A DNA stretch of 64,000 nt from contig NZ_WGLM01000002.1 of assembly GCF_016125575.1 (NCBI RefSeq), forward strand, positions 186,001 to 250,000, written 5' to 3'. This DNA is from Limimaricola sp. (GTDB taxonomy: Bacteria; Pseudomonadota; Alphaproteobacteria; Rhodobacterales; Rhodobacteraceae). The notes below the pieces were generated by a model. The model was given only the letters and a program-made list of their open reading frames with translations. It did no database searches and was not told the origin of the DNA. The position numbers were made by a program, and so were the translations under genes. Of the stretch, positions 1-64,000 are shown piece after piece; position 1 is the first letter of the stretch; each line of letters opens with the position of its first letter.

Positions 1-867
1 ACGGTGGCGCTTTTCCTCGATGACCTGCGCAGTGACGGGCAGCGTATCGCCCGGTCCGGCGGCATCGGCAGGTACCACGGCGACGGAACGGAAGGCGCCG
101 GTGCGGCGCAGGCGCTGGGCCGCGCGGTCGATATCGGCAGGGTCGTAGATCTGCCCGTCGGGCAGGCCGGCGATCTCGGCAATTCGGGCGGCACTGACGG
201 CCTGATTTCCGGTGACGGCCAGCTTGCCAAAGGTCAGGACGGGCCCGGGCGCCAGCGTGACCGCAACATCAAGCGTGTCTGTCTTGTGGTCGGCGGTTAT
301 CTTCTGCGCGCCGGTCTTGGCCAGCGCGTGGCCCGCTGCGCGCCATGCGTCCAGCCCGTCCGAGACTGCGGTGCGGATGGTTTCGGACCGGGCCGTCTGG
401 CCGGTGGCGAAGTCGGCCGGCAGGGTGGTGTCGGCCGGCAGAGGCGAAATCGCCACCTGCCCAAAGCTGAAGCGTGGGCCGGGGGTGACGGTGATCTGAA
501 CCGTGCCGATATGCGCGGGTGCATCAAGCGGCGCGATCGTCGCGGCCTCGCGCCCGTCCACGGTGATCGAGATGGTGCCGCCATAATAGCCCTCGGCGTA
601 AAGCCCGGTCAGCAGGCGGCGATAATCGGCGCGGGCGGCGGCGACGTAATCCATCGGGGCGGGATTGGCGCTGTCAGGCACGGTTGCCGTCAGCGAGGCA
701 GATTTCAGCACCCGTTCCAGCTGGGCATCGCCACCGGTCACGTCAATCTGCACGCTTTGAGCCGCCGCAACCCCGGCCCAAAGGCAGGCAGCGAGGGCCA
801 AAATGGTGTGACGGGCCGGTTTCCCCGGGAGATTCGGCAGTGGCATCTGTCTGTCGGTCGGGGACAT
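1..867 (-). CDS. tamA: TamA/BamA-family outer membrane assembly protein (partial, N-terminal part)
   Basis: Only the first 289 codons lie in the window; the C-terminal part continues past base 1. The visible part starts at ATG 865-867 and has a signal peptide ending near residue 36 (hydrophobic LALAACLWAGVAAAQ-like run). POTRA-like repeats follow, for example residues around GQIYDPADIDRAAQRLR and GAFRSVAVVPAD. Proteins of this family insert autotransporters or other barrels into the outer membrane with the inner-membrane partner TamB; the Omp85 barrel itself would lie outside the window. The TamA rather than BamA assignment rests on the short POTRA region and is an inference. It is transcribed in the same direction as truA, 72 bp upstream of it. 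Confidence 0.75.
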   Translation of the reverse strand, partial: MSPTDRQMPLPNLPGKPARHTILALAACLWAGVAAAQSVQIDVTGGDAQLERVLKSASLTATVPDSANPAPMDYVAAARADYRRLLTGLYAEGYYGGTISITVDGREAATIAPLDAPAHIGTVQITVTPGPRFSFGQVAISPLPADTTLPADFATGQTARSETIRTAVSDGLDAWRAAGHALAKTGAQKITADHKTDTLDVAVTLAPGPVLTFGKLAVTGNQAVSAARIAEIAGLPDGQIYDPADIDRAAQRLRRTGAFRSVAVVPADAAGPGDTLPVTAQVIEEKRHR

Positions 868-939
868 GGTTCAGAGCATAGCCCAGCCACCCCACAAGGA
901 AAATGCCCGACGGGGTTTCGGCGGCACTTCGCGCAAGAT

Positions 940-1707
940 TCAGGCGAATGGATCGGGGCTGTAACCTACGGCGGCAAGGTACAGGCCCTGAGGCGGGCAG
1001 ACCGGGCCGCAAGCGGCGCGATCGCGGGCCTCCAGCGCGCGGGCGACGTCGTCCGGCGTCCAGCCGCCGGCACCCACCCTCTCGAGTGTGCCGACGATGC
1101 TGCGCACCTGGTTATGCAGGAAAGACCGGGCCCGGACGTGAAAGCGATACTCCGCCCCGTCGGGGCGGTCCACGGTTTCGATCCGCAACTCGTCCAGCGT
1201 TTTGACCGGGCTTTTCGCCTGACAGAGCGTCGAGCGGAAGGTGGTGAAGTCATGCCGTCCGATCAGGTGCGCCGCACCTTCGCGCATCGCCTCCACCTCC
1301 AGCCGGTGACCCACCCGCCAGGCCAGCCCCGCCTCGTGCGTCAGCGGCGCGCGGCGGCAGATCAGCCGAAAGAGATAGCGCCGCTCGATCGCCGAGAACC
1401 GCGCGTGCCAGTCGTCCGCCACCCGCGCGCAGGCGGTGATGGCCACGGGGGCGGGCTTCAGATGCCAGTTCAGCGCCTCAGACAGGCGGAACGGGTCCCA
1501 GTCGCGGGCCAGGTCGCAATGGGCGACCTGGGCCAGCGCATGGACCCCGGCATCGGTGCGCCCGGCGGCGGCGATGGTGTGTGGCCCCGCCTCCAGCCGC
1601 GCCAGCGCGGCCTCGACCGCGCCCTGCACCGAGGGCTGGTCGGCCTGCCGCTGCCAGCCGGCAAATGGCGCGCCGTGGTATTCGATCCTGAGGGCGAAAC
1701 GGGGCAT
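940..1707 (-). CDS. truA: tRNA pseudouridine(38-40) synthase TruA
   Basis: A 255-residue protein of normal TruA length. It begins with [21 protein letters not shown], the usual TruA opening. It carries the catalytic motif [11 protein letters not shown], whose Asp (about residue 52) is the nucleophile that isomerises uridine at positions 38-40 of the tRNA anticodon stem-loop. The C-terminal part holds FTTFRS and [15 protein letters not shown], both conserved in the family. It is divergent from the ycjX-like gene, with about 97 bp between the starts. Nothing unusual is seen. Confidence 0.97.
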
Positions 1708-1804
1708 GGTCCGGGGCCTTAGGCGCAGGCCTGCGCGAAATCAATCCCTACACAGCGGACGCGGGGCTGCCTATCTTGGTCGGGAACGACAGAAAGGGCG
1801 GCGC

Positions 1805-3214
1805 GTGGTCATTTCCACCGTGGCGGACGGGATCACGCGGGGCGTGGAGGCGGTGGGCGACGCACTGGGTGCGCCGTTTGGCGCGTCGACGTTGCGGCTG
1901 GGCGTCACCGGCCTCAGCCGTGCCGGCAAGACGGTGTTCATCACCTCGCTTGTCGCCAACCTGATGAACCGCGGCCGGATGCCGGGCCTTGCGGCCGCCG
2001 CACGTGGCGCGATCAGCTCGGCCTATCTGGAACCCCAGCCCGACGACACGCTGCCGCGGTTCGATTACGAAACCCACCTGGCCCGGCTGACCGCCGCGCA
2101 GCCAAGCTGGCCCGACGGGACGCGCGCGATCAGTGAATTGCGGCTTTCGCTTCGGGTCCAGCCCAGCGGATTGCTGGCAGGGCTGCAAGGACCAAGGGTG
2201 CTGCATCTCGACATCGTCGATTATCCAGGCGAGTGGCTGCTGGACCTTGGCCTGATGGAGCAGGATTTCGCCGGATGGTCGGCCCGGGTGCTGGCGCGAA
2301 TGCAGGCCCGGCCAGAAGCGGCGGAATATCTGCGCGCAGTCGAGGGCCTTGATACCGCGGCACCTATGTCCGAGGCGGCGCTGAAGGCGCTGTCCGCAGG
2401 GTTCACCAATTATCTGGAGGCCGCGCGTGCCGCTGGGTTCTCTGACCTGACGCCGGGACGCTTCTTGTTGCCGGGCGATCTCGCGGGATCGCCCGTGCTG
2501 ACCTTCGCGCCGTTGCCACCCGCGCCCGGCGCACCGCGCGGCTCGCTCTGGTCCGAGGCCGCGCGCCGCTTCGAGGCCTACAAGCGCAAGGTGGTCACAC
2601 CGTTCTTTCGTGATCATTTCGCGCGGATCGACCGGCAAGTTGTCCTCGTCGATGTGCTTGGCGCGCTGGAGGCAGGCCCGGCCGCGCTGGACGACCTGCG
2701 CGAGACGATGGCCGACGTGTTGGCCGCGTTCCGGCCGGGGCGCGCGGCTTGGCTGGCGCGGCTGCTGGGCGCGCGGCGGGTGGAGCGGATCCTGTTCGCT
2801 GCAACCCGTGCCGATGCCTTGCATCATGCCCAGCACCCGGCGCTGACCGCCCTGACCGGTGCGCTGCTGAGGTCCGCGCGGGACCGGGCGGAGTTTGCCG
2901 GCGCGCGCACGATGGCGTTATCGCTGGCGGGCCTGCGCACCACTGTCGAGGTGGCGGCCGAAGGCGACCGCCCCGACATGGTGCGCGGGCGGCTGGCCGA
3001 GACCGGCCGGCAGGCCGCCTTTCACCCCGGTACCTTGCCGGAGGACCCGGCCGCATTGCTGTCGGCGGCGCGAACCGGGGCGGATGCGTGGCCCGGCGCA
3101 GGCTTTCGCACGGTGCAGTTCGCGCCCGCGCCCTTGACGCTGCGCGAGGGCGAGGGCCCGCCGCATATCCGCCTCGACCGCGCGGCGGAGTTCCTGATCG
3201 GAGACCGGCTGTGA
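1805..3214 (+). CDS. ycjX: YcjX-family (DUF463) P-loop protein
   Basis: A 469-residue protein matching the usual YcjX length. The GTG at 1805 is chosen because an AAAGGG-type ribosome binding site sits just upstream (about 1793-1798). The much longer open frame starting at 1436 would overlap truA antisense. A Walker A motif GLSRAGKTVF lies near residue 40 and a DIVDYPGEW switch-like motif near residue 140. YcjX proteins are predicted GTPases linked in Enterobacteria to the phage-shock/envelope stress regulon; their exact role is not established. The ycjF-like gene follows after 172 bp, so the family pairing is kept here. Confidence 0.9.
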   Translation: MVISTVADGITRGVEAVGDALGAPFGASTLRLGVTGLSRAGKTVFITSLVANLMNRGRMPGLAAAARGAISSAYLEPQPDDTLPRFDYETHLARLTAAQPSWPDGTRAISELRLSLRVQPSGLLAGLQGPRVLHLDIVDYPGEWLLDLGLMEQDFAGWSARVLARMQARPEAAEYLRAVEGLDTAAPMSEAALKALSAGFTNYLEAARAAGFSDLTPGRFLLPGDLAGSPVLTFAPLPPAPGAPRGSLWSEAARRFEAYKRKVVTPFFRDHFARIDRQVVLVDVLGALEAGPAALDDLRETMADVLAAFRPGRAAWLARLLGARRVERILFAATRADALHHAQHPALTALTGALLRSARDRAEFAGARTMALSLAGLRTTVEVAAEGDRPDMVRGRLAETGRQAAFHPGTLPEDPAALLSAARTGADAWPGAGFRTVQFAPAPLTLREGEGPPHIRLDRAAEFLIGDRL

Positions 3215-3386
3215 GCGCGCCGATCAACTTCGGGGTTTGCCTGTGTACTTGGATATTTCAGGCCGGACCTGGCACAAACGGTGGCGCTTGGGCCCGTGGA
3301 TTTGCTGAATCACAACCAAGGGCCCAACGGATCGAAGGCGCGCGGTTGTCCGATTTCGTGATGGTCCGACATGGTGGAGGTGCGCG
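3215..3386. other. non-coding gap between ycjX and ycjF with an inverted repeat
   Basis: This 172-bp stretch has no convincing reading frame. It contains an 8-bp inverted repeat, TTGGGCCC (3288-3295) and GGGCCCAA (3320-3327), around a 24-nt loop that is more AT-rich than its surroundings. The gap is unusual for two genes that are normally adjacent. It may be a degenerate intergenic repeat; no function can be assigned. Confidence 0.4.
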
Positions 3387-4391
3387 ATGACCGAGCAACG
3401 CGACAGCGGTCCGGTGCTGATCGACCTCGACGAAGAGACCGCCCCGGCCCAGCCCGAGGCGGCACCAATGGTGCCCGAGGAGGGCGCGCCGCAGGGCCCG
3501 GCGGCGATGCAGCGGCTGGCAAGTGCGGCCGCGCGCCCGCGGTCCCGGCTGGGAGCGTGGTTCTGGTCGCTGGGCGGCTCGCTTGTCACCTTTTGGGCCG
3601 GACTTGCGGCCTGGGACTATGTTACGGGCCTGCTGGCGCGCAACCCGGTGCTGGGCGGCATCGCCACGGCGCTGCTGGCGCTGTTCGTGGCGGTCGTGAC
3701 GCTGATCTGCCTGCGGGAACTGGCAGCCTTCGCGCGGCTGCGCCGCCTGGATACCGTGCACCGGGCCGCGCTGGCCGCGGTGGCCACGCATGACCTTGCC
3801 GCGGCGCGCGACGTCACTCGGCGGCTTGACGCGCTTTATGCCGCGCGCCCCGATACCGCATGGGGCCGGGCCCGTCTGGCCGAGCGGCGGGACGACATTC
3901 TTGATGCCGACGATCTGCTGCACCATGCCGAGACGGTGCTGCTGGCCCCGCTCGACGAGCGCGCCAAGCGCGAGGTCGAGGCCGCGGCGCGGCAAGTGGC
4001 CGCCGTCACCGCGGTGGTGCCGCTGGCGCTGGCCGATGTCTTTACCGCGCTCACCGCGAACCTGCGGATGATCCGGCGCATTGCCGAGGTCTATGGCGGG
4101 CGCGCGGGGTTGCTGGGCAGCTGGCGGCTGACCCGCAACGTCATGGCGCACCTCGTGGCGACGGGGGCCGTCGCGGTGGGCGATGACCTGATCCATTCGG
4201 TGGCGGGAGGCGGGCTGCTGTCGCGGCTCTCGCGCCGCTTTGGCGAGGGGGTGATCAACGGTGCGCTGACCGCGCGCGTGGGCGTAGCCGCGATCGAGGT
4301 TTGCCGGCCGCTGCCCTTTGCCGCGCGCCCCCGCCCTTCAGTCAGCGGGCTGGTGCAGCGGGCGCTGACGGGGCTTTTCGGACGCGCCTAG
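3387..4391 (+). CDS. ycjF: YcjF-family (TIGR01620/DUF697) inner-membrane protein
   Basis: A 334-residue protein. The N-terminal 50 residues are acidic and proline-rich. Two hydrophobic segments follow, around residues 55-75 (WFWSLGGSLVTFWAGLAAW) and 85-110 (GGIATALLALFVAVVTLICL). The C-terminal half is a soluble DUF697-like domain with the conserved NVMAHLVATGAVAVGDDL region. YcjF is the usual partner of YcjX and is an inner-membrane protein of unknown biochemical function. The gene ends in a 4-bp convergent overlap with the haemoglobin gene on the other strand. Confidence 0.88.
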   Translation: MTEQRDSGPVLIDLDEETAPAQPEAAPMVPEEGAPQGPAAMQRLASAAARPRSRLGAWFWSLGGSLVTFWAGLAAWDYVTGLLARNPVLGGIATALLALFVAVVTLICLRELAAFARLRRLDTVHRAALAAVATHDLAAARDVTRRLDALYAARPDTAWGRARLAERRDDILDADDLLHHAETVLLAPLDERAKREVEAAARQVAAVTAVVPLALADVFTALTANLRMIRRIAEVYGGRAGLLGSWRLTRNVMAHLVATGAVAVGDDLIHSVAGGGLLSRLSRRFGEGVINGALTARVGVAAIEVCRPLPFAARPRPSVSGLVQRALTGLFGRA

Positions 4392-4795
4392 CGCAACAGC
4401 GGCACGCCCCCTTCGCCGCGCATCCGCTCGACCACGCCGGCGCGCAGCGATCGGCCGATGCGGTGCGCCAGTGCCGACCATGCAGCGGCCTGATCGGGGG
4501 CAAGCTCGCGTGCCAGCGTCGCATCGAACAGGCGCAGCCATGTTTCGAACATGCCCGGCCGGACATTGCCGGCATCCTGATGCGTCGCCATCACGTTGCC
4601 GTCATACTGCCGCTCGCCCAAGATTGAATTGCGCCAGAACGCGGCGACCTTGGCCTCGTGCGTGGGCCAGTCGCTGACATGGGCGGCAAAGACGCGGCCC
4701 AGCATCGGATGCGCGCGCACATCGGCGTAGAAGGCGGCAACGACGCGGGCGATCTCCGCCTCGGTCACGGGGAATTTCGGGGGCAGGGCTGTCAT
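4388..4795 (-). CDS. group III truncated haemoglobin
   Basis: A 135-residue globin of the short 2/2 fold. Family features include FYADVRAHPMLGRVF near the N-terminus, the FW..SILGERQYDGNVMATHQ segment carrying conserved aromatic residues and a His, and the closing WSALAHRIGRSLR helix. Group III truncated haemoglobins bind haem and oxygen or nitric oxide in the cytoplasm; their role is poorly defined. The gene is divergent from ileS with about 245 bp between the starts, and converges on ycjF with a 4-bp overlap. Confidence 0.88.
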   Translation of the reverse strand: MTALPPKFPVTEAEIARVVAAFYADVRAHPMLGRVFAAHVSDWPTHEAKVAAFWRNSILGERQYDGNVMATHQDAGNVRPGMFETWLRLFDATLARELAPDQAAAWSALAHRIGRSLRAGVVERMRGEGGVPLLR

Positions 4796-5040
4796 GTCGG
4801 TCTCCGGCCCGCATCTTGCGCAGGATGGCCGCCAAAAGCCAAGGGCCGGGCCGCCCGCGTGCCCACTGGACGCGCGGGGCGGGCCTGCCTATAAGCCCGG
4901 CCATGATGACCCGCCCCCTTGCGATCATTGCCCGAATTACATGCCCGGCGTTCTGATCCATCAGACGCCGGACAACAGGTGCAGGCCAGTCCGCGCCGCC
5001 CCCGCCCCTTCCAGAAGACTGCCGAGATAGGACGCCCGAA

Positions 5041-8000
5041 ATGTGCGCCGATACGCCCGATTACAAAGACACCCTGAACCTGCCCCGCACTGATTTCCCG
5101 ATGCGGGCCGGCCTGCCCGCACGCGAGCCCGGCTGGCTGGAACGCTGGGCGAGAATCGGTGTCTATGACCGGCTGCGCGACAAGACCGGGCGCGACCCGT
5201 TCATCCTGCACGATGGCCCCCCCTACGCCAACGGGCACCTGCATATCGGCCACGCGCTGAACAAGATCCTCAAGGACATGGTGGTGCGCAGCCAGCAGAT
5301 GATGGGGCGCGACGCGCGCTACATCCCCGGCTGGGACTGCCACGGCCTGCCCATCGAATGGAAGATCGAGGAGCAGTATCGCGCCAAGGGGCTGAACAAG
5401 GATGACGTGCCGGTTGTCGATTTCCGGCAGGAATGCCGCAAGTTTGCCGAGGGCTGGATCGACATCCAGCGCGAAGAGTTCAAGCGGCTGGGCGTGACCG
5501 GGACATGGGCCGACCCGTATCTGACGATGAATTTCCACGCCGAACGGGTGATTGCCGAGGAATTCCAGAAGTTCCTGATGAACGGCACGCTTTACCAAGG
5601 CTCCAAGCCGGTGATGTGGTCGCCCGTGGAGCGCACCGCGCTGGCAGAGGCCGAGATCGAGTATCACGACCACAAGAGCCACACGATCTGGGTGCCGTTC
5701 CGGGTGGTTGAGTTTGATGTTGACGCCTATCAGGAAGCGGTTCTTGAGGCTGGAGCATTTCTGAGATCGGCCCCGATCAAAGATATCGAAGGCGATAGGG
5801 TCAAAGTTGATTCCCAAGTCACCGAAGAGCTGAAGGCCCGAGTGGACAATCCGCCGACGGACTTGGTAGGCGCAAAAGTTGTCATCTGGACGACGACGCC
5901 GTGGACGATCCCTTCGAACAAGGCGGTCGCCTTCAATCCGGCGATTTCCTACGGCCTATACCGGGTGGAAACGACGGCTGACGAAAGCTGGACGAAGCGC
6001 GGCGACCTGTATCTGCTGGCCGACAAGCTGGCCTCCGAGGCCCTGGAGAAATCCCGCGTGACGGCGCACACCCGCGTCCGGGGCGTGACGGCCGCCGAGC
6101 TGGAAAGTCTGGTCATGGCCCACCCCTTCTCCGGGGCCGAAGGTGCGGACGGGTTCTGGGACTACGAGGTCCCCATGATCGCGGGCGATCATGTCACCGA
6201 CGACGCCGGCACCGGCTTTGTCCATACCGCGCCCAGCCACGGCGCGGACGATTACGAGGCGTTTGCCAGCCGCGGCTGGCAGGACCGGATGACCCACAAT
6301 GTTGGCGAGGACAGCGAGTTCCTGCCGCATGTCCCCTTCTTCGCCGGGCTGCAGGTCTTTGATTCCAAGGGCAAGGAAGGCAAGGCCAACGCCGCCGTCA
6401 TCGACAAGCTGGTCGAGGTGGGCGGCATCATCGCGCGCGGGCGCCTGACCCATTCCTACCCGCATTCGTGGCGCTCCAAGGCGCCGGTGATCTTCCGCAA
6501 CACGCCGCAATGGTTCGCCGCCATCGACCGCGAGGTCGGCGACGGGCAGGACACCTATGGCAAGACGATCCGCCAGCGCGCGCTGACCAGCATCGACCAG
6601 CTGGTGACCTGGACCCCGCAGACCGGGCGCAACCGCCTGCATTCGATGATCGAGGCGCGGCCCGACTGGGTTCTGTCGCGCCAGCGCGCTTGGGGCGTGC
6701 CGCTGACCTGCTTCACGAAAAAGGGCGCGCTGCCGACCGACCCCGATTTCCTGCTGCGCGACCCGGCCGTCAACGCCCGCATCCTGCAGGCCTTCGAGGC
6801 CGAGGGCGCGGATGCCTGGTACAAGGACGGCGCAAAGGAACGCTTCCTTGGCAACGATCACGACCCCGCGGCCTATGACCAGGTCTTCGACATTCTCGAC
6901 GTCTGGTTCGATTCAGGCTCGACCCATGCCTTCGTTCTGCGCGACCGGCCAGATGGCGCGCCCGACGGGCTGGCCGACCTTTACCTCGAAGGCACCGATC
7001 AGCATCGCGGCTGGTTCCATTCCTCGATGCTGCAGGCCTGCGGCACGCGGGGGCGGGCGCCCTACCGGGGCGTGCTGACGCATGGCTTCACCCTCGACGA
7101 GAAGGGCATGAAGATGTCCAAGTCGCTGGGCAACATCATCGCGCCCGAGAAGGTGGTGAAGGAATACGGCGCCGATATCCTGCGCCTCTGGGTGGCGCAG
7201 ACCGACTATACCGCCGACCAGCGGATCGGGCCGGAAATCCTGAAGGGGACGGCGGACAGCTACCGCCGCCTGCGCAACACCATGCGCTTCCTGCTAGGCT
7301 CGCTGGCCGATTTCACCGAGGCCGACCGCGTCGCGCCCGAGGCGATGCCTGAACTGGAACGCTGGGTGCTGCACCGGCTGGCCGAACTCGACCAGGTCGT
7401 GCGCGAGGGCTATGCGCGCTACGATTTCCAGGGCGTGTTCCAGGCGGTTTTCACCTTCGCCACGGTGGATCTGTCGGCCTTCTACTTCGACATCCGCAAG
7501 GACGTGCTGTACTGCGACGGCGACACCGCGCGCCGCCGCGCTGCCCGCACCGTGCTGGACCTGCTGTTCCACCGGCTGACGACGTGGCTGGCCCCGGTGC
7601 TGGTCTTCACGATGGAAGAGGTCTGGCTGGAGCGTTTTCCGGGCGACGACAGCTCTGTCCACCTGCAGGACATCCCAGAAACGCCCGCCCATTGGCGCGA
7701 TGCCGCGCTGGCCGAGAAATGGGCGAGCGTGCGCCGCGTGCGCCGCGTGGTCACCGGCGCGCTGGAGGTCCAGCGCACGGCCAAGGAGATCGGCGCCAGC
7801 CTCGAGGCCGCGCCGGTGGTCCACGTCCCCGACGTGGACACGGTGCACCTGCTGGCCAGCGTCGATTTCGCCGATCTCTGCATCACCTCGGCCATCGCGC
7901 TGACCGCCGACCCGGTCCCGCAAGAGGCGTTCCGCCTGCCCGATGTGCCGGGCGTCGGCGTGGTCTTTGAACGCGCCGAGGGCGAGAAATGCCTGCGTTG

Positions 8001-8076
8001 CTGGAAGATCCTGCCCGACGTCGGCAGCCACAGCCACCCCGGCACCTGCGCCCGCTGCGACGCGGCGCTGGGGTGA
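5041..8076 (+). CDS. ileS: isoleucyl-tRNA synthetase
   Basis: A 1011-residue class Ia synthetase that charges tRNA-Ile and edits valine. The HIGH motif is in PYANGHLHIGHAL (about residue 70), the KMSKS motif in KMSKSLGN (about residue 695), and the editing-domain WTTTPWT and DAGTGFVHTAPSHGADD motifs are intact. The C-terminus ends in a zinc ribbon (CLRCW and CARC). The start has an AGGA site 8-10 bp upstream. The protein is longer than typical because of an insert of roughly 45 residues just before the WTTTPWT motif. That insert lies in a stretch (about 5707-5880) with lower GC and different codon use. The stop overlaps the next start as GTGA. Confidence 0.98.
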   Translation: MCADTPDYKDTLNLPRTDFPMRAGLPAREPGWLERWARIGVYDRLRDKTGRDPFILHDGPPYANGHLHIGHALNKILKDMVVRSQQMMGRDARYIPGWDCHGLPIEWKIEEQYRAKGLNKDDVPVVDFRQECRKFAEGWIDIQREEFKRLGVTGTWADPYLTMNFHAERVIAEEFQKFLMNGTLYQGSKPVMWSPVERTALAEAEIEYHDHKSHTIWVPFRVVEFDVDAYQEAVLEAGAFLRSAPIKDIEGDRVKVDSQVTEELKARVDNPPTDLVGAKVVIWTTTPWTIPSNKAVAFNPAISYGLYRVETTADESWTKRGDLYLLADKLASEALEKSRVTAHTRVRGVTAAELESLVMAHPFSGAEGADGFWDYEVPMIAGDHVTDDAGTGFVHTAPSHGADDYEAFASRGWQDRMTHNVGEDSEFLPHVPFFAGLQVFDSKGKEGKANAAVIDKLVEVGGIIARGRLTHSYPHSWRSKAPVIFRNTPQWFAAIDREVGDGQDTYGKTIRQRALTSIDQLVTWTPQTGRNRLHSMIEARPDWVLSRQRAWGVPLTCFTKKGALPTDPDFLLRDPAVNARILQAFEAEGADAWYKDGAKERFLGNDHDPAAYDQVFDILDVWFDSGSTHAFVLRDRPDGAPDGLADLYLEGTDQHRGWFHSSMLQACGTRGRAPYRGVLTHGFTLDEKGMKMSKSLGNIIAPEKVVKEYGADILRLWVAQTDYTADQRIGPEILKGTADSYRRLRNTMRFLLGSLADFTEADRVAPEAMPELERWVLHRLAELDQVVREGYARYDFQGVFQAVFTFATVDLSAFYFDIRKDVLYCDGDTARRRAARTVLDLLFHRLTTWLAPVLVFTMEEVWLERFPGDDSSVHLQDIPETPAHWRDAALAEKWASVRRVRRVVTGALEVQRTAKEIGASLEAAPVVHVPDVDTVHLLASVDFADLCITSAIALTADPVPQEAFRLPDVPGVGVVFERAEGEKCLRCWKILPDVGSHSHPGTCARCDAALG

Positions 8077-8525
8077 AGGCCCACCTCGATACGCCCTTCG
8101 GCCCGTTCTGGGCCGAGGTGCGGGAGGGCGCGGTAGTGGCTGCGGGCTGGGGGGCCTGTGCGGAGGCGGGGCAAGACCCGGTTCTAGACGCGGCGCTGGC
8201 GCAGCTTGCGGCCTATTTCGATGGCAAGCTTGAGGCGTTCGACCTGCCGCTGGCGCCGGTGGGCGGCGCGTTCCAGCAGGCGGTCTGGCAGCAGATCTCG
8301 GCCATTCCCTTCGGCTTTACCCGGACCTACGGCGATCTGGCGAAGTTGACGGGCGGCAGCGCGCAGGCGGTGGGGCAGGCCTGCGGCGCCAACCCGATCC
8401 CGGTCATCATTCCCTGTCACCGGGTCTTGGGAACCTGCGGGCTGGGCGGCTATTCGGGCGGCCGGGGCATCGAGACCAAGGTGCAGCTTCTGCGGCTGGA
8501 AAGCGCGGGCGGCTTGCTGATCTGA
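8073..8525 (+). CDS. ogt: methylated-DNA-[protein]-cysteine S-methyltransferase
   Basis: A 150-residue alkyltransferase that repairs O6-alkylguanine by moving the alkyl group to its own cysteine. The active-site motif is IIPCHRVLG and the DNA-binding segment is FGFTRTYGDLAKLTG. The GTG start at 8073 overlaps the ileS stop (GTGA), which implies translational coupling. An upstream in-frame ATG at 7989 would lie deep within ileS and add residues unlike the family. The N-terminal domain is short, as in Ogt proteins without an Ada-type regulatory domain. Confidence 0.93.
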   Translation: MKAHLDTPFGPFWAEVREGAVVAAGWGACAEAGQDPVLDAALAQLAAYFDGKLEAFDLPLAPVGGAFQQAVWQQISAIPFGFTRTYGDLAKLTGGSAQAVGQACGANPIPVIIPCHRVLGTCGLGGYSGGRGIETKVQLLRLESAGGLLI

Positions 8526-8534
8526 CGGGGGGCC

Positions 8535-9230
8535 TCAGCCCTCCTTGCCGTAAAAAACCTGCTGGGCGGCGCCCGCGGCGACGAGGTAGACCGAGGACAG
8601 CACCAGCCCGTAATGCGCCCAGTTGCCCGGGCTGAAATCGACCATCGCGGCCCAGCCGGCAAAGCCGGTCCAGGCCAGCGCCATCGGCAGCGTCACGCTC
8701 CGCCAGCGCTTCGTGCGGACAGGGTGGACGAACTTGACCGGCAAGAACATCGCCACCGCCAGCACCGCCACAAGGACGAGGCTGACCCAGAAATCGGGTT
8801 TGGTGGCGAACAGCACCAGCACCACCATGTTCCAGCAGCCCGGAAAGCCTGAGAACGAGTTGTCCTTGGTCTTCATCCGCGTATCGGCGAAATACATGGC
8901 ACTTGTGAACGTGATGACGATGATCGCCAGCCAGCCGGTCCAGCCCGGCAGCAGCCCCGACTTGAACAGCGCATAGGCTGGCACGAAAACGTAGGTGAGG
9001 TAGTCGATGATCAGGTCCAGCAGGACGCCATCGAAGACCGGCGCATTGGTGCGCGTGTCGTAGCGGCGGGCCAGCGGGCCGTCGATGCCATCGACGAAGA
9101 AGGCCACGACCAGCCAGAGGAACATCAGGCTCCACTTCGTTTCGACCGCGGCAAGCATCGCGAGCATTGCGAAGACTGCCCCGGTCGCGGTGAGCAGGTG
9201 AACGAGAAGGGCTTTCTGGCGTAGTGTCAT
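8535..9230 (-). CDS. pcs: phosphatidylcholine synthase
   Basis: A 231-residue polytopic membrane protein of the CDP-alcohol phosphatidyltransferase family, with about eight hydrophobic segments. The signature reads DGIDGPLARR then DGVLLDLIIDY, the arrangement typical of bacterial Pcs. Pcs condenses choline with CDP-diacylglycerol in the inner membrane. The ATG at 9230 is preferred because AGGG lies 4 bp upstream; an in-frame ATG at 9248 lacks a ribosome binding site. The gene converges on ogt with a 9-bp gap. Confidence 0.92.
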   Translation of the reverse strand: MTLRQKALLVHLLTATGAVFAMLAMLAAVETKWSLMFLWLVVAFFVDGIDGPLARRYDTRTNAPVFDGVLLDLIIDYLTYVFVPAYALFKSGLLPGWTGWLAIIVITFTSAMYFADTRMKTKDNSFSGFPGCWNMVVLVLFATKPDFWVSLVLVAVLAVAMFLPVKFVHPVRTKRWRSVTLPMALAWTGFAGWAAMVDFSPGNWAHYGLVLSSVYLVAAGAAQQVFYGKEG

Positions 9231-9299
9231 CGCCCTGTCATGCCGCATGAGGCGCGGCAGGGCAACGGGCGAAACGGCCTGCGGGCAGAACCGTGCGCC

Positions 9300-10250
9300 T
9301 CACCGGGCCGATCCGCCCGCGGCGCGGGGATGGGCGGCGTCGTAAACCTCCATCAGGCGGGCGGCATCGACGGCGGTATAGGCCTGCGTCGTCGACAGGC
9401 TGGCATGGCCCAGCAATTCCTGAATCGCGCGAAGGTCGCCGCCGGCGTTCAGCAGATGGGTGGCGAAGGAATGGCGCAGCGCGTGCGGCGTGGCGCTGGC
9501 GGGCAGGCCCAGTTGCAGCCGCGCCTTTTCGGTCACCTTCTGGATCGGTCGGGGTGACAGCGGACCGCCGCGCACTGCGCGGAAAAGCGGCGCGTCGCGC
9601 GCGACCGGCCAAGGCGACAGGGCAAGATAGGCTGCCACGGCAGCGCGCGCGGGTGCGATCACGGGCACGATGCGTTCTTTGCCACCCTTGCCGCGAATGC
9701 GCAGCGCCTCGCCCATCGGCCAATCGGCGCCGGTCAGTCCCAGCGCTTCGGAAATCCGCAGGCCGCAGCCGTATAGCAGCGTCACGACGGCGGTATCGCG
9801 CGCGGCGACCCAAGGCTCGCGCGCCTGCGCCTCGACAGTGTCCAGCATTGCGGCGGCGGCAGTTTCGCTGAGTGGCCGGGGCAGGCGGCGGCCAAAGCGC
9901 GGCGCACGCGCGGCGAGCACGGCACTGGCATCAAACCCTTCGCGGTCGGCCAGCCAGCGGGTGAAGGATTTGACCGCCGACAGCGCACGGGCCAGCGACC
10001 GGGCCGAGACGCCGCGCGCGCGCTCATGCGCCATCCATGCCCGCATGTCCGAGACGCTGACGCGGGCCAATGCGGCAAGGCCTTGCCCGCCACCGTTATG
10101 CTGCCCGAGAAAGGCGAGATAACCCAGTACGTCGGCCCGGTACGCCGTCAGCGTTGCCGTGGCCGAGCCGGTCACACCGCGCCGATGATCAATCCAGGCC
10201 GCCAGCACATCGGCCAGCGCGGGGGAAATTGCGATGTCGGGGGCGCTCAC
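9300..10250 (-). CDS. xerC: tyrosine recombinase XerC
   Basis: A 316-residue tyrosine recombinase. An N-terminal SAM-like core-binding domain (YRADVLGYLAFL) is followed by the catalytic domain with Arg in GCGLRISEAL, Lys in GKGGKERIVP, His-x-x-Arg in HALRHSFATHL, His in LGHASLSTTQ and the nucleophilic Tyr in QAYTAV. XerC with XerD resolves chromosome dimers at dif. It sits directly after a DUF484 gene with an ATGA overlap, the standard pairing for XerC in proteobacteria. Confidence 0.95.
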   Translation of the reverse strand: MSAPDIAISPALADVLAAWIDHRRGVTGSATATLTAYRADVLGYLAFLGQHNGGGQGLAALARVSVSDMRAWMAHERARGVSARSLARALSAVKSFTRWLADREGFDASAVLAARAPRFGRRLPRPLSETAAAAMLDTVEAQAREPWVAARDTAVVTLLYGCGLRISEALGLTGADWPMGEALRIRGKGGKERIVPVIAPARAAVAAYLALSPWPVARDAPLFRAVRGGPLSPRPIQKVTEKARLQLGLPASATPHALRHSFATHLLNAGGDLRAIQELLGHASLSTTQAYTAVDAARLMEVYDAAHPRAAGGSAR

Positions 10251-10954
10251 GCCAACCAGCGGCGCATTGCCCTTTCGAACACGCCCGCGAAGAAGGCCAG
10301 CAGGTCGGTCCCCTGCTGGGGGGTGAAGTGATGCGGATCTTCCGCGCCCATCAGCAGCAGGCCCGGCAGGCAGCCCGCCCCGAAATCCAGCTTCATGCAG
10401 GCCTCGGAGCGGATATAGGCGGACTTGTCGCCATAAGGTCCGTCGTCGTGAACGGCCACCTGACGCAGCGTGATCTGGCGCGCGGGCGTGCCACGCCCTT
10501 GGGTGATGTAGTTGTCGACAAAGCCCGGCGGCACGACGCGCAGCACGTCGCCCACGCGTTCCAGGGCCGCGTCGGCGGCCTGCCCTTCGGTTTCCAGCAC
10601 GAGGCGGATGGCATCGACGCGCAAGGTATCGGCCACGTCGCCGGCCAGGTCGTGGAGGAAAACCTCGAACTGGGTCGCGTCCATCATCCGCAGGATCGCG
10701 CGGTGAATCTGGTTGGTGCCGGCAAGGTTTTCATAGGCGGCGGCGATGACCGACCGGTGGGTATCTTCCAGCCGGTCGAGCCGCGCCTCGAGCCGTTCCA
10801 TCGCGATGCCGCGCAGGTCGACGATGTTCGATCCCATCGACTTTTCATTGGCCGCCACCAGCGCACGCATGATGTCGTGATCGCTCAGCAAGAGCTCGGG
10901 ATCGGAAATGATTCTTTCGCGGACGGAATCGTCCATCAGGGGTTTGCCGGTCAT
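10247..10954 (-). CDS. DUF484 family protein
   Basis: A 235-residue cytoplasmic protein. An N-terminal helical part (LERLEARLDRLEDTHRSVIAAA region) leads into a GAF-like domain, with GCLPGLLLMGAEDPHHF near the C-terminus, as in DUF484 proteins. The biochemical role is unknown. Genomic linkage to xerC is conserved across proteobacteria and is kept here, with its stop overlapping the xerC start (ATGA). The start at 10954 gives the usual DPELLLSDHDIM opening after a short leader. Confidence 0.9.
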   Translation of the reverse strand: MTGKPLMDDSVRERIISDPELLLSDHDIMRALVAANEKSMGSNIVDLRGIAMERLEARLDRLEDTHRSVIAAAYENLAGTNQIHRAILRMMDATQFEVFLHDLAGDVADTLRVDAIRLVLETEGQAADAALERVGDVLRVVPPGFVDNYITQGRGTPARQITLRQVAVHDDGPYGDKSAYIRSEACMKLDFGAGCLPGLLLMGAEDPHHFTPQQGTDLLAFFAGVFERAMRRWLA

Positions 10955-11051
10955 CTGCTCTCGCTCGGTTCTTTTGTTGGCCGGACCTTAGCAGGCTTTC
11001 ACGGCGATTTCTGCCCCTTTTTTCCGATCCCGGCCGGAAAAACCGCGCGGC

Positions 11052-11705
11052 CTAAAGGATCTTGATGCCGGCCTTGGCCACGTCGGCCATGAAGCCGGCC
11101 AGACCCTTGTCGGTCAGGACATGATTGGCCATCGCCTTGATCACCGACGGCGGCGCGGTGGCCACGTCGGCGCCGATCTTGGCGCATTCGCTCATGTGGT
11201 TGGCCGAACGGATCGAGGCCGCGAGGATCTGGGTGTCGAACCCGTAATTGTCATAGATCGTGCGGATATCGGCGATCAGGTCCAGCCCGTCGATGTTGAT
11301 GTCGTCGAGCCGCCCGATGAAGGGCGAGATGAAGGTTGCGCCCGCCTTTGCCGCCAGCAGCGCCTGGTTGGCCGAGAAGCACAGCGTGACGTTGACCATG
11401 TTGCCTTCGCCCGACAACACCTTGCAGGCCTTCAGGCCATCCCATGTCAGCGGCACCTTCACGGCGATGTTGGGGGCAATCGCGGCCAGCTTGCGGCCCT
11501 CGGCGATCATCGCGTCAGCCTCCAGCGCCACGACCTCGGCCGAAACCGGGCCTTCGACGATCTCGCAGATTTCCTTGATCACGCCGAGGATGTCGCGCCC
11601 CGACTTGGCAATCAGCGAGGGGTTCGTGGTGACGCCATCGACCATCCCCAGTGCGTGCAGCTCGCGGATCTGGTCGATCTCGGCGGTGTCTACAAAGAAT
11701 TTCAT
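11052..11705 (-). CDS. fsa: fructose-6-phosphate aldolase / small transaldolase
   Basis: A 217-residue enzyme of transaldolase subfamily 3, opening with [13 protein letters not shown]. The Schiff-base lysine is in NIAVKVPLT (about residue 84). TTNPSLI and [12 protein letters not shown] are family motifs. Such proteins act as transaldolase in the pentose phosphate pathway or as fructose-6-phosphate aldolase; sequence alone does not separate the two. The gene is divergent from priA with a 76-bp shared upstream region. Confidence 0.92.
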
Positions 11706-11781
11706 GGGCTCTCTCCGGGCTTGGGGTTGGCAGGAACTGGTGCAGCGTTTACCCCAAGGGAACCTGTCCCGAAACCCTCAA

Positions 11782-13986
11782 ATGTCGGTCGCGATGTCCC
11801 CCGAAGTTTTTGCCGAAGGCGATATCGTGGGCGTTCTGACGACCGAACCGCTGGATCGCGTACTGGATTATCGTGCGCCCGAAGGCGGTTGCGCGGTCGG
11901 TGCCTTTGTCATTGTGCCGTTGGGGCCGCGCCGGGTGCTTGGCGTGGTCTGGGGCCCAGGACAGGGCGACTTTGACCGCACCAAGCTGCGGCAGGTTGCG
12001 GCGGTGCTGGATGCTGCGCCGATGCTGCCGGGAATGCATGATTTCCTGACACGCGTGGCCGATTACACGCTGACACCGCTGCCCGCGATGCTGCGGCTGG
12101 CCACCCGTGCGCCGGGGCTTGGGGCCCCGCCCGCCACACGCCGCGTCTATCGTCGCGGTGACGCGGTACCTGACCGAATGACCGATGCGCGCGCCCGCGT
12201 TCTGGCCGTGCTGGACGAGTTCGGCGGGCTGTCGTTCACGCTGGGCGAATTGGCGGCGCAAGCAGGGGTGGGGACCGGCGTGATCAAGGGTCTGGTGGCG
12301 CAAGGTGCCGTGAGCGAACAGGAGGCGCCGCGCGATCTGCCTTTTCCGCCGCTTGACCCCGACCTGCTAGGCAAGGCGCTGACCCCCGATCAGGCGGTGG
12401 CAGCCGATGCGCTGCGCGCGGGTGTGCGCGGGCAGGCCTACGGCGCGACATTGCTGAAGGGCGTGACCGGGTCGGGCAAGACGGAAGTTTACCTTGAGGC
12501 GGTGGCCGAAACCTTGCGCATCGGGCGGCAGGCGCTGGTCCTGCTGCCCGAGATTGCACTGACCGGCGAGTTTCTGACGCGGGTGGAGGAACGGTTCGGC
12601 GCGCGTGCGGCCGAATGGCATTCCGGCGTTACCCAGACCGAGCGGCGACGGGTCTGGAAGATGGTGGGCGAGGGCGGCGCGCAACTGGTCGTGGGGGCCC
12701 GCTCGGCCCTGTTCCTGCCGTTCCGTGATCTTGGCTTGATCGTTGTCGATGAAGAACACGACACCTCCTACAAGCAGGAGGATGGCGTTCTTTACAATGC
12801 GCGCGACATGGCCGTGCTGCGCGCCCATGTCGAGGCGGCGCAGGTTGTGTTGGCCAGCGCCACGCCCAGCCTTGAAACCTGGGTCAACGCCGAGGCGGGG
12901 AAATACGCGCGGTTGAACCTTGGTGCGCGTTTCGGCCCCGCCGTGATGCCGCAGATGGACGCGATCGACATGCGGACCGAGGATTTGCCCTCGGGCACTT
13001 GGATATCGCCCACCCTGCGCGCGGCCGTGGCGCAGCGTATGGACAAGGGCGAGCAGGCACTGCTCTTTCTCAATCGGCGCGGCTATGCCCCGGTCACCAT
13101 TTGTCGCGCCTGCGGGCACCAGATTGGCTGCGAGACCTGTGATGCGCGGATGGTGGAACATCGCTTTCTCAAACGGCTGATGTGCCACCAGTGCGGCGCG
13201 ACAAAACCGATGCCAGAGACCTGTCCCAGTTGCGGTGTCACCGGGCGTCTGGCGGCGGTCGGTCCGGGTGTCGAACGGCTGGCAGAAGAGGCGGCGGCGG
13301 CCTTTCCGCAGGCGCGCCTTGCGGTGCTGTCGTCTGATCTTTTCGGCTCGGCCCGTGCGCTGAAAGAGGCGATTGCCGAGATTGCCACAGGCGGCGCCGA
13401 CATCATCATAGGCACGCAGCTTGTGGCCAAGGGGCACAACTTTCCGCTGCTGACGCTTGTCGGCGTGATCGACGCGGATCTTGGCCTGCAAGGATCGGAC
13501 CTGCGGGCGGCGGAACGCACCTTTGCGCTGATGCGGCAGGTGGCGGGCCGCGCGGGCCGGGCCGAGGCGCCGGGCACCGCGCTGCTGCAAACTTTCCAGC
13601 CCGAGCATCCGGTGATCCGCGCCATCCTTGCTGGCGACGAAGATGCGTTCTGGCGTGCGGAAGCCGCGGAACGCAAGGCGGCGGGCGTGCCGCCTTTCGG
13701 CCGGATGGCAGGCATCGTGCTGTCCTCGCCCGACGTGCAGGCGGTGTTTGACCTTGGTGCAGCAATGGCGCGCAAGGACGGGCCCCTGCGCCGGATCGGG
13801 GCGCAGGTCTGGGGGCCGGCGCCCGCGCCCATTGCCCGGATCCGGGGACGCCACCGGGTGCGTCTGCTGGTCAAGGCCGACAAGGCCGCGCCGCTGCAGG
13901 CGGCACTGGCGGAATGGGCCGCGCAATTCCGCCTTCCCGCCAACCTGCGCCTTTCCATCGACATCGATCCGCAGAGTTTCTACTGA
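11782..13986 (+). CDS. priA: primosomal protein N' (replication restart helicase PriA)
   Basis: A 734-residue helicase of normal PriA length starting at ATG 11782; a second in-frame ATG follows at 11794. The N-terminal DNA-binding domain precedes Walker A GVTGSGKTEVY, the DEEH box (VVDEEHDTSYKQEDG), and the paired zinc-binding cysteines (CRACGHQIGCETC, then CHQCG and CPSCG). PriA reloads the replisome at stalled forks. The open frame extends 522 bp further upstream, but that part is antisense to fsa. Confidence 0.97.
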   Translation: MSVAMSPEVFAEGDIVGVLTTEPLDRVLDYRAPEGGCAVGAFVIVPLGPRRVLGVVWGPGQGDFDRTKLRQVAAVLDAAPMLPGMHDFLTRVADYTLTPLPAMLRLATRAPGLGAPPATRRVYRRGDAVPDRMTDARARVLAVLDEFGGLSFTLGELAAQAGVGTGVIKGLVAQGAVSEQEAPRDLPFPPLDPDLLGKALTPDQAVAADALRAGVRGQAYGATLLKGVTGSGKTEVYLEAVAETLRIGRQALVLLPEIALTGEFLTRVEERFGARAAEWHSGVTQTERRRVWKMVGEGGAQLVVGARSALFLPFRDLGLIVVDEEHDTSYKQEDGVLYNARDMAVLRAHVEAAQVVLASATPSLETWVNAEAGKYARLNLGARFGPAVMPQMDAIDMRTEDLPSGTWISPTLRAAVAQRMDKGEQALLFLNRRGYAPVTICRACGHQIGCETCDARMVEHRFLKRLMCHQCGATKPMPETCPSCGVTGRLAAVGPGVERLAEEAAAAFPQARLAVLSSDLFGSARALKEAIAEIATGGADIIIGTQLVAKGHNFPLLTLVGVIDADLGLQGSDLRAAERTFALMRQVAGRAGRAEAPGTALLQTFQPEHPVIRAILAGDEDAFWRAEAAERKAAGVPPFGRMAGIVLSSPDVQAVFDLGAAMARKDGPLRRIGAQVWGPAPAPIARIRGRHRVRLLVKADKAAPLQAALAEWAAQFRLPANLRLSIDIDPQSFY

Positions 13987-14010
13987 TCTGGGATCAGGAA
14001 AGGGTGCGCC

Positions 14011-15123
14011 ATGAAAGCCATCGTGATCGGCGCCGGACCGGCGGGGCTGGCCAGCGCCGCCTGCCTGCAGGAACGCGGCATTTCCGCGACCATTTACGAG
14101 GCCGCCGCCCAGCCGGGGCAAAGCTGGCGAAACCATTACGACCGGCTGGAACTGCACACGGTTCGGGGCCGTTCCGGCCTGCCTGGCCTGCCGATGCCTG
14201 CCGATTATCCCCGTTATCCCAAGCGCGCCGACGTGGTGCGTTACCTTGATGATTACGCGCGCCATTTCGGTCTGGCGCCTGTCTGTGGCACCCCTGTTCT
14301 GCGCGTCGTGGAGGAGGGCGGCACATGGCAGGTCGAAACGGCGCAGGGGCCGGACAGGGCCGATGTCATCGTTTTTGCGACCGGCATGGTGCAACTGCCC
14401 AACTATCCGGACGTGCTGGGGCTGGACGGGTTTGCCGGCCGGGTGATGCATTCCGCGGACTATCGCAATGCCGCGCCTTTCGCCGGGCAACGTGTGCTGG
14501 TGGTGGGCTTTGGCAATTCGGGCGGGGATATCGCGCTGGATTTGATGGCGGCGGGCTGTGCTGTCGACATGGCGGTGCGCGGGCCGGTGAACCTGCTGCC
14601 GAAAGAGCTGTTCGGCATTCCGATCACGTCGTTCGGGCTCTTGCGCAAGATCTTTCCCTACCGTGTTGCGGACGCGCTGACCGCGCCGATCCTGCGCTGG
14701 AAGCTGGGGACTGTCGAAAGCTACGGCCTGATGCCCGCGGGCAAGGGGCCGGTCGCCCAGATCGTCGAAGACGGGCGCATCCCGCTGATCGACGTTGGCA
14801 CGCTGCGGATGATCAGGGCGGGGCACATCGGCGTGCGGCCGGGGCTGGCGGCGATTGATGGGGCGCGCGTGAGCTTTGCCGACGGCAAGGCGGCAGACTA
14901 TGACGCCATCATGCTGGCCACGGGGTATCGTGTGGATCTGACGCCGATCCTTGGCGATGCGCCCGACGTGCTGGAGAACGGGCGTCCGCGTGTCAGCGGC
15001 GGACCTACCGCGCGACGGGGGCTCTATTTCTGTTCCTACACCGCCTCGCCCAACGGGCAATTGCGCCAGATCGGCATCGAGGCGCGGGAGATTGCCGCAG
15101 ATGCGGCCCGTCTGGCGGTTTGA
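14011..15123 (+). CDS. flavin-containing monooxygenase-like FAD/NAD(P)-binding oxidoreductase
   Basis: A 370-residue protein starting MKAIVIGAGPAGLASAA, an FAD-binding Rossmann motif. A second dinucleotide motif, VLVVGFGNSGGDIALDL, lies near residue 165, and an ATGYRVDL motif lies near the C-terminus. This two-Rossmann layout fits YUCCA/CzcO-like flavin monooxygenases. The substrate cannot be inferred. It starts 24 bp after priA in the same direction. Confidence 0.85.
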   Translation: MKAIVIGAGPAGLASAACLQERGISATIYEAAAQPGQSWRNHYDRLELHTVRGRSGLPGLPMPADYPRYPKRADVVRYLDDYARHFGLAPVCGTPVLRVVEEGGTWQVETAQGPDRADVIVFATGMVQLPNYPDVLGLDGFAGRVMHSADYRNAAPFAGQRVLVVGFGNSGGDIALDLMAAGCAVDMAVRGPVNLLPKELFGIPITSFGLLRKIFPYRVADALTAPILRWKLGTVESYGLMPAGKGPVAQIVEDGRIPLIDVGTLRMIRAGHIGVRPGLAAIDGARVSFADGKAADYDAIMLATGYRVDLTPILGDAPDVLENGRPRVSGGPTARRGLYFCSYTASPNGQLRQIGIEAREIAADAARLAV

Positions 15124-15197
15124 TCTGCGCGAAATCGCAGGGCCTGCTCCGCGAAAACGCACTCGCCAGACCCGACAAAACGGCGTAATCGGCAGTC

Positions 15198-16436
15198 ATG
15201 CGCAAGACCATCGTGAAGCTCGCCGACGCCAAAAGCCTGCCCTTGTGGCGCGGGCCTGTGGCGCTGCTGTTCCTGATGGCGATGGCGCAGCCGGTGTCGT
15301 TTGCCACATGGTCGGCGCTGCTGAACAACTGGGTGATCCATGCCGATCACTTCACCGGGCAGGATATCGGCTGGCTGCACACGGTGCGCGAGATCCCCGG
15401 TTTTCTTGCCATTGGGGTGATCGCGATCCTGATGTTCGTGCGCGAACAGGTCCTGGCCACCATCGCGCTGGGCCTGCTGGGCGTGGCGACCGCGCTGACA
15501 GCACAATTCCCCTCGATGGGCGGGATCCTGATGATCACGCTGCTCTCCTCGATCGGGTTCCACTACTACGAAACGGTCAACCAGTCGCTGCAATTGCAGT
15601 GGATCGACCGCAAACGCGCGCCGCAGATGCTGGGCTGGGTTTCGGCCGCGGCCTCGGGCGCGACGATCGCGGCCTACTTGCTGATCGTGCTGACATGGAA
15701 GCGGTTCGATCTGAGCTATAACTTTGTCTACATGGTCGCAGGTGGCTTTACGGTGCTGGTCGCGATCTTCTGCTTCTTCAGGTACCCCCAGTTCGAAAGC
15801 CCGCATCCTCAGCTCAAGACCATGGTCTTCCGCCGCCGCTACTGGCTTTATTACCTGCTGCAACTGATGGCGGGGGCCCGGCGGCAGATCTTTACCGTTT
15901 TCGCGGGCTTCATGATGGTCGAGAAATTCGGCTTTGCCGTCGACCAGGTGACGGCGCTGTTCCTGATCAACCTGCTGGCCAACATGGCGCTGGCGCCGCT
16001 GATGGGCCGCGCGGTTCATGTCTTTGGCGAACGCGCGACACTTCTGTTCGAATATGGCGGCCTGTTTATCGTCTTCGTGATGTATGGCGGGGTTTATTTC
16101 TATGGCTTCAGCGTTTGGGTGGCCGCTGTTCTTTACGTAGTCGACAACATCTTCTTCGGGCTGTCCTTCGCGCTGAAAACCTACCTGCAGAAGATCGGCG
16201 ACCCCGGCGACATGGCCCCCACCGCAGCAGTGGCCTTTACCATCAACCACATTGCGGCGGTCGTGCTGCCGGTGACGCTGGGCTATGTCTGGCTGATCTC
16301 GCCGGGCGCGGTGTTCTGGCTGGCGGCGGGCATTGCAGCGATCTCGTTCTGCCTCGTCATGCTGATCCCGCGCCATCCCGGACCGGGGCAGGAAACGATC
16401 CTGCAGGGCGGGCCGATGGGCTTGCCTGCGGAATAG
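15198..16436 (+). CDS. major facilitator superfamily transporter
   Basis: A 412-residue membrane protein with about 12 predicted membrane segments, for example GPVALLFLMAMAQPVSFATW at the N-terminus and VFWLAAGIAAISFCLVMLI near the end. The central cytoplasmic loop contains FFRYPQFESPHPQLKTMVFRRR. Length and topology fit an MFS permease, but no substrate signature is visible. It follows the monooxygenase by 74 bp in the same direction. Confidence 0.8.
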   Translation: MRKTIVKLADAKSLPLWRGPVALLFLMAMAQPVSFATWSALLNNWVIHADHFTGQDIGWLHTVREIPGFLAIGVIAILMFVREQVLATIALGLLGVATALTAQFPSMGGILMITLLSSIGFHYYETVNQSLQLQWIDRKRAPQMLGWVSAAASGATIAAYLLIVLTWKRFDLSYNFVYMVAGGFTVLVAIFCFFRYPQFESPHPQLKTMVFRRRYWLYYLLQLMAGARRQIFTVFAGFMMVEKFGFAVDQVTALFLINLLANMALAPLMGRAVHVFGERATLLFEYGGLFIVFVMYGGVYFYGFSVWVAAVLYVVDNIFFGLSFALKTYLQKIGDPGDMAPTAAVAFTINHIAAVVLPVTLGYVWLISPGAVFWLAAGIAAISFCLVMLIPRHPGPGQETILQGGPMGLPAE

Positions 16437-16495
16437 GTTGACGGCGGCGCGCGGCGGGACTAGCCCCGCGCGCATCCCTGCAAGCGAGGCCTGCG

Positions 16496-17374
16496 ATGAC
16501 AACCTATGCCGCCCTGACATCCCTGCCCGGGCTGGAGCGCGCCGAGGCTTTGGCCGAGGCGATGGAGCGGCTTGATCCCGAACCCACCGGCGTCGGCGTC
16601 ACCGAGATCGAGGATGGATCGGGCCTGTTCGAGGTAGGGGCCTATTTCATCGACGCCCCGGACCTTGCCGGGCTGGCCCTGCTCGAATCCTTGCATGGCG
16701 TGCGGCCCTTCGTGGTGTCCGAGGTGCCCGACGAGGATTGGGTCGCCAAGGTGCGGCGCGAGCTTGCGCCGGTCGAGGCCGGGCGGTTCTTCGTCTATGG
16801 CAGCCACGATGCCGACAAGGTGCCCGAGGGACGCATCGCCTTACTGATCGAGGCGGCGATGGCCTTTGGCACTGGGCATCACGGCACCACGCTGGGCTGC
16901 CTGCGCGCGCTGGACCGGTTGGTGAGCGATGGCGTGCAGCCGTCCCGCGTGGCCGATATCGGCTGTGGTACGGCAGTGCTGGCAATGGCGGCCGCCCGGG
17001 CCTGGGATTTGCCGCGCCCGGTGCTGGCCAGCGATATCGACACGGTGGCGGTCGAAGTGGCCGAGGCCAATGTCGCGGCCAACGATCTGACCGGACGCGT
17101 GACCTGCCTGGAGGCGGCCGGGTTCGATGCGCCGGCGCTGCTGGCGGGTGGACCCTATGATCTGGTCTTCGCAAACATCCTCAAGGGTCCGCTGATCGCG
17201 CTGGCGCCCGACATGGCGCGCCACGTCGCGCCCGGCGGCTGGCTGATCCTGTCGGGCCTTCTGCGCGAGCAGGCGGCCGAGATCATCGGCGTCTATGCGG
17301 CCGAAGGGCTGGCCCTCGACAGGCATGACGAGATCGGCGACTGGGCCACCTTGACCTTGCGCCGCAACGGTTGA
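16496..17374 (+). CDS. prmA: ribosomal protein L11 methyltransferase
   Basis: A 292-residue SAM-dependent methyltransferase. The SAM-binding motif DIGCGTAVLAMAAA lies near residue 155, MAFGTGHHGTT just before it is a PrmA hallmark, and FANILKGPLIALAPDM is the catalytic NILxxPL-type motif. PrmA trimethylates ribosomal protein L11. The start at 16496 has a purine-rich site (GCGAGG) upstream. Confidence 0.95.
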   Translation: MTTYAALTSLPGLERAEALAEAMERLDPEPTGVGVTEIEDGSGLFEVGAYFIDAPDLAGLALLESLHGVRPFVVSEVPDEDWVAKVRRELAPVEAGRFFVYGSHDADKVPEGRIALLIEAAMAFGTGHHGTTLGCLRALDRLVSDGVQPSRVADIGCGTAVLAMAAARAWDLPRPVLASDIDTVAVEVAEANVAANDLTGRVTCLEAAGFDAPALLAGGPYDLVFANILKGPLIALAPDMARHVAPGGWLILSGLLREQAAEIIGVYAAEGLALDRHDEIGDWATLTLRRNG

Positions 17375-17462
17375 ATCCGCGTCGCGCGCGATTGCCCCAA
17401 AAAAGCCACAAATAACCCCCATTCTCGCCTTGCGAGCGTGGGGGCGCTTTGCGGAGGCTGCC

Positions 17463-17831
17463 TTGGGACACACGATTCAGGATTTTCATCGCCGGCTTGA
17501 CAGGATCGGACGCGCGCATGCGCGACTTTCCTCAGGACCGGTCAAGGCGCGTGTCGCGCCTGACGGGCTGATCATGCTCGTGCCAAAGCGACACGTGCCG
17601 TTCTCTTCGTTCAAGCTGCTGGTGCTGGTGCTGGCCTGCGCGCTGATCCTGAAGACGTCACTTTTCATCGCCATGGGCGCGGGCGTCTACGAACAGCGCG
17701 TCCAGATGCTGGCGCAGGGAACCCCGGCCGAGCGTGCGGGGGCATGGGCGCTGCAGGCCGATCCCGTCACGCGGGGGTTGGCATGGGCGTTTTACGACAC
17801 AGTCGCGGCCGTGCGCAGGCAGGCCCTCTGA
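17463..17831 (+). CDS. uncharacterised single-pass membrane protein
   Basis: A 122-residue protein of unknown function. The TTG at 17463 is chosen because a strong GGAGG lies at 17453-17457 with 5-bp spacing; an upstream ATG at 17430 has no such site. The first 50 residues are basic and one membrane segment follows (LLVLVLACALILKTSLFIAMGAG, about residues 57-78). The C-terminal region is short and soluble. Similar small proteins next to prmA are, as far as I know, common in Rhodobacteraceae. Confidence 0.65.
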   Translation: MGHTIQDFHRRLDRIGRAHARLSSGPVKARVAPDGLIMLVPKRHVPFSSFKLLVLVLACALILKTSLFIAMGAGVYEQRVQMLAQGTPAERAGAWALQADPVTRGLAWAFYDTVAAVRRQAL

Positions 17832-17840
17832 AACGGCAAA

Positions 17841-17866
17841 GGCCGTGCCGGTTTCCCGGCACGGCC
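17841..17866. terminator. strong hairpin terminator between convergent genes
   Basis: Perfect 11-bp arms GGCCGTGCCGG (17841-17851) and CCGGCACGGCC (17856-17866) enclose a TTTC loop. The hairpin starts 9 bp after the upstream stop codon and lies between two convergent genes, so it can serve both. It is followed by CTGTCTTTC on the plus strand and AAA-rich sequence on the other side. Confidence 0.85.
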
Positions 17867-17899
17867 CTGTCTTTCATCCCGTCCGATTGTTCGGAGAGA

Positions 17900-18112
17900 T
17901 CAGCTACGCGAGGTGCTGATGGCGACGGTGTCGATGTCGCCGTAGCTCAGGCCGATATCGTCGAGTTCGCGGGCCGACAGGCGCGACAGCGATTTGCGGG
18001 TGATGCGGGCGTTGTTCCACATCGCGACGGCATTCATCGCGTTGCGGAAGAAACCGGCGATGCGCGAGGGCGCGACGGGGGCGAAGGCGCGGGTGGTATC
18101 AATGGCGGTCAT
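17900..18112 (-). CDS. DUF1127 (YjiS-like) small protein
   Basis: A 70-residue protein with the C-terminal DUF1127 motif: an ARxxRxxLxxLxxxxLxDIGL pattern seen as RITRKSLSRLSARELDDIGL. Such proteins are abundant in alphaproteobacteria. Some are small regulators bound to RNA or involved in stress and phosphate responses; this copy's role is unknown. It has a long upstream region shared with ruvC. Confidence 0.88.
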   Translation of the reverse strand: MTAIDTTRAFAPVAPSRIAGFFRNAMNAVAMWNNARITRKSLSRLSARELDDIGLSYGDIDTVAISTSRS

Positions 18113-18455
18113 GGTCTTTGATCCTTTTCGGGCGGGACTGCTGCGGTGCAGCGTCGTTTCGGAATGAGCCGCATCTAGGTGGTGGCGTTTGCGTCCGCCA
18201 GTGTCGTTTTTGCATAGGTCACATGCGTTTTCGGAATGCCTGTTTTTTTGGCATGACCCCCTGTAAAAGCCTTGTAAACAAGGGGCTTGGAAATGTCGGC
18301 GGCAGATCGGCGGATGCCGCTTTCAGACTGCATTTCTGGCCGGATCATGGCGCGCGGGCAGGGCGGCTGCCGCGGCGCCAGAAATATTCGCCGTTGGCGT
18401 CTGTTCGCCTTTTGTGCTAACCCTGTTGCAAGAACACAACGACCGAGGGGCGAGT
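18113..18455. other. intergenic region between the DUF1127 gene and ruvC
   Basis: This 343-bp divergent region holds no convincing gene. It is more AT-rich than its neighbours, with two small inverted repeats: ATGCC (18236-18240) with GGCAT (18250-18254), and CCTTGT (18270-18275) with ACAAGG (18278-18283). A LexA-like half-site pair lies at 18403-18417. Promoters for both flanking genes must be here, but no clear -35/-10 pair stands out. Confidence 0.55.
18403..18417 (+). promoter_or_regulatory. candidate LexA (SOS) box upstream of ruvC
   Basis: GTTC, then seven bases, then GTGC. The alphaproteobacterial LexA consensus is GTTC-N7-GTTC, so there is one mismatch in the second half-site. The site ends 38 bp before the ruvC start, where an SOS operator would be expected. 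The match is short and could occur by chance. Confidence 0.35.
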
Positions 18456-18962
18456 ATGCGGGTTTTGGGGATCGACCCCGGTTTGCGCAACACCGGATGG
18501 GGCGTGATTCGGGTCGAGGGCGCGCGGCTGAGCCATGTCGCCAATGGCGTCTGTCACCCTGTCGGAGACACCCTTGCGGCGCGGCTGCGGTCGCTTTTCG
18601 ACCAGTTGAGCGAGGTGGTGCGCCTGCAGGCCCCCGAGGCGGCCGCCGTCGAGAATACATTCGTCAACAAGGACGGTGCCGGCACGCTGAAGCTGGGGCA
18701 GGCGCGAGGCATCGCCCTGCTGGTGCCGGCGCGCGCCGGGCTGGAGGTGGGCGAATACGCGCCCAACGCGGTGAAAAAGGCGGTGGTCGGCGTGGGCCAT
18801 GCCGACAAGGTGCAGGTCCAGCATATGGTCCGGCTGCAACTGCCCGGCGTTGATCTGGCCGGGCCCGATGCCGCTGACGCGCTTGCCGTGGCAATCTGCC
18901 ATGCCCATCACCTGCAATCAGCGGGCCATCTTGCGCGCGCCATCCTGAGGGCCGCCGAATGA
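18456..18962 (+). CDS. ruvC: Holliday junction resolvase RuvC
   Basis: A 168-residue endonuclease of the RNase H fold that cuts Holliday junctions moved by RuvAB. The first catalytic Asp is in [16 protein letters not shown]; the Glu is in [13 protein letters not shown] and the C-terminal acidic pair in [14 protein letters not shown]. The ATG at 18456 is preceded by GAGGGGCGAG; an upstream in-frame ATG at 18414 adds residues unlike the family. Its stop overlaps ruvA (ATGA). Confidence 0.97.
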
Positions 18963-19621
18963 TCGGCAAGGTCGCGGGCATTCTCGACTATCGCGGAAAC
19001 GACCACGTGCTGATCGACGTGCGCGGCGTGGGCTACATCGTCCATGTCTCGGATCGCACGCTGGCCGCACTTCCCCGCGTCGGCGAGGCGGCCGCACTCT
19101 ATACCGATCTGCTGGTGCGCGAAGACCTGATGCAGCTTTTCGGCTTTACCACGCTGGCCGAGAAGGAGTGGCACCGCCTGCTGATGACGGTGCAGGGCGT
19201 GGGGGCCAAGGCCGCACTGGCGATCCAGGGCGCGCTGGGCCCCGATGGCGTCAGCCGGGCGATTGCGCTGGGCGACTGGTCTGCCATTGCGCGGGCCAAG
19301 GGCATCGGGCCCAAGACCGCGCAAAAGGTCATCCTTGAGCTGAAGGATAAGGCACCGGCGGTGATGGCAATGGCAGGCGCCCCCGCGACCCTGCCGCAGG
19401 ACGCGGTGATCGAGCCCGCCGCGCCCGCAACCGCACCGGCCCGCAAGGCCCCCCCGCGCGATAACCCCGCGCAGGCCGAAGCCCTGTCGGCGCTGGGCAA
19501 TCTGGGGTACGCGCCGGGCGATGCCGCGGGCGCCGTCGCGCAGGCGCTGGGCGAAACCCCCGGCCTTGACACGGCGACGTTGATCCGTGCCGCGCTGAAA
19601 CTGTTGGCGCCGAAGGGATAA
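18959..19621 (+). CDS. ruvA: Holliday junction branch migration protein RuvA
   Basis: A 220-residue protein that binds four-way junctions as a tetramer and loads RuvB. Domain I opens [13 protein letters not shown]. Helix-hairpin-helix motifs are in [14 protein letters not shown] and [17 protein letters not shown]. An alanine/proline-rich linker (about residues 140-170) leads to the C-terminal RuvB-binding domain. The start overlaps the ruvC stop by 4 bp. Confidence 0.97.
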
Positions 19622-19686
19622 GGCATGACCACGATCGTCCGGGCAGGTTCATTGTGGTGGCCAACGATTGACCGCAGATTGAACGC

Positions 19687-20709
19687 ATGACCCAACCCGA
19701 CCCCACATTGCGCCCCGACCCGCTGCCGGAGGATCAGGACCGCGCGTTGCGGCCGCAGCGGCTGGACGAGTTCATCGGACAGGCCGAGGCGCGGGCGAAC
19801 CTGCGTGTCTTCATCGAAAGTGCGCGAATGCGCGGTGTGGCGATGGACCACACGCTGTTTCACGGGCCTCCCGGTCTGGGCAAGACGACGCTGGCGCAGA
19901 TCATGGCGCGCGAGCTGGGCGTCAATTTCCGCATGACCAGCGGGCCTGTTCTGGCGCGCGCGGGTGACCTGGCCGCGATCCTGACCAACCTCGAAGCGCG
20001 CGATGTCCTTTTCATCGACGAAATTCATCGCCTGAACCCGGTGGTCGAAGAAATCCTCTATCCCGCGCTGGAGGATTTCGAGTTGGACCTCGTGATCGGC
20101 GAGGGGCCTGCGGCGCGCACCGTGCGGATCGAGTTGCAGCCCTTCACGCTGGTTGGCGCCACCACGCGGATGGGCCTGCTGACCACACCGTTGCGCGACC
20201 GTTTCGGCATCCCCACGCGGCTGGAATTCTACACCGCTGACGAGCTTTATCAGATTGTCTCGCGCGGGGCCCGGTTGCTTGGCGCGCCCGCCGACGAGGC
20301 CGGGGCGCGCGAGATCGCGCGGCGCGCGCGCGGCACCCCCCGCATTGCAGGGCGGCTGCTGCGCCGGGTGGTGGATTTCGCCGTGGTCGAGGGCGATGGC
20401 CTTGTCACCCAAGAGGTGGCCGACCGCGCGCTGACCCGGCTCGGGGTCGATCACCTTGGCCTTGACGGGGCCGACAGGCGTTACCTGCGGCTGATCGCGG
20501 AAAGCTATGGCGGCGGGCCGGTCGGCGTCGAGACGCTTTGCGCCGCGCTGTCGGAAAGCCGTGACAGCCTTGAGGAGGTGATCGAGCCCTTCCTGCTGCA
20601 GCAGGGGCTGATCCAGCGCACGCCGCGCGGGCGGATGTTGACCGCCGGCGCGTGGCGGCACCTGGGGCTTGACGCGCCGCGCCGGGAGGCGGACCTTTTC
20701 GGAGATTGA
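19687..20709 (+). CDS. ruvB: Holliday junction helicase RuvB
   Basis: A 340-residue AAA+ motor that drives branch migration. Motifs are the opening [12 protein letters not shown], Walker [12 protein letters not shown], Walker [12 protein letters not shown] and sensor [18 protein letters not shown]. The C-terminal winged helix has [11 protein letters not shown]. It follows ruvA after 65 bp in the same direction. Confidence 0.98.
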
Positions 20710-20728
20710 CCGAGACGGAGATTGTTTG

Positions 20729-21541
20729 ATGTCTTTTCGTACATGCCTTGCGGCTGCGGCCCTTGCCGCACTGGCCGTAACGCCTCTTGCCGCGCAAGAT
20801 CTGCAGACCCCTTCTGGGCCGGTGCGGATCGAAAGCGTCGACGTCGATGGCGCGCCGGTGGACCAGATGTTCGTGGGCAAGACGCCGGTCGATTTCGATG
20901 CCCCTGCGACGATGGTCTGGGTGCAGGAAAAGGTAGGCTCGCTCCTGCTGGTGGGGCTGTCGATGGGTGGCAATGCCTGCCCGGCGCATTTTGCATGGGT
21001 CCACACTGCGCAGGGCGACGTGCATGCCAGCCCCAGCTTTGGCACCTGTTCGGAACTCGTCACCGTCAGTCATGATGCGCAGACGGTCACCGTCACCATG
21101 CCCTCGATGACACCGGGGGCGGGAAACGTCTCTTATGTCTATGACGGCCACACGATCAGCGAGGTCGCGGTGGGAGAGGTGCCTTCGGGCCATCCGCCCT
21201 CTGCCGGGGCTGACGCATGGATCGGGCAGTACCCCTATGATCTGCTGGTCGCCGCCGAGTGGCGCGACAGGTTCGTGGCCCTGATGGGCGAGGCTGATTA
21301 CCAGCGCGCCCAGCAGGTCATCAGCCTGACCACGCCGATGGAAGTCGAGGGCGATTGGGTGGCCGGCAGCGGCTGCGTGCAGGGGTTCTGCGATGAAAGC
21401 GATGGCGCGGTGGCGATCAACCGGGCTGACGGCCGGTTGCTGGTCGCGCTTTGGACGCAAGGCAGCGCGCCGCGCCTTTGGGGCGAGGCGCAGGGCCCGC
21501 TGCCGGACAAGATCCGTCCGGTCATGGCGCACCCGGGCTGA
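20729..21541 (+). CDS. uncharacterised secreted protein
   Basis: A 270-residue protein with a clear signal peptide (MSFRTCLAAAALAALAVTPLAAQ, cleavage about residue 22). The mature part is rich in Val, Thr and Gly, predicted beta-rich, with cysteines in GNACPAHF, FGTCSELV and GSGCVQGFCDES that could form disulfides in the periplasm. The start at 20729 was chosen over a frame extension to 20669 that overlaps ruvB. It lies 19 bp after ruvB in the same direction; no function is recognised. Confidence 0.7.
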   Translation: MSFRTCLAAAALAALAVTPLAAQDLQTPSGPVRIESVDVDGAPVDQMFVGKTPVDFDAPATMVWVQEKVGSLLLVGLSMGGNACPAHFAWVHTAQGDVHASPSFGTCSELVTVSHDAQTVTVTMPSMTPGAGNVSYVYDGHTISEVAVGEVPSGHPPSAGADAWIGQYPYDLLVAAEWRDRFVALMGEADYQRAQQVISLTTPMEVEGDWVAGSGCVQGFCDESDGAVAINRADGRLLVALWTQGSAPRLWGEAQGPLPDKIRPVMAHPG

Positions 21542-21600
21542 CGGTTGCATCGCGCCGCCCGCGCGCCTAATCCAAGGATGGCAAGCAACCAAGGCACGCC

Positions 21601-22272
21601 ATGACGCCCGAACAGATCGCCGCCATGTTCACCGCCTCGGATGGCGCCTTCTTTTGCGCGCGCTGGGGCAGGCCGATTGTCCCGGTCGTCTTTGGCGTTG
21701 ACGACGCGACGCTGTCGGTGATCAAGGGCGCGATCGAGGCTGTGGTGACGCTGGCCGGTCACAAGATGGCCGAGACCGACCCGGAGCTTGGCGCCAACCT
21801 GATGTTGTTCTTCTGCCGCGACTGGGCCGAGCTGGCCGAGGTTCCGGGCCTTGATCGGCTGGTGCTCGATCTTGCCCCGCTGGTAGACCGTCTGATGGCG
21901 GCCAAGGCCAACCAGTACCGGTTTTTCCGTTTCGATCCTGACGGCGCGGTCAAGGCCTGCTTTGCCTTCCTGCGGATGGACCCGGCCCTGGCCGCGATGC
22001 CGGCAGAGACGCTGGCGCTTGATCAGGCCGTGAGAGCGATCCTGCCATGGGGACCAGAGGCGTTCCGCGCCACATCGCCGTTGGCGTTGGCCAAGGGCGT
22101 GGCGGTGCTGCGCCCCGAAATCGCGGCGGTGATCCGCGCCGCCTATGACCCGGTCCTGCCGGCGGCCGCCACGGATGCCAGCCACGCACTGCGCCTGTTT
22201 GCGCGGGCCGGGGCGGATGGTGCGGGGACGGCTGCCGCGACGCAGACGCAACAAGGGGGAGGCCGGTCATGA
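21601..22272 (+). CDS. conserved protein of unknown function upstream of ybgC
   Basis: A 223-residue soluble protein, opening MTPEQIAAMFTASDGAFFCARWGRPIVPVVFG. No catalytic motif is recognised. Its stop overlaps the ybgC start (ATGA), so it is probably translated with the Tol-Pal operon. The last 30 residues are Ala/Gln/Gly-rich and probably disordered. Confidence 0.75.
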   Translation: MTPEQIAAMFTASDGAFFCARWGRPIVPVVFGVDDATLSVIKGAIEAVVTLAGHKMAETDPELGANLMLFFCRDWAELAEVPGLDRLVLDLAPLVDRLMAAKANQYRFFRFDPDGAVKACFAFLRMDPALAAMPAETLALDQAVRAILPWGPEAFRATSPLALAKGVAVLRPEIAAVIRAAYDPVLPAAATDASHALRLFARAGADGAGTAAATQTQQGGGRS

Positions 22273-22658
22273 CCCATCGCTGTACCTTGCGGGTCTATTA
22301 CGAAGACACCGATCTTGCCGGAATCGTCTATTACGCCAATTACCTGCGCTTTATCGAACGGGCGCGGACGGAATGGGTGCGGGCACTGGGTGTTGATCAG
22401 GTCCGGCTAAAGGCCGAAGAGGGCATCGTATTTGCGGTGCGCCGGATCGAGGCCGATTACCTGCAACCTGCCCGTTTCGACGATGAATTGACGGTGGCCA
22501 CCACTGTCGAGGCACAGACCGGCGTGCGGCTGGTGCTGCGTCAGGAAGTGTTTCGCGCCGGCGCGCTGTTGTTCAATGCGCAGGTCACGTTGGTTGCGCT
22601 GAATGCCGCCGGACAGCCCGTGCGCCTTCCGGCGATGATCCGCCGACAGATTCACTGA
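22269..22658 (+). CDS. ybgC: Tol-Pal-associated acyl-CoA thioesterase YbgC
   Basis: A 129-residue hot-dog fold thioesterase. The active-site stretch YYEDTDLAGIVYYANYLRFIERARTE holds the catalytic Asp in the canonical position. YbgC hydrolyses acyl-CoA thioesters at the inner membrane and is usually the first gene of the tol-pal operon, as here. It overlaps the preceding gene by 4 bp. Confidence 0.95.
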   Translation: MTHRCTLRVYYEDTDLAGIVYYANYLRFIERARTEWVRALGVDQVRLKAEEGIVFAVRRIEADYLQPARFDDELTVATTVEAQTGVRLVLRQEVFRAGALLFNAQVTLVALNAAGQPVRLPAMIRRQIH

Positions 22659-22774
22659 CAATTCCGGCCCTTTCCGCGCTGTGATAGCCGACGCGATGGA
22701 TTTCCCGCGTCGGATCAGGTAAACGCTTCTGCAAATCAGAGGCCCAACCGGCCCGACCCCGAGAGAGCAGGCAA

Positions 22775-23449
22775 ATGGACGTAGTCACCGATTATTCGAT
22801 GTGGGCGCTGTTCGCGCGCGCCACGATCCTCGTCAAGCTGGTCATGCTGTTGCTGATCGCCGCTTCGGTCTGGTGCTGGGCGGTGATCGTGGACAAGATC
22901 ATCCAGTACCGCCGCGCCCGGGCCGAGGCGGCGGTGTTCGACCGCGCCTTCTGGTCGGGCGAGCCGCTGGACGAGTTGTTCGACAAGATCGGCACCGCGC
23001 CGCGCGGGCAATCCGAAAAGGTTTTCGTCGCGGGGATGCTGGAATGGCGACGCAGCCACCGGCAGGATGGCGGGCTGATCGCGGGCGCACAGGCGCGTAT
23101 CGACCGTAGCATGGACGTGGCCATCGCCAAAGAGGCCGGCCGCCTGCAGAAGGGCCTGCCGGTGCTGGCAACCGTTGGGTCGACCGCGCCGTTCGTGGGG
23201 CTGTTCGGCACCGTCTGGGGCATCATGAATGCCTTCATCGACATCGCCCAGTCGCAGAACACCAACCTTTCGGTCGTGGCCCCCGGCATTTCCGAGGCGC
23301 TGTTTGCCACCGCGCTGGGCCTGATGGCGGCGATCCCGGCGGTGATCTTCTACAACAAGCTGAGCGCGGATGCCGATCGCATCATCTCGGGCTACGAAGC
23401 CTTTGCCGATGAGTTCGCGACCATCCTGTCGCGCCAGCTGGACGCCTGA
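22775..23449 (+). CDS. tolQ: TolQ, proton-channel subunit of the Tol-Pal motor
   Basis: A 224-residue inner-membrane protein of the ExbB/MotA/TolQ family. Its first membrane segment (ATILVKLVMLLLIAASVWCWAVIV) is followed by a large cytoplasmic loop and the paired segments GSTAPFVGLFGTVWGIMNAF and SEALFATALGLMAAIPAVIFYN, which form the channel with TolR. It starts a run with tolR, tolA and tolB, needed for outer membrane constriction at division. Confidence 0.97.
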   Translation: MDVVTDYSMWALFARATILVKLVMLLLIAASVWCWAVIVDKIIQYRRARAEAAVFDRAFWSGEPLDELFDKIGTAPRGQSEKVFVAGMLEWRRSHRQDGGLIAGAQARIDRSMDVAIAKEAGRLQKGLPVLATVGSTAPFVGLFGTVWGIMNAFIDIAQSQNTNLSVVAPGISEALFATALGLMAAIPAVIFYNKLSADADRIISGYEAFADEFATILSRQLDA

Positions 23450-23451
23450 GC

Positions 23452-23937
23452 ATGGCCGCGGGTGTCATGAAACAGGCGAGCGGGGGCGGAAGTGGCCACC
23501 GGCGCCGCCGTCGCCGGGCGCAGCCGATGTCCGAGATCAACGTCACGCCGCTGGTCGATGTGATGCTGGTGCTGCTGATCGTGTTCATGGTGGCCGCGCC
23601 GCTGATGACGGTCGGCGTGCCGGTGAAGCTGCCCAAGACCGAGGCCAGCGCCCTTCCGACGGATCAGGAAGAGCCGCTGACGGTGACGCTGACCGCCTCT
23701 GGCGAGATCACCTTGCAAAAGACAGTGGTGCCCCGCGACCAGCTGGTTGACAAGCTCAGGGCCGTGCTGGCCGAGCGCAAGTCGGACCGCATCTATCTGC
23801 GCGCCGATGCCGCCAGCAGCTGGGACGCTGTGGCGCAGGTGATGGGTATTCTGAACGCGGCAGGCTTTTCCAATATCGGGCTGGTGACGGACACGGCGAC
23901 GCACAGCGCCGGGTCCACCACCGGGTCGGGCGGCTGA
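23452..23937 (+). CDS. tolR: TolR, Tol-Pal motor subunit
   Basis: A 161-residue protein with a basic N-terminus (HRRRRRRAQPM) and the characteristic segment SEINVTPLVDVMLVLLIVFMVAAP, whose Asp carries protons in the TolQR channel. The periplasmic domain follows. It starts 2 bp after the tolQ stop. Start codons at 23452 and 23470 are both possible; the first is used here. Confidence 0.95.
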   Translation: MAAGVMKQASGGGSGHRRRRRRAQPMSEINVTPLVDVMLVLLIVFMVAAPLMTVGVPVKLPKTEASALPTDQEEPLTVTLTASGEITLQKTVVPRDQLVDKLRAVLAERKSDRIYLRADAASSWDAVAQVMGILNAAGFSNIGLVTDTATHSAGSTTGSGG

Positions 23938-23953
23938 CCGGCAGGCAAGGGAG

Positions 23954-25084
23954 ATGGCGCAGCGCTTCAGTACGGGGACGACCGTTTCGGCGATCGGCCA
24001 TCTGGGGCTGATCGTCTGGCTCGTCGTTGGCTGGGGCCTCGATTCGCAGCCGCAGCCGATGCAGGTGACCGAGGTTTCGGTGGTGACGGGCGAAGAATAC
24101 GCCGCGCTGCAGGCGGCACAGTCGCCGCAGCCCGACACACCTGCGCCGACGGCGTCGGTCGCGCCGGAACCACGTCCCGCGGCACCGCCCAAGCCCGAAC
24201 CGACGCCTGCACCCGCGCCGGATCCAACGCCCGCTCCCGTGCCGACGCCCGCGCCGGATCCGACGCCGACCCCGCCAGCGCCGCCCGCACCGCCCGAGCA
24301 AAGCGCCCCGGCCACCACGCCCGACCTTCCGCCGGCGGCCGAGGCGCAGCCGCGCCCGGCGCCGCGCATTGCCCCCACGCCCGCGCCCAAGCCGCCAAGC
24401 GATGCGCAGGTCAACGACACCGTAACGCAGCCGGCCGCGCAGGATGCGACCGCCGCCACCGTTGTCCCCAAACCCGCCGAGGCAGCCGCTCCGCCCGAGG
24501 CCGCGACCCAGATCGTGCCTGAATCGGCCAAGCCCGCCGCCGCCCCGGTGACAGCCCCCACAACTTCGGCCCGTCCTGCGGCGCGCCCGACACCGCCCGC
24601 GCCGCCGCCAGCACCGACCCCCACACCGACCCCCACGCCGACGGAAACGCCGCCGCCGACGCCCGCACCGCAAGCCCCGGCAGAGGCGGCCGTCAACGAT
24701 GCTGTGGCGGCCGCACTTGCCTCGGCGCAGGCATCCACGCCGGGCTCGTCGGCAGCGGTGCAGGGGCCACCGATGACCGGGGCGGAGAAGGACGCGTTCC
24801 GCCTGTCTGTGCAGAACTGCTGGAACGTGGATAACGGCTCGCAATCGGCCTCGGTGGTGGTAACAGTCCAGTTCGACCTGTCGCCGCAGGGCAAGGTGGT
24901 GGGCGATGTGCGGCTGGTCTCGGCACAGGGCGGCCCGCAATCGGCGGCGGATTCGGCCTTTCAGGCGGCCCGGCGCGCGGTGTTGCGGTGCCAGCGGGAC
25001 GGCTACCAGTTGCCGGCGGACAAGTATGAGCAATGGAAACAGGTCGAGATCACGTTCGACCCTTCAAGCATGCGGTTGCGGTAG
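23954..25084 (+). CDS. tolA: TolA, periplasm-spanning Tol-Pal subunit
   Basis: A 376-residue protein with one N-terminal membrane anchor (TTVSAIGHLGLIVWLVVGWGL). Residues 50-245 are a low-complexity Pro/Ala/Thr spacer with repeated PTPAPDPTPTP units. A C-terminal TonB/TolA-like domain (DAFRLSVQNCWNV to the end) has a Cys pair (C-x-N and VLRCQRDG). In enterobacteria the spacer is an alanine-rich helix; here it is proline-rich and probably extended. Position between tolR and tolB secures the assignment. Confidence 0.92.
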   Translation: MAQRFSTGTTVSAIGHLGLIVWLVVGWGLDSQPQPMQVTEVSVVTGEEYAALQAAQSPQPDTPAPTASVAPEPRPAAPPKPEPTPAPAPDPTPAPVPTPAPDPTPTPPAPPAPPEQSAPATTPDLPPAAEAQPRPAPRIAPTPAPKPPSDAQVNDTVTQPAAQDATAATVVPKPAEAAAPPEAATQIVPESAKPAAAPVTAPTTSARPAARPTPPAPPPAPTPTPTPTPTETPPPTPAPQAPAEAAVNDAVAAALASAQASTPGSSAAVQGPPMTGAEKDAFRLSVQNCWNVDNGSQSASVVVTVQFDLSPQGKVVGDVRLVSAQGGPQSAADSAFQAARRAVLRCQRDGYQLPADKYEQWKQVEITFDPSSMRLR

Positions 25085-25183
25085 GAGAGTGGCGATGACC
25101 CGCCGATCCTGCCGGTGCCCGGTGTTGTTATTGACTAGCGGTTGGCCAGAATGAGACTGACCGCGCAGAGAACGGGAGAGACC

Positions 25184-26524
25184 ATGGCGATGAGGTTCCG
25201 TATCACGACGCTTCTGATGGCGCCGCTTCTGGCGCTGGGCCTGTTGCAGGCGGCACCTGCCACGGCGCAGGGCGGCCCGTTGAGGATCACCATCACCGAC
25301 GGCGTTATCGAGCCATTACCGTTTGCCGCGCCGGTCTTTCAGGCCGAAACACCCGCATCGTCGCAGGCCGCTGCCAACGTGACCGGCGTGATCGCGGCAG
25401 ACCTCGTTGGCACCGGCCTGTTCCGGCAGTTGTCGCCGTCGTCCTTCATCAGCCCGTTCACCTCGTTCGCCGCGCCCATCGCCTACCCGGACTGGCGTGC
25501 CATCAACGCGCAGGCGCTGATCGTGGGGGCGGTCGCGGTCAACGGCGACCAGATCACGGTCAAGTTTCGCCTCTTTGATGTCTTCGCGGGCACAGAAATG
25601 GGCGACGGGATGCAGCTTGCCGGCAGCGTCGGGGGCTGGCGCCGCATCGCGCACAAGGTCGCCGACCAGGTTTACCAGCGGATCACCGGCGAGGGCGCGT
25701 ATTTCGACAGCCGCATCGTCTACGTGGCCGAGAGCGGGCCGAAGGACGCCCGGCAAAAGCGGCTGGCAATCATGGATTACGACGGCGCGAATACCCAGTA
25801 TCTGACCGACAGCGGGTCGATCGTGCTGGCGCCGCGGTTCTCGCCTACGGGCGACCGTGTGCTTTACACCAGCTACGCGACCGGCTTTCCGCAGATCTAC
25901 ATGATGAACGTCTCTGCGGTGAGCCAGCAGCAGATCGCCACGCCACCGGGCGAAATGGCGTTTTCCCCACGCTTCTCGCAGGACGGGCGGCAAGTGATCT
26001 ACAGCCTGATCAACGGCGGAAATACCGATCTGTACCGCACTGACCTCGCCACCGGGCAAAGCGAACGCCTGACCGATGCACCCTCGATCGAGACCGCGCC
26101 CAGCCTGTCGCCGGACGGCAGCAAGATCGTCTTTGAAAGCGATCGTTCGGGGACCCAGCAGCTTTACGTCATGTCGGTCAACGGCGGCGAGCCCACGCGC
26201 ATTTCCTTCGGCGACGGCAAGTATTCCACCCCGGTCTGGTCGCCCCGTGGTGACCTTATCGCCTTTACCAAGCAGAATGCGGGCCGCTTCCATATCGGCG
26301 TGATGCGCACGGATGGGTCCGAAGAACGGCTGCTGACCGCCTCTTTCCTTGACGAGGGGCCGACATGGGCGCCCAACGGCCGTGTCATCATGTTCAGCCG
26401 CGAAAGCCAGGGCGCTGACGGCACGTCGTCGCTTTACACCGTCGACGTCTCGGGCCGGAACCTGCGGCAAGTGCCAACGCCAACCGGTGCATCGGACCCG
26501 TCATGGGGGCCGCTGCAACCCTGA
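25184..26524 (+). CDS. tolB: TolB, periplasmic beta-propeller protein
   Basis: A 446-residue periplasmic protein. The ATG at 25184 has GGGAGAG just upstream; an in-frame ATG at 25142 lacks one. A signal peptide ends near ATAQ (about residue 29). The N-terminal TolB domain is followed by repeated blades with the [20 protein letters not shown] and [11 protein letters not shown] patterns. TolB binds Pal and is part of the Tol-Pal system. Confidence 0.97.
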
Positions 26525-26611
26525 CAACCTGCCCGTCGTGGTAATTCCCTCAGGCCCCGCGCCGTGCTAGACTGACCTTTAACGAGCACAAGAACACACA
26601 GGACAACTCCC

Positions 26612-27136
26612 ATGCACATGATGACCAAGGCTGCCATCCTCCTTCTGGCGCTGTCTACCGCGGCCTGCACGCGGCCCGACCGTTTCGGCGCGGGTGCCGG
26701 TGGCGCCAATGGTGCCGGCGGCCCCGGGGGCATCACCTCCAGCGCGCTGGGTGATGTAAACGACCCCAACAGCCCGGCCTACTTCAACCAGGCGATCGGC
26801 GATCGGGTGCATTTCGTCGTGGACCAGTCCACGCTGACGCCCGAAGCGATGCAGACGCTGGACGGGCAGGCCACGTGGCTGCTGGCGCATGCCGATTACC
26901 AGGCCATCATCGAGGGCCATGCCGACGAACAGGGTACGCGCGAATACAACCTTGCGCTTGGCGCACGTCGGGCCAACGCGGTGCGGGAATACCTTGTGTC
27001 CAAGGGCGTACCCGGCAGCCGCCTGCGCACGATCTCATATGGCAAGGAACGCCCGATCGCGACCTGCTCGAACGAATCGTGCTATAGCCAGAACCGCCGT
27101 GCGGTGACGGTGATCTCTGTCGGCAACATGGGCTGA
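26612..27136 (+). CDS. pal: peptidoglycan-associated lipoprotein Pal
   Basis: A 174-residue lipoprotein. The lipobox LSTAAC places the acylated cysteine at residue 19. A Gly-rich linker precedes the OmpA-like domain with GHADEQGTREYNLALGARRANAV, which holds the Asp and Arg that bind peptidoglycan. Pal links the outer membrane to the cell wall and is the target of TolA/TolB. Confidence 0.97.
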   Translation: MHMMTKAAILLLALSTAACTRPDRFGAGAGGANGAGGPGGITSSALGDVNDPNSPAYFNQAIGDRVHFVVDQSTLTPEAMQTLDGQATWLLAHADYQAIIEGHADEQGTREYNLALGARRANAVREYLVSKGVPGSRLRTISYGKERPIATCSNESCYSQNRRAVTVISVGNMG

Positions 27137-27150
27137 GGAGGCCGGTTGCG

Positions 27151-27990
27151 ATGACGCGCTTCGGCATCTGCCTGATCGCCGCCGTGCTGACGGTCGCGGG
27201 GGCGATGCCCCTGCGCGCCGACAGCCTTGTCGACATCCGGCAGGAGATTGCCGCGCTCAACGATCAGGTGCAGTCGCTGCGCGGCGAGTTGACGGCCTCC
27301 GGTGGCTTGACCACCGGCGTCGCGGGCAACACGCCGCTGGAACGGCTCAACAGCATCGAGGACGCGCTGCAGAAGTTGACGGCCAAGACCGAAGAGCTGG
27401 AATTCCGCATCAACCAGATCGTCACCGACGGCACCAACCGTCTGGGCGATCTGGAATTCCGCGTCTGCGAGCTTGAGACGGGCTGCGATGTCAGCAAGCT
27501 GGGCGATACCGCGCCGCTGGGCGGCACGGCCAGCACCGTGCCCGCACCGGCCCCCGCACCACAGACCGGCACCACAGCGTCAGGCACCTCGACCGGGCCG
27601 GAGTTGGCCGTGGGCGAAAAGCAGGACTTTGATCTTGCCCAGCAGGATTACGACGCCGGCAATTATCAGGGCACGGTCGACAAGCTGGCCAATTACGCCA
27701 CTGACTATCCCGGCGGGCCGCTGGTGCCGCAGGCGCACATGCTGCGCGGGCAGGCGCTGGCGCAACTGGGCAAGATGACAGATGCCGCGCGCTCCTATCT
27801 CGATGCCTTCTCGGCTGCGCCCACCGGCGATGTCGCGCCCGAGGCGCTCTACCGGCTGGGCGACGCGCTGGGAAAGATCGGGCAGGTGCAGGATGCCTGT
27901 GTGACGCTGGCCGAGGTGGGACGCCGCTTTCCCGGCAACCCGGCCGTGGCCGAGGCCGCGACCGCGATGCAGGGCTACGGCTGCCAGTGA
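27151..27990 (+). CDS. cpoB: CpoB/YbgF, Tol-Pal-associated TPR protein
   Basis: A 279-residue periplasmic protein. A signal peptide (about residues 1-24) is followed by a coiled coil (IRQEIAALNDQVQSLRGEL to ALQKLTAKTEELEFRINQI), a Pro/Ala/Thr linker and C-terminal TPR repeats (DFDLAQQDYDAGNYQGTVDKL, TDAARSYLDAF). CpoB coordinates peptidoglycan synthesis with outer membrane constriction. The stop overlaps the tilS start. Confidence 0.93.
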   Translation: MTRFGICLIAAVLTVAGAMPLRADSLVDIRQEIAALNDQVQSLRGELTASGGLTTGVAGNTPLERLNSIEDALQKLTAKTEELEFRINQIVTDGTNRLGDLEFRVCELETGCDVSKLGDTAPLGGTASTVPAPAPAPQTGTTASGTSTGPELAVGEKQDFDLAQQDYDAGNYQGTVDKLANYATDYPGGPLVPQAHMLRGQALAQLGKMTDAARSYLDAFSAAPTGDVAPEALYRLGDALGKIGQVQDACVTLAEVGRRFPGNPAVAEAATAMQGYGCQ

Positions 27991-29228
27991 CCGAAACTGG
28001 CGTCGCCGGGGCCGATGCCGGGCTGCGCGCGGCACTGACCGCCGGCATGGCCGGTCTGCCGGACGGGCCCCTAGGGGTTGCCATCTCGGGCGGGGGCGAT
28101 TCCACCGCGCTGTTACACCTGTTGCAGGAAACCTTTCCGGCGGCCGACATGCGGGCGGTGACAGTGGATCACGGACTGCGTGCCGAAAGTGCGGCGGAAG
28201 CTGTGCAGGTAGCGGCCCACTGCGCCCGGCTGGGCGTCGCGCATGAGACGTTGCACTGGACCGGCTGGGACGGGCGGGGCAACGTGGCAGCCGCCGCGCG
28301 CGAGGCGCGCTATGGCCTGATTGCCGGCTGGGCGCGGGCCAATCAGGTGGCCGCGGTACTGCTGGCCCATACCGCCGACGACGTGGCGGAAACCTTTCTG
28401 ATGCGGCTGGGCCGTTCGGCCGGGGTTGATGGCCTTGCCGCGATGGCGGCGCGGTTCAGGCGCGGGGGTGTCTGCTTTGCCCGCCCGCTGCTGGAGGTCG
28501 GCCGCGCCGATCTGCGCGCCTACTTGTCCCGCCATCACATCGACTGGACCGACGATCCCAGCAACGATGACATGACCCGCGAGCGTCCTCGCATCCGCGC
28601 GGCACTGGAGGTGCTGGCCGGGCTGGGCATCCCGCCCGGGACCATCGCGCACTCTGCCCGCGCGCTTGAGAGTGCGCGTGCCGCGCTGGAGCATTACGCC
28701 GAAGCCGAGGTGGCGCGCCGCGTGACCGAGGACAGGGGCGATCTGTTGCTGGATGGGGCCGGGCTGCCTGCCGAAATGGTCCGCCGCCTGCGCTTGGCAG
28801 GGCTGGCATGGATCGGGGGCGAGGGGTATCCGCCACGACAAAGCGCCCTTGATGCGATGGACGAAGGCTTGGCGGTGGCGGGCCGGCACACGTTGTCCGG
28901 CTGCGTGGTGATGCAGCAAACCGGCCACCTTCGCATCACCCGCGAGGCGAATGCCGTGCGCAATCTGGCCACGACCACGACCGCGATCTGGGACCGCCGC
29001 TGGCAATTGGAGGGGCCGCACGCGCCCGGACTGGAGGTGCGCGCACTTGGCGAGGGGCTGCGCGATTGCCCCGACTGGCGGCAAACCGGCCTGCCGCGCG
29101 CTTCGCTGGCGGCAGGGCCCGCCGTCTGGCGGGGACAGGCGCTGATCGCGGCGCCGCTCGCGGGGTTCGGCACCGGCTGGAGCGCGCGGATTGTCGCGCC
29201 TTTCCGGATTGGGCGGCTTGTGCATTGA
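27987..29228 (+). CDS. tilS: tRNA(Ile)-lysidine synthetase
   Basis: A 413-residue PP-loop ATPase that makes lysidine at position 34 of tRNA-Ile(CAU). The nucleotide motif AISGGGDSTALLHLL lies near residue 35, and AHTADDVAETFLMRLGRSAGVDGLAAM is typical of the family. The GTG start at 27987 overlaps the cpoB stop (GTGA). Linkage of tilS to ftsH at the end of the tol-pal block is conserved in alphaproteobacteria. Confidence 0.95.
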   Translation: MTETGVAGADAGLRAALTAGMAGLPDGPLGVAISGGGDSTALLHLLQETFPAADMRAVTVDHGLRAESAAEAVQVAAHCARLGVAHETLHWTGWDGRGNVAAAAREARYGLIAGWARANQVAAVLLAHTADDVAETFLMRLGRSAGVDGLAAMAARFRRGGVCFARPLLEVGRADLRAYLSRHHIDWTDDPSNDDMTRERPRIRAALEVLAGLGIPPGTIAHSARALESARAALEHYAEAEVARRVTEDRGDLLLDGAGLPAEMVRRLRLAGLAWIGGEGYPPRQSALDAMDEGLAVAGRHTLSGCVVMQQTGHLRITREANAVRNLATTTTAIWDRRWQLEGPHAPGLEVRALGEGLRDCPDWRQTGLPRASLAAGPAVWRGQALIAAPLAGFGTGWSARIVAPFRIGRLVH

Positions 29229-29311
29229 ACACAGACCATTGATGTCTATTTTACTCCCCGAGGCGATGTGCGACACTTGCACTCGCCATCAGGCTTTCTG
29301 AGGAGTTCCAC

Positions 29312-31228
29312 TTGGGCAACGCACGCAACATCGTCTTTTGGGTCGTCCTGTTCCTGCTGGTGCTGGCGCTGTTCAACCTGTTCAACGGCGGCCAGACCGC
29401 GATGAACACGTCACAGCGCAGCTATTCCGATTTTGTCGCAGCCGTGCAGAACGGTACGGTGACGCAGGTGACCGAGAATGGCGAGCAACTGATCTACCGC
29501 GGCAGCGATGGGCGTGACTACACCACGATCAAGCCGCAGGATGCCCAGATCACCGACCTGCTGCTGGAAAAGAAGATCCCGATCACTGCGAAAAGTCAGG
29601 AAACCAGTGGGTTGCAGACTTTCCTTGTCAGCCTGCTGCCGTTCCTTTTGCTGATCGGTGTCTGGGTCTACTTCATGAACCGGATGCAGGGTGGCGGACG
29701 TGGCGGTGCAATGGGCTTTGGAAAAAGCCGGGCAAAGCTTCTGACCGAAAAGCATGGCCGCGTCACGTTTGACGATGTGGCCGGCATCGACGAAGCCAAG
29801 GAAGAGCTGGAAGAGATTGTCGAGTTCCTGCGCAATCCGCAGAAGTTCTCGCGCCTTGGCGGCAAGATCCCGAAAGGCGCGCTGCTGGTCGGCCCGCCGG
29901 GGACTGGTAAGACGCTGTTGGCCCGTGCCATCGCGGGCGAGGCCGGCGTGCCGTTCTTCACCATCTCGGGCTCGGATTTCGTGGAAATGTTTGTTGGTGT
30001 GGGTGCCTCACGCGTACGTGACATGTTCGAACAGGCCAAGAAGAACGCGCCCTGCATCGTGTTCATCGACGAGATCGACGCCGTGGGCCGGTCGCGTGGC
30101 GTCGGCTATGGCGGCGGCAATGACGAGCGCGAGCAGACGCTGAACCAGCTTCTGGTCGAAATGGACGGGTTCGAGGCCAACGAGGGCATCATCATCGTCG
30201 CGGCCACCAACCGGCCCGACGTGCTGGACCCTGCGCTGCTGCGTCCCGGCCGGTTCGACCGTCAGGTCACCGTGCCCAACCCCGATATCAAGGGCCGCGA
30301 AAAGATCCTCGGCGTGCATGCCCGCAAGGTGCCGCTGGGCCCCGATGTGGACCTGCGCATCATCGCGCGCGGGACGCCCGGCTTCTCGGGTGCGGATCTC
30401 GCCAACCTCGTGAACGAGGCGGCGCTGATGGCCGCGCGTGTCGGCCGCCGGTTCGTCACGATGATCGATTTCGAATCCGCCAAGGACAAGGTGATGATGG
30501 GTGCCGAGCGGCGCAGCATGGTCATGTCCGAGGACGAGAAGAAGCTGACCGCCTATCATGAGGCGGGCCATGCCATCGTCGGCCTGAACGTCCCGCAGCA
30601 TGATCCGATCCACAAGGCCACGATCATTCCGCGCGGTCGCGCGCTTGGTCTCGTGCTCAGCCTGCCGGAACGGGATCAGTTGTCAGTGAGCTTTACCAAG
30701 TACACGTCCAAGATCGCCATGGCGATGGGCGGCAAGGTGGCCGAAGAGCTGATTTTCGGCAAAGAGAACGTGACCAGTGGTGCCACCAGCGATATCCAGC
30801 AGGTCACGAAGATTGCCCGTGCGATGGTCACCCAGTTCGGCATGTCCGACAAGATCGGTCACATCGACTATGCCAACGAACAGCAGTCCTACCTTGGCGC
30901 CTATGGCGGCGGGACCAACCATTCCGCCGAGACGCAGAAGCTGATCGACGAAGAGGTGCGCCGGATCATCGACGAGGGCTATGACACCGCCAAGCGTATC
31001 CTGACCGAGAAGCGGCAGGATCTGGAGCGGCTGGCGCAGGGCCTTCTGGAATACGAAACGCTGACCGGCTCCGAGATTACCCGTGTGATTGCCGGCGAAC
31101 CGCTCAACCGTGATGACGGTGCCAGCGGCGCGCCACCCTCGGGCGGTTCGGCGGTGCCGTCGATCCCCAAGGCGGGGACCCGCAAGCCAAAACCTTCTGG
31201 CGGGATGGAGCCGGAGCCTTCGGCCTGA
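29312..31228 (+). CDS. ftsH: ATP-dependent membrane zinc protease FtsH
   Basis: A 638-residue protein with two membrane segments (residues about 5-22 and 105-125), an AAA domain (Walker [14 protein letters not shown], Walker [12 protein letters not shown]) and the zinc protease motif HEAGH. FtsH degrades misfolded membrane proteins and regulators. The TTG start at 29312 has AGGAG at 29301-29305, 6 bp upstream. The C-terminal 40 residues are a disordered Pro/Gly/Ser tail. Its stop overlaps the next start by one base. Confidence 0.97.
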
Positions 31229-32019
31229 TGGCAACCACCACACCGGACTGGAACCCCGAAACCTATGCCAGGTTTCGGGGTTTGCGTTTGCGACCCGCGC
31301 TGGACCTGCTGGCGCAGGTCGGAGAGGTGCCCGCGGGTGACATCGTGGACCTCGGCTGCGGCGACGGGGCGGTGGGCCCCGCGTTGCGGCTGCGCTGGCC
31401 CGACCGGCGGCTGGTGGGCATCGACGCCAGCCCGGCCATGCTGGCTGGCGCGCGCACATGCGGGGCCTATGACGCGCTGATCGAGGCCGATGCCGGCACG
31501 TGGCAGCCGGCCGCGCCCCCCGCGCTGATCTTTTCCAACGCGCTGCTGCACTGGCTGCCCGACCATGCCACGCTGCTGCCGCGGCTGGCAGGGCTACTGG
31601 CGCCCGGCGGCACGCTGGCGGTGCAGGTTCCCGGCCAGCACGATGCGCCCAGCCACGCGCTGTTGCGGCAGGTCGCGCGCGATCTGCGTCCTGACCTGTT
31701 CGACTTTTCTGCCTATGTTCCGCCGGTCGCGATGCCCGCCGATTACGCGCGCATGCTCGCTCCCCTGGGCACCGTCAGTGCGTGGGAAACGACCTATCTC
31801 CAGCGCCTGGCCCCGGTTCTGGCGCCGGTCGAGGACGGCCACCCGGTGCGCCGCTTCACGCAGTCCACCGCGATGCGCCCCTTCGTCGAGAAACTTGGCG
31901 ACGACGCGGCGGACTTCGTGGCCGACTATGACGCGGCGCTGGCGCGGGTCTATCCGCCCGAACCCGATGGATCGGTCCTGTTCCCGTTCCGCCGCGTGTT
32001 CTTCGTGCTGACGGTCTGA
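31228..32019 (+). CDS. tam: trans-aconitate 2-methyltransferase-like enzyme
   Basis: A 263-residue class I SAM-dependent methyltransferase. It opens with WNPETYARFRGLRLRPALDLL, as Tam proteins do, and has the SAM motif DIVDLGCGDGAVGPAL near residue 40. Tam methylates trans-aconitate in the cytoplasm; substrate assignment here is by overall resemblance. Its ATG shares a base with the ftsH stop. Confidence 0.85.
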   Translation: MATTTPDWNPETYARFRGLRLRPALDLLAQVGEVPAGDIVDLGCGDGAVGPALRLRWPDRRLVGIDASPAMLAGARTCGAYDALIEADAGTWQPAAPPALIFSNALLHWLPDHATLLPRLAGLLAPGGTLAVQVPGQHDAPSHALLRQVARDLRPDLFDFSAYVPPVAMPADYARMLAPLGTVSAWETTYLQRLAPVLAPVEDGHPVRRFTQSTAMRPFVEKLGDDAADFVADYDAALARVYPPEPDGSVLFPFRRVFFVLTV

Positions 32020-32023
32020 GGGC

Positions 32024-33133
32024 TCAAGCCAGCGCCGCCGTGCGATAGAGCACCACCTTCAGCCCGCCATGGGCGATCGGCGGGCCGGGCGGCAGGAAGG
32101 GCAGGGCGGTGGCCTTGGCCAGCCCCGCGTCGGACGTGACGATGGCAACCCGCCACCCCGAAAACCGCTCTGCCAGCACCTTGCCCAGCGTCGCGTAAAG
32201 CCCGAAGAGCAGCTTGCGCTCGCCGATCCGCGCGCCGTAGGGCGGGTTGACGATGACAAGGCCGGGCGGCCCTTCGGGGCGCGCGAGATCGCTGATCGCG
32301 GCCCGGGTGAAGGTAATGCAGGGGGCGACGCCCGCGCGTTCGGCATTGGCCGTGGCCATGCGGATCGCGCCGCTGTCACGGTCGGAGCCGAAGAAGCGCG
32401 CGGGCGGCAGGACGGGCCGGGCGCTGCCGCGCAAGGCTTGCCACGCCGGGGCATCGAAGCTGGCCAGCTTTTCAAAGGCGAAGGTGCGCGCGCGGCCGGG
32501 GAAAAGCCCCGCTGCCATCTCGGCCGCCTCGATGGGAAAAGTGCCCGAGCCGCACATCGGATCGACCAGCGGTTCGGACCCGTCATAACCACAGGCGCGC
32601 AGCATCAGCGCGGCCATCGTCTCGCGCATGGGTGCCTTGCCCACGGCCTGTTTCAGCCCGCGCCGGTGCAACGGCTCGCCCGAGGTGTCGATGCTGAAGG
32701 TGCACAGGTCATCCTCGATCCGCACTTTCAGGGTCAGGCCCGCCTCCGGCGTGGTGGTGAACCCCGCCGCCTGCAACCCGCCCTCGATACGCTGCTGCGC
32801 CGCGCCGGCGTGGTAGATGCGCGAGGCGCGCGTGCTGACCTCGACCTTCAGCGGCACATCGGGGCGCAGCGTGTCGGCCCAAGGAAACTTGCGCGCGCGC
32901 TTGTCGAGTTGCGCAAGGTGCATCGCGCGGAAGCTACCGATGCGCGCCAGTACGCGCGCGGCCCCGCGCAACATCAGGTTGGCGCGCCAGACATCTGGCC
33001 AGCCGCCGGTGACGGTGACGCCCCCCTCGGTCACGACCGGGTCGGCGAACCCTGCCGCGCGCGCCTCGTCGGCCAGCGCGGGTTCAAGGCCGGGTGGCGC
33101 GACGAGGAAGATGTCAAACGGGGCCATGTCCAT
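32024..33133 (-). CDS. THUMP-domain class I RNA methyltransferase (RlmL/K-like)
   Basis: A 369-residue protein with an N-terminal THUMP RNA-binding domain (residues about 45-160) and a methyltransferase domain with DPMCGSGTFPIEAAEMA and the catalytic NPPYGARIG motif of base N-methyltransferases. It probably modifies rRNA or tRNA guanine. The ATG at 33133 is chosen; the frame runs open to 33175, but the extra residues are Arg/Gly-rich and not family-like. It converges on the preceding gene with a 4-bp gap. Confidence 0.9.
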   Translation of the reverse strand: MDMAPFDIFLVAPPGLEPALADEARAAGFADPVVTEGGVTVTGGWPDVWRANLMLRGAARVLARIGSFRAMHLAQLDKRARKFPWADTLRPDVPLKVEVSTRASRIYHAGAAQQRIEGGLQAAGFTTTPEAGLTLKVRIEDDLCTFSIDTSGEPLHRRGLKQAVGKAPMRETMAALMLRACGYDGSEPLVDPMCGSGTFPIEAAEMAAGLFPGRARTFAFEKLASFDAPAWQALRGSARPVLPPARFFGSDRDSGAIRMATANAERAGVAPCITFTRAAISDLARPEGPPGLVIVNPPYGARIGERKLLFGLYATLGKVLAERFSGWRVAIVTSDAGLAKATALPFLPPGPPIAHGGLKVVLYRTAALA

Positions 33134-33180
33134 CGGCCGGGCATAGCGCGATCCGCGCCCGCCTGCGAGGGGCAAAGAAA

Positions 33181-33212
33181 AACCGGCCGCAAGGGTGCCC
33201 CCGCGGCCGGTT
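33181..33212 (-). terminator. terminator downstream of katG
   Basis: Perfect 10-bp arms AACCGGCCGC (33181-33190) and GCGGCCGGTT (33203-33212) with a 12-nt loop. On the katG strand the hairpin is followed by TTTCTTTGCCCC. It lies 18 bp after the katG stop. Confidence 0.8.
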
Positions 33213-33229
33213 CAAGATGTCAGCCCGCC

Positions 33230-35489
<2,260 letters not shown>

Positions 35490-35550
35490 TGTCTGGGGGG
35501 ACCCTAACAAAGGCAGTTCATTAGTTTAAGTTGAATCTACTGATCGAGAC

Positions 35551-35567
35551 GATAAGCTCACCTTATC
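35551..35567. promoter_or_regulatory. inverted repeat abutting the oxyR start, candidate OxyR site
   Basis: GATAAG and CTTATC are perfect inverted arms with a 5-bp spacer. The repeat ends exactly one base before the oxyR ATG at 35568. LysR-type regulators usually bind such T-N11-A dyads next to their own gene. A match to the full OxyR consensus is not established. Confidence 0.5.
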
Positions 35568-36452
35568 ATGAGCCTGACCCTCAAGCAGTTGCGTTATGTC
35601 GAGGCACTGGCCCAACATGGCCATTTCGGCCGGGCGGCGGAGACTTGCGCAATCTCGCAACCGGCGCTGTCGATGCAGGTCCGCGACCTTGAGGAGCGGC
35701 TGGGTGCGGCGTTGTTCGAACGCGGCGCGCGCGGTGTCAGCCTCAGCCCCTTCGGGTCCGAATTCCTTGAGCGGGCGCGCGATATCCTGCGCGCGGTGGA
35801 CGAGCTGGAGGATCTGGCCCGTGCCGCGCAGGGGCAGCTGGCCGGACGGCTGCGGCTCGGGGTGATCCCCACCATCGCGCCCTACCTGCTGCCGGGCTTT
35901 CTTGGGCGATTGATGCGCAGCCATGCCGATCTGGACATTCACGTGCGCGAAACCCTGACGCCGAGGCTGATCCGCGAGCTGGACGAGGGGCGCCTCGACA
36001 CCGCCATCGTCGCGCTGCCGGTATCCGAGCCATGGCTGACAGAGATGCCGCTTTTTTCCGAGAACTTCCTTCTGGTGCGTCCATTGGCCGAGGCCAACCT
36101 GCCTGTGCCTGACCGCGAGTCGTTGCGCGAAATGCGGCTGCTCTTGCTGGAAGAGGGGCATTGCTTTCGCGACCAGGCCCTGTCGTTCTGCAACCTTCAC
36201 GCCAGTGCACCGCGGGAATTGTTGGATGGCAGCTCTCTCTCGACGCTGGTGCAGATGGTGGGTGCGGGCATCGGGGTGACGTTGATCCCGGAAATGGCCG
36301 TGGCGGTGGAAACCCGATCGGCCCCGGTGGCCACGGCGCGCTTTCCCGCGCCCGAGCCCAGCCGCACTATTGGCATGGTTTGGCGCAAGACTAATCCGCT
36401 TGCCCCGCAGTTACAGCAAGTGGCCGAGGTGCTGCGCGAAGCGGCCGGGTGA
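35568..36452 (+). CDS. oxyR: hydrogen peroxide-sensing LysR-type activator OxyR
   Basis: A 294-residue LysR regulator. The N-terminal winged helix-turn-helix is residues about 1-60 (LKQLRYVEALAQHGHFGRAAETCAISQPALSMQV). The effector domain has GHCFRDQALSFCNLH, placing cysteines at residues 199 and 208, the same positions as the redox pair of Escherichia coli OxyR. It is divergent from katG with 133 bp between the starts. No ribosome binding site is seen before the ATG. Confidence 0.95.
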   Translation: MSLTLKQLRYVEALAQHGHFGRAAETCAISQPALSMQVRDLEERLGAALFERGARGVSLSPFGSEFLERARDILRAVDELEDLARAAQGQLAGRLRLGVIPTIAPYLLPGFLGRLMRSHADLDIHVRETLTPRLIRELDEGRLDTAIVALPVSEPWLTEMPLFSENFLLVRPLAEANLPVPDRESLREMRLLLLEEGHCFRDQALSFCNLHASAPRELLDGSSLSTLVQMVGAGIGVTLIPEMAVAVETRSAPVATARFPAPEPSRTIGMVWRKTNPLAPQLQQVAEVLREAAG

Positions 36453-36465
36453 CATGCCGCGAGGG

Positions 36466-36484
36466 GCCCGCCAGGCCGGGCTTT
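36466..36484 (+). terminator. terminator after oxyR
   Basis: GCCCG (36466-36470) and CGGGC (36477-36481) pair around a 6-nt loop and are followed by TTTAAAAT. It lies 13 bp after the oxyR stop. The stem is short, so efficiency is uncertain. Confidence 0.6.
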
Positions 36485-36575
36485 AAAATATTCGTAATTT
36501 GACATACGTCAACGTTGGCCGCCGTCGGCAGCCCTAATTTTGATTCGTGTTCGTTTAACCAGTGAGGGAGTCGTC

Positions 36576-37397
36576 ATGACGATCCAAACCAAATCCCGCC
36601 GTACCCGACTCGTCGCCTCTGCCATCGCGCTCAGCGTCGCGCTCGGCACGGGCGTGGCGCTAAGCGCATGGTCGCTCGGCGCCGGTCCTGTTCAGGCCCA
36701 GACCCAAGGCAATGGCAACCAGGGCGCCACCAACGGCCAGGGTGGCACCGGCGGCGGTGTCAACCAGGGCAATAACGGCAACCAGGGTGCCAATAAAGGC
36801 GGCGAAGAGCACTCCGATAGCGGCAGCGAGGAGGGTGGCAAGGGCCCGATGGCCGGTCAGGGCGGCCCCGGCGAGGACAGCGATGGCAAGGGTCCGCAGG
36901 CCGGCGCGCAAGGCGACAATGGCGGCGGCAAGCCGATCTGGGCGCAGGAGGGCATCCCCGAGGTCGAACTGGGTCGGCTGAACGTGGCCCGTTCGCCCGG
37001 CGCGGTGCTCGACCGGGCTTATGAAGAGGCGCTTGCCTCGCTCACGCCCGAGATGGCGTCGTTTTACAGCCTCAGCGAAGACGACATGATCATGCAGTTG
37101 TCGACCGCGTTCGACACGGTCAGCTACATCGACTCGCCGTTGCAGAACCTTGCCCTGCTAAAGGACGCGCTGGACGGCAGCTCCGTTCTTAACACCGTGC
37201 CGGGCATCAGCAACAATACCGACCTGCTGCAGGCCGTGTTCCTTGGCACCGCCTCGGACAAGACTGTACCGATCTCGCCCGACACCGTGACGGCCGTGAC
37301 CACGATCCTTGGCACGCCCGTCACCGGCGCGGCCGCCGTGGCCCTTGCCATCGAGGCCGAGAAGATCCGCATCGCGATCCTCGCCGGTCACGGCTGA
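36576..37397 (+). CDS. Gly/Asn-rich secreted protein of unknown function
   Basis: A 273-residue protein with a signal peptide (cleavage near VQAQ, about residue 44). Residues about 45-125 are low complexity, with repeated GNQG, GGxG and acidic stretches (GNGNQGATNGQGG). The C-terminal part (residues about 130-273) is helical with a hydrophobic end. The ATG at 36576 follows GTGAGGGAG; a frame extension to 36540 has no such site. No family is recognised; secretion is inferred from the signal peptide. Confidence 0.7.
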   Translation: MTIQTKSRRTRLVASAIALSVALGTGVALSAWSLGAGPVQAQTQGNGNQGATNGQGGTGGGVNQGNNGNQGANKGGEEHSDSGSEEGGKGPMAGQGGPGEDSDGKGPQAGAQGDNGGGKPIWAQEGIPEVELGRLNVARSPGAVLDRAYEEALASLTPEMASFYSLSEDDMIMQLSTAFDTVSYIDSPLQNLALLKDALDGSSVLNTVPGISNNTDLLQAVFLGTASDKTVPISPDTVTAVTTILGTPVTGAAAVALAIEAEKIRIAILAGHG

Positions 37398-37416
37398 TCT
37401 GACGATTAGCAACGGC

Positions 37417-37445
37417 GCCGGCCCTGCCTTCGTGGCGGGGCCGGC
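37417..37445 (+). terminator. terminator after the Gly/Asn-rich gene
   Basis: GCCGGCCCTGCC (37417-37428) pairs with GGCGGGGCCGGC (37434-37445) over 12 positions with one G-T wobble and a 5-nt loop. It begins 19 bp after the stop codon. There is no T tract after it. Confidence 0.65.
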
Positions 37446-37577
37446 GTCATCACGAAAGTGGCGAGGCTGCAACGGCCCGATTCGCCCAAGAAACGAGCAC
37501 GTTGCCAGATCGCCCGCCGATTCGTATCACGGAACGCAAATATCCTGTTCCGTTCATATCAGCAGCGAGGTTACGCA

Positions 37578-38384
37578 ATGAAATTCCTTCCCGGCATCGC
37601 TGTTGTCGCAGCCCTTTCGGGCTCGTGCATGCTCCCCGTCGCTGCAAGTGCCGATGGCGCGCCAATCCTTGGTGGCAACCCCGCCAGCGTGACCTACGGC
37701 CCCTATGCGCGCGTCGAACTGGGCGCTGCGATGGCCAGCTTCGGCGATGCTTACTGGCTGCCGCCCAACTACCCCACCGACCCGAAGGTCGTGTTCGATC
37801 TGGGCGACGGTCATCCCGGCTTTGGCAGCATTGCGCTGGGCCATGACTGGATGAACGGGTTTCGCGCCGACGTGGGCCTTGTCATGACCGGCAAGTCCGG
37901 CCTGGCAGGCCCCTGGTCCTATACCGACCCGTCCACGCCCGGCCCCCATGCCGACATCACCGGTGGCGCAGTCCACACCACTGCCGTGATGGCAAGCCTG
38001 TTCTATTCGCCGCTGGAACAGCGCGGCAGCAGCGCCCGGGTGCAGCCCTTCCTCGTGGGCGGCGTCGGCTTTGCCAGCAACGCCGTCGACGACTGGACCC
38101 GCACCAATTTTACCGCGCCACGCGACGATCGCACCTTTTCCGGCGCGACAACGTCATCTTTCGCCTGATCACTGGGCGCAGGCGTGTCGATGCAATTGAC
38201 CCCACCGGGCAAGCCGCCAGTGATCCTTGAAATCGCCTATCGCTATTATGATTTCGGCACCGCCCAAGGCGGCACCGACGTTGTCGCCGGCGGCGGCGCC
38301 TCGACACCGGTTCAAGGCCTGACCTTCCATAATACCGATCAGGTGCTGTCGGTCAGCCTGCGGATCCCGCTGACGCGGTATTGA
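37578..38384 (+). pseudogene. outer membrane beta-barrel protein with an in-frame TGA
   Basis: The frame starting MKFLPGIAVVAALSGSCMLPVAAS (signal peptide) reads for 196 codons to TGA at 38166-38168. It then continues in the same frame with SLGAGVSMQLTPPGKPPVIL and ends at 38384 with SVSLRIPLTRY, a normal barrel closing strand with terminal aromatic residue. One TGG-to-TGA change (Trp at codon 197) would explain the break, as the position after SSFA is usually aromatic in such proteins. If not read through, the protein lacks its last two or three strands and is probably not inserted. A terminal suppressor cannot be excluded. It is 19 bp from the left end of the mobile element. Confidence 0.75.
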
Positions 38385-38403
38385 CGGTGAAACAGGGGAA
38401 ACG

Positions 38404-38418
38404 TGGCAGCCCGTAGGG
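38404..38418. repeat. attL, distal attachment-site repeat
   Basis: This 15-bp copy is identical to the tRNA-Glu 3' end (CCA, discriminator base, acceptor strand and four T-stem bases). The flanking bases differ from those beside the right copy, so the match ends exactly here. It marks the left boundary of the element. Confidence 0.85.
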
Positions 38419-38483
38419 TTGTCACATTTTCAAGCAAAATCAACGAACTAGCCCGTCCAACTGGGCTTAACCCCCCATTGAAA

Positions 38484-38506
38484 CGAAAGCGGAATTTTCG
38501 CTTTTG
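38484..38506. repeat. AT-rich hairpin near attL
   Basis: CGAAAGCG (38484-38491) and CGCTTTTG (38499-38506) pair over 8 positions with one wobble, around a GAATTTT loop. It lies between attL and the replication gene and is markedly AT-rich for this genome. It may be a terminator or part of an origin. Confidence 0.45.
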
Positions 38507-38539
38507 TCCAACACTTCCGCGCCCCTGCGGCGTGAAAAA

Positions 38540-38568
38540 CCCCGGTGCGCTGGCGGGCGCGACCGGGG
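38540..38568. repeat. GC-rich hairpin upstream of the replication ATPase
   Basis: CCCCGGTGCGC (38540-38550) pairs with GCGC (38557-38560) and ACCGGGG (38562-38568), with a single bulged G and a 6-nt loop. It lies about 50 bp before the first element gene and may act in transcription control or replication. Confidence 0.45.
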
Positions 38569-38616
38569 CTGGATTTGTGTCTGCTGAAAACACCTGCGCC
38601 ATTGTAGCGCGGGGGG

Positions 38617-40077
38617 ATGGTCATGGCAATGCTTGATCATCGCGGGTTCGACCTTTCCGACCTTTCGCTGTCCCGGCCCGAGGCGATCGACGCCTGGTTC
38701 CCGGCCCTGGGCCTGCCCGACACGGTGCAGCACGCGCCCGGCCAGTGGTCGGCGCTGGCGACGTGGCCCGGCGACCGGATGATTTTCTCCGACGAAACCG
38801 AGGGCGAGCTTGTCATGTGGCCCGATCATCGGCCGCACCGCGTGCAGGTCGAGTTTTCGGGCGACGTGCTGTGCGAGGGCATGGAGCGGCTCATCTGGGC
38901 GCCTGCGGAATTCGTGGCGCTGGCGATGGCCATGCGCGACGATGACGATTACCTCGACGAGGACCGCGCGCGGGCCTGGGTGGCGAACCTGCGGGGCACG
39001 CCCGAGCCTGTGGCGCCGTCGCCGTGGCGCTCTGCGGCCGATCTTGCCGGCGTGCCGGTGCCCGATCGGCGCTGGCTGATCGAGGGCCTTGTGCCCGATC
39101 GTAACGTGACCCTACTGACCGGCGACGGCGGGACGGGCAAGTCGCTGCTGGCGCTTCAAATGGCCGTTGCCGTGGCGACCGGCGCCGAATGGCTTGGCCA
39201 GCCGGTGCGCGCGGGCCGGGCCGTGGTCGTGTCGGCCGAGGATGACGCGGACGAGGTGCATCGCCGCTTGCATGGCATCGCGCTGGGGCTTGGCATGGGC
39301 CTTGGCGACATGCCTCGGCTTGTGTTCCGTTCGCTGGTCGGTGAGGGCGCGCTGCTGGCCGAGAAGGGCCGCACGGGCTTCAAGCCTACTGCCCTGCTGG
39401 CCGAGATCGAGGCGGCGGCCGAGGGGGCGCGCCTGGTGGTGCTGGACACGCTCGCGAATTTTTATCCCGGCGACGAGAACGACCGCGCGCAGACGACGCA
39501 TTTCGTTGACCTGATCAAGGGCGTGGCCCTGCGCGCCCGCTGCGCCGTTCTGTTGCTCGCGCATCCGTCCAAGTCGGCAATGGACAACGGCGCGGGCTAC
39601 TCGGGGAACACCGCGTGGAACAACGCCGTCCGGTCCCGCCTGTACCTCAAGCGAATCACGCGGCAGGACGGGGCCGAGGTGATCGAGCCAGACCCGGACG
39701 CCCGCGTGCTGCGCACCATGAAGGCGAACTACGGGCGCGCCGCCGGCGAGATGTCGCTGTCGTGGTGCGGCGGCCTTTTCGTGCCTTCCGCGCCCGAGAC
39801 AAGCCTTGATCGGGCAGCCGCGAACGCGAAGGCCGATCGGGTGTTTCTGGCGCTGCTGGACGCCCGCGAGGCGAGCGGCCGGCACGTCTCTCACAATCCC
39901 GGCCCGACCTACGCCCCGGCAGTTTTCGCGCGCGACGACGAGGCCGAGGGGCTTACCAAGCGGGCCCTTGCGGCGGCTATGGAGAGGCTCTTCGCGGCCG
40001 GCCGGATCGTGATCAAGACGCACGGATCGGGCGCTAAGGCACGCTCGCATATCGGCCGTGGAGGTGAGAATGAGTAA
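38617..40077 (+). CDS. RecA-fold ATPase, RepA/AAA_25-type replication protein
   Basis: A 486-residue protein. Residues about 1-135 form an N-terminal domain of unknown type. The ATPase core has Walker A TGDGGTGKSLLALQ (about residue 168), Walker B ARLVVLDTLANF and a VLLLAHPSKSAMDNGAGYSGNTAWNNAVRSRLYLKR region, as in RepA-like hexameric helicases of phages and plasmids. The C-terminal part resembles a winged helix (GLTKRALAAAMERLFAAGRIVI). It is the likely replication helicase of the element. Alternative starts at 38623 and 38629 are possible. No separate primase is seen. Confidence 0.8.
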   Translation: MVMAMLDHRGFDLSDLSLSRPEAIDAWFPALGLPDTVQHAPGQWSALATWPGDRMIFSDETEGELVMWPDHRPHRVQVEFSGDVLCEGMERLIWAPAEFVALAMAMRDDDDYLDEDRARAWVANLRGTPEPVAPSPWRSAADLAGVPVPDRRWLIEGLVPDRNVTLLTGDGGTGKSLLALQMAVAVATGAEWLGQPVRAGRAVVVSAEDDADEVHRRLHGIALGLGMGLGDMPRLVFRSLVGEGALLAEKGRTGFKPTALLAEIEAAAEGARLVVLDTLANFYPGDENDRAQTTHFVDLIKGVALRARCAVLLLAHPSKSAMDNGAGYSGNTAWNNAVRSRLYLKRITRQDGAEVIEPDPDARVLRTMKANYGRAAGEMSLSWCGGLFVPSAPETSLDRAAANAKADRVFLALLDAREASGRHVSHNPGPTYAPAVFARDDEAEGLTKRALAAAMERLFAAGRIVIKTHGSGAKARSHIGRGGENE

Positions 40078-40181
40078 GGTGCAACTAGGGTGCAACCCCC
40101 GGTGCAACCCCCCGTGCAACGGGGGTGCGCGACATACCCCTTATACCCCTAGGGTGTTGCACCCCCCCGTTGCACGGGGGG
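40078..40181. repeat. GGTGCAAC iteron cluster with two hairpins
   Basis: Four direct copies of (G/C)GTGCAAC start at 40078, 40089, 40101 and 40113, spaced 11-12 bp, about one helical turn. Two inverted copies, GTTGCAC(C/G), start at 40156 and 40169. The fourth direct copy and the second inverted copy each sit in a hairpin: CCCCCGT/ACGGGGG (40109-40125) and CCCCCCGT/ACGGGGGG (40163-40181). The cluster lies between the replication ATPase and terminase genes, where an origin or a packaging site would be expected. Confidence 0.7.
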
Positions 40182-40305
40182 AGGGTGCACACCTTGCCCG
40201 ATCTGGCCGGGCGCTGGGTTTGGTCCCAATGCCCCGGCGTTTTTTGAGGGGGGGGTTCGGGGGGGGCGCTTTCCCTTTCGCGCTGCGCGGCACGGAGGCG
40301 GCGGC

Positions 40306-41826
40306 ATGACCGGCAAGGCTTCAACCAAGGCGCTGAACTTTTTGTCCCGGCTTCGCATTCCCGAGGGGCCGAAGGCCGGCGAGCTGATGAAGCTGGCGCC
40401 GTTTCAAAAGCGGTTCGTCCGGGGCGCGCTGGCGGATGGCGTGAACGTCGCCGTCCTGTCGATCGGGCGCGGCAATGCCAAGACGGCGCTGTCGGCCGGG
40501 GTCGCCTTGGGCGCGGTGATGGGGAAATGGGACGCGCAGCCTCGGCGGGAAATCCTGATCGCAGCGCGGACGCGGGATCAGGCGCGGATTGCCTTCGATT
40601 TCGTCGTCGGCTTCATTCGCGGGCTGGCCGAGGCCGAGCAGGAACAATTCACGGTGCGGCGCTCGCCCCGGCTGGAGATCGAATTCGAGGGCGACGGCGG
40701 CGGGCACGTGATCAGGGCGATTGCGGCCGATGGCAAGACGGCGCTCGGGTCCGCGCCGACGCTGGTCCTGATGGACGAGCGGGGACATTGGGCCAAGGAT
40801 CAGGGCGACGCCCTCGAACATGCCCTTCTCTCGGGCATGGGCAAGCGCGGCGGGCGGGCGCTGATCATCTCGACCAGCGCAGCCGATGACGCGCATCCGT
40901 TTTCCGTTTGGCTCGATCAGGATCAGCCGGGCGTCTACCGACAGGAACACCGGCCCGCGCCCGGCCTGCCTGCGGACGATATTGCCAGTCTGAAAGAGGC
41001 GAACCCCGGCGCCGAATTCGGGATCGGCTCTAACCTGGAATGGCTGCAAGGGCAGGCGCGGCGGGCGATTGCGCGGGGTGGATCGACGCTGACGAGCTTC
41101 CGGCTCTACAACCGCAACGAACGCGTTTCGGCGGAAACGCGCGACGTTTTGCTGACCGTAGACGAATGGCTGTCCTGCGAAGTTGACGCCTTGCCACCGC
41201 GCCAAGGCGGGGTTGTGATCGGGATCGACCTTGGCGGCAGTGCCAGCATGACCGCAGCGGCGTTCTACTGGCCCGTGACCGGCCGAGTCGAGGCGCGCGG
41301 GTGGTTCCCCTCGCAACCGGGACTTCTCGACCGTGGGCAAGCTGATGGCGTCGGAAGCCGATATTCCGAAATGAGCGAACGGGGCGAGCTCACAACGCTG
41401 GGCGCGGCAACGGTGCCAGTCGCGGCTTGGCTGGGCGAGATTCTGCGCCACGTCGAAGGCGAGCAGATTACGGCGCTGGTGGCTGACCGATACAAGCAGG
41501 CCGAACTTGGCGAGGCGATGGACCGGGCCGGGGTTCGGTGTCCGATCGTCTGGCGCGGCATGGGATTCCGCGATGGCGGCGAGGACTTGGAAAGGTTCCG
41601 GCGCGCGGTCTTTGACGGCAAGGTTCTTTCGGCGCCGTCGCTGCTGTTGCGGTCCGCATTCGCGGACGCGGTTTGCCTTCGCGACCCGGCGAACAACCTG
41701 AAATTGGCGAAGGCACGATCGCTGGGCCGGATCGACGCGGCGGCGGCAACCGTTCTGGCGGTGGCCGAGGGCGCCCGCGTGACGGCCCGCCCGGCGCGGG
41801 CGGGCGGGGGGCTGGCATGGCTGTGA
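40306..41826 (+). CDS. terL: terminase large subunit
   Basis: A 506-residue packaging motor. The ATPase domain has an atypical Walker A (SIGRGNAKTALSAG), as in many HK97-type terminases, and Walker B TLVLMDERGHW. The C-terminal nuclease domain has VIGIDLGGSASMTAAAFYW with a metal-binding Asp, and VADRYKQAELGEAM. TerL pumps DNA into the prohead through the portal. It is followed by an overlapping HNH gene. No small terminase gene is seen upstream. Confidence 0.9.
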   Translation: MTGKASTKALNFLSRLRIPEGPKAGELMKLAPFQKRFVRGALADGVNVAVLSIGRGNAKTALSAGVALGAVMGKWDAQPRREILIAARTRDQARIAFDFVVGFIRGLAEAEQEQFTVRRSPRLEIEFEGDGGGHVIRAIAADGKTALGSAPTLVLMDERGHWAKDQGDALEHALLSGMGKRGGRALIISTSAADDAHPFSVWLDQDQPGVYRQEHRPAPGLPADDIASLKEANPGAEFGIGSNLEWLQGQARRAIARGGSTLTSFRLYNRNERVSAETRDVLLTVDEWLSCEVDALPPRQGGVVIGIDLGGSASMTAAAFYWPVTGRVEARGWFPSQPGLLDRGQADGVGSRYSEMSERGELTTLGAATVPVAAWLGEILRHVEGEQITALVADRYKQAELGEAMDRAGVRCPIVWRGMGFRDGGEDLERFRRAVFDGKVLSAPSLLLRSAFADAVCLRDPANNLKLAKARSLGRIDAAAATVLAVAEGARVTARPARAGGGLAWL

Positions 41827-42128
41827 GTCGCAAGGACTACGCCGCGCACTCACGGCGCGTCACGAAATCGCCTCGCTGGAAGGCGCTGCGGATGCAGGCG
41901 CTGGACCGCGACGGCTGGCAATGCGTCCAGTGCGGCGAGCGCCGCCGGCTGGAAGTGGATCACATCCTGCCCGTCCGCGATCGGCCGGACCTCAGCTTTT
42001 CCCTGTCAAATCTCCAATGCCTATGCGGGCGGTGTCATTCGCGAAAGACGCGGATCGAGATCGGCCTGGGGCAACCAAATCCCGCCCGGCAGGCCTGGCG
42101 GCAACTGGTCCGAATGGGCCGTAATTGA
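41817..42128 (+). CDS. HNH endonuclease
   Basis: A 103-residue nuclease starting MAVSRKDYAAHSRRVTKSPRWKALR. Zinc pairs are CVQCGE and CGRCHSRK, and the HNH core is LEVDHILPVRDRPDLSF with NLQCLCGRCHSRKT. HNH proteins next to TerL stimulate terminase cleavage and are needed for packaging in HK97-type phages and in cf-PICIs. The start overlaps the terL end by 10 bp. Confidence 0.92.
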   Translation: MAVSRKDYAAHSRRVTKSPRWKALRMQALDRDGWQCVQCGERRRLEVDHILPVRDRPDLSFSLSNLQCLCGRCHSRKTRIEIGLGQPNPARQAWRQLVRMGRN

Positions 42129-42145
42129 GCAGAAAGGATGAACGA

Positions 42146-43414
42146 ATGCTCGAAAGTGTGAAGATCGCCCGGCGTCAGTCGGAAATCCGCCAGAGCCTTG
42201 CGGCCCTGGTCGGAAAAGAGAGCGCGACCGAAGACGAGGTGCGCAAGATCGAGGAGCTCGACCGGGAATTCCGGTCGAACGAAACCCGGTATCGGGGCGC
42301 CCTGATCGCTGAGGATCAGGAGCGGCGCGAGGCCGGCGACGAGCTGGAAACGCGAAGCGACAAGGAATGGGCCGAGATGATGGCCGGCTTCGAACTGCGC
42401 CAGGTCGCGCTTGCCCTGGACGAGGGCCGGCAGCTCGACGGCAAGACCGCGGAAATCGTGCAGGAACTGCGCGCCGCCGGCGGGTTCCGGGGTATCCCGG
42501 TCCCGTGGGCCGCGCTGGAACGCCGGGCCGGCGAGACCGTCGCCAGTGGCACGCCTGACCCGATCGGCACGCGGCCGATCATCGATCGCCTTTTCGCCCA
42601 GTCGGCGGCGTCCCGCATGGGCGCGCAGATGATCGCGATCGATTCCGGCGCGGTCGAATGGCCGGTGACGACTTCGAGCGTAGCGGCCGGTTGGGCCGAT
42701 GGCGAGACGGCGAGCGTGGCCGGCCCGAGCGTCTACGCGACGACCGATCGGCCCTTGAAGCCCGAGCAGACGCTGGGCATCACGATGAAGGTCACGCGCA
42801 AGGCGATGAAGCAAACGGGCAGCGCGCTGGAGGCGGCCATTCGCCGGGACATGAACGGCGCGATCGGCGAGGCGCTCGACAGGGCGATTTTCCTCGGTTC
42901 GGGCAGCTCGGGCGAGCCTTTGGGCGTGGTCGCCGGCGCGGCGACCTACGGCATCACGTCGACTGCCTTCGACGCCGCGGCGAGCTATTCGGCGTTCCGG
43001 GCGGCGTTCGTGAGGTTCATGATCGCATCGGCGGCAAGCTCGCCGGCCGAAGTGCGGGTGCTGATCCGGCCGGAGATTTGGGACTACCTCGACGGCACGA
43101 TCGCTTCCGGCAGCTCGACAACGTGGGAGTGGGATCGGCTTATCAAGGCGGTGGTCGCGGGCAACGTGACCATGAGCGCGAACGCCCTTGCCGCGCCGAC
43201 CGGCTCGCCCGCCGCGGCATCGGCATTGCTGACGACCACGGCCGGCGGCGTGCCGCCGATCTTCGTCGGGACGTGGGGCGCGATCGACATGATCCGCGAC
43301 CCCTATTCGGACGCGGCGTCGGGGGGCCTGCGGCTGACCGCGCTGGCGACGATGGACGTGACCGTCTCGCGGCCGGCTCAGCTCCAGCTCATCACTGGGC
43401 TTCAGGTGGCGTGA
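42146..43414 (+). CDS. HK97-family major capsid protein
   Basis: A 422-residue protein. Residues 1-100 are predicted coiled-coil (SVKIARRQSEIRQSL to RREAGDELE), the scaffolding delta domain that the protease removes. The HK97 fold follows, with AIDSGAVEWPVTTSSVAAGWADGETA, ITMKVTRKAMKQ and DMNGAIGEALDRAIFLGSG, and the P-domain LIRPEIWDYL. The ATG at 42146 has AAGGA upstream. Its stop overlaps the protease start (TGATG). Confidence 0.93.
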   Translation: MLESVKIARRQSEIRQSLAALVGKESATEDEVRKIEELDREFRSNETRYRGALIAEDQERREAGDELETRSDKEWAEMMAGFELRQVALALDEGRQLDGKTAEIVQELRAAGGFRGIPVPWAALERRAGETVASGTPDPIGTRPIIDRLFAQSAASRMGAQMIAIDSGAVEWPVTTSSVAAGWADGETASVAGPSVYATTDRPLKPEQTLGITMKVTRKAMKQTGSALEAAIRRDMNGAIGEALDRAIFLGSGSSGEPLGVVAGAATYGITSTAFDAAASYSAFRAAFVRFMIASAASSPAEVRVLIRPEIWDYLDGTIASGSSTTWEWDRLIKAVVAGNVTMSANALAAPTGSPAAASALLTTTAGGVPPIFVGTWGAIDMIRDPYSDAASGGLRLTALATMDVTVSRPAQLQLITGLQVA

Positions 43415-44028
43415 TGGAGCAAGGCGGCGCGATCGGAGAGTTGGAACTCCGCCGGAAGGCCCGCGACGGATCGCGCCGCCTTCGCGGGAAATTTCCCTAT
43501 AAAAAAAGGGCAATCCTGAGCGATGGGGGCCGCACCGGCCGGCCGCGTAAGGAAGAATTCGCGCCTCATGCTTTCGCGTGGCGCATCAATCAACCGGATC
43601 AGGATATTCATCTCCTGATCGGGCACGACTACGGCAAACCGTTGGCGTCGCGCAGCGCCGGGACGCTGGAAATTCACGACGCGGCCGACGCGGTTATTTT
43701 CGACGCGACGATCACGCCAGAGCTGCAAGGCGCTCAGTATGTCCAAGATTTCTTCGCGGGTTTTGTTGCCGGTCTGATCGGGGGAATTTCGCCGGGATTT
43801 CGCATCCCGCCCGAGAGGGTGGCGCCCAAGGCCGAGGTGACGACCGAAGAACCGCCGTCCGAGGGGATGGCACTGATCCGGACGATATTCGAGGCGCTTC
43901 TCTATGAATTCAGCATGGTGACGGTGCCGGCCTACAAAGACACCACGGTTGAGGAACGCGGCGGCCTGATCCTGCCGCCCGATCCGGCCGAGGGCTTGCG
44001 GCGATCTCTCACGCGATGGAGGGCCTGA
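43414..44028 (+). CDS. HK97-family prohead protease
   Basis: A 204-residue serine protease with the herpesvirus-like fold. The predicted catalytic His is residue 71 (LIGHDYGKPLASRS) and Ser is residue 126 (GISPGFRI). The motif AGTLEIHDAADAVIFDATI is conserved in the family. It would remove the capsid delta domain during prohead maturation. It overlaps the capsid gene by one base (TGATG), an unusual order, since the protease normally precedes the capsid gene. Confidence 0.92.
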   Translation: MEQGGAIGELELRRKARDGSRRLRGKFPYKKRAILSDGGRTGRPRKEEFAPHAFAWRINQPDQDIHLLIGHDYGKPLASRSAGTLEIHDAADAVIFDATITPELQGAQYVQDFFAGFVAGLIGGISPGFRIPPERVAPKAEVTTEEPPSEGMALIRTIFEALLYEFSMVTVPAYKDTTVEERGGLILPPDPAEGLRRSLTRWRA

Positions 44029-44029
44029 C

Positions 44030-44584
44030 ATGACGACGACAATCAGTGAAACCGAGGCGGCTCCGATCGCCTATCCTGACCCGCCGGCGGGCCTGTCCAC
44101 GGCTGCGGCGGCGCTCGATCCTGACGCAATCTGGGCGCGGATCGAAGCCTATATCACGACGCGTTGGACGGCGCGCGATGTGGTCTGGGTGGTCGAGGGC
44201 GCGGGGCTTTGGGCGCCGCCCCTGACGCCCGCGACGGTGGCGACTGTCGAGGTTTGGGCCGACGGCGCCTGGAGCGCGGTCACGCCCGAGGCTTCGCCGG
44301 TGGGCGGCTACGATTTCGCGGACGATAGCTGGTATCGCGTCACCGCCAGCGTCGGCGGCGGGACCGTTCCGGCCGCGGTCCTGGAGGCGTTCCGGCGGCT
44401 GGCCGAGTATTCTGCCGCGATCGGCGATTTCGGCATGATGCAGGGCAAAGCGGGGTCAAACTCGTTCACCGGAAAGGTCGGAGAGATCGAGGCCAGCGGG
44501 ACGCGGGCGCCAATGTGGGCGGCGCGGGCGCTGCAACAATCCGGCGCGGCAGACCTGCTGCGCCGCTATCGGAGGGCTCAGTGA
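44030..44584 (+). CDS. gp6-like head-tail connector protein
   Basis: A 184-residue protein, starting one base after the protease stop. It has helical segments PAAVLEAFRRLAEYSAAIGDF and WAARALQQSGAADLLRRYRR around a beta-rich middle, a pattern fitting HK97 gp6-type adaptor proteins. The assignment rests on size, position between protease and portal, and this pattern; there is no sequence motif. Its stop overlaps the portal start (TGATG). Confidence 0.6.
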   Translation: MTTTISETEAAPIAYPDPPAGLSTAAAALDPDAIWARIEAYITTRWTARDVVWVVEGAGLWAPPLTPATVATVEVWADGAWSAVTPEASPVGGYDFADDSWYRVTASVGGGTVPAAVLEAFRRLAEYSAAIGDFGMMQGKAGSNSFTGKVGEIEASGTRAPMWAARALQQSGAADLLRRYRRAQ

Positions 44585-45654
44585 TGTGGCCATTTCGCAA
44601 GCAAAAAAACGAAACTCGGGCCAGCGGGACCGGTTACACTGCGGCAATCATGGCGGCGCGCGAAAGCTACATCGCCGGCGCCGCGGGCGTGGGCGAGCTG
44701 ACCGGGGCGGTGCAGACATGTGTGGGCTTGTGGGAAAGCGGCCTAGCCCTTGCCGATGTGCAGGGCACCGACCTGCTGACCCGCGCCGCGATGGCGATTG
44801 CCGCACGCGGGCTGGCCCTGCGGGGCGAGGCGGTGTTCCTGATCCGAGAAACGGGCCTGGTGCCGGTGTCCGACTGGGAGGTTTCGACCCGCGACGGCGT
44901 GCCGCGCGCGTATCGCCTGAGCTTGTCCGACGCCGGCGGCGGCCGGTCGCAGACGGCCCTTGCGGCCGAGGTGCTTCACTTTCGGCACGGCAGCGACGCG
45001 ACGGCGCCATGGACCGGCACGGCGCCGCTGCGCCGCGCGCAACTGACGGCCGGCATGTTGCAGGCGATCGAGGCCGCGCTCGCCGAAGTCTACGCGGACG
45101 CGCCGCTTGGCAGCCAGATCGTGCCCTACCCGGAGGCGACGGAACCTGAGAAAGAGCGCCTCGGCCGGGCGTTCCGGGGCAGCCGGGGGCGCGTGATCCT
45201 GCGCGAATCCGTCCAAGTCTCGGCGGCCGGCGGCCCGGCGCCGATGCAGGATTGGCAACCGCGCGACCTGTCCCCCGACCTCTCGAAGTCGCTGACAAGA
45301 GAGCACCTTGCCGGGGCGCGAGATTCGATTTGCGGGGTGTTCGGCGTCCTGCCGGCGCTTCTTAATCCGGCCACTACAGGGCCTATGGTGAGAGAAGCGC
45401 AAAGACACCTTGCGACGTGGGCCCTCCAACCGATTGCCATGCGCATCGCGGAAGAGGCCAGCGCCAAGCTGGGCGGCGAGGTGATGGTTGACACGCTGCG
45501 CCCGCTTCAAGCTTTTGATGTCGGCGGCCGAGCGCGGGCGCTGGGGGCGCTCATCACGGCGATGTCGGACGCGAAGGCGGCCGGGATCGAGGGCGAGGCG
45601 CTTAACAAACTGCTAACGCTGGTGAATTGGGGCGAGGGCGACCACGCCGCCTGA
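44584..45654 (+). CDS. phage portal protein (HK97 family)
   Basis: A 356-residue protein. The region TREHLAGARDSICGVFGVLPALLNP is the conserved portal stem/crown sequence with PALLNPATTGPMVREAQRHLATWALQP, matching HK97-type portals. The start at 44584 overlaps the previous stop. It is shorter than the common 400-450 residues, as in small satellite portals. The dodecameric portal is the DNA entry channel and terminase docking site. Confidence 0.88.
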   Translation: MWPFRKQKNETRASGTGYTAAIMAARESYIAGAAGVGELTGAVQTCVGLWESGLALADVQGTDLLTRAAMAIAARGLALRGEAVFLIRETGLVPVSDWEVSTRDGVPRAYRLSLSDAGGGRSQTALAAEVLHFRHGSDATAPWTGTAPLRRAQLTAGMLQAIEAALAEVYADAPLGSQIVPYPEATEPEKERLGRAFRGSRGRVILRESVQVSAAGGPAPMQDWQPRDLSPDLSKSLTREHLAGARDSICGVFGVLPALLNPATTGPMVREAQRHLATWALQPIAMRIAEEASAKLGGEVMVDTLRPLQAFDVGGRARALGALITAMSDAKAAGIEGEALNKLLTLVNWGEGDHAA

Positions 45655-45660
45655 GACGGG

Positions 45661-45674
45661 CAGGGCGCGCCCTG
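45661..45674. repeat. 14-bp perfect palindrome after the portal gene
   Basis: CAGGGCG and CGCCCTG are perfect inverted arms with no spacer. The palindrome lies 6 bp after the portal stop. Purpose unknown. Confidence 0.4.
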
Positions 45675-45797
45675 GGCTCATCTGCCGCCCGAAGCGCCCC
45701 GGCAAGTCGGGAAGTGCCGTTACAACACCGACAAGGCGCGGCTGGCTTCCTACCGGCGTGGCGCGGGCGGCGGGCGGGTTGCAGCGCAGCGCCGCCG

Positions 45798-45825
45798 GGG
45801 GCCGGTCCGAAAAAGGGCCGGCCCC
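45798..45825. terminator. terminator between portal and the convergent repressor gene
   Basis: GGGGCCGG (45798-45805) and CCGGCCCC (45818-45825) form an 8-bp stem with a 12-nt loop that contains AAAAA. On the plus strand it is followed by TACTTCTTTC. It ends at the stop codon of the XRE gene on the other strand, so it can stop both transcripts. Confidence 0.6.
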
Positions 45826-46049
45826 TACTTCTTTCGGAGGGCGACGCCGGGACCGTTGCCGTTTTCGGGCGTGAAGACGACGCCCGCCCCTTCAAGGGCG
45901 GCGCGGATCGCGGCGACGGTCGCTTCTCGCAAGTTTTCGCCGCGCTCAAACCTAGCGACTGTATCGGGTGAAACGCCCGCCAGTTGCGCAAGATCGCGGA
46001 CACCTAGGCCAGTTGCCGCGCGGGCCATTTTGCATTGCGTTGCGTTCAT
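45825..46049 (-). CDS. XRE-family repressor-like regulator
   Basis: A 74-residue helix-turn-helix protein (KMARAATGLGVRDLAQLAGVSPDTVARFERGENLREATVAAIRAALEGAGVVF). It is the only element gene on the minus strand and is divergent from the control genes, with two operator-like sites between them. It is a plausible lysogeny-type repressor. Confidence 0.85.
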   Translation of the reverse strand: MNATQCKMARAATGLGVRDLAQLAGVSPDTVARFERGENLREATVAAIRAALEGAGVVFTPENGNGPGVALRKK

Positions 46050-46050
46050 A

Positions 46051-46067
46051 TCGTAACCACGTTCTGA
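46051..46067. promoter_or_regulatory. operator site 1 in the XRE divergent region
   Basis: TCGTAAC, three bases, GTTCTGA. The arms match as inverted repeats with two mismatches and match site 2. It lies directly upstream of the XRE start (46049), where it could block XRE transcription. Confidence 0.6.
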
Positions 46068-46073
46068 AATAGC

Positions 46074-46102
46074 TTGACCGTTTCAGGGCCATGTCGTATC
46101 GT
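46074..46102 (+). promoter_or_regulatory. promoter of the integrase-side control genes
   Basis: TTGACC (46074-46079) and TATCGT (46097-46102) are spaced by 17 bp, a good sigma70-type pair. It is 34 bp upstream of the 46137 gene. Its -10 box overlaps operator site 2. Confidence 0.55.
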
Positions 46103-46115
46103 AACGATGTTATGA
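46099..46115. promoter_or_regulatory. operator site 2 in the XRE divergent region
   Basis: TCGTAAC, GAT, GTTATGA. The arms are inverted repeats with one mismatch. Together with site 1 the consensus is TCGTAAC-N3-GTT(A/C)TGA, with centres 48 bp apart. It overlaps the -10 box of the rightward promoter. Confidence 0.65.
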
Positions 46116-46136
46116 AACATAAGCAAGGACTACACA

Positions 46137-46355
46137 ATGACGAACCCGCATGACATTCCCGCCGACGCGCTTGAGCTTCTCGAAGACATCCGCATGCAGG
46201 CCGTCCACCTCAATGAGATGTTGTTCGCCGTAGATTTTATGGACAACTGCGCGCAGGACGAAATCAAGGTCAGAAGCGCCACAACGTCGCTGATCATGAT
46301 CGCCAAGTCGCTCAGCGAGAAGTTGCTGGCCGACCTTGACCGGGTAGCCGGATGA
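46137..46355 (+). CDS. small protein of unknown function
   Basis: A 72-residue acidic helical protein (MTNPHDIPADALELLEDIRMQAVHLNEML). No family is recognised. It has AAGCAAGGAC upstream as a ribosome binding site. It is the first gene downstream of the operator-controlled promoter and therefore a likely early or control gene of the element. Confidence 0.65.
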   Translation: MTNPHDIPADALELLEDIRMQAVHLNEMLFAVDFMDNCAQDEIKVRSATTSLIMIAKSLSEKLLADLDRVAG

Positions 46356-46386
46356 GCGCGGTCAGTCTGGCGCGGAACAATCCCGG

Positions 46387-46422
46387 TTGACGTGTTGCGC
46401 CTCTCACGCTATGTCTGTGAGA
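46387..46422 (+). promoter_or_regulatory. promoter with overlapping dyad upstream of the HTH gene
   Basis: TTGACG (46387-46392), 17-bp spacer, TATGTC (46410-46415). The dyad TCTCAC (46402-46407) and GTGAGA (46417-46422) straddles the -10 box, as an operator would. It lies 27 bp upstream of the HTH gene start. Confidence 0.55.
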
Positions 46423-46448
46423 AATCAATCACGACGAAGGACGATTAC

Positions 46449-46874
46449 ATGAATTCCGCTAATTTTGCCGAACGACTGGGGGTTTCGCAAGACAACCTCC
46501 GAGACTGGCGCCGCCGCGGCGTATCGCTTGGTGGCGCTGCGGTGAACGGCCGGGTTGATTTTTCCGACTTCGACCTGATCGCCGCGCGCGTCATGATTAA
46601 CCTGGCCCGCGCGGCCTTCGACCTGCCTGACGCATGGCGCGCGGCGACCGTAGTCGCGCCGTGGGTGGCTTCCGCGCTCAACGTCAAGGTGCCCACCGAT
46701 CGGAACGTGACCGCGAGCGGCGAGCGTCCGCGATTCGCCGTGAAGACGCCCGCCGGCGTGCACCTGCGTGCCAGTTTGGAAACGCTGGCCGATCTGGATT
46801 TTTCTGTTGCCTCAGTGATCCTGATCGACCGCGTGACCGACGCGGTTCGCGCCGAAATGGAGGCCGACGACTGA
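46449..46874 (+). CDS. helix-turn-helix DNA-binding protein
   Basis: A 141-residue protein. The N-terminus (NFAERLGVSQDNLRDWRRRGVSLGG) is a MerR-like helix-turn-helix that resembles excisionase/AlpA-type regulators. The rest has no recognised domain. AAGGA precedes the ATG at 46449. In satellites such genes control integrase/excision and replication. Its stop overlaps the next start (TGATG). Confidence 0.7.
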   Translation: MNSANFAERLGVSQDNLRDWRRRGVSLGGAAVNGRVDFSDFDLIAARVMINLARAAFDLPDAWRAATVVAPWVASALNVKVPTDRNVTASGERPRFAVKTPAGVHLRASLETLADLDFSVASVILIDRVTDAVRAEMEADD

Positions 46875-47053
46875 TGGCCCAGCCGCGCGCCGCATTGAAG
46901 CAATCCGACCTGACCCGCTACGCCAAGGCGATGCGGGCGGCTGGAATTGCCGAGTGGCGCGTGGAGGTGCAGCCGGGAGGCAAGGTTACGATCATCGCCG
47001 GAAAGCTGGACGAGAAGCAGGCCGGTCCCGATCCCGACGAGCTGCTCAAATGA
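46874..47053 (+). CDS. small protein upstream of the integrase
   Basis: A 59-residue protein (MAQPRAALKQSDLTRYAKAMRAAGIAEWRVEVQPGGKVTI...). A helix and a short beta hairpin are predicted. It overlaps both neighbours (TGATG and ATGA), so it is co-translated with the integrase. A directionality role is possible but not shown. Confidence 0.65.
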   Translation: MAQPRAALKQSDLTRYAKAMRAAGIAEWRVEVQPGGKVTIIAGKLDEKQAGPDPDELLK

Positions 47054-48105
47054 GGCGGCGCAACCGATTCCCCGGCGTCCGCAAGAACGTGGTCAAGGGC
47101 CGCGTTTACTGGCGTTTCGAGGCCGGCGATTTCCGGTGTAACCTGCCCGGCCCGTATGGCGGCCCCGAGTTTCTGGCGGCCTATGAGGCGGCCTTGGAGG
47201 GTGCGAGGGCGCCGCGCTCGACGGCCGAACCTGACACGGTGGCATGGCTGATCGAGCAATACCTGGGCAGCCTGAAATTTGCCAATTTGTCGCCGTCTCG
47301 CAAGCGCAGCATCCGGGGCGAACTGGACTGGTTGCGCGAGACTGCTGGCAAGTATCATTTCGCCCGCCTTGAGGTGCGGCACGTCGAAGCCCTCATGGCC
47401 AAGAAGGCCGGCCCGACCGCGGCGAACACCGTCAAGAAAAACATGTCGATGCTGTTCAATTTCGCGGCAAAGAAGCTGGGATACATCGGCCCGAACCCGG
47501 CAAAATTTGCCGAGCGCATGAAGGTCAATCCGGACGGCTACCACACCTGGACCGATGCAGAGGTTGACCGTTTCCTAGCCCGCCACGGTGCCGGATCGAC
47601 GGCGCGACTGGCGGTGCTGTTGGCCCTGAACACGGGCATGGCGCGGCAAGACCTGTGCCGCGTCGGCTGGCAGCACGTCAGCGCCGGCCGGATTGCCTAC
47701 AAGCGTGGCAAGACGAGCGTCGCGGCCGATCTGCCGATCCTGCCCGACCTGGCGGCCGAACTTGCGCTGATCCCGTCCGGGCGGCTGCTATTCCTCACGC
47801 ACGGCGACGGGAAGCCATACAAGCCCGAGACGCTGGGAAACTGGTTCCGAGACCGGTGCAGAGAGGCAGGCGTGCCGGGTTCGCTGCATGGTCTGCGCAA
47901 GGCCGGCGCGACCCGCCTCGCCGATGCCGGTGCCTCGAATTGGGAAATCGCGTCATACCTCGCACACGCCGACACAAAGCAGGCGGACGTTTACACGAAG
48001 AAGGCGAACCGCGCCAAGCTGGCGGATTCAGGGTTCGCCAAGCTCTCCAACGTGTCCAACTTTCCCGATCCGTTGGACAGAAAGGCAGGAAAAGGCAATG
48101 AATAA
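47050..48105 (+). CDS. int: tyrosine-type integrase
   Basis: A 351-residue phage-type integrase. The N-terminus (RNRFPGVRKNVVKGRVYWRFEAG) is an arm-binding domain. The catalytic residues are Arg199 (NTGMARQDLCRVGW), His280 and Arg283 (HGLRKAGATR), His306 (LAHADT) and Tyr315 (DVYTKKAN). Its stop is 20 bp from the tRNA-Glu 3' end. It would recombine attP with the tRNA attB. Confidence 0.95.
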   Translation: MRRRNRFPGVRKNVVKGRVYWRFEAGDFRCNLPGPYGGPEFLAAYEAALEGARAPRSTAEPDTVAWLIEQYLGSLKFANLSPSRKRSIRGELDWLRETAGKYHFARLEVRHVEALMAKKAGPTAANTVKKNMSMLFNFAAKKLGYIGPNPAKFAERMKVNPDGYHTWTDAEVDRFLARHGAGSTARLAVLLALNTGMARQDLCRVGWQHVSAGRIAYKRGKTSVAADLPILPDLAAELALIPSGRLLFLTHGDGKPYKPETLGNWFRDRCREAGVPGSLHGLRKAGATRLADAGASNWEIASYLAHADTKQADVYTKKANRAKLADSGFAKLSNVSNFPDPLDRKAGKGNE

Positions 48106-48125
48106 CAATAGCTTAGCGGAAGAAA

Positions 48126-48140
48126 TGGCAGCCCGTAGGG
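48126..48140. repeat. attR, attachment-site repeat inside tRNA-Glu
   Basis: The 15-bp copy identical to 38404-38418 forms the 3' end of the tRNA gene. Integration therefore regenerated an intact tRNA. Confidence 0.85.
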
Positions 48141-48200
48141 GAGTCGAACCCCTCTTTTCAGGTTGAAAACCTGACGTCCTAACCGATAGACGAACGGGCC
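48126..48200 (-). tRNA. tRNA-Glu (anticodon TTC)
   Basis: On the minus strand a complete 75-nt tRNA can be folded. Acceptor arms are GGCCCGT and ACGGGCT, with a G discriminator base and an encoded CCA. The anticodon loop reads TTTTCAA between GTCAGG and CCTGA arms, and the T loop TTCGACT sits in an AGGGG/CCCCT stem. The gene is the integration target of the adjacent element. Confidence 0.95.
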
Positions 48201-48284
48201 ACAGAAGGTGGAGGTCTCTTAGGCAAAGGCCGGGGCGAGGGCAAGGGGGTTTTCGCGGGCAGGTGCAAGAATCCTGCGTTACGC

Positions 48285-50042
48285 TCAGCCCGCCGGCGCG
48301 GCATCGTCAAGGCGCAGTTGCACGCGGCGCCGGCCCTGCCAGTCATTCACCTCGACATGGCCGGCAAGATGGAAGCGGGCGCCGCCATGGGCCATCAACG
48401 CAGGGCCAAGCGGGCCATCCATCGCGCCAAAGCCGATCGCCTCCAGCCGCCCGCCATGGCCGTCCGAAAGCCGCAGCTTGAGGTGGCCGGACCCCACGAT
48501 GCGCGCGTCTGTAATGGCAAGGTCCGGGAATGCAAAGCGCGGCGCGGGCGCGGCTGCGCCAAAGGGCCCGGCCGCCTCGACCTGCTCGATCAGTTCGGGT
48601 GTCGCGGCCCCCGGCATAAGGGCGGCATCGATGCGCAGATCGGGTCGGCCGCCTGCGCCGGCACCCTGCTGCGCCAGCAGCTCGGCCAGACGCGCCATCG
48701 CGGGTTCGACCATGTCTCGCTTCACCGTCAGGCCCGCGGCCATCCGGTGGCCACCACCCTTGACCAACAGCCCTTCGGCCGCGAGCCGCTGGACGGCCGC
48801 GCCAAGATCGACGCCCGGAACCGACCGGGCCGACCCCTTGCCCTCGTCGCCGTCCAGCCCGATCACCACGGCCGGGCGGTGCGTGGTCTCCTTCAGCCTG
48901 CCGGCAACGATGCCGATCACGCCGGGGTGCCAGCCTTCTCCCGCGGCCCAGACCAGCGGCCCCTCCAGCCCGCGCGCCTCGGCCTGTTCCAGTGCCACTG
49001 CGCGCACCTGCGCCTCGATCTCGCGCCGCTCGGTATTCAGCTCGTCCAGCCGGGCGGCCAGCGCGCCCGCCTCGGCCGGGTCGGGCGTGGCCAGCAGCCG
49101 CGCGCCCAGATCGGCCCGCCCCACGCGCCCGCCGGCGTTCACCCGCGGCCCCAGCAGAAAGCCAAGGTGATAAGCAGTTGGCGCGCTCGCCATCCCCGCG
49201 ACATCCGAAAGCGCCACCAGCCCGGGCCGTTGCCGCCGCGCCATCACCGCCAGCCCCTGCCGCACGAAGGCACGGTTGACCCCGATCAACGGCGCGACAT
49301 CCGCCACGGTGGCCAGCGCAACAAGGTCAAGCAGATCCATCAGATCAGGTCCACTCTGCCCCGCGCCGCGCATCTGGCGGTTCGCCTCGACCAGCGCCAG
49401 GAACACGACCCCCGCCGCGCACAGGTGGCCAAGGTCGCCGCTTTCGTCCTGCCGGTTCGGGTTCACCACGGCCAGCGCCGGTGGCAGCGTCTCGCCGCCC
49501 AGGTGATGGTCCAGCACCAGCACGTCGGCGCCCTTCGCCGCGGCAATCGCCGCGTGGCTCAGCGTGCCGCAGTCGACGCAGACGATCAAGTCGTGCGCTT
49601 GGGCCAGTGCCGCCATCGCGGGCGGGTTGGGTCCGTAACCTTCGTCAATCCTGTCGGGAATATAAAGCGTCGCCTCCCGCACCATTGCCCTCAGCCAGAC
49701 GATCAGCAGCGCGGCCGAGGCGCCGCCGTCCACGTCGTAATCGGCGAAGATCGCGATGCGCTGACCTTGCTCGACCGCGCGCAGCAGCCGCCCGGCCGCC
49801 ACTTCCATGTCGCGCAGCGACCGCGGGTCGGGCAGCAATTCGCGCAGCGTCGGCGCCAGCCACGCGCCCGATGCCTCGGGCGCCACGCCGCGCGCGGCCA
49901 GCACGGCACAAAGCGCGGGCGGCAGGCCAACCTGCTGCGCCATCGCCGCGGCCAGCCGTTCAGCCTCCGCGCCGGGGCCCACCCAGCGCCGCCCGCCCAG
50001 ACTTTGCTCGACATTCAGAAAGGCGCGGTCCGTCCCCGTCAT
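48285..50042 (-). CDS. recJ: single-stranded-DNA-specific exonuclease RecJ
   Basis: A 585-residue DHH-family 5'-3' exonuclease. Metal motifs are FADYDVDGGASAALL, VCVDCGT and VLDHHLGGE; the DHHA1 region has VVIGLDGDEGKGSARSVPG and GGGHRMAAG. RecJ acts in recombination and mismatch repair. The start has GAAGGAG upstream. It lies between glpX and tRNA-Glu, all on the same strand. Confidence 0.96.
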   Translation of the reverse strand: MTGTDRAFLNVEQSLGGRRWVGPGAEAERLAAAMAQQVGLPPALCAVLAARGVAPEASGAWLAPTLRELLPDPRSLRDMEVAAGRLLRAVEQGQRIAIFADYDVDGGASAALLIVWLRAMVREATLYIPDRIDEGYGPNPPAMAALAQAHDLIVCVDCGTLSHAAIAAAKGADVLVLDHHLGGETLPPALAVVNPNRQDESGDLGHLCAAGVVFLALVEANRQMRGAGQSGPDLMDLLDLVALATVADVAPLIGVNRAFVRQGLAVMARRQRPGLVALSDVAGMASAPTAYHLGFLLGPRVNAGGRVGRADLGARLLATPDPAEAGALAARLDELNTERREIEAQVRAVALEQAEARGLEGPLVWAAGEGWHPGVIGIVAGRLKETTHRPAVVIGLDGDEGKGSARSVPGVDLGAAVQRLAAEGLLVKGGGHRMAAGLTVKRDMVEPAMARLAELLAQQGAGAGGRPDLRIDAALMPGAATPELIEQVEAAGPFGAAAPAPRFAFPDLAITDARIVGSGHLKLRLSDGHGGRLEAIGFGAMDGPLGPALMAHGGARFHLAGHVEVNDWQGRRRVQLRLDDAAPAG

Positions 50043-50053
50043 TGCGCGCGGGT

Positions 50054-50114
50054 TCTCCTTCTTCTGGCCCCAAATACTCCCCGCCGGAGGCAGCCGGCCC
50101 CGTCAGGGGCCGGC
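50054..50114. repeat. intergenic GC-rich repeat between glpX and recJ
   Basis: GCCGGCCCC (50093-50101) and GGGGCCGGC (50106-50114) form a perfect 9-bp stem with a GTCA loop. Next to it, on the minus strand, is GGCGGGGAGTATTTGGGGCC, a motif that I recall as a recurrent intergenic repeat in Rhodobacteraceae. It can serve as glpX terminator and carries the recJ ribosome binding site. Confidence 0.5.
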
Positions 50115-50121
50115 CCCCCGC

Positions 50122-51087
50122 TCAGGGCATCGGATTGCGGTAGCTCATCCGCCGGACAGATCCGGTTTTCGAGCGCATCAGGATCGTCTCGGCCGTGACA
50201 TAGCCCACCTCGCGCTTGATCCCCGGAAGCAGACTGCCGTCGGTCACGCCGGTTGCGGCAAAGATCACGTCGCCCGTCACAAGGTCGTCACGGGTATAGA
50301 CCCTGTCGAAGTTGGTGATGCCGGCCTTGCGCGCGCGGCCCTTCTCGTCGTCGTTGCGAAACAGCAGCTTGCCAAACATCTGCCCGCCCATGCATTTCAG
50401 CGCGGCGGCCGCCAGCACGCCCTCGGGCGCGCCGCCCGCGCCCATGTACATGTCGATGCCGGTCAGGATGGGGTCCGCGCAATGCATCACGCCGGCCACG
50501 TCGCCATCCGTGATCAGCCGGATCGCCGCCCCGGTTGCGCGGATCTCGGCAATCATCGCCTCGTGGCGCGGGCGTTCCAGCACGCAGACGGTGATGTCCT
50601 GGGTCGAGCATCCCTTGGCCGCGGCGAGCGCCGAGACGCGCTCGGACGGGCTCATGTCCAGCGTCACCACGCCGCGGCGGAACCCCGGCCCGATTGCCAG
50701 CTTGTCCATGTAGACATCCGGCGCGTGCAGCATCGAGCCGCGCGGGCCCATCGCGATGACGGCCAGCGCGTTGGGCATGTCCTTGGCGGTCAGCGTGGTG
50801 CCTTCCAGCGGGTCCAGCGCGATGTCAACCGCGGGGCCATCGCCGGTGCCCACCTCCTCGCCGATATAAAGCATCGGCGCCTCGTCGCGCTCGCCCTCGC
50901 CGATCACCACGACACCCTTGATGTCGAGCTTGTTGAGCTGGGTGCGCATCGCGTCCACCGCGGCCTGGTCGGCGGCCTTCTCGTCGCCGCGCCCGATCAG
51001 GCGGGCGCAGGCGATAGCCGCGGCCTCGGACACGCGGGCAAGGCCCAGCGACAGCATGCGGTCGTTGAAATCGGCGGGGTGGGACAT
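50122..51087 (-). CDS. glpX: fructose-1,6-bisphosphatase, class II
   Basis: A 321-residue GlpX enzyme of gluconeogenesis and the Calvin cycle. The metal-binding stretch is DIALDPLEGTTLTA; VVIGEGERDEAPMLYIGEEVG is near the N-terminus and MGAGGAPEGVLAAAALKCMGGQM is also conserved. It opens MSHPADFNDRMLSLGLARVSEAAAIA, as class II enzymes do. Confidence 0.96.
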   Translation of the reverse strand: MSHPADFNDRMLSLGLARVSEAAAIACARLIGRGDEKAADQAAVDAMRTQLNKLDIKGVVVIGEGERDEAPMLYIGEEVGTGDGPAVDIALDPLEGTTLTAKDMPNALAVIAMGPRGSMLHAPDVYMDKLAIGPGFRRGVVTLDMSPSERVSALAAAKGCSTQDITVCVLERPRHEAMIAEIRATGAAIRLITDGDVAGVMHCADPILTGIDMYMGAGGAPEGVLAAAALKCMGGQMFGKLLFRNDDEKGRARKAGITNFDRVYTRDDLVTGDVIFAATGVTDGSLLPGIKREVGYVTAETILMRSKTGSVRRMSYRNPMP

Positions 51088-51248
51088 CGGGCGTTTCCTT
51101 GTCTGAGGTCACGCCATGCCTACCCTGCCGATCATGACAGCCGCAAGGCGCGCGAACCGGGGTTTCGTCGCTAACATCGCGCCCCCAGGGCGCTTGCCTG
51201 CGACGCGGGAGCGCAGTTGAGTGATCCGGCAACGGCAGGGGCGCGGCG

Positions 51249-51887
51249 ATGATCACGGTTTACGGCGAGGGGCGGGGCCTTCGGGTGGTCTGGCTGCTGG
51301 AGGAAATGGGCTTGCCCTACCGGCTGCGCGATGTCGACCTGCTGGCCGACGTGACGCAGGATACCGCGTTCATGGCGCTCAACCCCGCGGGCTTCATCCC
51401 GGCGCTGGTCGATGGCGCGGTCACGATGGTCGAATCCATCGCGATCATGGAATATCTGATGGCCCGCCACGGGCCCACGCCGCTGATGCCCGCGCCCGAG
51501 GACGCGGCCTTCCCCGCCTACAAGCAGTTCCTGCTGCTGGGCGAGGCCGGGCTGGGGCAGGCAGGTTATTTCTGGTCGAACGCGCTGCGCCTGCCCGAAG
51601 GCCAGCGCGACAACCCCACGGCCCGGCACACGAAATACCAGTTCGACAGCCGGCTGAAGCTGGTCGAGCGGCAGCTGGCCGCCGCGCCCTACATGGCCGG
51701 CGCGGCCTTTACCGCCGCCGACATCTCGGTGGCCTACGCGCTTGACCATGCCCATTACAGCGCGGCCTATCCCTTTGGCCCGTCCGTGCGGTCCTACCTC
51801 GACCGGCTACATGCCCGGCCCGGCTACCAGCGGGCGCTGGCGGCCTGCCCGGCGACGCGGGGCTGGTATGCGTCGACGGGGCGTTAG
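51249..51887 (+). CDS. glutathione S-transferase
   Basis: A 212-residue GST. The N-terminal thioredoxin-like domain includes GRGLRVVWLLEEMGLPY, NPAGFIPALVDGAVTMVESIAIMEYL (glutathione-binding Glu-Ser). The C-terminal helical domain has AGAAFTAADISVAYAL. The substrate is not predictable. It is inserted between glpX and hom, on the opposite strand to both. Confidence 0.92.
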   Translation: MITVYGEGRGLRVVWLLEEMGLPYRLRDVDLLADVTQDTAFMALNPAGFIPALVDGAVTMVESIAIMEYLMARHGPTPLMPAPEDAAFPAYKQFLLLGEAGLGQAGYFWSNALRLPEGQRDNPTARHTKYQFDSRLKLVERQLAAAPYMAGAAFTAADISVAYALDHAHYSAAYPFGPSVRSYLDRLHARPGYQRALAACPATRGWYASTGR

Positions 51888-51900
51888 GGCACCGGCGGGC

Positions 51901-52290
51901 CTATTCCGGCAGGTGGCAGACTGCCTCGATGTTGTTGCCATCAGGGTCTAGCAGGAAGGCGCCGTAGTAGTTGGGATGGTAGTGCGGCCGCAGGCCCGGC
52001 GCGCCATTGTCGCGCCCGCCGGCCTTCAGCCCGGCGGCATGGAACGCCGCCACCTCGGCGCGCGAGCCGGCTGTGAAGGCCACGTGCACCGGCGGGGTCT
52101 GCGCGGCGCCCTCGTGCAGCCAGAAGGCCGGGCCCTCGCGCCCCCAGCCGCCCACCTTGACGCCGCCAGTGATCTCCGCCGGCAGCGTCACCGTATGCCG
52201 GATGCCCAGCGGCGCCAGCGCGCCGTCGTAGAACGTTTTGGCCGCATCGAAATCGCTGACGCTCAGCCCTGTATGGTCGATCATCGTCAT
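51901..52290 (-). CDS. VOC family (glyoxalase-like) protein
   Basis: A 129-residue protein of the vicinal oxygen chelate fold. The N-terminal unit MIDHTGLSVSDFDAAKTFYDGAL and the C-terminal HYHPNYYGAFLLDPDGNNIEAVCH match the paired beta-alpha-beta modules. Metal-binding His and Glu (DHTGLSV, NNIEAV) are present. The reaction is not predictable. It converges on the GST gene with a 13-bp gap. Confidence 0.9.
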   Translation of the reverse strand: MTMIDHTGLSVSDFDAAKTFYDGALAPLGIRHTVTLPAEITGGVKVGGWGREGPAFWLHEGAAQTPPVHVAFTAGSRAEVAAFHAAGLKAGGRDNGAPGLRPHYHPNYYGAFLLDPDGNNIEAVCHLPE

Positions 52291-52352
52291 CCCCCTTGCG
52301 CAGGTAACGGCGTCAGGGGGTCATATCGGGCTGGCCGCTGTCAAGCTGTCGC

Positions 52353-53639
52353 TCAGACCGCCTCGATCCGGATTGCCACGGGAGCACCTTCGACCACGCC
52401 CGTCGCGGCAAAGGCGGCCAGCGCCTCGTCCAGCGCGCCGCGGGTGGTCTTGTGGGTGACGATCAGCACCGGCGCGCTGGTGTCCTGATGGCCGTACTGC
52501 CGCATCCGGTCGATGCTGATGCCCGCCTCGCCCAGCACGCGGGCGACCTTGGCCAGTGCGCCGGGTTTGTCGACCAGTTGCATCCGCAGGTAGTAGGGCG
52601 CTGGCACTGCCGCGCGGGCGGCGCGGGCCTTGCGCAGGCTGGTCGCGGGCTGGCCGAAGGTGGGCATCCGCACGCCGCGGGCAAGGTCGATGACATCGCC
52701 CATCACGGCGCTGGCGGTGGGCCCGCTGCCCGCGCCCGCGCCGCGCAGCACGATCTGGCCCACCGCGTCGCCCTCCAGCACCACCATGTTGGTGCCGCCC
52801 TGAAGCTGCCCCAGCGGCGAGGTGTCGGGGACAAGGCAGGGCGACATCCGCTGTTCCAGTCCGCGCCCGGTCATCTGTGCGACACCCAGAAGCTTGATCT
52901 TGTAGCCCATGTCGGCGGCCTGCACGATGTCGTCGATGGTGATCGCGCCGATCCCTTCCAGTTCCACCGCGCCGAAATCCACCTGCGTGCCGAAGGCGAT
53001 AGCGGCCAGCAGTGCCAGCTTGTGGCCCGCGTCGATGCCGCCCACGTCCAGCTCGGGGTCGGCCTCGAGGTAACCCAGCCCGTCGGCCTCGGCGAAGGCC
53101 TCGGCATAGGTCAGGCCGGCATTCTCCATCCGCGTCAGGATGTAATTGCAGGTGCCGTTCATCACGCCCATGACGCGGGTCATCGCGTTGCCCGCCAGCC
53201 CCTCGGTCAGCGCCTTGATCACCGGGATGCCGCCGGCGACGGCCGCCTCGAAGCGGATCACGCGGCCCTGCGCCTCGGCCGCCTCGGCTAGCGCCTGGCC
53301 ATGGATCGCCAGCAGCGCCTTGTTCGCGGTCACCACGTCCTTGCCCGCGGCCAGTGCCGCCTCGGTCGCGGCCTTGGCCGGCCCGTCCGAACCGCCCATC
53401 AGTTCGACCAGCACGTCGACATCGTCACGCCGTGCCAGTGCCACCGCGTCATCTTCCCATTCATAGGCGTCCAGCGGCACGCCGCGGTCCTTGTCGCGCG
53501 TGCGCGCGCTGACGGCGCTGATCGTGACCGGACGACCCGCGCGGGCGGCCAGCAGGTCGGCATGGGTCTGCACGATGCGCACCACGCCCGAGCCGACCGT
53601 GCCCAGACCGGCGATTCCAAGGCGAAGGGGGCTGGTCAT
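52353..53639 (-). CDS. hom: homoserine dehydrogenase
   Basis: A 428-residue enzyme that reduces aspartate semialdehyde in threonine/methionine synthesis. The NAD motif is GIAGLGTVGSGVV; the catalytic region has GGIPVIKAL and NGTCNYIL. The ACT regulatory domain (LVDKPGALAKVARVLGEAGISIDRMRQYGH) suggests feedback by threonine. The ATG at 53639 is followed by the family start MTSPLRLGIAG; the frame extension upstream is not family-like. Confidence 0.96.
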   Translation of the reverse strand: MTSPLRLGIAGLGTVGSGVVRIVQTHADLLAARAGRPVTISAVSARTRDKDRGVPLDAYEWEDDAVALARRDDVDVLVELMGGSDGPAKAATEAALAAGKDVVTANKALLAIHGQALAEAAEAQGRVIRFEAAVAGGIPVIKALTEGLAGNAMTRVMGVMNGTCNYILTRMENAGLTYAEAFAEADGLGYLEADPELDVGGIDAGHKLALLAAIAFGTQVDFGAVELEGIGAITIDDIVQAADMGYKIKLLGVAQMTGRGLEQRMSPCLVPDTSPLGQLQGGTNMVVLEGDAVGQIVLRGAGAGSGPTASAVMGDVIDLARGVRMPTFGQPATSLRKARAARAAVPAPYYLRMQLVDKPGALAKVARVLGEAGISIDRMRQYGHQDTSAPVLIVTHKTTRGALDEALAAFAATGVVEGAPVAIRIEAV

Positions 53640-53697
53640 GGCAAGGCGTTCCCGTGTGCTGAAAGGCGTGCCCGAGGCTGTTACCGCGAAGGCGGCG

Positions 53698-54024
53698 CTA
53701 CTGCAACGCGGTGGTGTCGATGCCTGCACGGATGCGCGCCAGCGTGGCCGCATCTATGGCAGGCGCGCGAAGCGATGCCGCCCGCGCGCGCAAGGCCGAG
53801 ACGCGCGCGAGGATCGGTGCCGAAAGGTCGGGTGCGGCGACGGGCGGGGTGTTGCGTGGCTGGCCCGCCGCGACCAGCAGCGGATCAAGCGGGACGAGCG
53901 CGGGGAAAGGCGCCGCCTCGGCCGCGGCCGAACTGGCCGACATCGTCCGGGGCGGCGCCGCGCAGCCGGTCAGGCCCAGCGCGAGGGCAAGGGCAGTTGC
54001 AAGCAGGGCAGGGCGGCGGGGCAT
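53698..54024 (-). CDS. small putative lipoprotein
   Basis: A 108-residue protein. The start at 54024 gives MPRRPALLATALALALGLTGCAAPP, a lipoprotein signal with Cys near residue 21. The remaining sequence is Ala/Pro-rich with no known domain. It is upstream of hom on the same strand with a 58-bp gap. Function unknown. Confidence 0.65.
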   Translation of the reverse strand: MPRRPALLATALALALGLTGCAAPPRTMSASSAAAEAAPFPALVPLDPLLVAAGQPRNTPPVAAPDLSAPILARVSALRARAASLRAPAIDAATLARIRAGIDTTALQ

Positions 54025-54094
54025 CGGCGGGTCCGGGCAGCGGCAGGGTCGCCCCACCAGCCTATGCCGCGCTGCGAGGGGCGGCAAGCCGCAG

Positions 54095-55006
54095 CTAGTG
54101 CGCGGGCCGGATGAAGGTGCCGTTGTTCAGTTCGCGGATCGCCTGCCGCAACTCGTCCTGCGTGTTCATGACGATCGGTCCGTGCCACGCGACGGGTTCC
54201 TCGATCGGCGCGCCCGAGATCAACAGAAAGCGGATGCCCTCGGGCCCGGCCTGCACCGTCACCTCGTCGCCGGTGCCAAAGCGGATCAGCGTGCGGTTGC
54301 CCGACATGTCGCGGATGTTCACCTCTTCGCCCATCACTTCCTTTTCCAGCAGCACACCATGCGGGCGCGAGGCGTCGGCAAATTTGCCTGCGCCCTGAAA
54401 GACATAAGCGAAAGCGCGACGGTAGGTGTCGACCTTGAAGGTCTTTTTCACGCCCGCCGGCACGAAGATGTCGAGGTATTGCGGATCGGCGGCGATGCCA
54501 TCGACGGGGCCGGTCTGGCCCCAGAAGCTGCCGACGATGATCTTAACCCGCGTGCCGTCACCATCGACCACCTCGGGAATGTCCTTGCCCTTGACGTCCT
54601 GGTAGCGCGGCGCGGTCATCTTCAGGCCGGAAGGCAGGTTCGCCCAAAGCTGGAATCCGTGCATTTGCCCGGCGATGTTTCCCTTGGGCATCTCCTGGTG
54701 CAGGATGCCCGACCCGGCGGTCATCCACTGCACGTCGCCCGCGCCAAGCTTCCCCGAATTGCCAAGGCTGTCGCCATGCTCGACCGTGCCGTTCAGGACG
54801 TAGGTGATCGTCTCGATCCCGCGATGGGGGTGCCACGGGAAACCGCGGATGTAATCGTCGGGCCGGTCGCCGCGGAAATCGTCGAAGAGCAGGAACGGGT
54901 CCAGCTCGGTCGGGTCCTGAAAGCCGAAGGCGCGGTGCAGGCGGACGCCCGCGCCCTCCATCGTGGGCATGGCGCGGCGGGTTTCCAGCGTGGGGCGAAT
55001 GGACAT
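54095..55006 (-). CDS. pirin family protein
   Basis: A 303-residue bicupin. The metal site is in HPHRGIETITYVLNGTVEHGDSLGNSG with GSGILHQEMP. Pirins are iron-dependent; some are quercetinases or redox sensors. The ATG at 55006 has GAGGAG 8 bp upstream. A frame extension to 55141 is not family-like. Confidence 0.93.
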   Translation of the reverse strand: MSIRPTLETRRAMPTMEGAGVRLHRAFGFQDPTELDPFLLFDDFRGDRPDDYIRGFPWHPHRGIETITYVLNGTVEHGDSLGNSGKLGAGDVQWMTAGSGILHQEMPKGNIAGQMHGFQLWANLPSGLKMTAPRYQDVKGKDIPEVVDGDGTRVKIIVGSFWGQTGPVDGIAADPQYLDIFVPAGVKKTFKVDTYRRAFAYVFQGAGKFADASRPHGVLLEKEVMGEEVNIRDMSGNRTLIRFGTGDEVTVQAGPEGIRFLLISGAPIEEPVAWHGPIVMNTQDELRQAIRELNNGTFIRPAH

Positions 55007-55173
55007 GGGTGCAACTCCTCTTTGGTGGCGAAGATAGGGCGTGCCTTGCGCACTTGCCACGCGCGGCCCCGCACAGCCATGGTGCATCCGCGAAGCAGGC
55101 ATGTCGCATTGGGGCCAGACGGGCATCAGGGCGCCGCGCAAGGGTCGCGCGCAAACGGCAGGGAGGAATTGCC

Positions 55174-56118
55174 ATGAAGGTCGGGTTCATCGGATTGGGA
55201 AATGTCGGCGCCAAGCTGGCGGGAAGCGTGCGGCGCAACGGGTTCGACCTGTCGGTGCATGACCTCGACGCGGCGGCGGTTGCGGAGATGGTGGCGCTTG
55301 GCGCCCGCGACGGTGGCAGCCCGGCAGCGATGATGCGCGACTGCGACGTGGTCATCACCTGCCTGCCCTCGCCCGCCGCCTGCGCTGCGGTGGTCGAACT
55401 GATGTTGCCCGAGGTGAAGCCGGGCAAGATCTGGATGGAGATGTCCACCACCGACGCCGACGAGGTGGCCCGTCTTGGCGCCGAGGTGATCGCGCGCGGC
55501 GGCATGGCCGCGGAATGCCCGGTCTCGGGCGGGTGCCATCGCGCGGCGACCGGCAATATCAGCATTTTCATGGGCGGCACGCGCGAGACCTTCGACGCGG
55601 TCTTTCCGCTTTTGAAGGTGCTGGGCCGGCGCATCCTGCATACCGGGCCGCTGGGTACGGCCAGCACGCTGAAGGTGATGACGAACTACCTGGCCACCGC
55701 GAACCTGCTGACCTGCATCGAGGCGATGGTCACGATGAAGGCCGCGGGGATGGACCTTGCCACCACCTATGAGGCGATCAAGATTTCCTCCGGCACTTCC
55801 TTCGTCCACGAAACCGAAAGCCAGATGATCCTGAACGGCTGCCGCGACATCAACTTCACGATGGACCTGGTGAAGAAGGATATCGGCCTTTTCCAGCATA
55901 TCGCCGAAGAGGCCGACGTGCCGCTGGAGATCAGCCCGCTGATGGTCTCGATCTTCGAGGATGGTATCCGGCGCTATGGCCCGCGTGCCCAGTCCGACCG
56001 CATTGTCGAGCGGTTGGAAGAGGCGACAGGCCTCAGCATCCTCGCCCCTGGCTTTCCCGCCGAGATGATCGACGACGAGCCGGAAGAGCCGGGTTACGAG
56101 GTGGTGCCGCTACGCTGA
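55174..56118 (+). CDS. NAD(P)-dependent 3-hydroxyisobutyrate dehydrogenase-like oxidoreductase
   Basis: A 314-residue beta-hydroxyacid dehydrogenase. The cofactor motif GFIGLGNVGAKLA is at the N-terminus; ECPVSGGCHRAATGNISIFMGG is the substrate loop; LKVMTNYLATANL carries the catalytic Lys. GGGAGG precedes the ATG. The exact substrate (3-hydroxyisobutyrate, tartronate semialdehyde or other) is not known. Confidence 0.9.
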   Translation: MKVGFIGLGNVGAKLAGSVRRNGFDLSVHDLDAAAVAEMVALGARDGGSPAAMMRDCDVVITCLPSPAACAAVVELMLPEVKPGKIWMEMSTTDADEVARLGAEVIARGGMAAECPVSGGCHRAATGNISIFMGGTRETFDAVFPLLKVLGRRILHTGPLGTASTLKVMTNYLATANLLTCIEAMVTMKAAGMDLATTYEAIKISSGTSFVHETESQMILNGCRDINFTMDLVKKDIGLFQHIAEEADVPLEISPLMVSIFEDGIRRYGPRAQSDRIVERLEEATGLSILAPGFPAEMIDDEPEEPGYEVVPLR

Positions 56119-56157
56119 GGCTGGTCAAGGCCGTCGGGCCGGGATAGGGCGCGGACG

Positions 56158-56679
56158 ATGGAGACGCCGATGACCAGACTTTCACCTGATCCCGATGCCG
56201 ACGGCATCATCATGCGCGCGGCGCCCTCGCCGTTTCGCCGGGTCTTTGCGTGGACGGTCCTGATGGTACTGGGCGCGCTGCTGATCTGGTTCGGTGTGGT
56301 CGAGGCCGCGCCGGCCGCCGTACGTGCGGCGCTGGTCACCGGTGGCGCCATGGCGATCTGGGCCGGCGAACGGCTGCGCCGCCTGACATGGCTGATGCTG
56401 GTGCTGACCGACACTGAATTGCGCGACGGCGAAGGCCGGGTGTTGGCGCGGATCGATGCCATCGACCGGGTCGAGCGGGGAGCCTTCGCGATGAAGCCGC
56501 CCAACGGCTTTCTCCTGATGATGAAAGAGCCGGGTCCGCGCGTCTGGGTGCCGGGTATCTGGTGGCGGATGGGCCGTCGCGTCGGGGTGGGTGGCATGTT
56601 GCCCCCGCATCTGGCCAAGCACATGGCCGAGACGATCGGGCTGATGCTGATCGAACGCGACGCCGCTGCGCGGACCTAA
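56158..56679 (+). CDS. uncharacterised two-span membrane protein
   Basis: A 173-residue protein with hydrophobic segments around residues 30-50 (FAWTVLMVLGALLIWFGVV) and 60-80. The C-terminal half resembles a PH-like domain (LTDTELRDGEGRVLARIDAIDRVERGAFAMKPPNGFLLMM). Unknown function. It converges on the Tad-like genes with a 4-bp overlap. Confidence 0.75.
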   Translation: METPMTRLSPDPDADGIIMRAAPSPFRRVFAWTVLMVLGALLIWFGVVEAAPAAVRAALVTGGAMAIWAGERLRRLTWLMLVLTDTELRDGEGRVLARIDAIDRVERGAFAMKPPNGFLLMMKEPGPRVWVPGIWWRMGRRVGVGGMLPPHLAKHMAETIGLMLIERDAAART

Positions 56680-57290
56680 CAGGTCAGGTCGCTGGGGCTC
56701 CAGTTGCTGTTCTTGCTGCTCCAGCACAACTGCGAGGCAAAGCGCGGGCGGGTAATGATGAAGTTCTGGAACACCATCGCGTTAAGCCCCACCGACATGA
56801 TCGGCTCGTAGGGCGACCATGTCTCGACCAGGATCGCCTTTTCGCCCGGCGGCATCGTCGGGATCTGGTCGCGCAATTCCTTCAGGCGGGTATCGGTCAG
56901 GACCGGCGCGCCGCCCCGCGTCTGCGACCAGACCACGTTGAAAACGCGGGAATCGTTCGGGTCCGAGGTGTTGTCGTTGTAATTGCGCTCGATCTCGGTG
57001 ATCCGCATCTTGGGATTGCGACCCGCATGGGCCAGCATCTTTTGCACCTTCCACACCGAATCCAGATAGGTATTGGTGATTGGCTGGGTTTCGCGGCTCA
57101 GCATGTCCGAGACGGTATAGGCCGATTTCAGCACCGTCGTCTGGGTGCGATAGGCATCAAACCAGATGTAGGTGGCCATGTAGCACCACGCCAGCACCGG
57201 GAACATCAGGATCGCCTCGACGGCAATGCTGCCACCCTCGTCGTCGCGCAGGCGGGCGATCAGGTTGTGGAGAAGACGCGCAAACATCAC
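56676..57290 (-). CDS. TadE/TadG-type pilus assembly protein
   Basis: A 204-residue protein with the characteristic DDEGGSIAVEAILMFPVLAWCYMATYIWFDAYR segment: a short cytoplasmic start, a Glu in the membrane segment, and a periplasmic tail. TadE/TadG-type pseudopilins take part in Flp/Tad pilus biogenesis. It overlaps the next gene upstream by 4 bp. Confidence 0.85.
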   Translation of the reverse strand: MMFARLLHNLIARLRDDEGGSIAVEAILMFPVLAWCYMATYIWFDAYRTQTTVLKSAYTVSDMLSRETQPITNTYLDSVWKVQKMLAHAGRNPKMRITEIERNYNDNTSDPNDSRVFNVVWSQTRGGAPVLTDTRLKELRDQIPTMPPGEKAILVETWSPYEPIMSVGLNAMVFQNFIITRPRFASQLCWSSKNSNWSPSDLTC

Positions 57291-57823
57291 AACGGCTCCA
57301 TCACGAAGGCAGACATCGAAACGAGGGCGTACATCCCGCCACTTTCCTTGTGGACCTGATAGCCCAGACCCATACCCGGCAGCAGCGGTTTGAACAGCGA
57401 GCAGACGCGGAGAACCATCAACTGGTTTTCCTGCCCGTTCTGGAACTTGACCATCGGCGAAAAGGGTTCGGAGACATCGACGCAGTCTGGTGTTGACGGG
57501 ATGTCGGACCAGTTGCGCAGGTCGACGCGGCGCATCTCCAGCTTCATCGTGTTCACGCAGTCGGGCAGGATGCCCGCGCCGCTGCAGATCATCCGCTTGA
57601 TGTCATATGAGCTAAACGAGGTCTTGGTATTCAGGCGAATCTCGCGCACGGCCATGTCAAGGCCACGCTCCAGCATCGCCTGCCGGGTCTGCAACAGCCC
57701 CAGTTCGACCGCCGAAACGAAAAGCACCATGAAGGCCGGGAAGACCAGCACGAACTCGATCGTGGCGGTGCCGTCTTCGCGGCGCCAGAGCCGGGACAGG
57801 GAACGGAGGGCGGTGCGGATCAT
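57287..57823 (-). CDS. TadE-family pilus assembly protein
   Basis: A 178-residue protein with DGTATIEFVLVFPAFMVLFVSAVELGLLQTR, the TadE-type hydrophobic segment with conserved Glu. The periplasmic part has four or more cysteines. It overlaps both neighbours (4 bp each), so the three genes form one transcript. Confidence 0.9.
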   Translation of the reverse strand: MIRTALRSLSRLWRREDGTATIEFVLVFPAFMVLFVSAVELGLLQTRQAMLERGLDMAVREIRLNTKTSFSSYDIKRMICSGAGILPDCVNTMKLEMRRVDLRNWSDIPSTPDCVDVSEPFSPMVKFQNGQENQLMVLRVCSLFKPLLPGMGLGYQVHKESGGMYALVSMSAFVMEPL

Positions 57824-59532
57824 TGGGTCAGCTTCAGCTTGGCGATGTCGCTGGCGATGGCCGCGAAGGCAACGCTGATGTTTGTGCCTTGCACGTCAAA
57901 GTAGTGACTGGGCGAACTTGCGCAGTCCAGCAGCGTGGACTTGCCGTGCGAGCTGGCCTCGAAAGCAACGGTATAGATCACGATACCCTTGGCCTTGGCC
58001 GCGTCGCAGGTGGCCGAAAGGCGGTTGTCGGCGGGCGTCGAATCCATCACCGTTTCAAGCGCATAGTAGGTGGCGACATAGGTGTTGTAGCTGATGTAGC
58101 CGTAGCGATAGGGCTCGTAAAAGAAGTTCGAATAGATGACGGTGCGCACCCAGTTCGAATAGACGTCCTGCCAGCTGAGGTGCCGCACCGTCGAGGAATA
58201 GTCGATCCCCTGCCCGGGCTGGGCGGACTCGCCGTTCAGCTTGGTATAGTCAGGAAAACCCTGCGGATAATTGTGGATCCGGTTGTAATACGACTGGCCC
58301 AGCCAGAAGAACGTGTCGTCGGTGAAGTTGTTGGGCGTGTTGTTGTCGCTGACCAGGATCGAGAAGCGGTTGTTGCTGGTGCCGCCCAGCGTGTCGCTGG
58401 AATGGGCCTTGTTCACCCAGATCGTCGAGAGCCCCGACTTGTAGGGTTCCGCCAGATCATATTCCTGCGTGTTCTCACCGTCAGTCATCACCACCAGCAC
58501 CTTCAGCGTGTCTGGTGCGGTGAAAGAGAAGGGCCGCCCGGCAGAGGCCGCCTCGACCTTGCCAGCGCCAATCAGGCCGGTGACCATCGGCTGCGAACGC
58601 GGGTCAAGCAGCGAGACGCCCCACTTCACGCCAAGGTCGATGGCGGTGTTGCCGAAGCTGACGAGGTTCTGGATTTTCGTGCGCAAGCTGGATTCGTTAG
58701 ACGAATCGATGGTGATCGCGTTTTCGGTGGGCTTGAAGCACCACGGACGCTGGATCGGGCTCGCGTTGGTGTTGGTTTCGGCGCCGTAGTCGAAATCGGA
58801 CACGCGGTTCCGCGTGATCGCGGTGTCGATCCAGGTGTCGGTGACCTCATTGGCGCCGATCAGCGGGCAATACGACATGTCGTGCTGAGAACTCAGCGGG
58901 TAATAGGCTGCCATGTCGGGCCCGATGTTAACCACCGCCGAATAGGGCACGATCGAAATCGTCGTCAGGCCCTGGCTGCCGGGCGCGTTGTTGGCCAGAA
59001 CCGTCGAGACGAAGGATTTGGCCGCCGTGCGCAGGTTCGAAAGTTTGTTGTTGTTCTGCATCGACGAGGACATGTCGAGCACCAGCGAGACCTCGACGTT
59101 GGTCACCCGCTCTTCGGCAGTGCTGGCGGCAGGCGCGGTCATCTGGTTGATGCCCATCATGTTCATGAAGAACATCTGGACGGGCAGCCGTGTCTGGGCG
59201 CTCACAACCTTGTAGTTCAGGCCCTGCTGCACCGAGGGATCGCCCACCAGCGCGTTGATAAGACCGGCGCGGGTCAGGTAGTCGCGAACCACGTCGGCAG
59301 CGGGCAGCGTCTGGTTGAGGTTGGCGGCGGCCAGCACCGCGCGGTCAATGGTGGCCTGAAGCCTTGTGCGCGTGTTCTCGAAGCGCATCGTGTCCACCGC
59401 CATGCCCCCGACCATCAGCATCAGGACAAGCAGGAACAGCGACAGGATGATCATGCTGCCGTCGCCGTCATCGGCAAAGCGGACGAGGCGCCGGACAAGG
59501 GCACGTCCCGGATGAACGATCTTGCGTGACAT
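57820..59532 (-). CDS. TadG-like protein with von Willebrand A domain
   Basis: A 570-residue protein. The N-terminal segment SMIILSLFLLVLMLMVGGMAVDTMRFENTR is TadG-like. A von Willebrand A domain has MIDAS SLVLDMSSSMQ and VMTDGENT. It resembles TadG proteins of Tad pili. The ATG at 59532 follows GGAAGGTGG; the frame runs open to 59589. The rest of a tad locus (TadA ATPase, secretin, flp pilin) is not present in the window. Confidence 0.9.
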   Translation of the reverse strand: MSRKIVHPGRALVRRLVRFADDGDGSMIILSLFLLVLMLMVGGMAVDTMRFENTRTRLQATIDRAVLAAANLNQTLPAADVVRDYLTRAGLINALVGDPSVQQGLNYKVVSAQTRLPVQMFFMNMMGINQMTAPAASTAEERVTNVEVSLVLDMSSSMQNNNKLSNLRTAAKSFVSTVLANNAPGSQGLTTISIVPYSAVVNIGPDMAAYYPLSSQHDMSYCPLIGANEVTDTWIDTAITRNRVSDFDYGAETNTNASPIQRPWCFKPTENAITIDSSNESSLRTKIQNLVSFGNTAIDLGVKWGVSLLDPRSQPMVTGLIGAGKVEAASAGRPFSFTAPDTLKVLVVMTDGENTQEYDLAEPYKSGLSTIWVNKAHSSDTLGGTSNNRFSILVSDNNTPNNFTDDTFFWLGQSYYNRIHNYPQGFPDYTKLNGESAQPGQGIDYSSTVRHLSWQDVYSNWVRTVIYSNFFYEPYRYGYISYNTYVATYYALETVMDSTPADNRLSATCDAAKAKGIVIYTVAFEASSHGKSTLLDCASSPSHYFDVQGTNISVAFAAIASDIAKLKLTQ

Positions 59533-59879
59533 AGGCCACCTTCCCAACCACTTCCCGTGCCACGTCTGGGTGGCCGCGGGGTGTTCCACTCGATCCCCCT
59601 AGATTGATCCTGAATGCGACATCTTTAGGGCGTCACGGCGTCGATATGCGGCATTGGTCCGTCTTGCGCACCAGTCGGTGCATTCCGCCATCCATCCTTT
59701 CCGTGAAGGCGACAGTGACGACGCGGGCGAATCGGCCCCCTCCGGCCGCTCAAGCGGTCGAATGGCCCGATTTCGGTATTTCTCCCGTTTTTTGGGCAAA
59801 TGCCGAGCGAAGCTGGCTAAAGTCCCCCCAGAGGGTCCGGCAGGAGGGCCGGCCCGCACGTCCGGGAAGGAACGCACCC
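59533..59879. other. divergent intergenic region between tadG-like and dehydrogenase genes
   Basis: A 347-bp non-coding region that separates divergent genes. It has a 5-bp inverted repeat, CCGCT (59746-59750) and AGCGG (59753-59757), and an AT-richer stretch (59770-59800). Promoters for both genes must be here; none is clear. No gene is supported; the open frame running through it is an extension of the dehydrogenase frame. Confidence 0.45.
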
Positions 59880-61322
59880 ATGACCACTGCCCCTGCCATG
59901 CCGCTGGAGCCCAGTTTCCGCGAATCCGTCGACATCATGTTCAATCGTGCTGTCGCGCTGATGGATCTCAGCCCGGGGCTGGAGGAGAAGATCCGCGTCT
60001 GCAACTCGACCTACACGGTTCGGTTCGGTGTGCGCCTGCGCGGGCAGATCCATACCTTCACCGGCTACCGTTCGGTGCATTCCGAGCACATGGAACCGGT
60101 CAAGGGCGGCATCCGCTACGCGATGAGCGTGCATCAGGACGAGGTCGAGGCGCTTGCGGCGCTGATGACCTACAAATGCGCGCTGGTGGACGCGCCCTTC
60201 GGCGGCTCCAAGGGGGGGCTAAGGATCGACCCGCGCGAATGGGAAGAGCACGAGATGGAGCAGATCACTCGCCGCTTCACCTACGAACTGGTCAAGCGCA
60301 GCCTGATCCATCCCAGCCAGAACGTGCCCGCCCCCGACATGGGCACCGGCGAGCGCGAGATGGCCTGGATCGCCGACCAGTATCGGCGGATGAACACCAC
60401 CGACATCAACGCCGCTGCCTGTGTCACCGGCAAGCCGATCAACGCGGGTGGCATCCAAGGCCGGACCGAGGCCACCGGGCGCGGCGTGCAATACGCCCTG
60501 CGCGAGTTCTTCCGCCACCCCGAGGACTGCGCGAAGGCCGGGCTGACAGGCGGCCTTGAGGGCAAGCGCATCATCGTGCAAGGCCTTGGTAACGTGGGCT
60601 ATCACGCCGCGAAGTTCCTGCAGGAAGAAGACGGCGCAAAGATCATCGGCATCATCGAACGCGACGGCGCGCTGTTTTCCGAAGAAGGGCTGGATGTCGA
60701 GAAGGTGCGCCAGTGGATCGGCAAACACGGCGGTGTGGCCGACTACCCGAAGGTGAAATACCTCAAGGACGGCGCGACCGTGCTGGAGGCCACGTGCGAC
60801 ATCCTGATCCCTGCGGCGCTGGAAGGCGTGATCAATATGGGCAATGCCGCCCGGATCAAGGCGCCGCTGATCATCGAGGCCGCCAACGGGCCCGTCACGG
60901 CCGGAGCCGACGAGGTGCTGCGCGACAAGGGCACCGTCATCATCCCCGATATGTATGCCAACGCGGGTGGCGTGACGGTGAGTTACTTCGAATGGGTCAA
61001 GAACCTCAGCCATATCCGCTTTGGCCGCTTGCAGCGCCGCGCCGAGGAGGCGCGCCACCAGTTGCTGGTGGACGAGTTGGAGCGGCTGAGCGCCGACAAG
61101 GGGCTGGGATGGCAGCTGTCGCCCGGGTTCAAGGAAACCTACCTGCGCGGCGCTGGCGAGCTGGAACTGGTGCGCTCCGGCCTCGACGACACGATGCGTG
61201 CGGCCTACCAGGCGATGCGCGCGGTCTGGCATGGCCGGCCAGAGGTGCACGACCTGCGCACCGCTGCCTACATCGTTTCCATCGGCAAGGTCGCGGCCAG
61301 CTACCGCGCCAAGGGCCTTTAG
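59880..61322 (+). CDS. Glu/Leu/Phe/Val dehydrogenase
   Basis: A 480-residue amino-acid dehydrogenase, probably glutamate dehydrogenase. The substrate-binding lysines lie in PVKGGIRYA and MTYKCALVDAPFGGSKGGL; the NAD motif is GLGNVGYHAAKFL. The ATG at 59880 has GGAAGG upstream; a much longer frame begins at 59604, but the extra residues are not family-like. Confidence 0.93.
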   Translation: MTTAPAMPLEPSFRESVDIMFNRAVALMDLSPGLEEKIRVCNSTYTVRFGVRLRGQIHTFTGYRSVHSEHMEPVKGGIRYAMSVHQDEVEALAALMTYKCALVDAPFGGSKGGLRIDPREWEEHEMEQITRRFTYELVKRSLIHPSQNVPAPDMGTGEREMAWIADQYRRMNTTDINAAACVTGKPINAGGIQGRTEATGRGVQYALREFFRHPEDCAKAGLTGGLEGKRIIVQGLGNVGYHAAKFLQEEDGAKIIGIIERDGALFSEEGLDVEKVRQWIGKHGGVADYPKVKYLKDGATVLEATCDILIPAALEGVINMGNAARIKAPLIIEAANGPVTAGADEVLRDKGTVIIPDMYANAGGVTVSYFEWVKNLSHIRFGRLQRRAEEARHQLLVDELERLSADKGLGWQLSPGFKETYLRGAGELELVRSGLDDTMRAAYQAMRAVWHGRPEVHDLRTAAYIVSIGKVAASYRAKGL

Positions 61323-61798
61323 GGACCGGCCGCCAGCGCGGCGCAGAATTCAGCGATGTCGGGCGCGAAATCGCCACGCTCGACCCGCGCGCGGGCGACA
61401 TAGAGCGTGGCCAGCGGTTCGCGCCCGGCCAATCGCGCGAAATCGGCAAAGGCGCCGGCCGGACGGCGCGGATCAGCCCCGGTCATCACCAGCCCCAGTC
61501 GCGGCGGCAGGGCCGGATGGGCGCGCAGGAAACTGGCCATCGGCACCGCGACCCGGCCCGCCCAGACCGGTGCTGCCAGCACCAGCGCGCCGAAACGCGG
61601 CCAGTCCACAGGCGGCACCTCGACGGGCGTATCGGCACCGGCCCGCGCCGCCCGGCCCCAGACCAGCATCCCCCAAAGGCCCCCGGCGCGCACCCGCGGT
61701 GCCACGATCCTGTCCATCTCGACGGCAAGTTCGGCCGCGACGGCCGCAGCCACCCGCGCCGTCCGTTCTGACCAGGAATAGCACAAGACCCGCGTCAT
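61319..61798 (-). CDS. flavodoxin-like protein
   Basis: A 159-residue protein opening MTRVLCYSWSERTARVAAAVAAEL, with VLAAPVWAGRVAVPMASFL, the pattern of the flavodoxin/NADPH-dependent FMN reductase fold. An alternative start at 61828 is possible. Function unknown. It converges on the dehydrogenase gene with a 4-bp overlap. Confidence 0.7.
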   Translation of the reverse strand: MTRVLCYSWSERTARVAAAVAAELAVEMDRIVAPRVRAGGLWGMLVWGRAARAGADTPVEVPPVDWPRFGALVLAAPVWAGRVAVPMASFLRAHPALPPRLGLVMTGADPRRPAGAFADFARLAGREPLATLYVARARVERGDFAPDIAEFCAALAAGP

Positions 61799-61979
61799 CG
61801 GTCGCTGCCTCGCCTCGGTGTCAGGCATACCCTGCACTTTATCCTGACCCGGCACGGTGATCTGAATCAACCGGGGTCGCGGGCAGATGCCTCTTTGTCG
61901 AAAAGCGACGTTTCGGTGGCGCAACGGGCTTGATAGGGTCATCCCCGACAACAGAGTCGGGCAAGGGGCGCGCGCGGGC

Positions 61980-63233
61980 ATGGGCTATTCTGGGCTTCGG
62001 GTGATCTGGGAAGGGCTGACCGGCCAGACAGGGTGGAAACCCGTCTGGCGCGACCCGGCACCCAAGCCCGAATATGACATCGTCATCATCGGCGGCGGCG
62101 GCCACGGCCTGTCGACCGCCTATTACCTCGCCAAGGAACACGGGCTGCGCAACGTCGCGGTGCTGGAAAAGGGCTATCTCGGCGGCGGCAACGTGGGCCG
62201 CAACACCACCATCGTCCGGGCCAACTACTTTCTGCCCGGCAACAGCGAATTCTACAGCCATTCCCTGAAGTTGTGGGAAGGGCTGGAGGCCGATCTGAAC
62301 TACAACGTGATGCATTCTCAGCGCGGGCTGATCAACCTGTTCCACTCCGACGGGCAGCGCGACGCCTTCGTGCGGCGCGGCAATTCCATGATCAACCAGG
62401 GCGATGACGCGATCCTGCTCGACCGCGAGGGCGTGCGCAAACACCTGCCCTATCTCGACTTCGACAACGTCCGCTTCCCGATCTACGGCGGGCTGCTGCA
62501 TCCGCGCGGCGGCACCGCCCGGCACGATGCCGTGGCCTGGGGCTATGCCCGTGGCGCGGACCGGCGCGGTGTTGACCTGATCCAGAACTGCGAAGTCACC
62601 GGGATCGACATCGAGGGCGGAAAAGTGAAAGGCGTGCAGACCACGCGGGGGGCGATCCGGGCCAAGAAGGTTGGAATCGTGGTAGCGGGCCGGTCGGGCC
62701 AAGTGGCCGCGATGGCCGGGATGCGGCTGCCGATCGAAAGCCACGTGTTGCAGGCCTTCGTCACCGAGGGGCTGAAGCCGGTGATCGACCATGTCGTCAG
62801 CTTCGGCATGGGCCACTTCTATATCAGCCAATCCGACAAGGGCGGGCTGGTCTTCGGTGGTGATCTGGATTTCTACCCATCCTACGCCGCGCGCGGCAAC
62901 CTGCCGATGAAGGAACACGTGATGGAGGCCGCGATGACGCTGATGCCGATGATCGGCAAGGCGCGGGTGCTGCGGTCCTGGGGCGGGATCATGGACATGA
63001 CGCCCGATGGCAGCCCGATCATCGACAAGACCGAGACCGAGGGCCTCTTCATCGATTGCGGCTGGTGCTACGGCGGGTTCAAGGCGGTGCCCGGCTCGGG
63101 CTATTCCTTCGCGCACCTGATCGCCACCGGCACCCATCACGCCCCCGCCGCCAAGTTCCGGCTGGACCGCTTCCGCACCGGGCGCGGGCTGATGGACGAA
63201 GAGGGCACCGGCGCCCAACACAATTTGCACTAG
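61980..63233 (+). CDS. soxB: sarcosine oxidase subunit beta
   Basis: A 417-residue flavoprotein. The FAD motif is DIVIIGGGGHGLSTAYYLAKE; GGNVGRNTTIVRANY holds the covalent FMN-attachment region. SoxB demethylates sarcosine in the cytoplasm as part of the SoxBDAG complex. The ATG at 61980 matches the family start MGYSGLRVIWEGL; an upstream extension to 61887 is not. Confidence 0.95.
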   Translation: MGYSGLRVIWEGLTGQTGWKPVWRDPAPKPEYDIVIIGGGGHGLSTAYYLAKEHGLRNVAVLEKGYLGGGNVGRNTTIVRANYFLPGNSEFYSHSLKLWEGLEADLNYNVMHSQRGLINLFHSDGQRDAFVRRGNSMINQGDDAILLDREGVRKHLPYLDFDNVRFPIYGGLLHPRGGTARHDAVAWGYARGADRRGVDLIQNCEVTGIDIEGGKVKGVQTTRGAIRAKKVGIVVAGRSGQVAAMAGMRLPIESHVLQAFVTEGLKPVIDHVVSFGMGHFYISQSDKGGLVFGGDLDFYPSYAARGNLPMKEHVMEAAMTLMPMIGKARVLRSWGGIMDMTPDGSPIIDKTETEGLFIDCGWCYGGFKAVPGSGYSFAHLIATGTHHAPAAKFRLDRFRTGRGLMDEEGTGAQHNLH

Positions 63234-63242
63234 GGGACAAAG

Positions 63243-63506
63243 ATGCGGATCACCTGCCCGATCTGTGGCGAACGCGACCGGCGCGAATTCTATTACGGCG
63301 GCAACGCGGTGCTGGCCGACCGTCCCGCGCGCGACGCGGGCGAGGCCGCGTGGGACGCCTATATCCACCTGCGCGACAACCCTGCTGGCACAAGCCGCGA
63401 GTTGTGGCAGCACGAGGTGGGCTGCGGCGCATGGATGGTGGTGGAGCGTGACACCGTGACCCACGCCGTGCACGGCGCCACGCTGGCCCCGGGGGCCGCG
63501 CGATGA
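63243..63506 (+). CDS. soxD: sarcosine oxidase subunit delta
   Basis: An 87-residue zinc protein. CPICGERDRREFYYGG and HEVGCGAWM provide the Cys-Cys-His-Cys zinc site. It starts 9 bp after soxB and overlaps soxA by 4 bp (ATGA). Confidence 0.95.
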   Translation: MRITCPICGERDRREFYYGGNAVLADRPARDAGEAAWDAYIHLRDNPAGTSRELWQHEVGCGAWMVVERDTVTHAVHGATLAPGAAR

Positions 63507-64000
63507 GGGTCGAGGGCAAGGGGCTGATCGACCGCAGCCGGCGCGTCACCTTCACTTTCGACGACCGGCGGATGACCGGCTACGCGGGCGATACGCTGGC
63601 CTCGGCGCTGCTGGCCAACGATGTGCGGCTGGTCGGGCGCAGCTTCAAGTATCACCGCCCGCGCGGCATCCTGACCGCCGGGTCGGAAGAGCCCAACGCG
63701 CTGATGACCATCGGCACCGGCGCACAGGCGGAACCCAACCAGCGCGCGACCACGCAGGAACTGTTCGACGGGCTGGTGGCGCAAAGCCAGAACCGCTGGC
63801 CCTCGCTCGCGCGTGACGTGCTCAGCGTGAATGACCTGATCTCGCCCTTCCTCGGCGCGGGGTTCTATTACAAGACCTTCATGTGGCCGCGAAGTTTCTG
63901 GGAGAAGCTTTACGAGCCGTTCATCCGGCGTGCTGCCGGCCTTGGCGCGCTCAACGGCCGGAACAACCCCGACCATTACGAGCGCGCCTTTGCCTTCTGC
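63503..64000 (+). CDS. soxA: sarcosine oxidase subunit alpha (partial, N-terminal part)
   Basis: 166 codons lie in the window; the gene runs off the end. The visible part includes the start, VTFTFDDRRMTGYAGDTLASALLANDVRLVGRSFKYHRPRGI, the N-terminal domain of SoxA. The full subunit is about 980-1000 residues and binds NAD and tetrahydrofolate. It overlaps soxD. Confidence 0.95.
   Translation, partial: MRVEGKGLIDRSRRVTFTFDDRRMTGYAGDTLASALLANDVRLVGRSFKYHRPRGILTAGSEEPNALMTIGTGAQAEPNQRATTQELFDGLVAQSQNRWPSLARDVLSVNDLISPFLGAGFYYKTFMWPRSFWEKLYEPFIRRAAGLGALNGRNNPDHYERAFAFC

Follow-up and report, generated by a model that had tools for sequence, protein, structure and literature searches.

A likely capsid-encoding phage satellite at a tRNA-Glu gene of Limimaricola and its relatives in the Rhodobacteraceae

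Positions 38404 to 48140 of the window (the whole 64,000-nucleotide stretch of Limimaricola sp. DNA analysed here) form a discrete integrated unit, with an integrase gene and att repeats at the 3′ end of a tRNA-Glu gene. A 15-bp core, TGGCAGCCCGTAGGG, occurs as an exact match at 38404-38418 and 48126-48140 and encloses 9.7 kb. An earlier note, made from the sequence alone, had described such a repeat around 9.7 kb and an integrase beside an intact tRNA, and both observations held on the repeat positions and on ARAGORN prediction of the tRNA. The bracketing is not due to chance, since tRNA-end repeats of 15-55 bp are found at near-equal spacing in the window and in 25 close relatives. The features of the element are the following:

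38404-38418, no strand: attL, left copy of the core; exact repeat, same layout in 25 close relatives
38617-40077, + strand: replication ATPase, AAA_25/RepA-like (primase-helicase type); Pfam AAA_25 E=1e-40, phrog_906 DNA polymerase/primase
40221-40233, + strand: 13-bp DNA motif TGGTCCCAATGCC, beginning 85 bp before the terL start; conserved in relatives
40306-41826, + strand: terminase large subunit (TerL), ATPase and nuclease domains; phrog_9 E=1e-57, Pfam TerL_ATPase and TerL_nuclease
41823-42128, + strand: HNH endonuclease adjoining TerL; Pfam HNH, phrog_144; kept in relatives whose sequence spans the region
42146-43414, + strand: HK97-type major capsid protein (MCP); Pfam Phage_capsid, phrog_617
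43414-44028, + strand: prohead protease, peptidase S78; Pfam Peptidase_S78 E=1e-14, phrog_80
44030-44584, + strand: head-tail adaptor (gp6-like; connector); AlphaFold model with pLDDT 89 and fold match
44584-45654, + strand: portal protein; Pfam Phage_portal E=1e-14, phrog_12
45825-46049, - strand: HTH repressor-like regulator, divergent from the right-hand genes; Pfam HTH_31/HTH_3, same place in several relatives
46137-46355, + strand: small protein of unknown function; open reading frame without relatives found
46449-46874, + strand: MerR-like winged-helix protein; Pfam MerR_1 E=3e-5, weak phrog_57 (terminase small subunit) E=0.005
46874-47053, + strand: 59-aa protein adjoining the integrase; conserved in four elements directly 5′ of the integrase
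47050-48105, + strand: tyrosine integrase; Pfam Phage_integrase, phrog_1 E=7e-37
48126-48140, no strand: attR, right core copy within the tRNA 3′ end; exact repeat, ARAGORN tRNA
48126-48200, - strand: intact tRNA-Glu(TTC), target of integration; ARAGORN

The element carries its own capsid, protease, portal, TerL, HNH and connector genes. All six had previously been called intact, and PHROGs and Pfam confirm each of them except the connector, which has no family match in either collection and is grouped with phage neck adaptors by its AlphaFold model. The capsid gene has a possible TTG start at 42125, and the family alignment begins at the ATG at 42146. The AAA_25 replication ATPase, the divergent HTH regulator and the MerR-like protein had not been mentioned before. 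With the first of these the window element possesses a replication module, and primases and replication initiators are encoded by its relatives. The MerR-like protein might be a regulator or else a small terminase (TerS), a possibility inferred only from its weak phrog_57 match, and the 59-aa protein may be considered an excisionase candidate by position alone.

Tail, lysis and small-terminase genes were not detected in the window element with PHROGs and Pfam, in agreement with the earlier claim that tail, tape-measure, lysis, holin and small-terminase genes are missing, and a stopper gene is also lacking. One tape-measure family, phrog_28, was the only one sought in the window's genome, and it was not found there. 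For the relatives, 111 accessory proteins were assessed; their most frequent families, 25 out of 28 in Pfam and 25 out of 80 in PHROGs, cover replication, regulation, integrases and connectors and include none with a tail or lysis function. Apart from the weak match of the MerR-like protein, neither PHROGs nor Pfam reveals a small terminase in the window, and none is seen among these frequent families of the relatives; packaging-site recognition is therefore unexplained.

When up to 3 mismatches are allowed, the motif TGGTCCCAATGCC occurs in 112 of 122 relatives, and its third codon positions are nearly invariant. It has been considered whether this reflects coding conservation of a TerL extension, an explanation that was rejected: 111 of the 112 copies have the codons GGT and AAT, as compared with codon usages of 13% and 29%, and 43 of the 112 are out of frame, cut by a stop or devoid of a start codon. 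On these two grounds the motif is conserved beyond coding constraint. It might represent a cos/packaging site or a late promoter, and cutting at the motif is unproven.

Relatives of the element are abundant. Across 395 Rhodobacteraceae genomes, sampled at one per genus, 39 contain the capsid gene at an identity of at least 53%, which amounts to a close relative in about one in ten sampled genera, and the capsid profile matches more than 500 IMG/VR contigs, the best 80 lying mostly on contigs of 4-15 kb. On the other hand, the best capsid identity among 50,697 phage records does not exceed 31%, no near-identity match to phages was found, TerL is about 29% identical to that of HK97-type phages, and the capsid, portal and adaptor of the window have no close phage relative. 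Counting the window element, 26 att-bounded elements measure 9.3-11.1 kb (mean 10.3) and occupy 11 different tRNA genes; this architecture extends over more than 20 genera. The att-bounded close relatives have the same head order, a TerL-HNH-MCP-protease-portal block without tails, and the genes are under purifying selection (dN/dS 0.13-0.48). Hundreds of relatives share a head-building and packaging plan without detectable tail or lysis genes. Integration sites are distributed at random across the capsid tree (14 changes, versus 13.5 with shuffled labels). No unoccupied attachment site was found for the window element, its genus being represented by this one genome in the collection. Two relatives without an integrase look circular; circular contigs occur in the motif-found set only, as none was detected in the first IMG/VR set checked for end repeats. 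In element L033, the member in Rhodobacter capsulatus DSM 1710, another integrase-like gene lies at the left flank.

The best fold match of the window adaptor model is the neck adaptor of the Rhodobacter capsulatus gene transfer agent (GTA), with Z 10.7, followed by T5-type and Agrobacterium phage adaptors. Exactly one head-tail adaptor, of one type, is encoded by 25 of the 26 att-bounded elements, and the adaptor exists in two interchangeable forms. The alternative form is present in 11 relatives, and in 9 of these its sequence resembles that of the adaptor in the window genome's GTA (at best 34%, E=1e-21). The stopper is optional, some elements adding one from either of two unrelated families, which suggests several phage helpers. 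In one group it is about 50% identical to the stopper of the Paracoccus siphophage Shpa, which is encoded in that phage between the adaptor and the tail genes. For the R. capsulatus element L033, the siphophage RcapNL has a stopper that is 42% identical.

The reading that best accommodates these data is that the window element is an integrated capsid-encoding phage satellite, cf-PICI-like in its mode and borrowing its tails. This is very likely, with the reservation that helper dependence is inferred, in the absence of data on a helper, excision, packaging or transfer. The comparative data support the proposal of the earlier note that a tail-less capsid-encoding satellite forms a separate lineage in Rhodobacteraceae, and a separate, large and little noticed alphaproteobacterial lineage of such satellites is the likely interpretation, to which no comparison with cf-PICI sequences has contributed. 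Its designation as a cf-PICI with tails from a helper phage held only in part: formal membership is not established, since a TerS was not recognised and cf-PICI sequences did not enter the comparison. The cf-PICIs (Alqurainy et al. 2023; summarised in PMC10690885, PMC10803314, PMC11389934) are likewise integrated, tail-less and capsid-forming satellites, with genes for capsid, protease, portal, connectors, TerL and HNH. However, they average 14 kb and come mainly from Enterobacteriaceae, Firmicutes and Pasteurella, whereas the elements described here are of about 10 kb, reside in Rhodobacteraceae, lack a recognisable TerS and have an adaptor in two interchangeable forms and an optional stopper.

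Other systems share individual traits. The Streptomyces satellite MulchRoom (PMC10690885) also has genes for terminase, portal, capsid and head-tail adapter, and its tail is thought to be helper-derived, but it is actinobacterial with a virulent helper and lacks a primase gene, in contrast to the window element with its replication ATPase. It further possesses a scaffolding protein and a small terminase, which are not recognised here. HK97-like siphophages and the Paracoccus phage Shpa have in common the TerL, HNH, protease, HK97 capsid, portal and adaptor families and, with part of the satellites, the stopper family; they differ in their full tail genes, TerS, size of 38-40 kb, far diverged capsid and portal, and portal-protease-capsid order, as opposed to capsid-protease-portal in the satellites. 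The Rhodobacter GTA occupies the same hosts with HK97-type head genes and the nearest adaptor fold, but it has its own tail, no integrase or att, and, judged on the GTA of the window's own genome, almost no sequence similarity to the element. The marine satellites PICMI, VEIME and tycheposon are small integrative satellites of aquatic bacteria too; PICMIs, in contrast to the window element, have no capsid genes and are packaged in the helper capsid (PMC10803314).

Three rival explanations have to be weighed against a satellite with borrowed phage tails. A decayed or deleted prophage whose tail and lysis genes were lost in this strain could look alike, as a remnant can consist of HK97-type head genes with an integrase beside a tRNA, and the TerL identity to HK97-type phages points the same way. 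This reading can be all but discarded, and was rejected on the recurring tail-less architecture: the same plan, at a size of 9.3-11.1 kb, recurs across more than 20 genera and 11 tRNA genes under purifying selection, and no phage record contains a capsid above 31% identity. The earlier note had conceded that tail and lysis genes adjacent to the block in other strains would refute a satellite; these were looked for, and no relatives with the missing genes at the same sites were found. The only contig with tail genes adjoining the head block, a 42-kb IMG/VR contig, was rejected as a complete phage, being a satellite in tandem with a P2-like prophage to which the tail genes belong and which has its own att repeats and head genes. 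Equally remote is a very small independent virus, tail-less or podovirus-like, with unrecognised entry genes. IMG/VR counts such contigs as viruses, and some members are apparently circular and lack an integrase. Nevertheless, beyond the head module only integrase, replication and small regulatory genes remain, which vary between elements and leave no conserved family to serve as a shared tail or entry protein, and adaptors and stoppers serve to connect a head with a tail.

A third possibility is that the satellite takes its tails from the host GTA instead of a phage, and spreads through GTA release. A GTA_TIM gene is present in 34 of 35 satellite-bearing genomes tested, including the window's, and the adaptor fold, the GTA-like alternative adaptor and the restriction of the PF04860 portal in the window's genome to the GTA and the satellite point in the same direction. 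GTA clusters are near-universal in Rhodobacteraceae, and co-occurrence consequently says little. Moreover, one satellite-bearing genome (G343) has no GTA_TIM match, and the stoppers resemble those of siphophages, their two unrelated families suggesting several phage helpers. An origin of the element from the host GTA was rejected by sequence, blastp against the GTA cluster of the same genome giving only a portal match, at E=0.002, and nothing significant for capsid, TerL or adaptor. GTA tail use, itself untested, is very unlikely; were it true, a domesticated, normally non-replicating particle would have become the vehicle of a selfish replicating element.

Under the preferred reading of a satellite with phage-derived tails, growth of a tailed phage in the cell would lead the element to excise and to replicate using its own ATPase. 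TerL and HNH would then cut its DNA at a site adjoining the conserved motif upstream of terL, and this DNA would fill small capsids that the element assembles from capsid, protease and portal proteins of its own. The head would be closed by the element's own adaptor, onto which a helper stopper and tail would dock. Exit is predicted to rely on helper-encoded lysis, and entry into a new cell on the helper tail, followed by integration in a tRNA gene.

Most of the capsid-encoding satellites described to date are from enterobacteria and Firmicutes, and a distinct lineage present in roughly one in ten of the Rhodobacteraceae genera sampled would alter the reading of small viral genomes from water samples. 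Such contigs are listed as viruses in the IMG/VR catalogue. No description of the lineage was found in the open-access literature searched, and the Charybdis elements (PMC12324425), of 4.6 kb, are unrelated. The lineage also constitutes a natural experiment on head-tail compatibility, in which a single capsid lineage is combined with two types of adaptor and with stoppers of two unrelated families, one family being shared with known siphophages. Finally, a member is carried by strain DSM 1710 of Rhodobacter capsulatus, a laboratory species for which both phages and a GTA are known, and helper dependence is therefore directly testable.

The element at tRNA-Glu is delimited by an exact 15-bp repeat and an intact tRNA gene, both of which had been described in the earlier note and have held, with their coordinates confirmed. 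The following positions within the window mark its ends and the motif upstream of terL:

38404-38418: attL, left copy of the exact 15-bp repeat
40221-40233: window copy of the motif upstream of terL
48126-48140: attR, right copy of the exact 15-bp repeat, which is the 3′ end of the intact tRNA-Glu

Inside the repeats, the order is AAA_25 replication ATPase, TerL, HNH nuclease, HK97 capsid, S78 protease, connector and portal. Beyond the portal lie a divergent HTH regulator, small proteins (one MerR-like) and a tyrosine integrase, with 20 bp separating the end of its gene from the tRNA. No family matches the connector; its AlphaFold model (pLDDT 89) is most similar to the R. capsulatus gene transfer agent (GTA) neck adaptor (Z 10.7, 4.1 Å over 148 residues), followed by T5-type and Agrobacterium phage adaptors. 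GC-rich inverted repeats (40102-40190) lie in the gap that separates the ATPase gene from the terL motif, with similar hairpins at the equivalent place in several relatives, and are likely to represent a terminator ahead of the packaging operon.

The same kind of unit recurs in relatives. When the surroundings of 39 places were taken (up to 20 kb each) and repeats of the tRNA 3′ end were sought, 26 close-family elements, including that of the window, proved to be bounded by repeats of 15-55 bp, with lengths of 9,317-11,147 bp (mean 10.3 kb). The targets are tRNA genes for Glu, Cys, Phe, Thr, Arg(CCT), Arg(TCT), Asn, Leu, Lys, Ser(TGA) and Ser(CGA); most elements carry the integrase beside the tRNA at the right end, and in others the left end bears an integrase of another kind. 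Integration sites are distributed over the capsid tree no differently from shuffled labels (14 changes versus a shuffled mean of 13.5), so the integration module and the head module are freely exchanged. The order TerL-HNH-capsid-protease-portal is kept across close relatives, and dN/dS values of 0.13-0.48 for the head genes indicate purifying selection. A scan of 111 accessory proteins identified primases and replication initiators, integrases, HTH regulators and connectors, besides a few orphans; the 25 of 28 Pfam and 25 of 80 PHROG families inspected included none for tail, tape measure or lysis. Four more distant elements (L099, L100, L101 and L103; 8.6-10.8 kb, capsid identity about 28-30%) are also tRNA-bounded and probably constitute further satellite lineages; the capsid and portal of L101 are more like GTA and Shpa proteins. 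The element of Rhodobacter capsulatus DSM 1710 (L033) is apparently flanked on its left by a further integrase gene adjacent to the same tRNA-Thr repeat, which suggests tandem elements.

According to the earlier note, the satellite reading would be refuted if the missing tail and lysis genes were found adjacent at the same site in other strains. One 42-kb IMG/VR contig does carry tail genes near a satellite head module. These belong to a separate P2-like prophage that lies between copies of a 31-bp tRNA-Val repeat and contains tape measure, tail fibre and endolysin genes; portal, scaffold and capsid genes of P2 type were identified in it by inspecting the sequence. The contig holds a satellite and a P2-like prophage integrated in tandem, and the refuting condition was not observed. 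In this contig (G395; L026, L104 and L106) the head module lies directly beside the P2-like prophage at tRNA-Val, and the two apparently share one integration site; the tail region of this prophage includes a DGR-like reverse transcriptase.

A GTA origin of the window element's head proteins was ruled out by comparison with the GTA of the window's own genome. That cluster (G000 C5:842500-862000) includes portal, protease, capsid, adaptor and a 1,320-aa GTA_TIM protein; its portal and that of the satellite are the only two PF04860 portals in the genome, and the one tape-measure family searched there was not found. GTA_TIM occurs in 34 of 35 satellite-bearing genomes, which says little because GTAs are near-universal in this family. 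By analogy, the element would work like a capsid-forming PICI (cf-PICI), with its own head and packaging genes and no tail, the use of a helper being inferred. As summarized in PMC10690885 and PMC10803314, cf-PICIs differ in host group and average 14 kb, versus the 10.3 kb mean here; the gene order of phage Shpa also differs from that of the element. Membership of the cf-PICIs is not claimed, since a TerS could not be recognised and the placement rests on no comparison with cf-PICI sequences.

The head-tail interface shows the pattern expected if, as we infer, heads must fit helper tails. With one exception, each att-bounded close relative carries a single adaptor. It is either of the window type, encoded between protease and portal, or of a second type, which precedes terL and is similar to the adaptor of the GTA in the window's genome. 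Some elements, not including the window's, encode a stopper (head closure Hc1), its gene placed between those of TerL and HNH. In five elements this is a phrog_25 stopper with 42-52% identity to gp9 of Paracoccus phage Shpa, where the stopper gene directly follows the adaptor ahead of the tail genes; this type also matches R. capsulatus phage RcapNL. The phrog_161 type shows about 39% likeness to stoppers of other phages.

The motif TGGTCCCAATGCC is found upstream of terL in 112 of 122 relatives, most often 61-97 bp from its start, and blocks of weaker conservation come after it. Many relatives allow the motif to be translated as GPNA within a TerL extension; of the 112 copies, 43 lie out of frame, precede a stop or lack a start codon. 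Its GGT and AAT codons are fixed in 111 of 112 copies, versus 13% and 29% usage in TerL. The motif is therefore a DNA-level signal. When IMG/VR was scanned with the motif plus spacer, at least 120 contigs were returned, and 65 of the 80 examined had a satellite TerL 44-112 bp downstream. Its place points to a cos site, and a late promoter is not excluded.

Two IMG/VR contigs with the head module are apparently circular: L217 (144-bp terminal repeat, 9,970-bp circle) encodes a RepL-like replication protein, and L230 (9,549 bp), whose TerL reading frame is complete only when the two contig ends are joined, a PemK-like toxin. As no integrase was recognised in either, plasmid-like relatives seem to exist; both contigs might be such satellites, pointing to extrachromosomal forms and not to excision of integrated elements. 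A further contig, L285 (9,462 bp, 123-bp terminal repeat), has the family TerL and motif, a truncated HNH and, in place of the remaining head module, a 1,236-aa protein without Pfam match; it could be a variant or an assembly chimera.

Assignment to the family Rhodobacteraceae is based on the named relatives. Among 395 genomes of this family, one per genus, 39 have a capsid of at least 53% identity, the next level being about 31% with a gap between, and four carry two close copies each. In a class-wide sample of 385 genomes, a few of them from the same family, capsid matches at E <1e-20 were limited to the window's own genome and one genome of another family. The highest capsid identity in 50,697 phage records was 31%, and neither the portal nor the adaptor of the window had a match there at E 0.01. 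In IMG/VR, 30 contigs match the capsid protein at 59% identity or more, and a capsid profile search returned more than 500, those bearing the 80 best matches being mostly 4-15 kb. A single PLSDB record, a 1.6-Mb replicon of Pseudorhodobacter turbinis, contains a relative.
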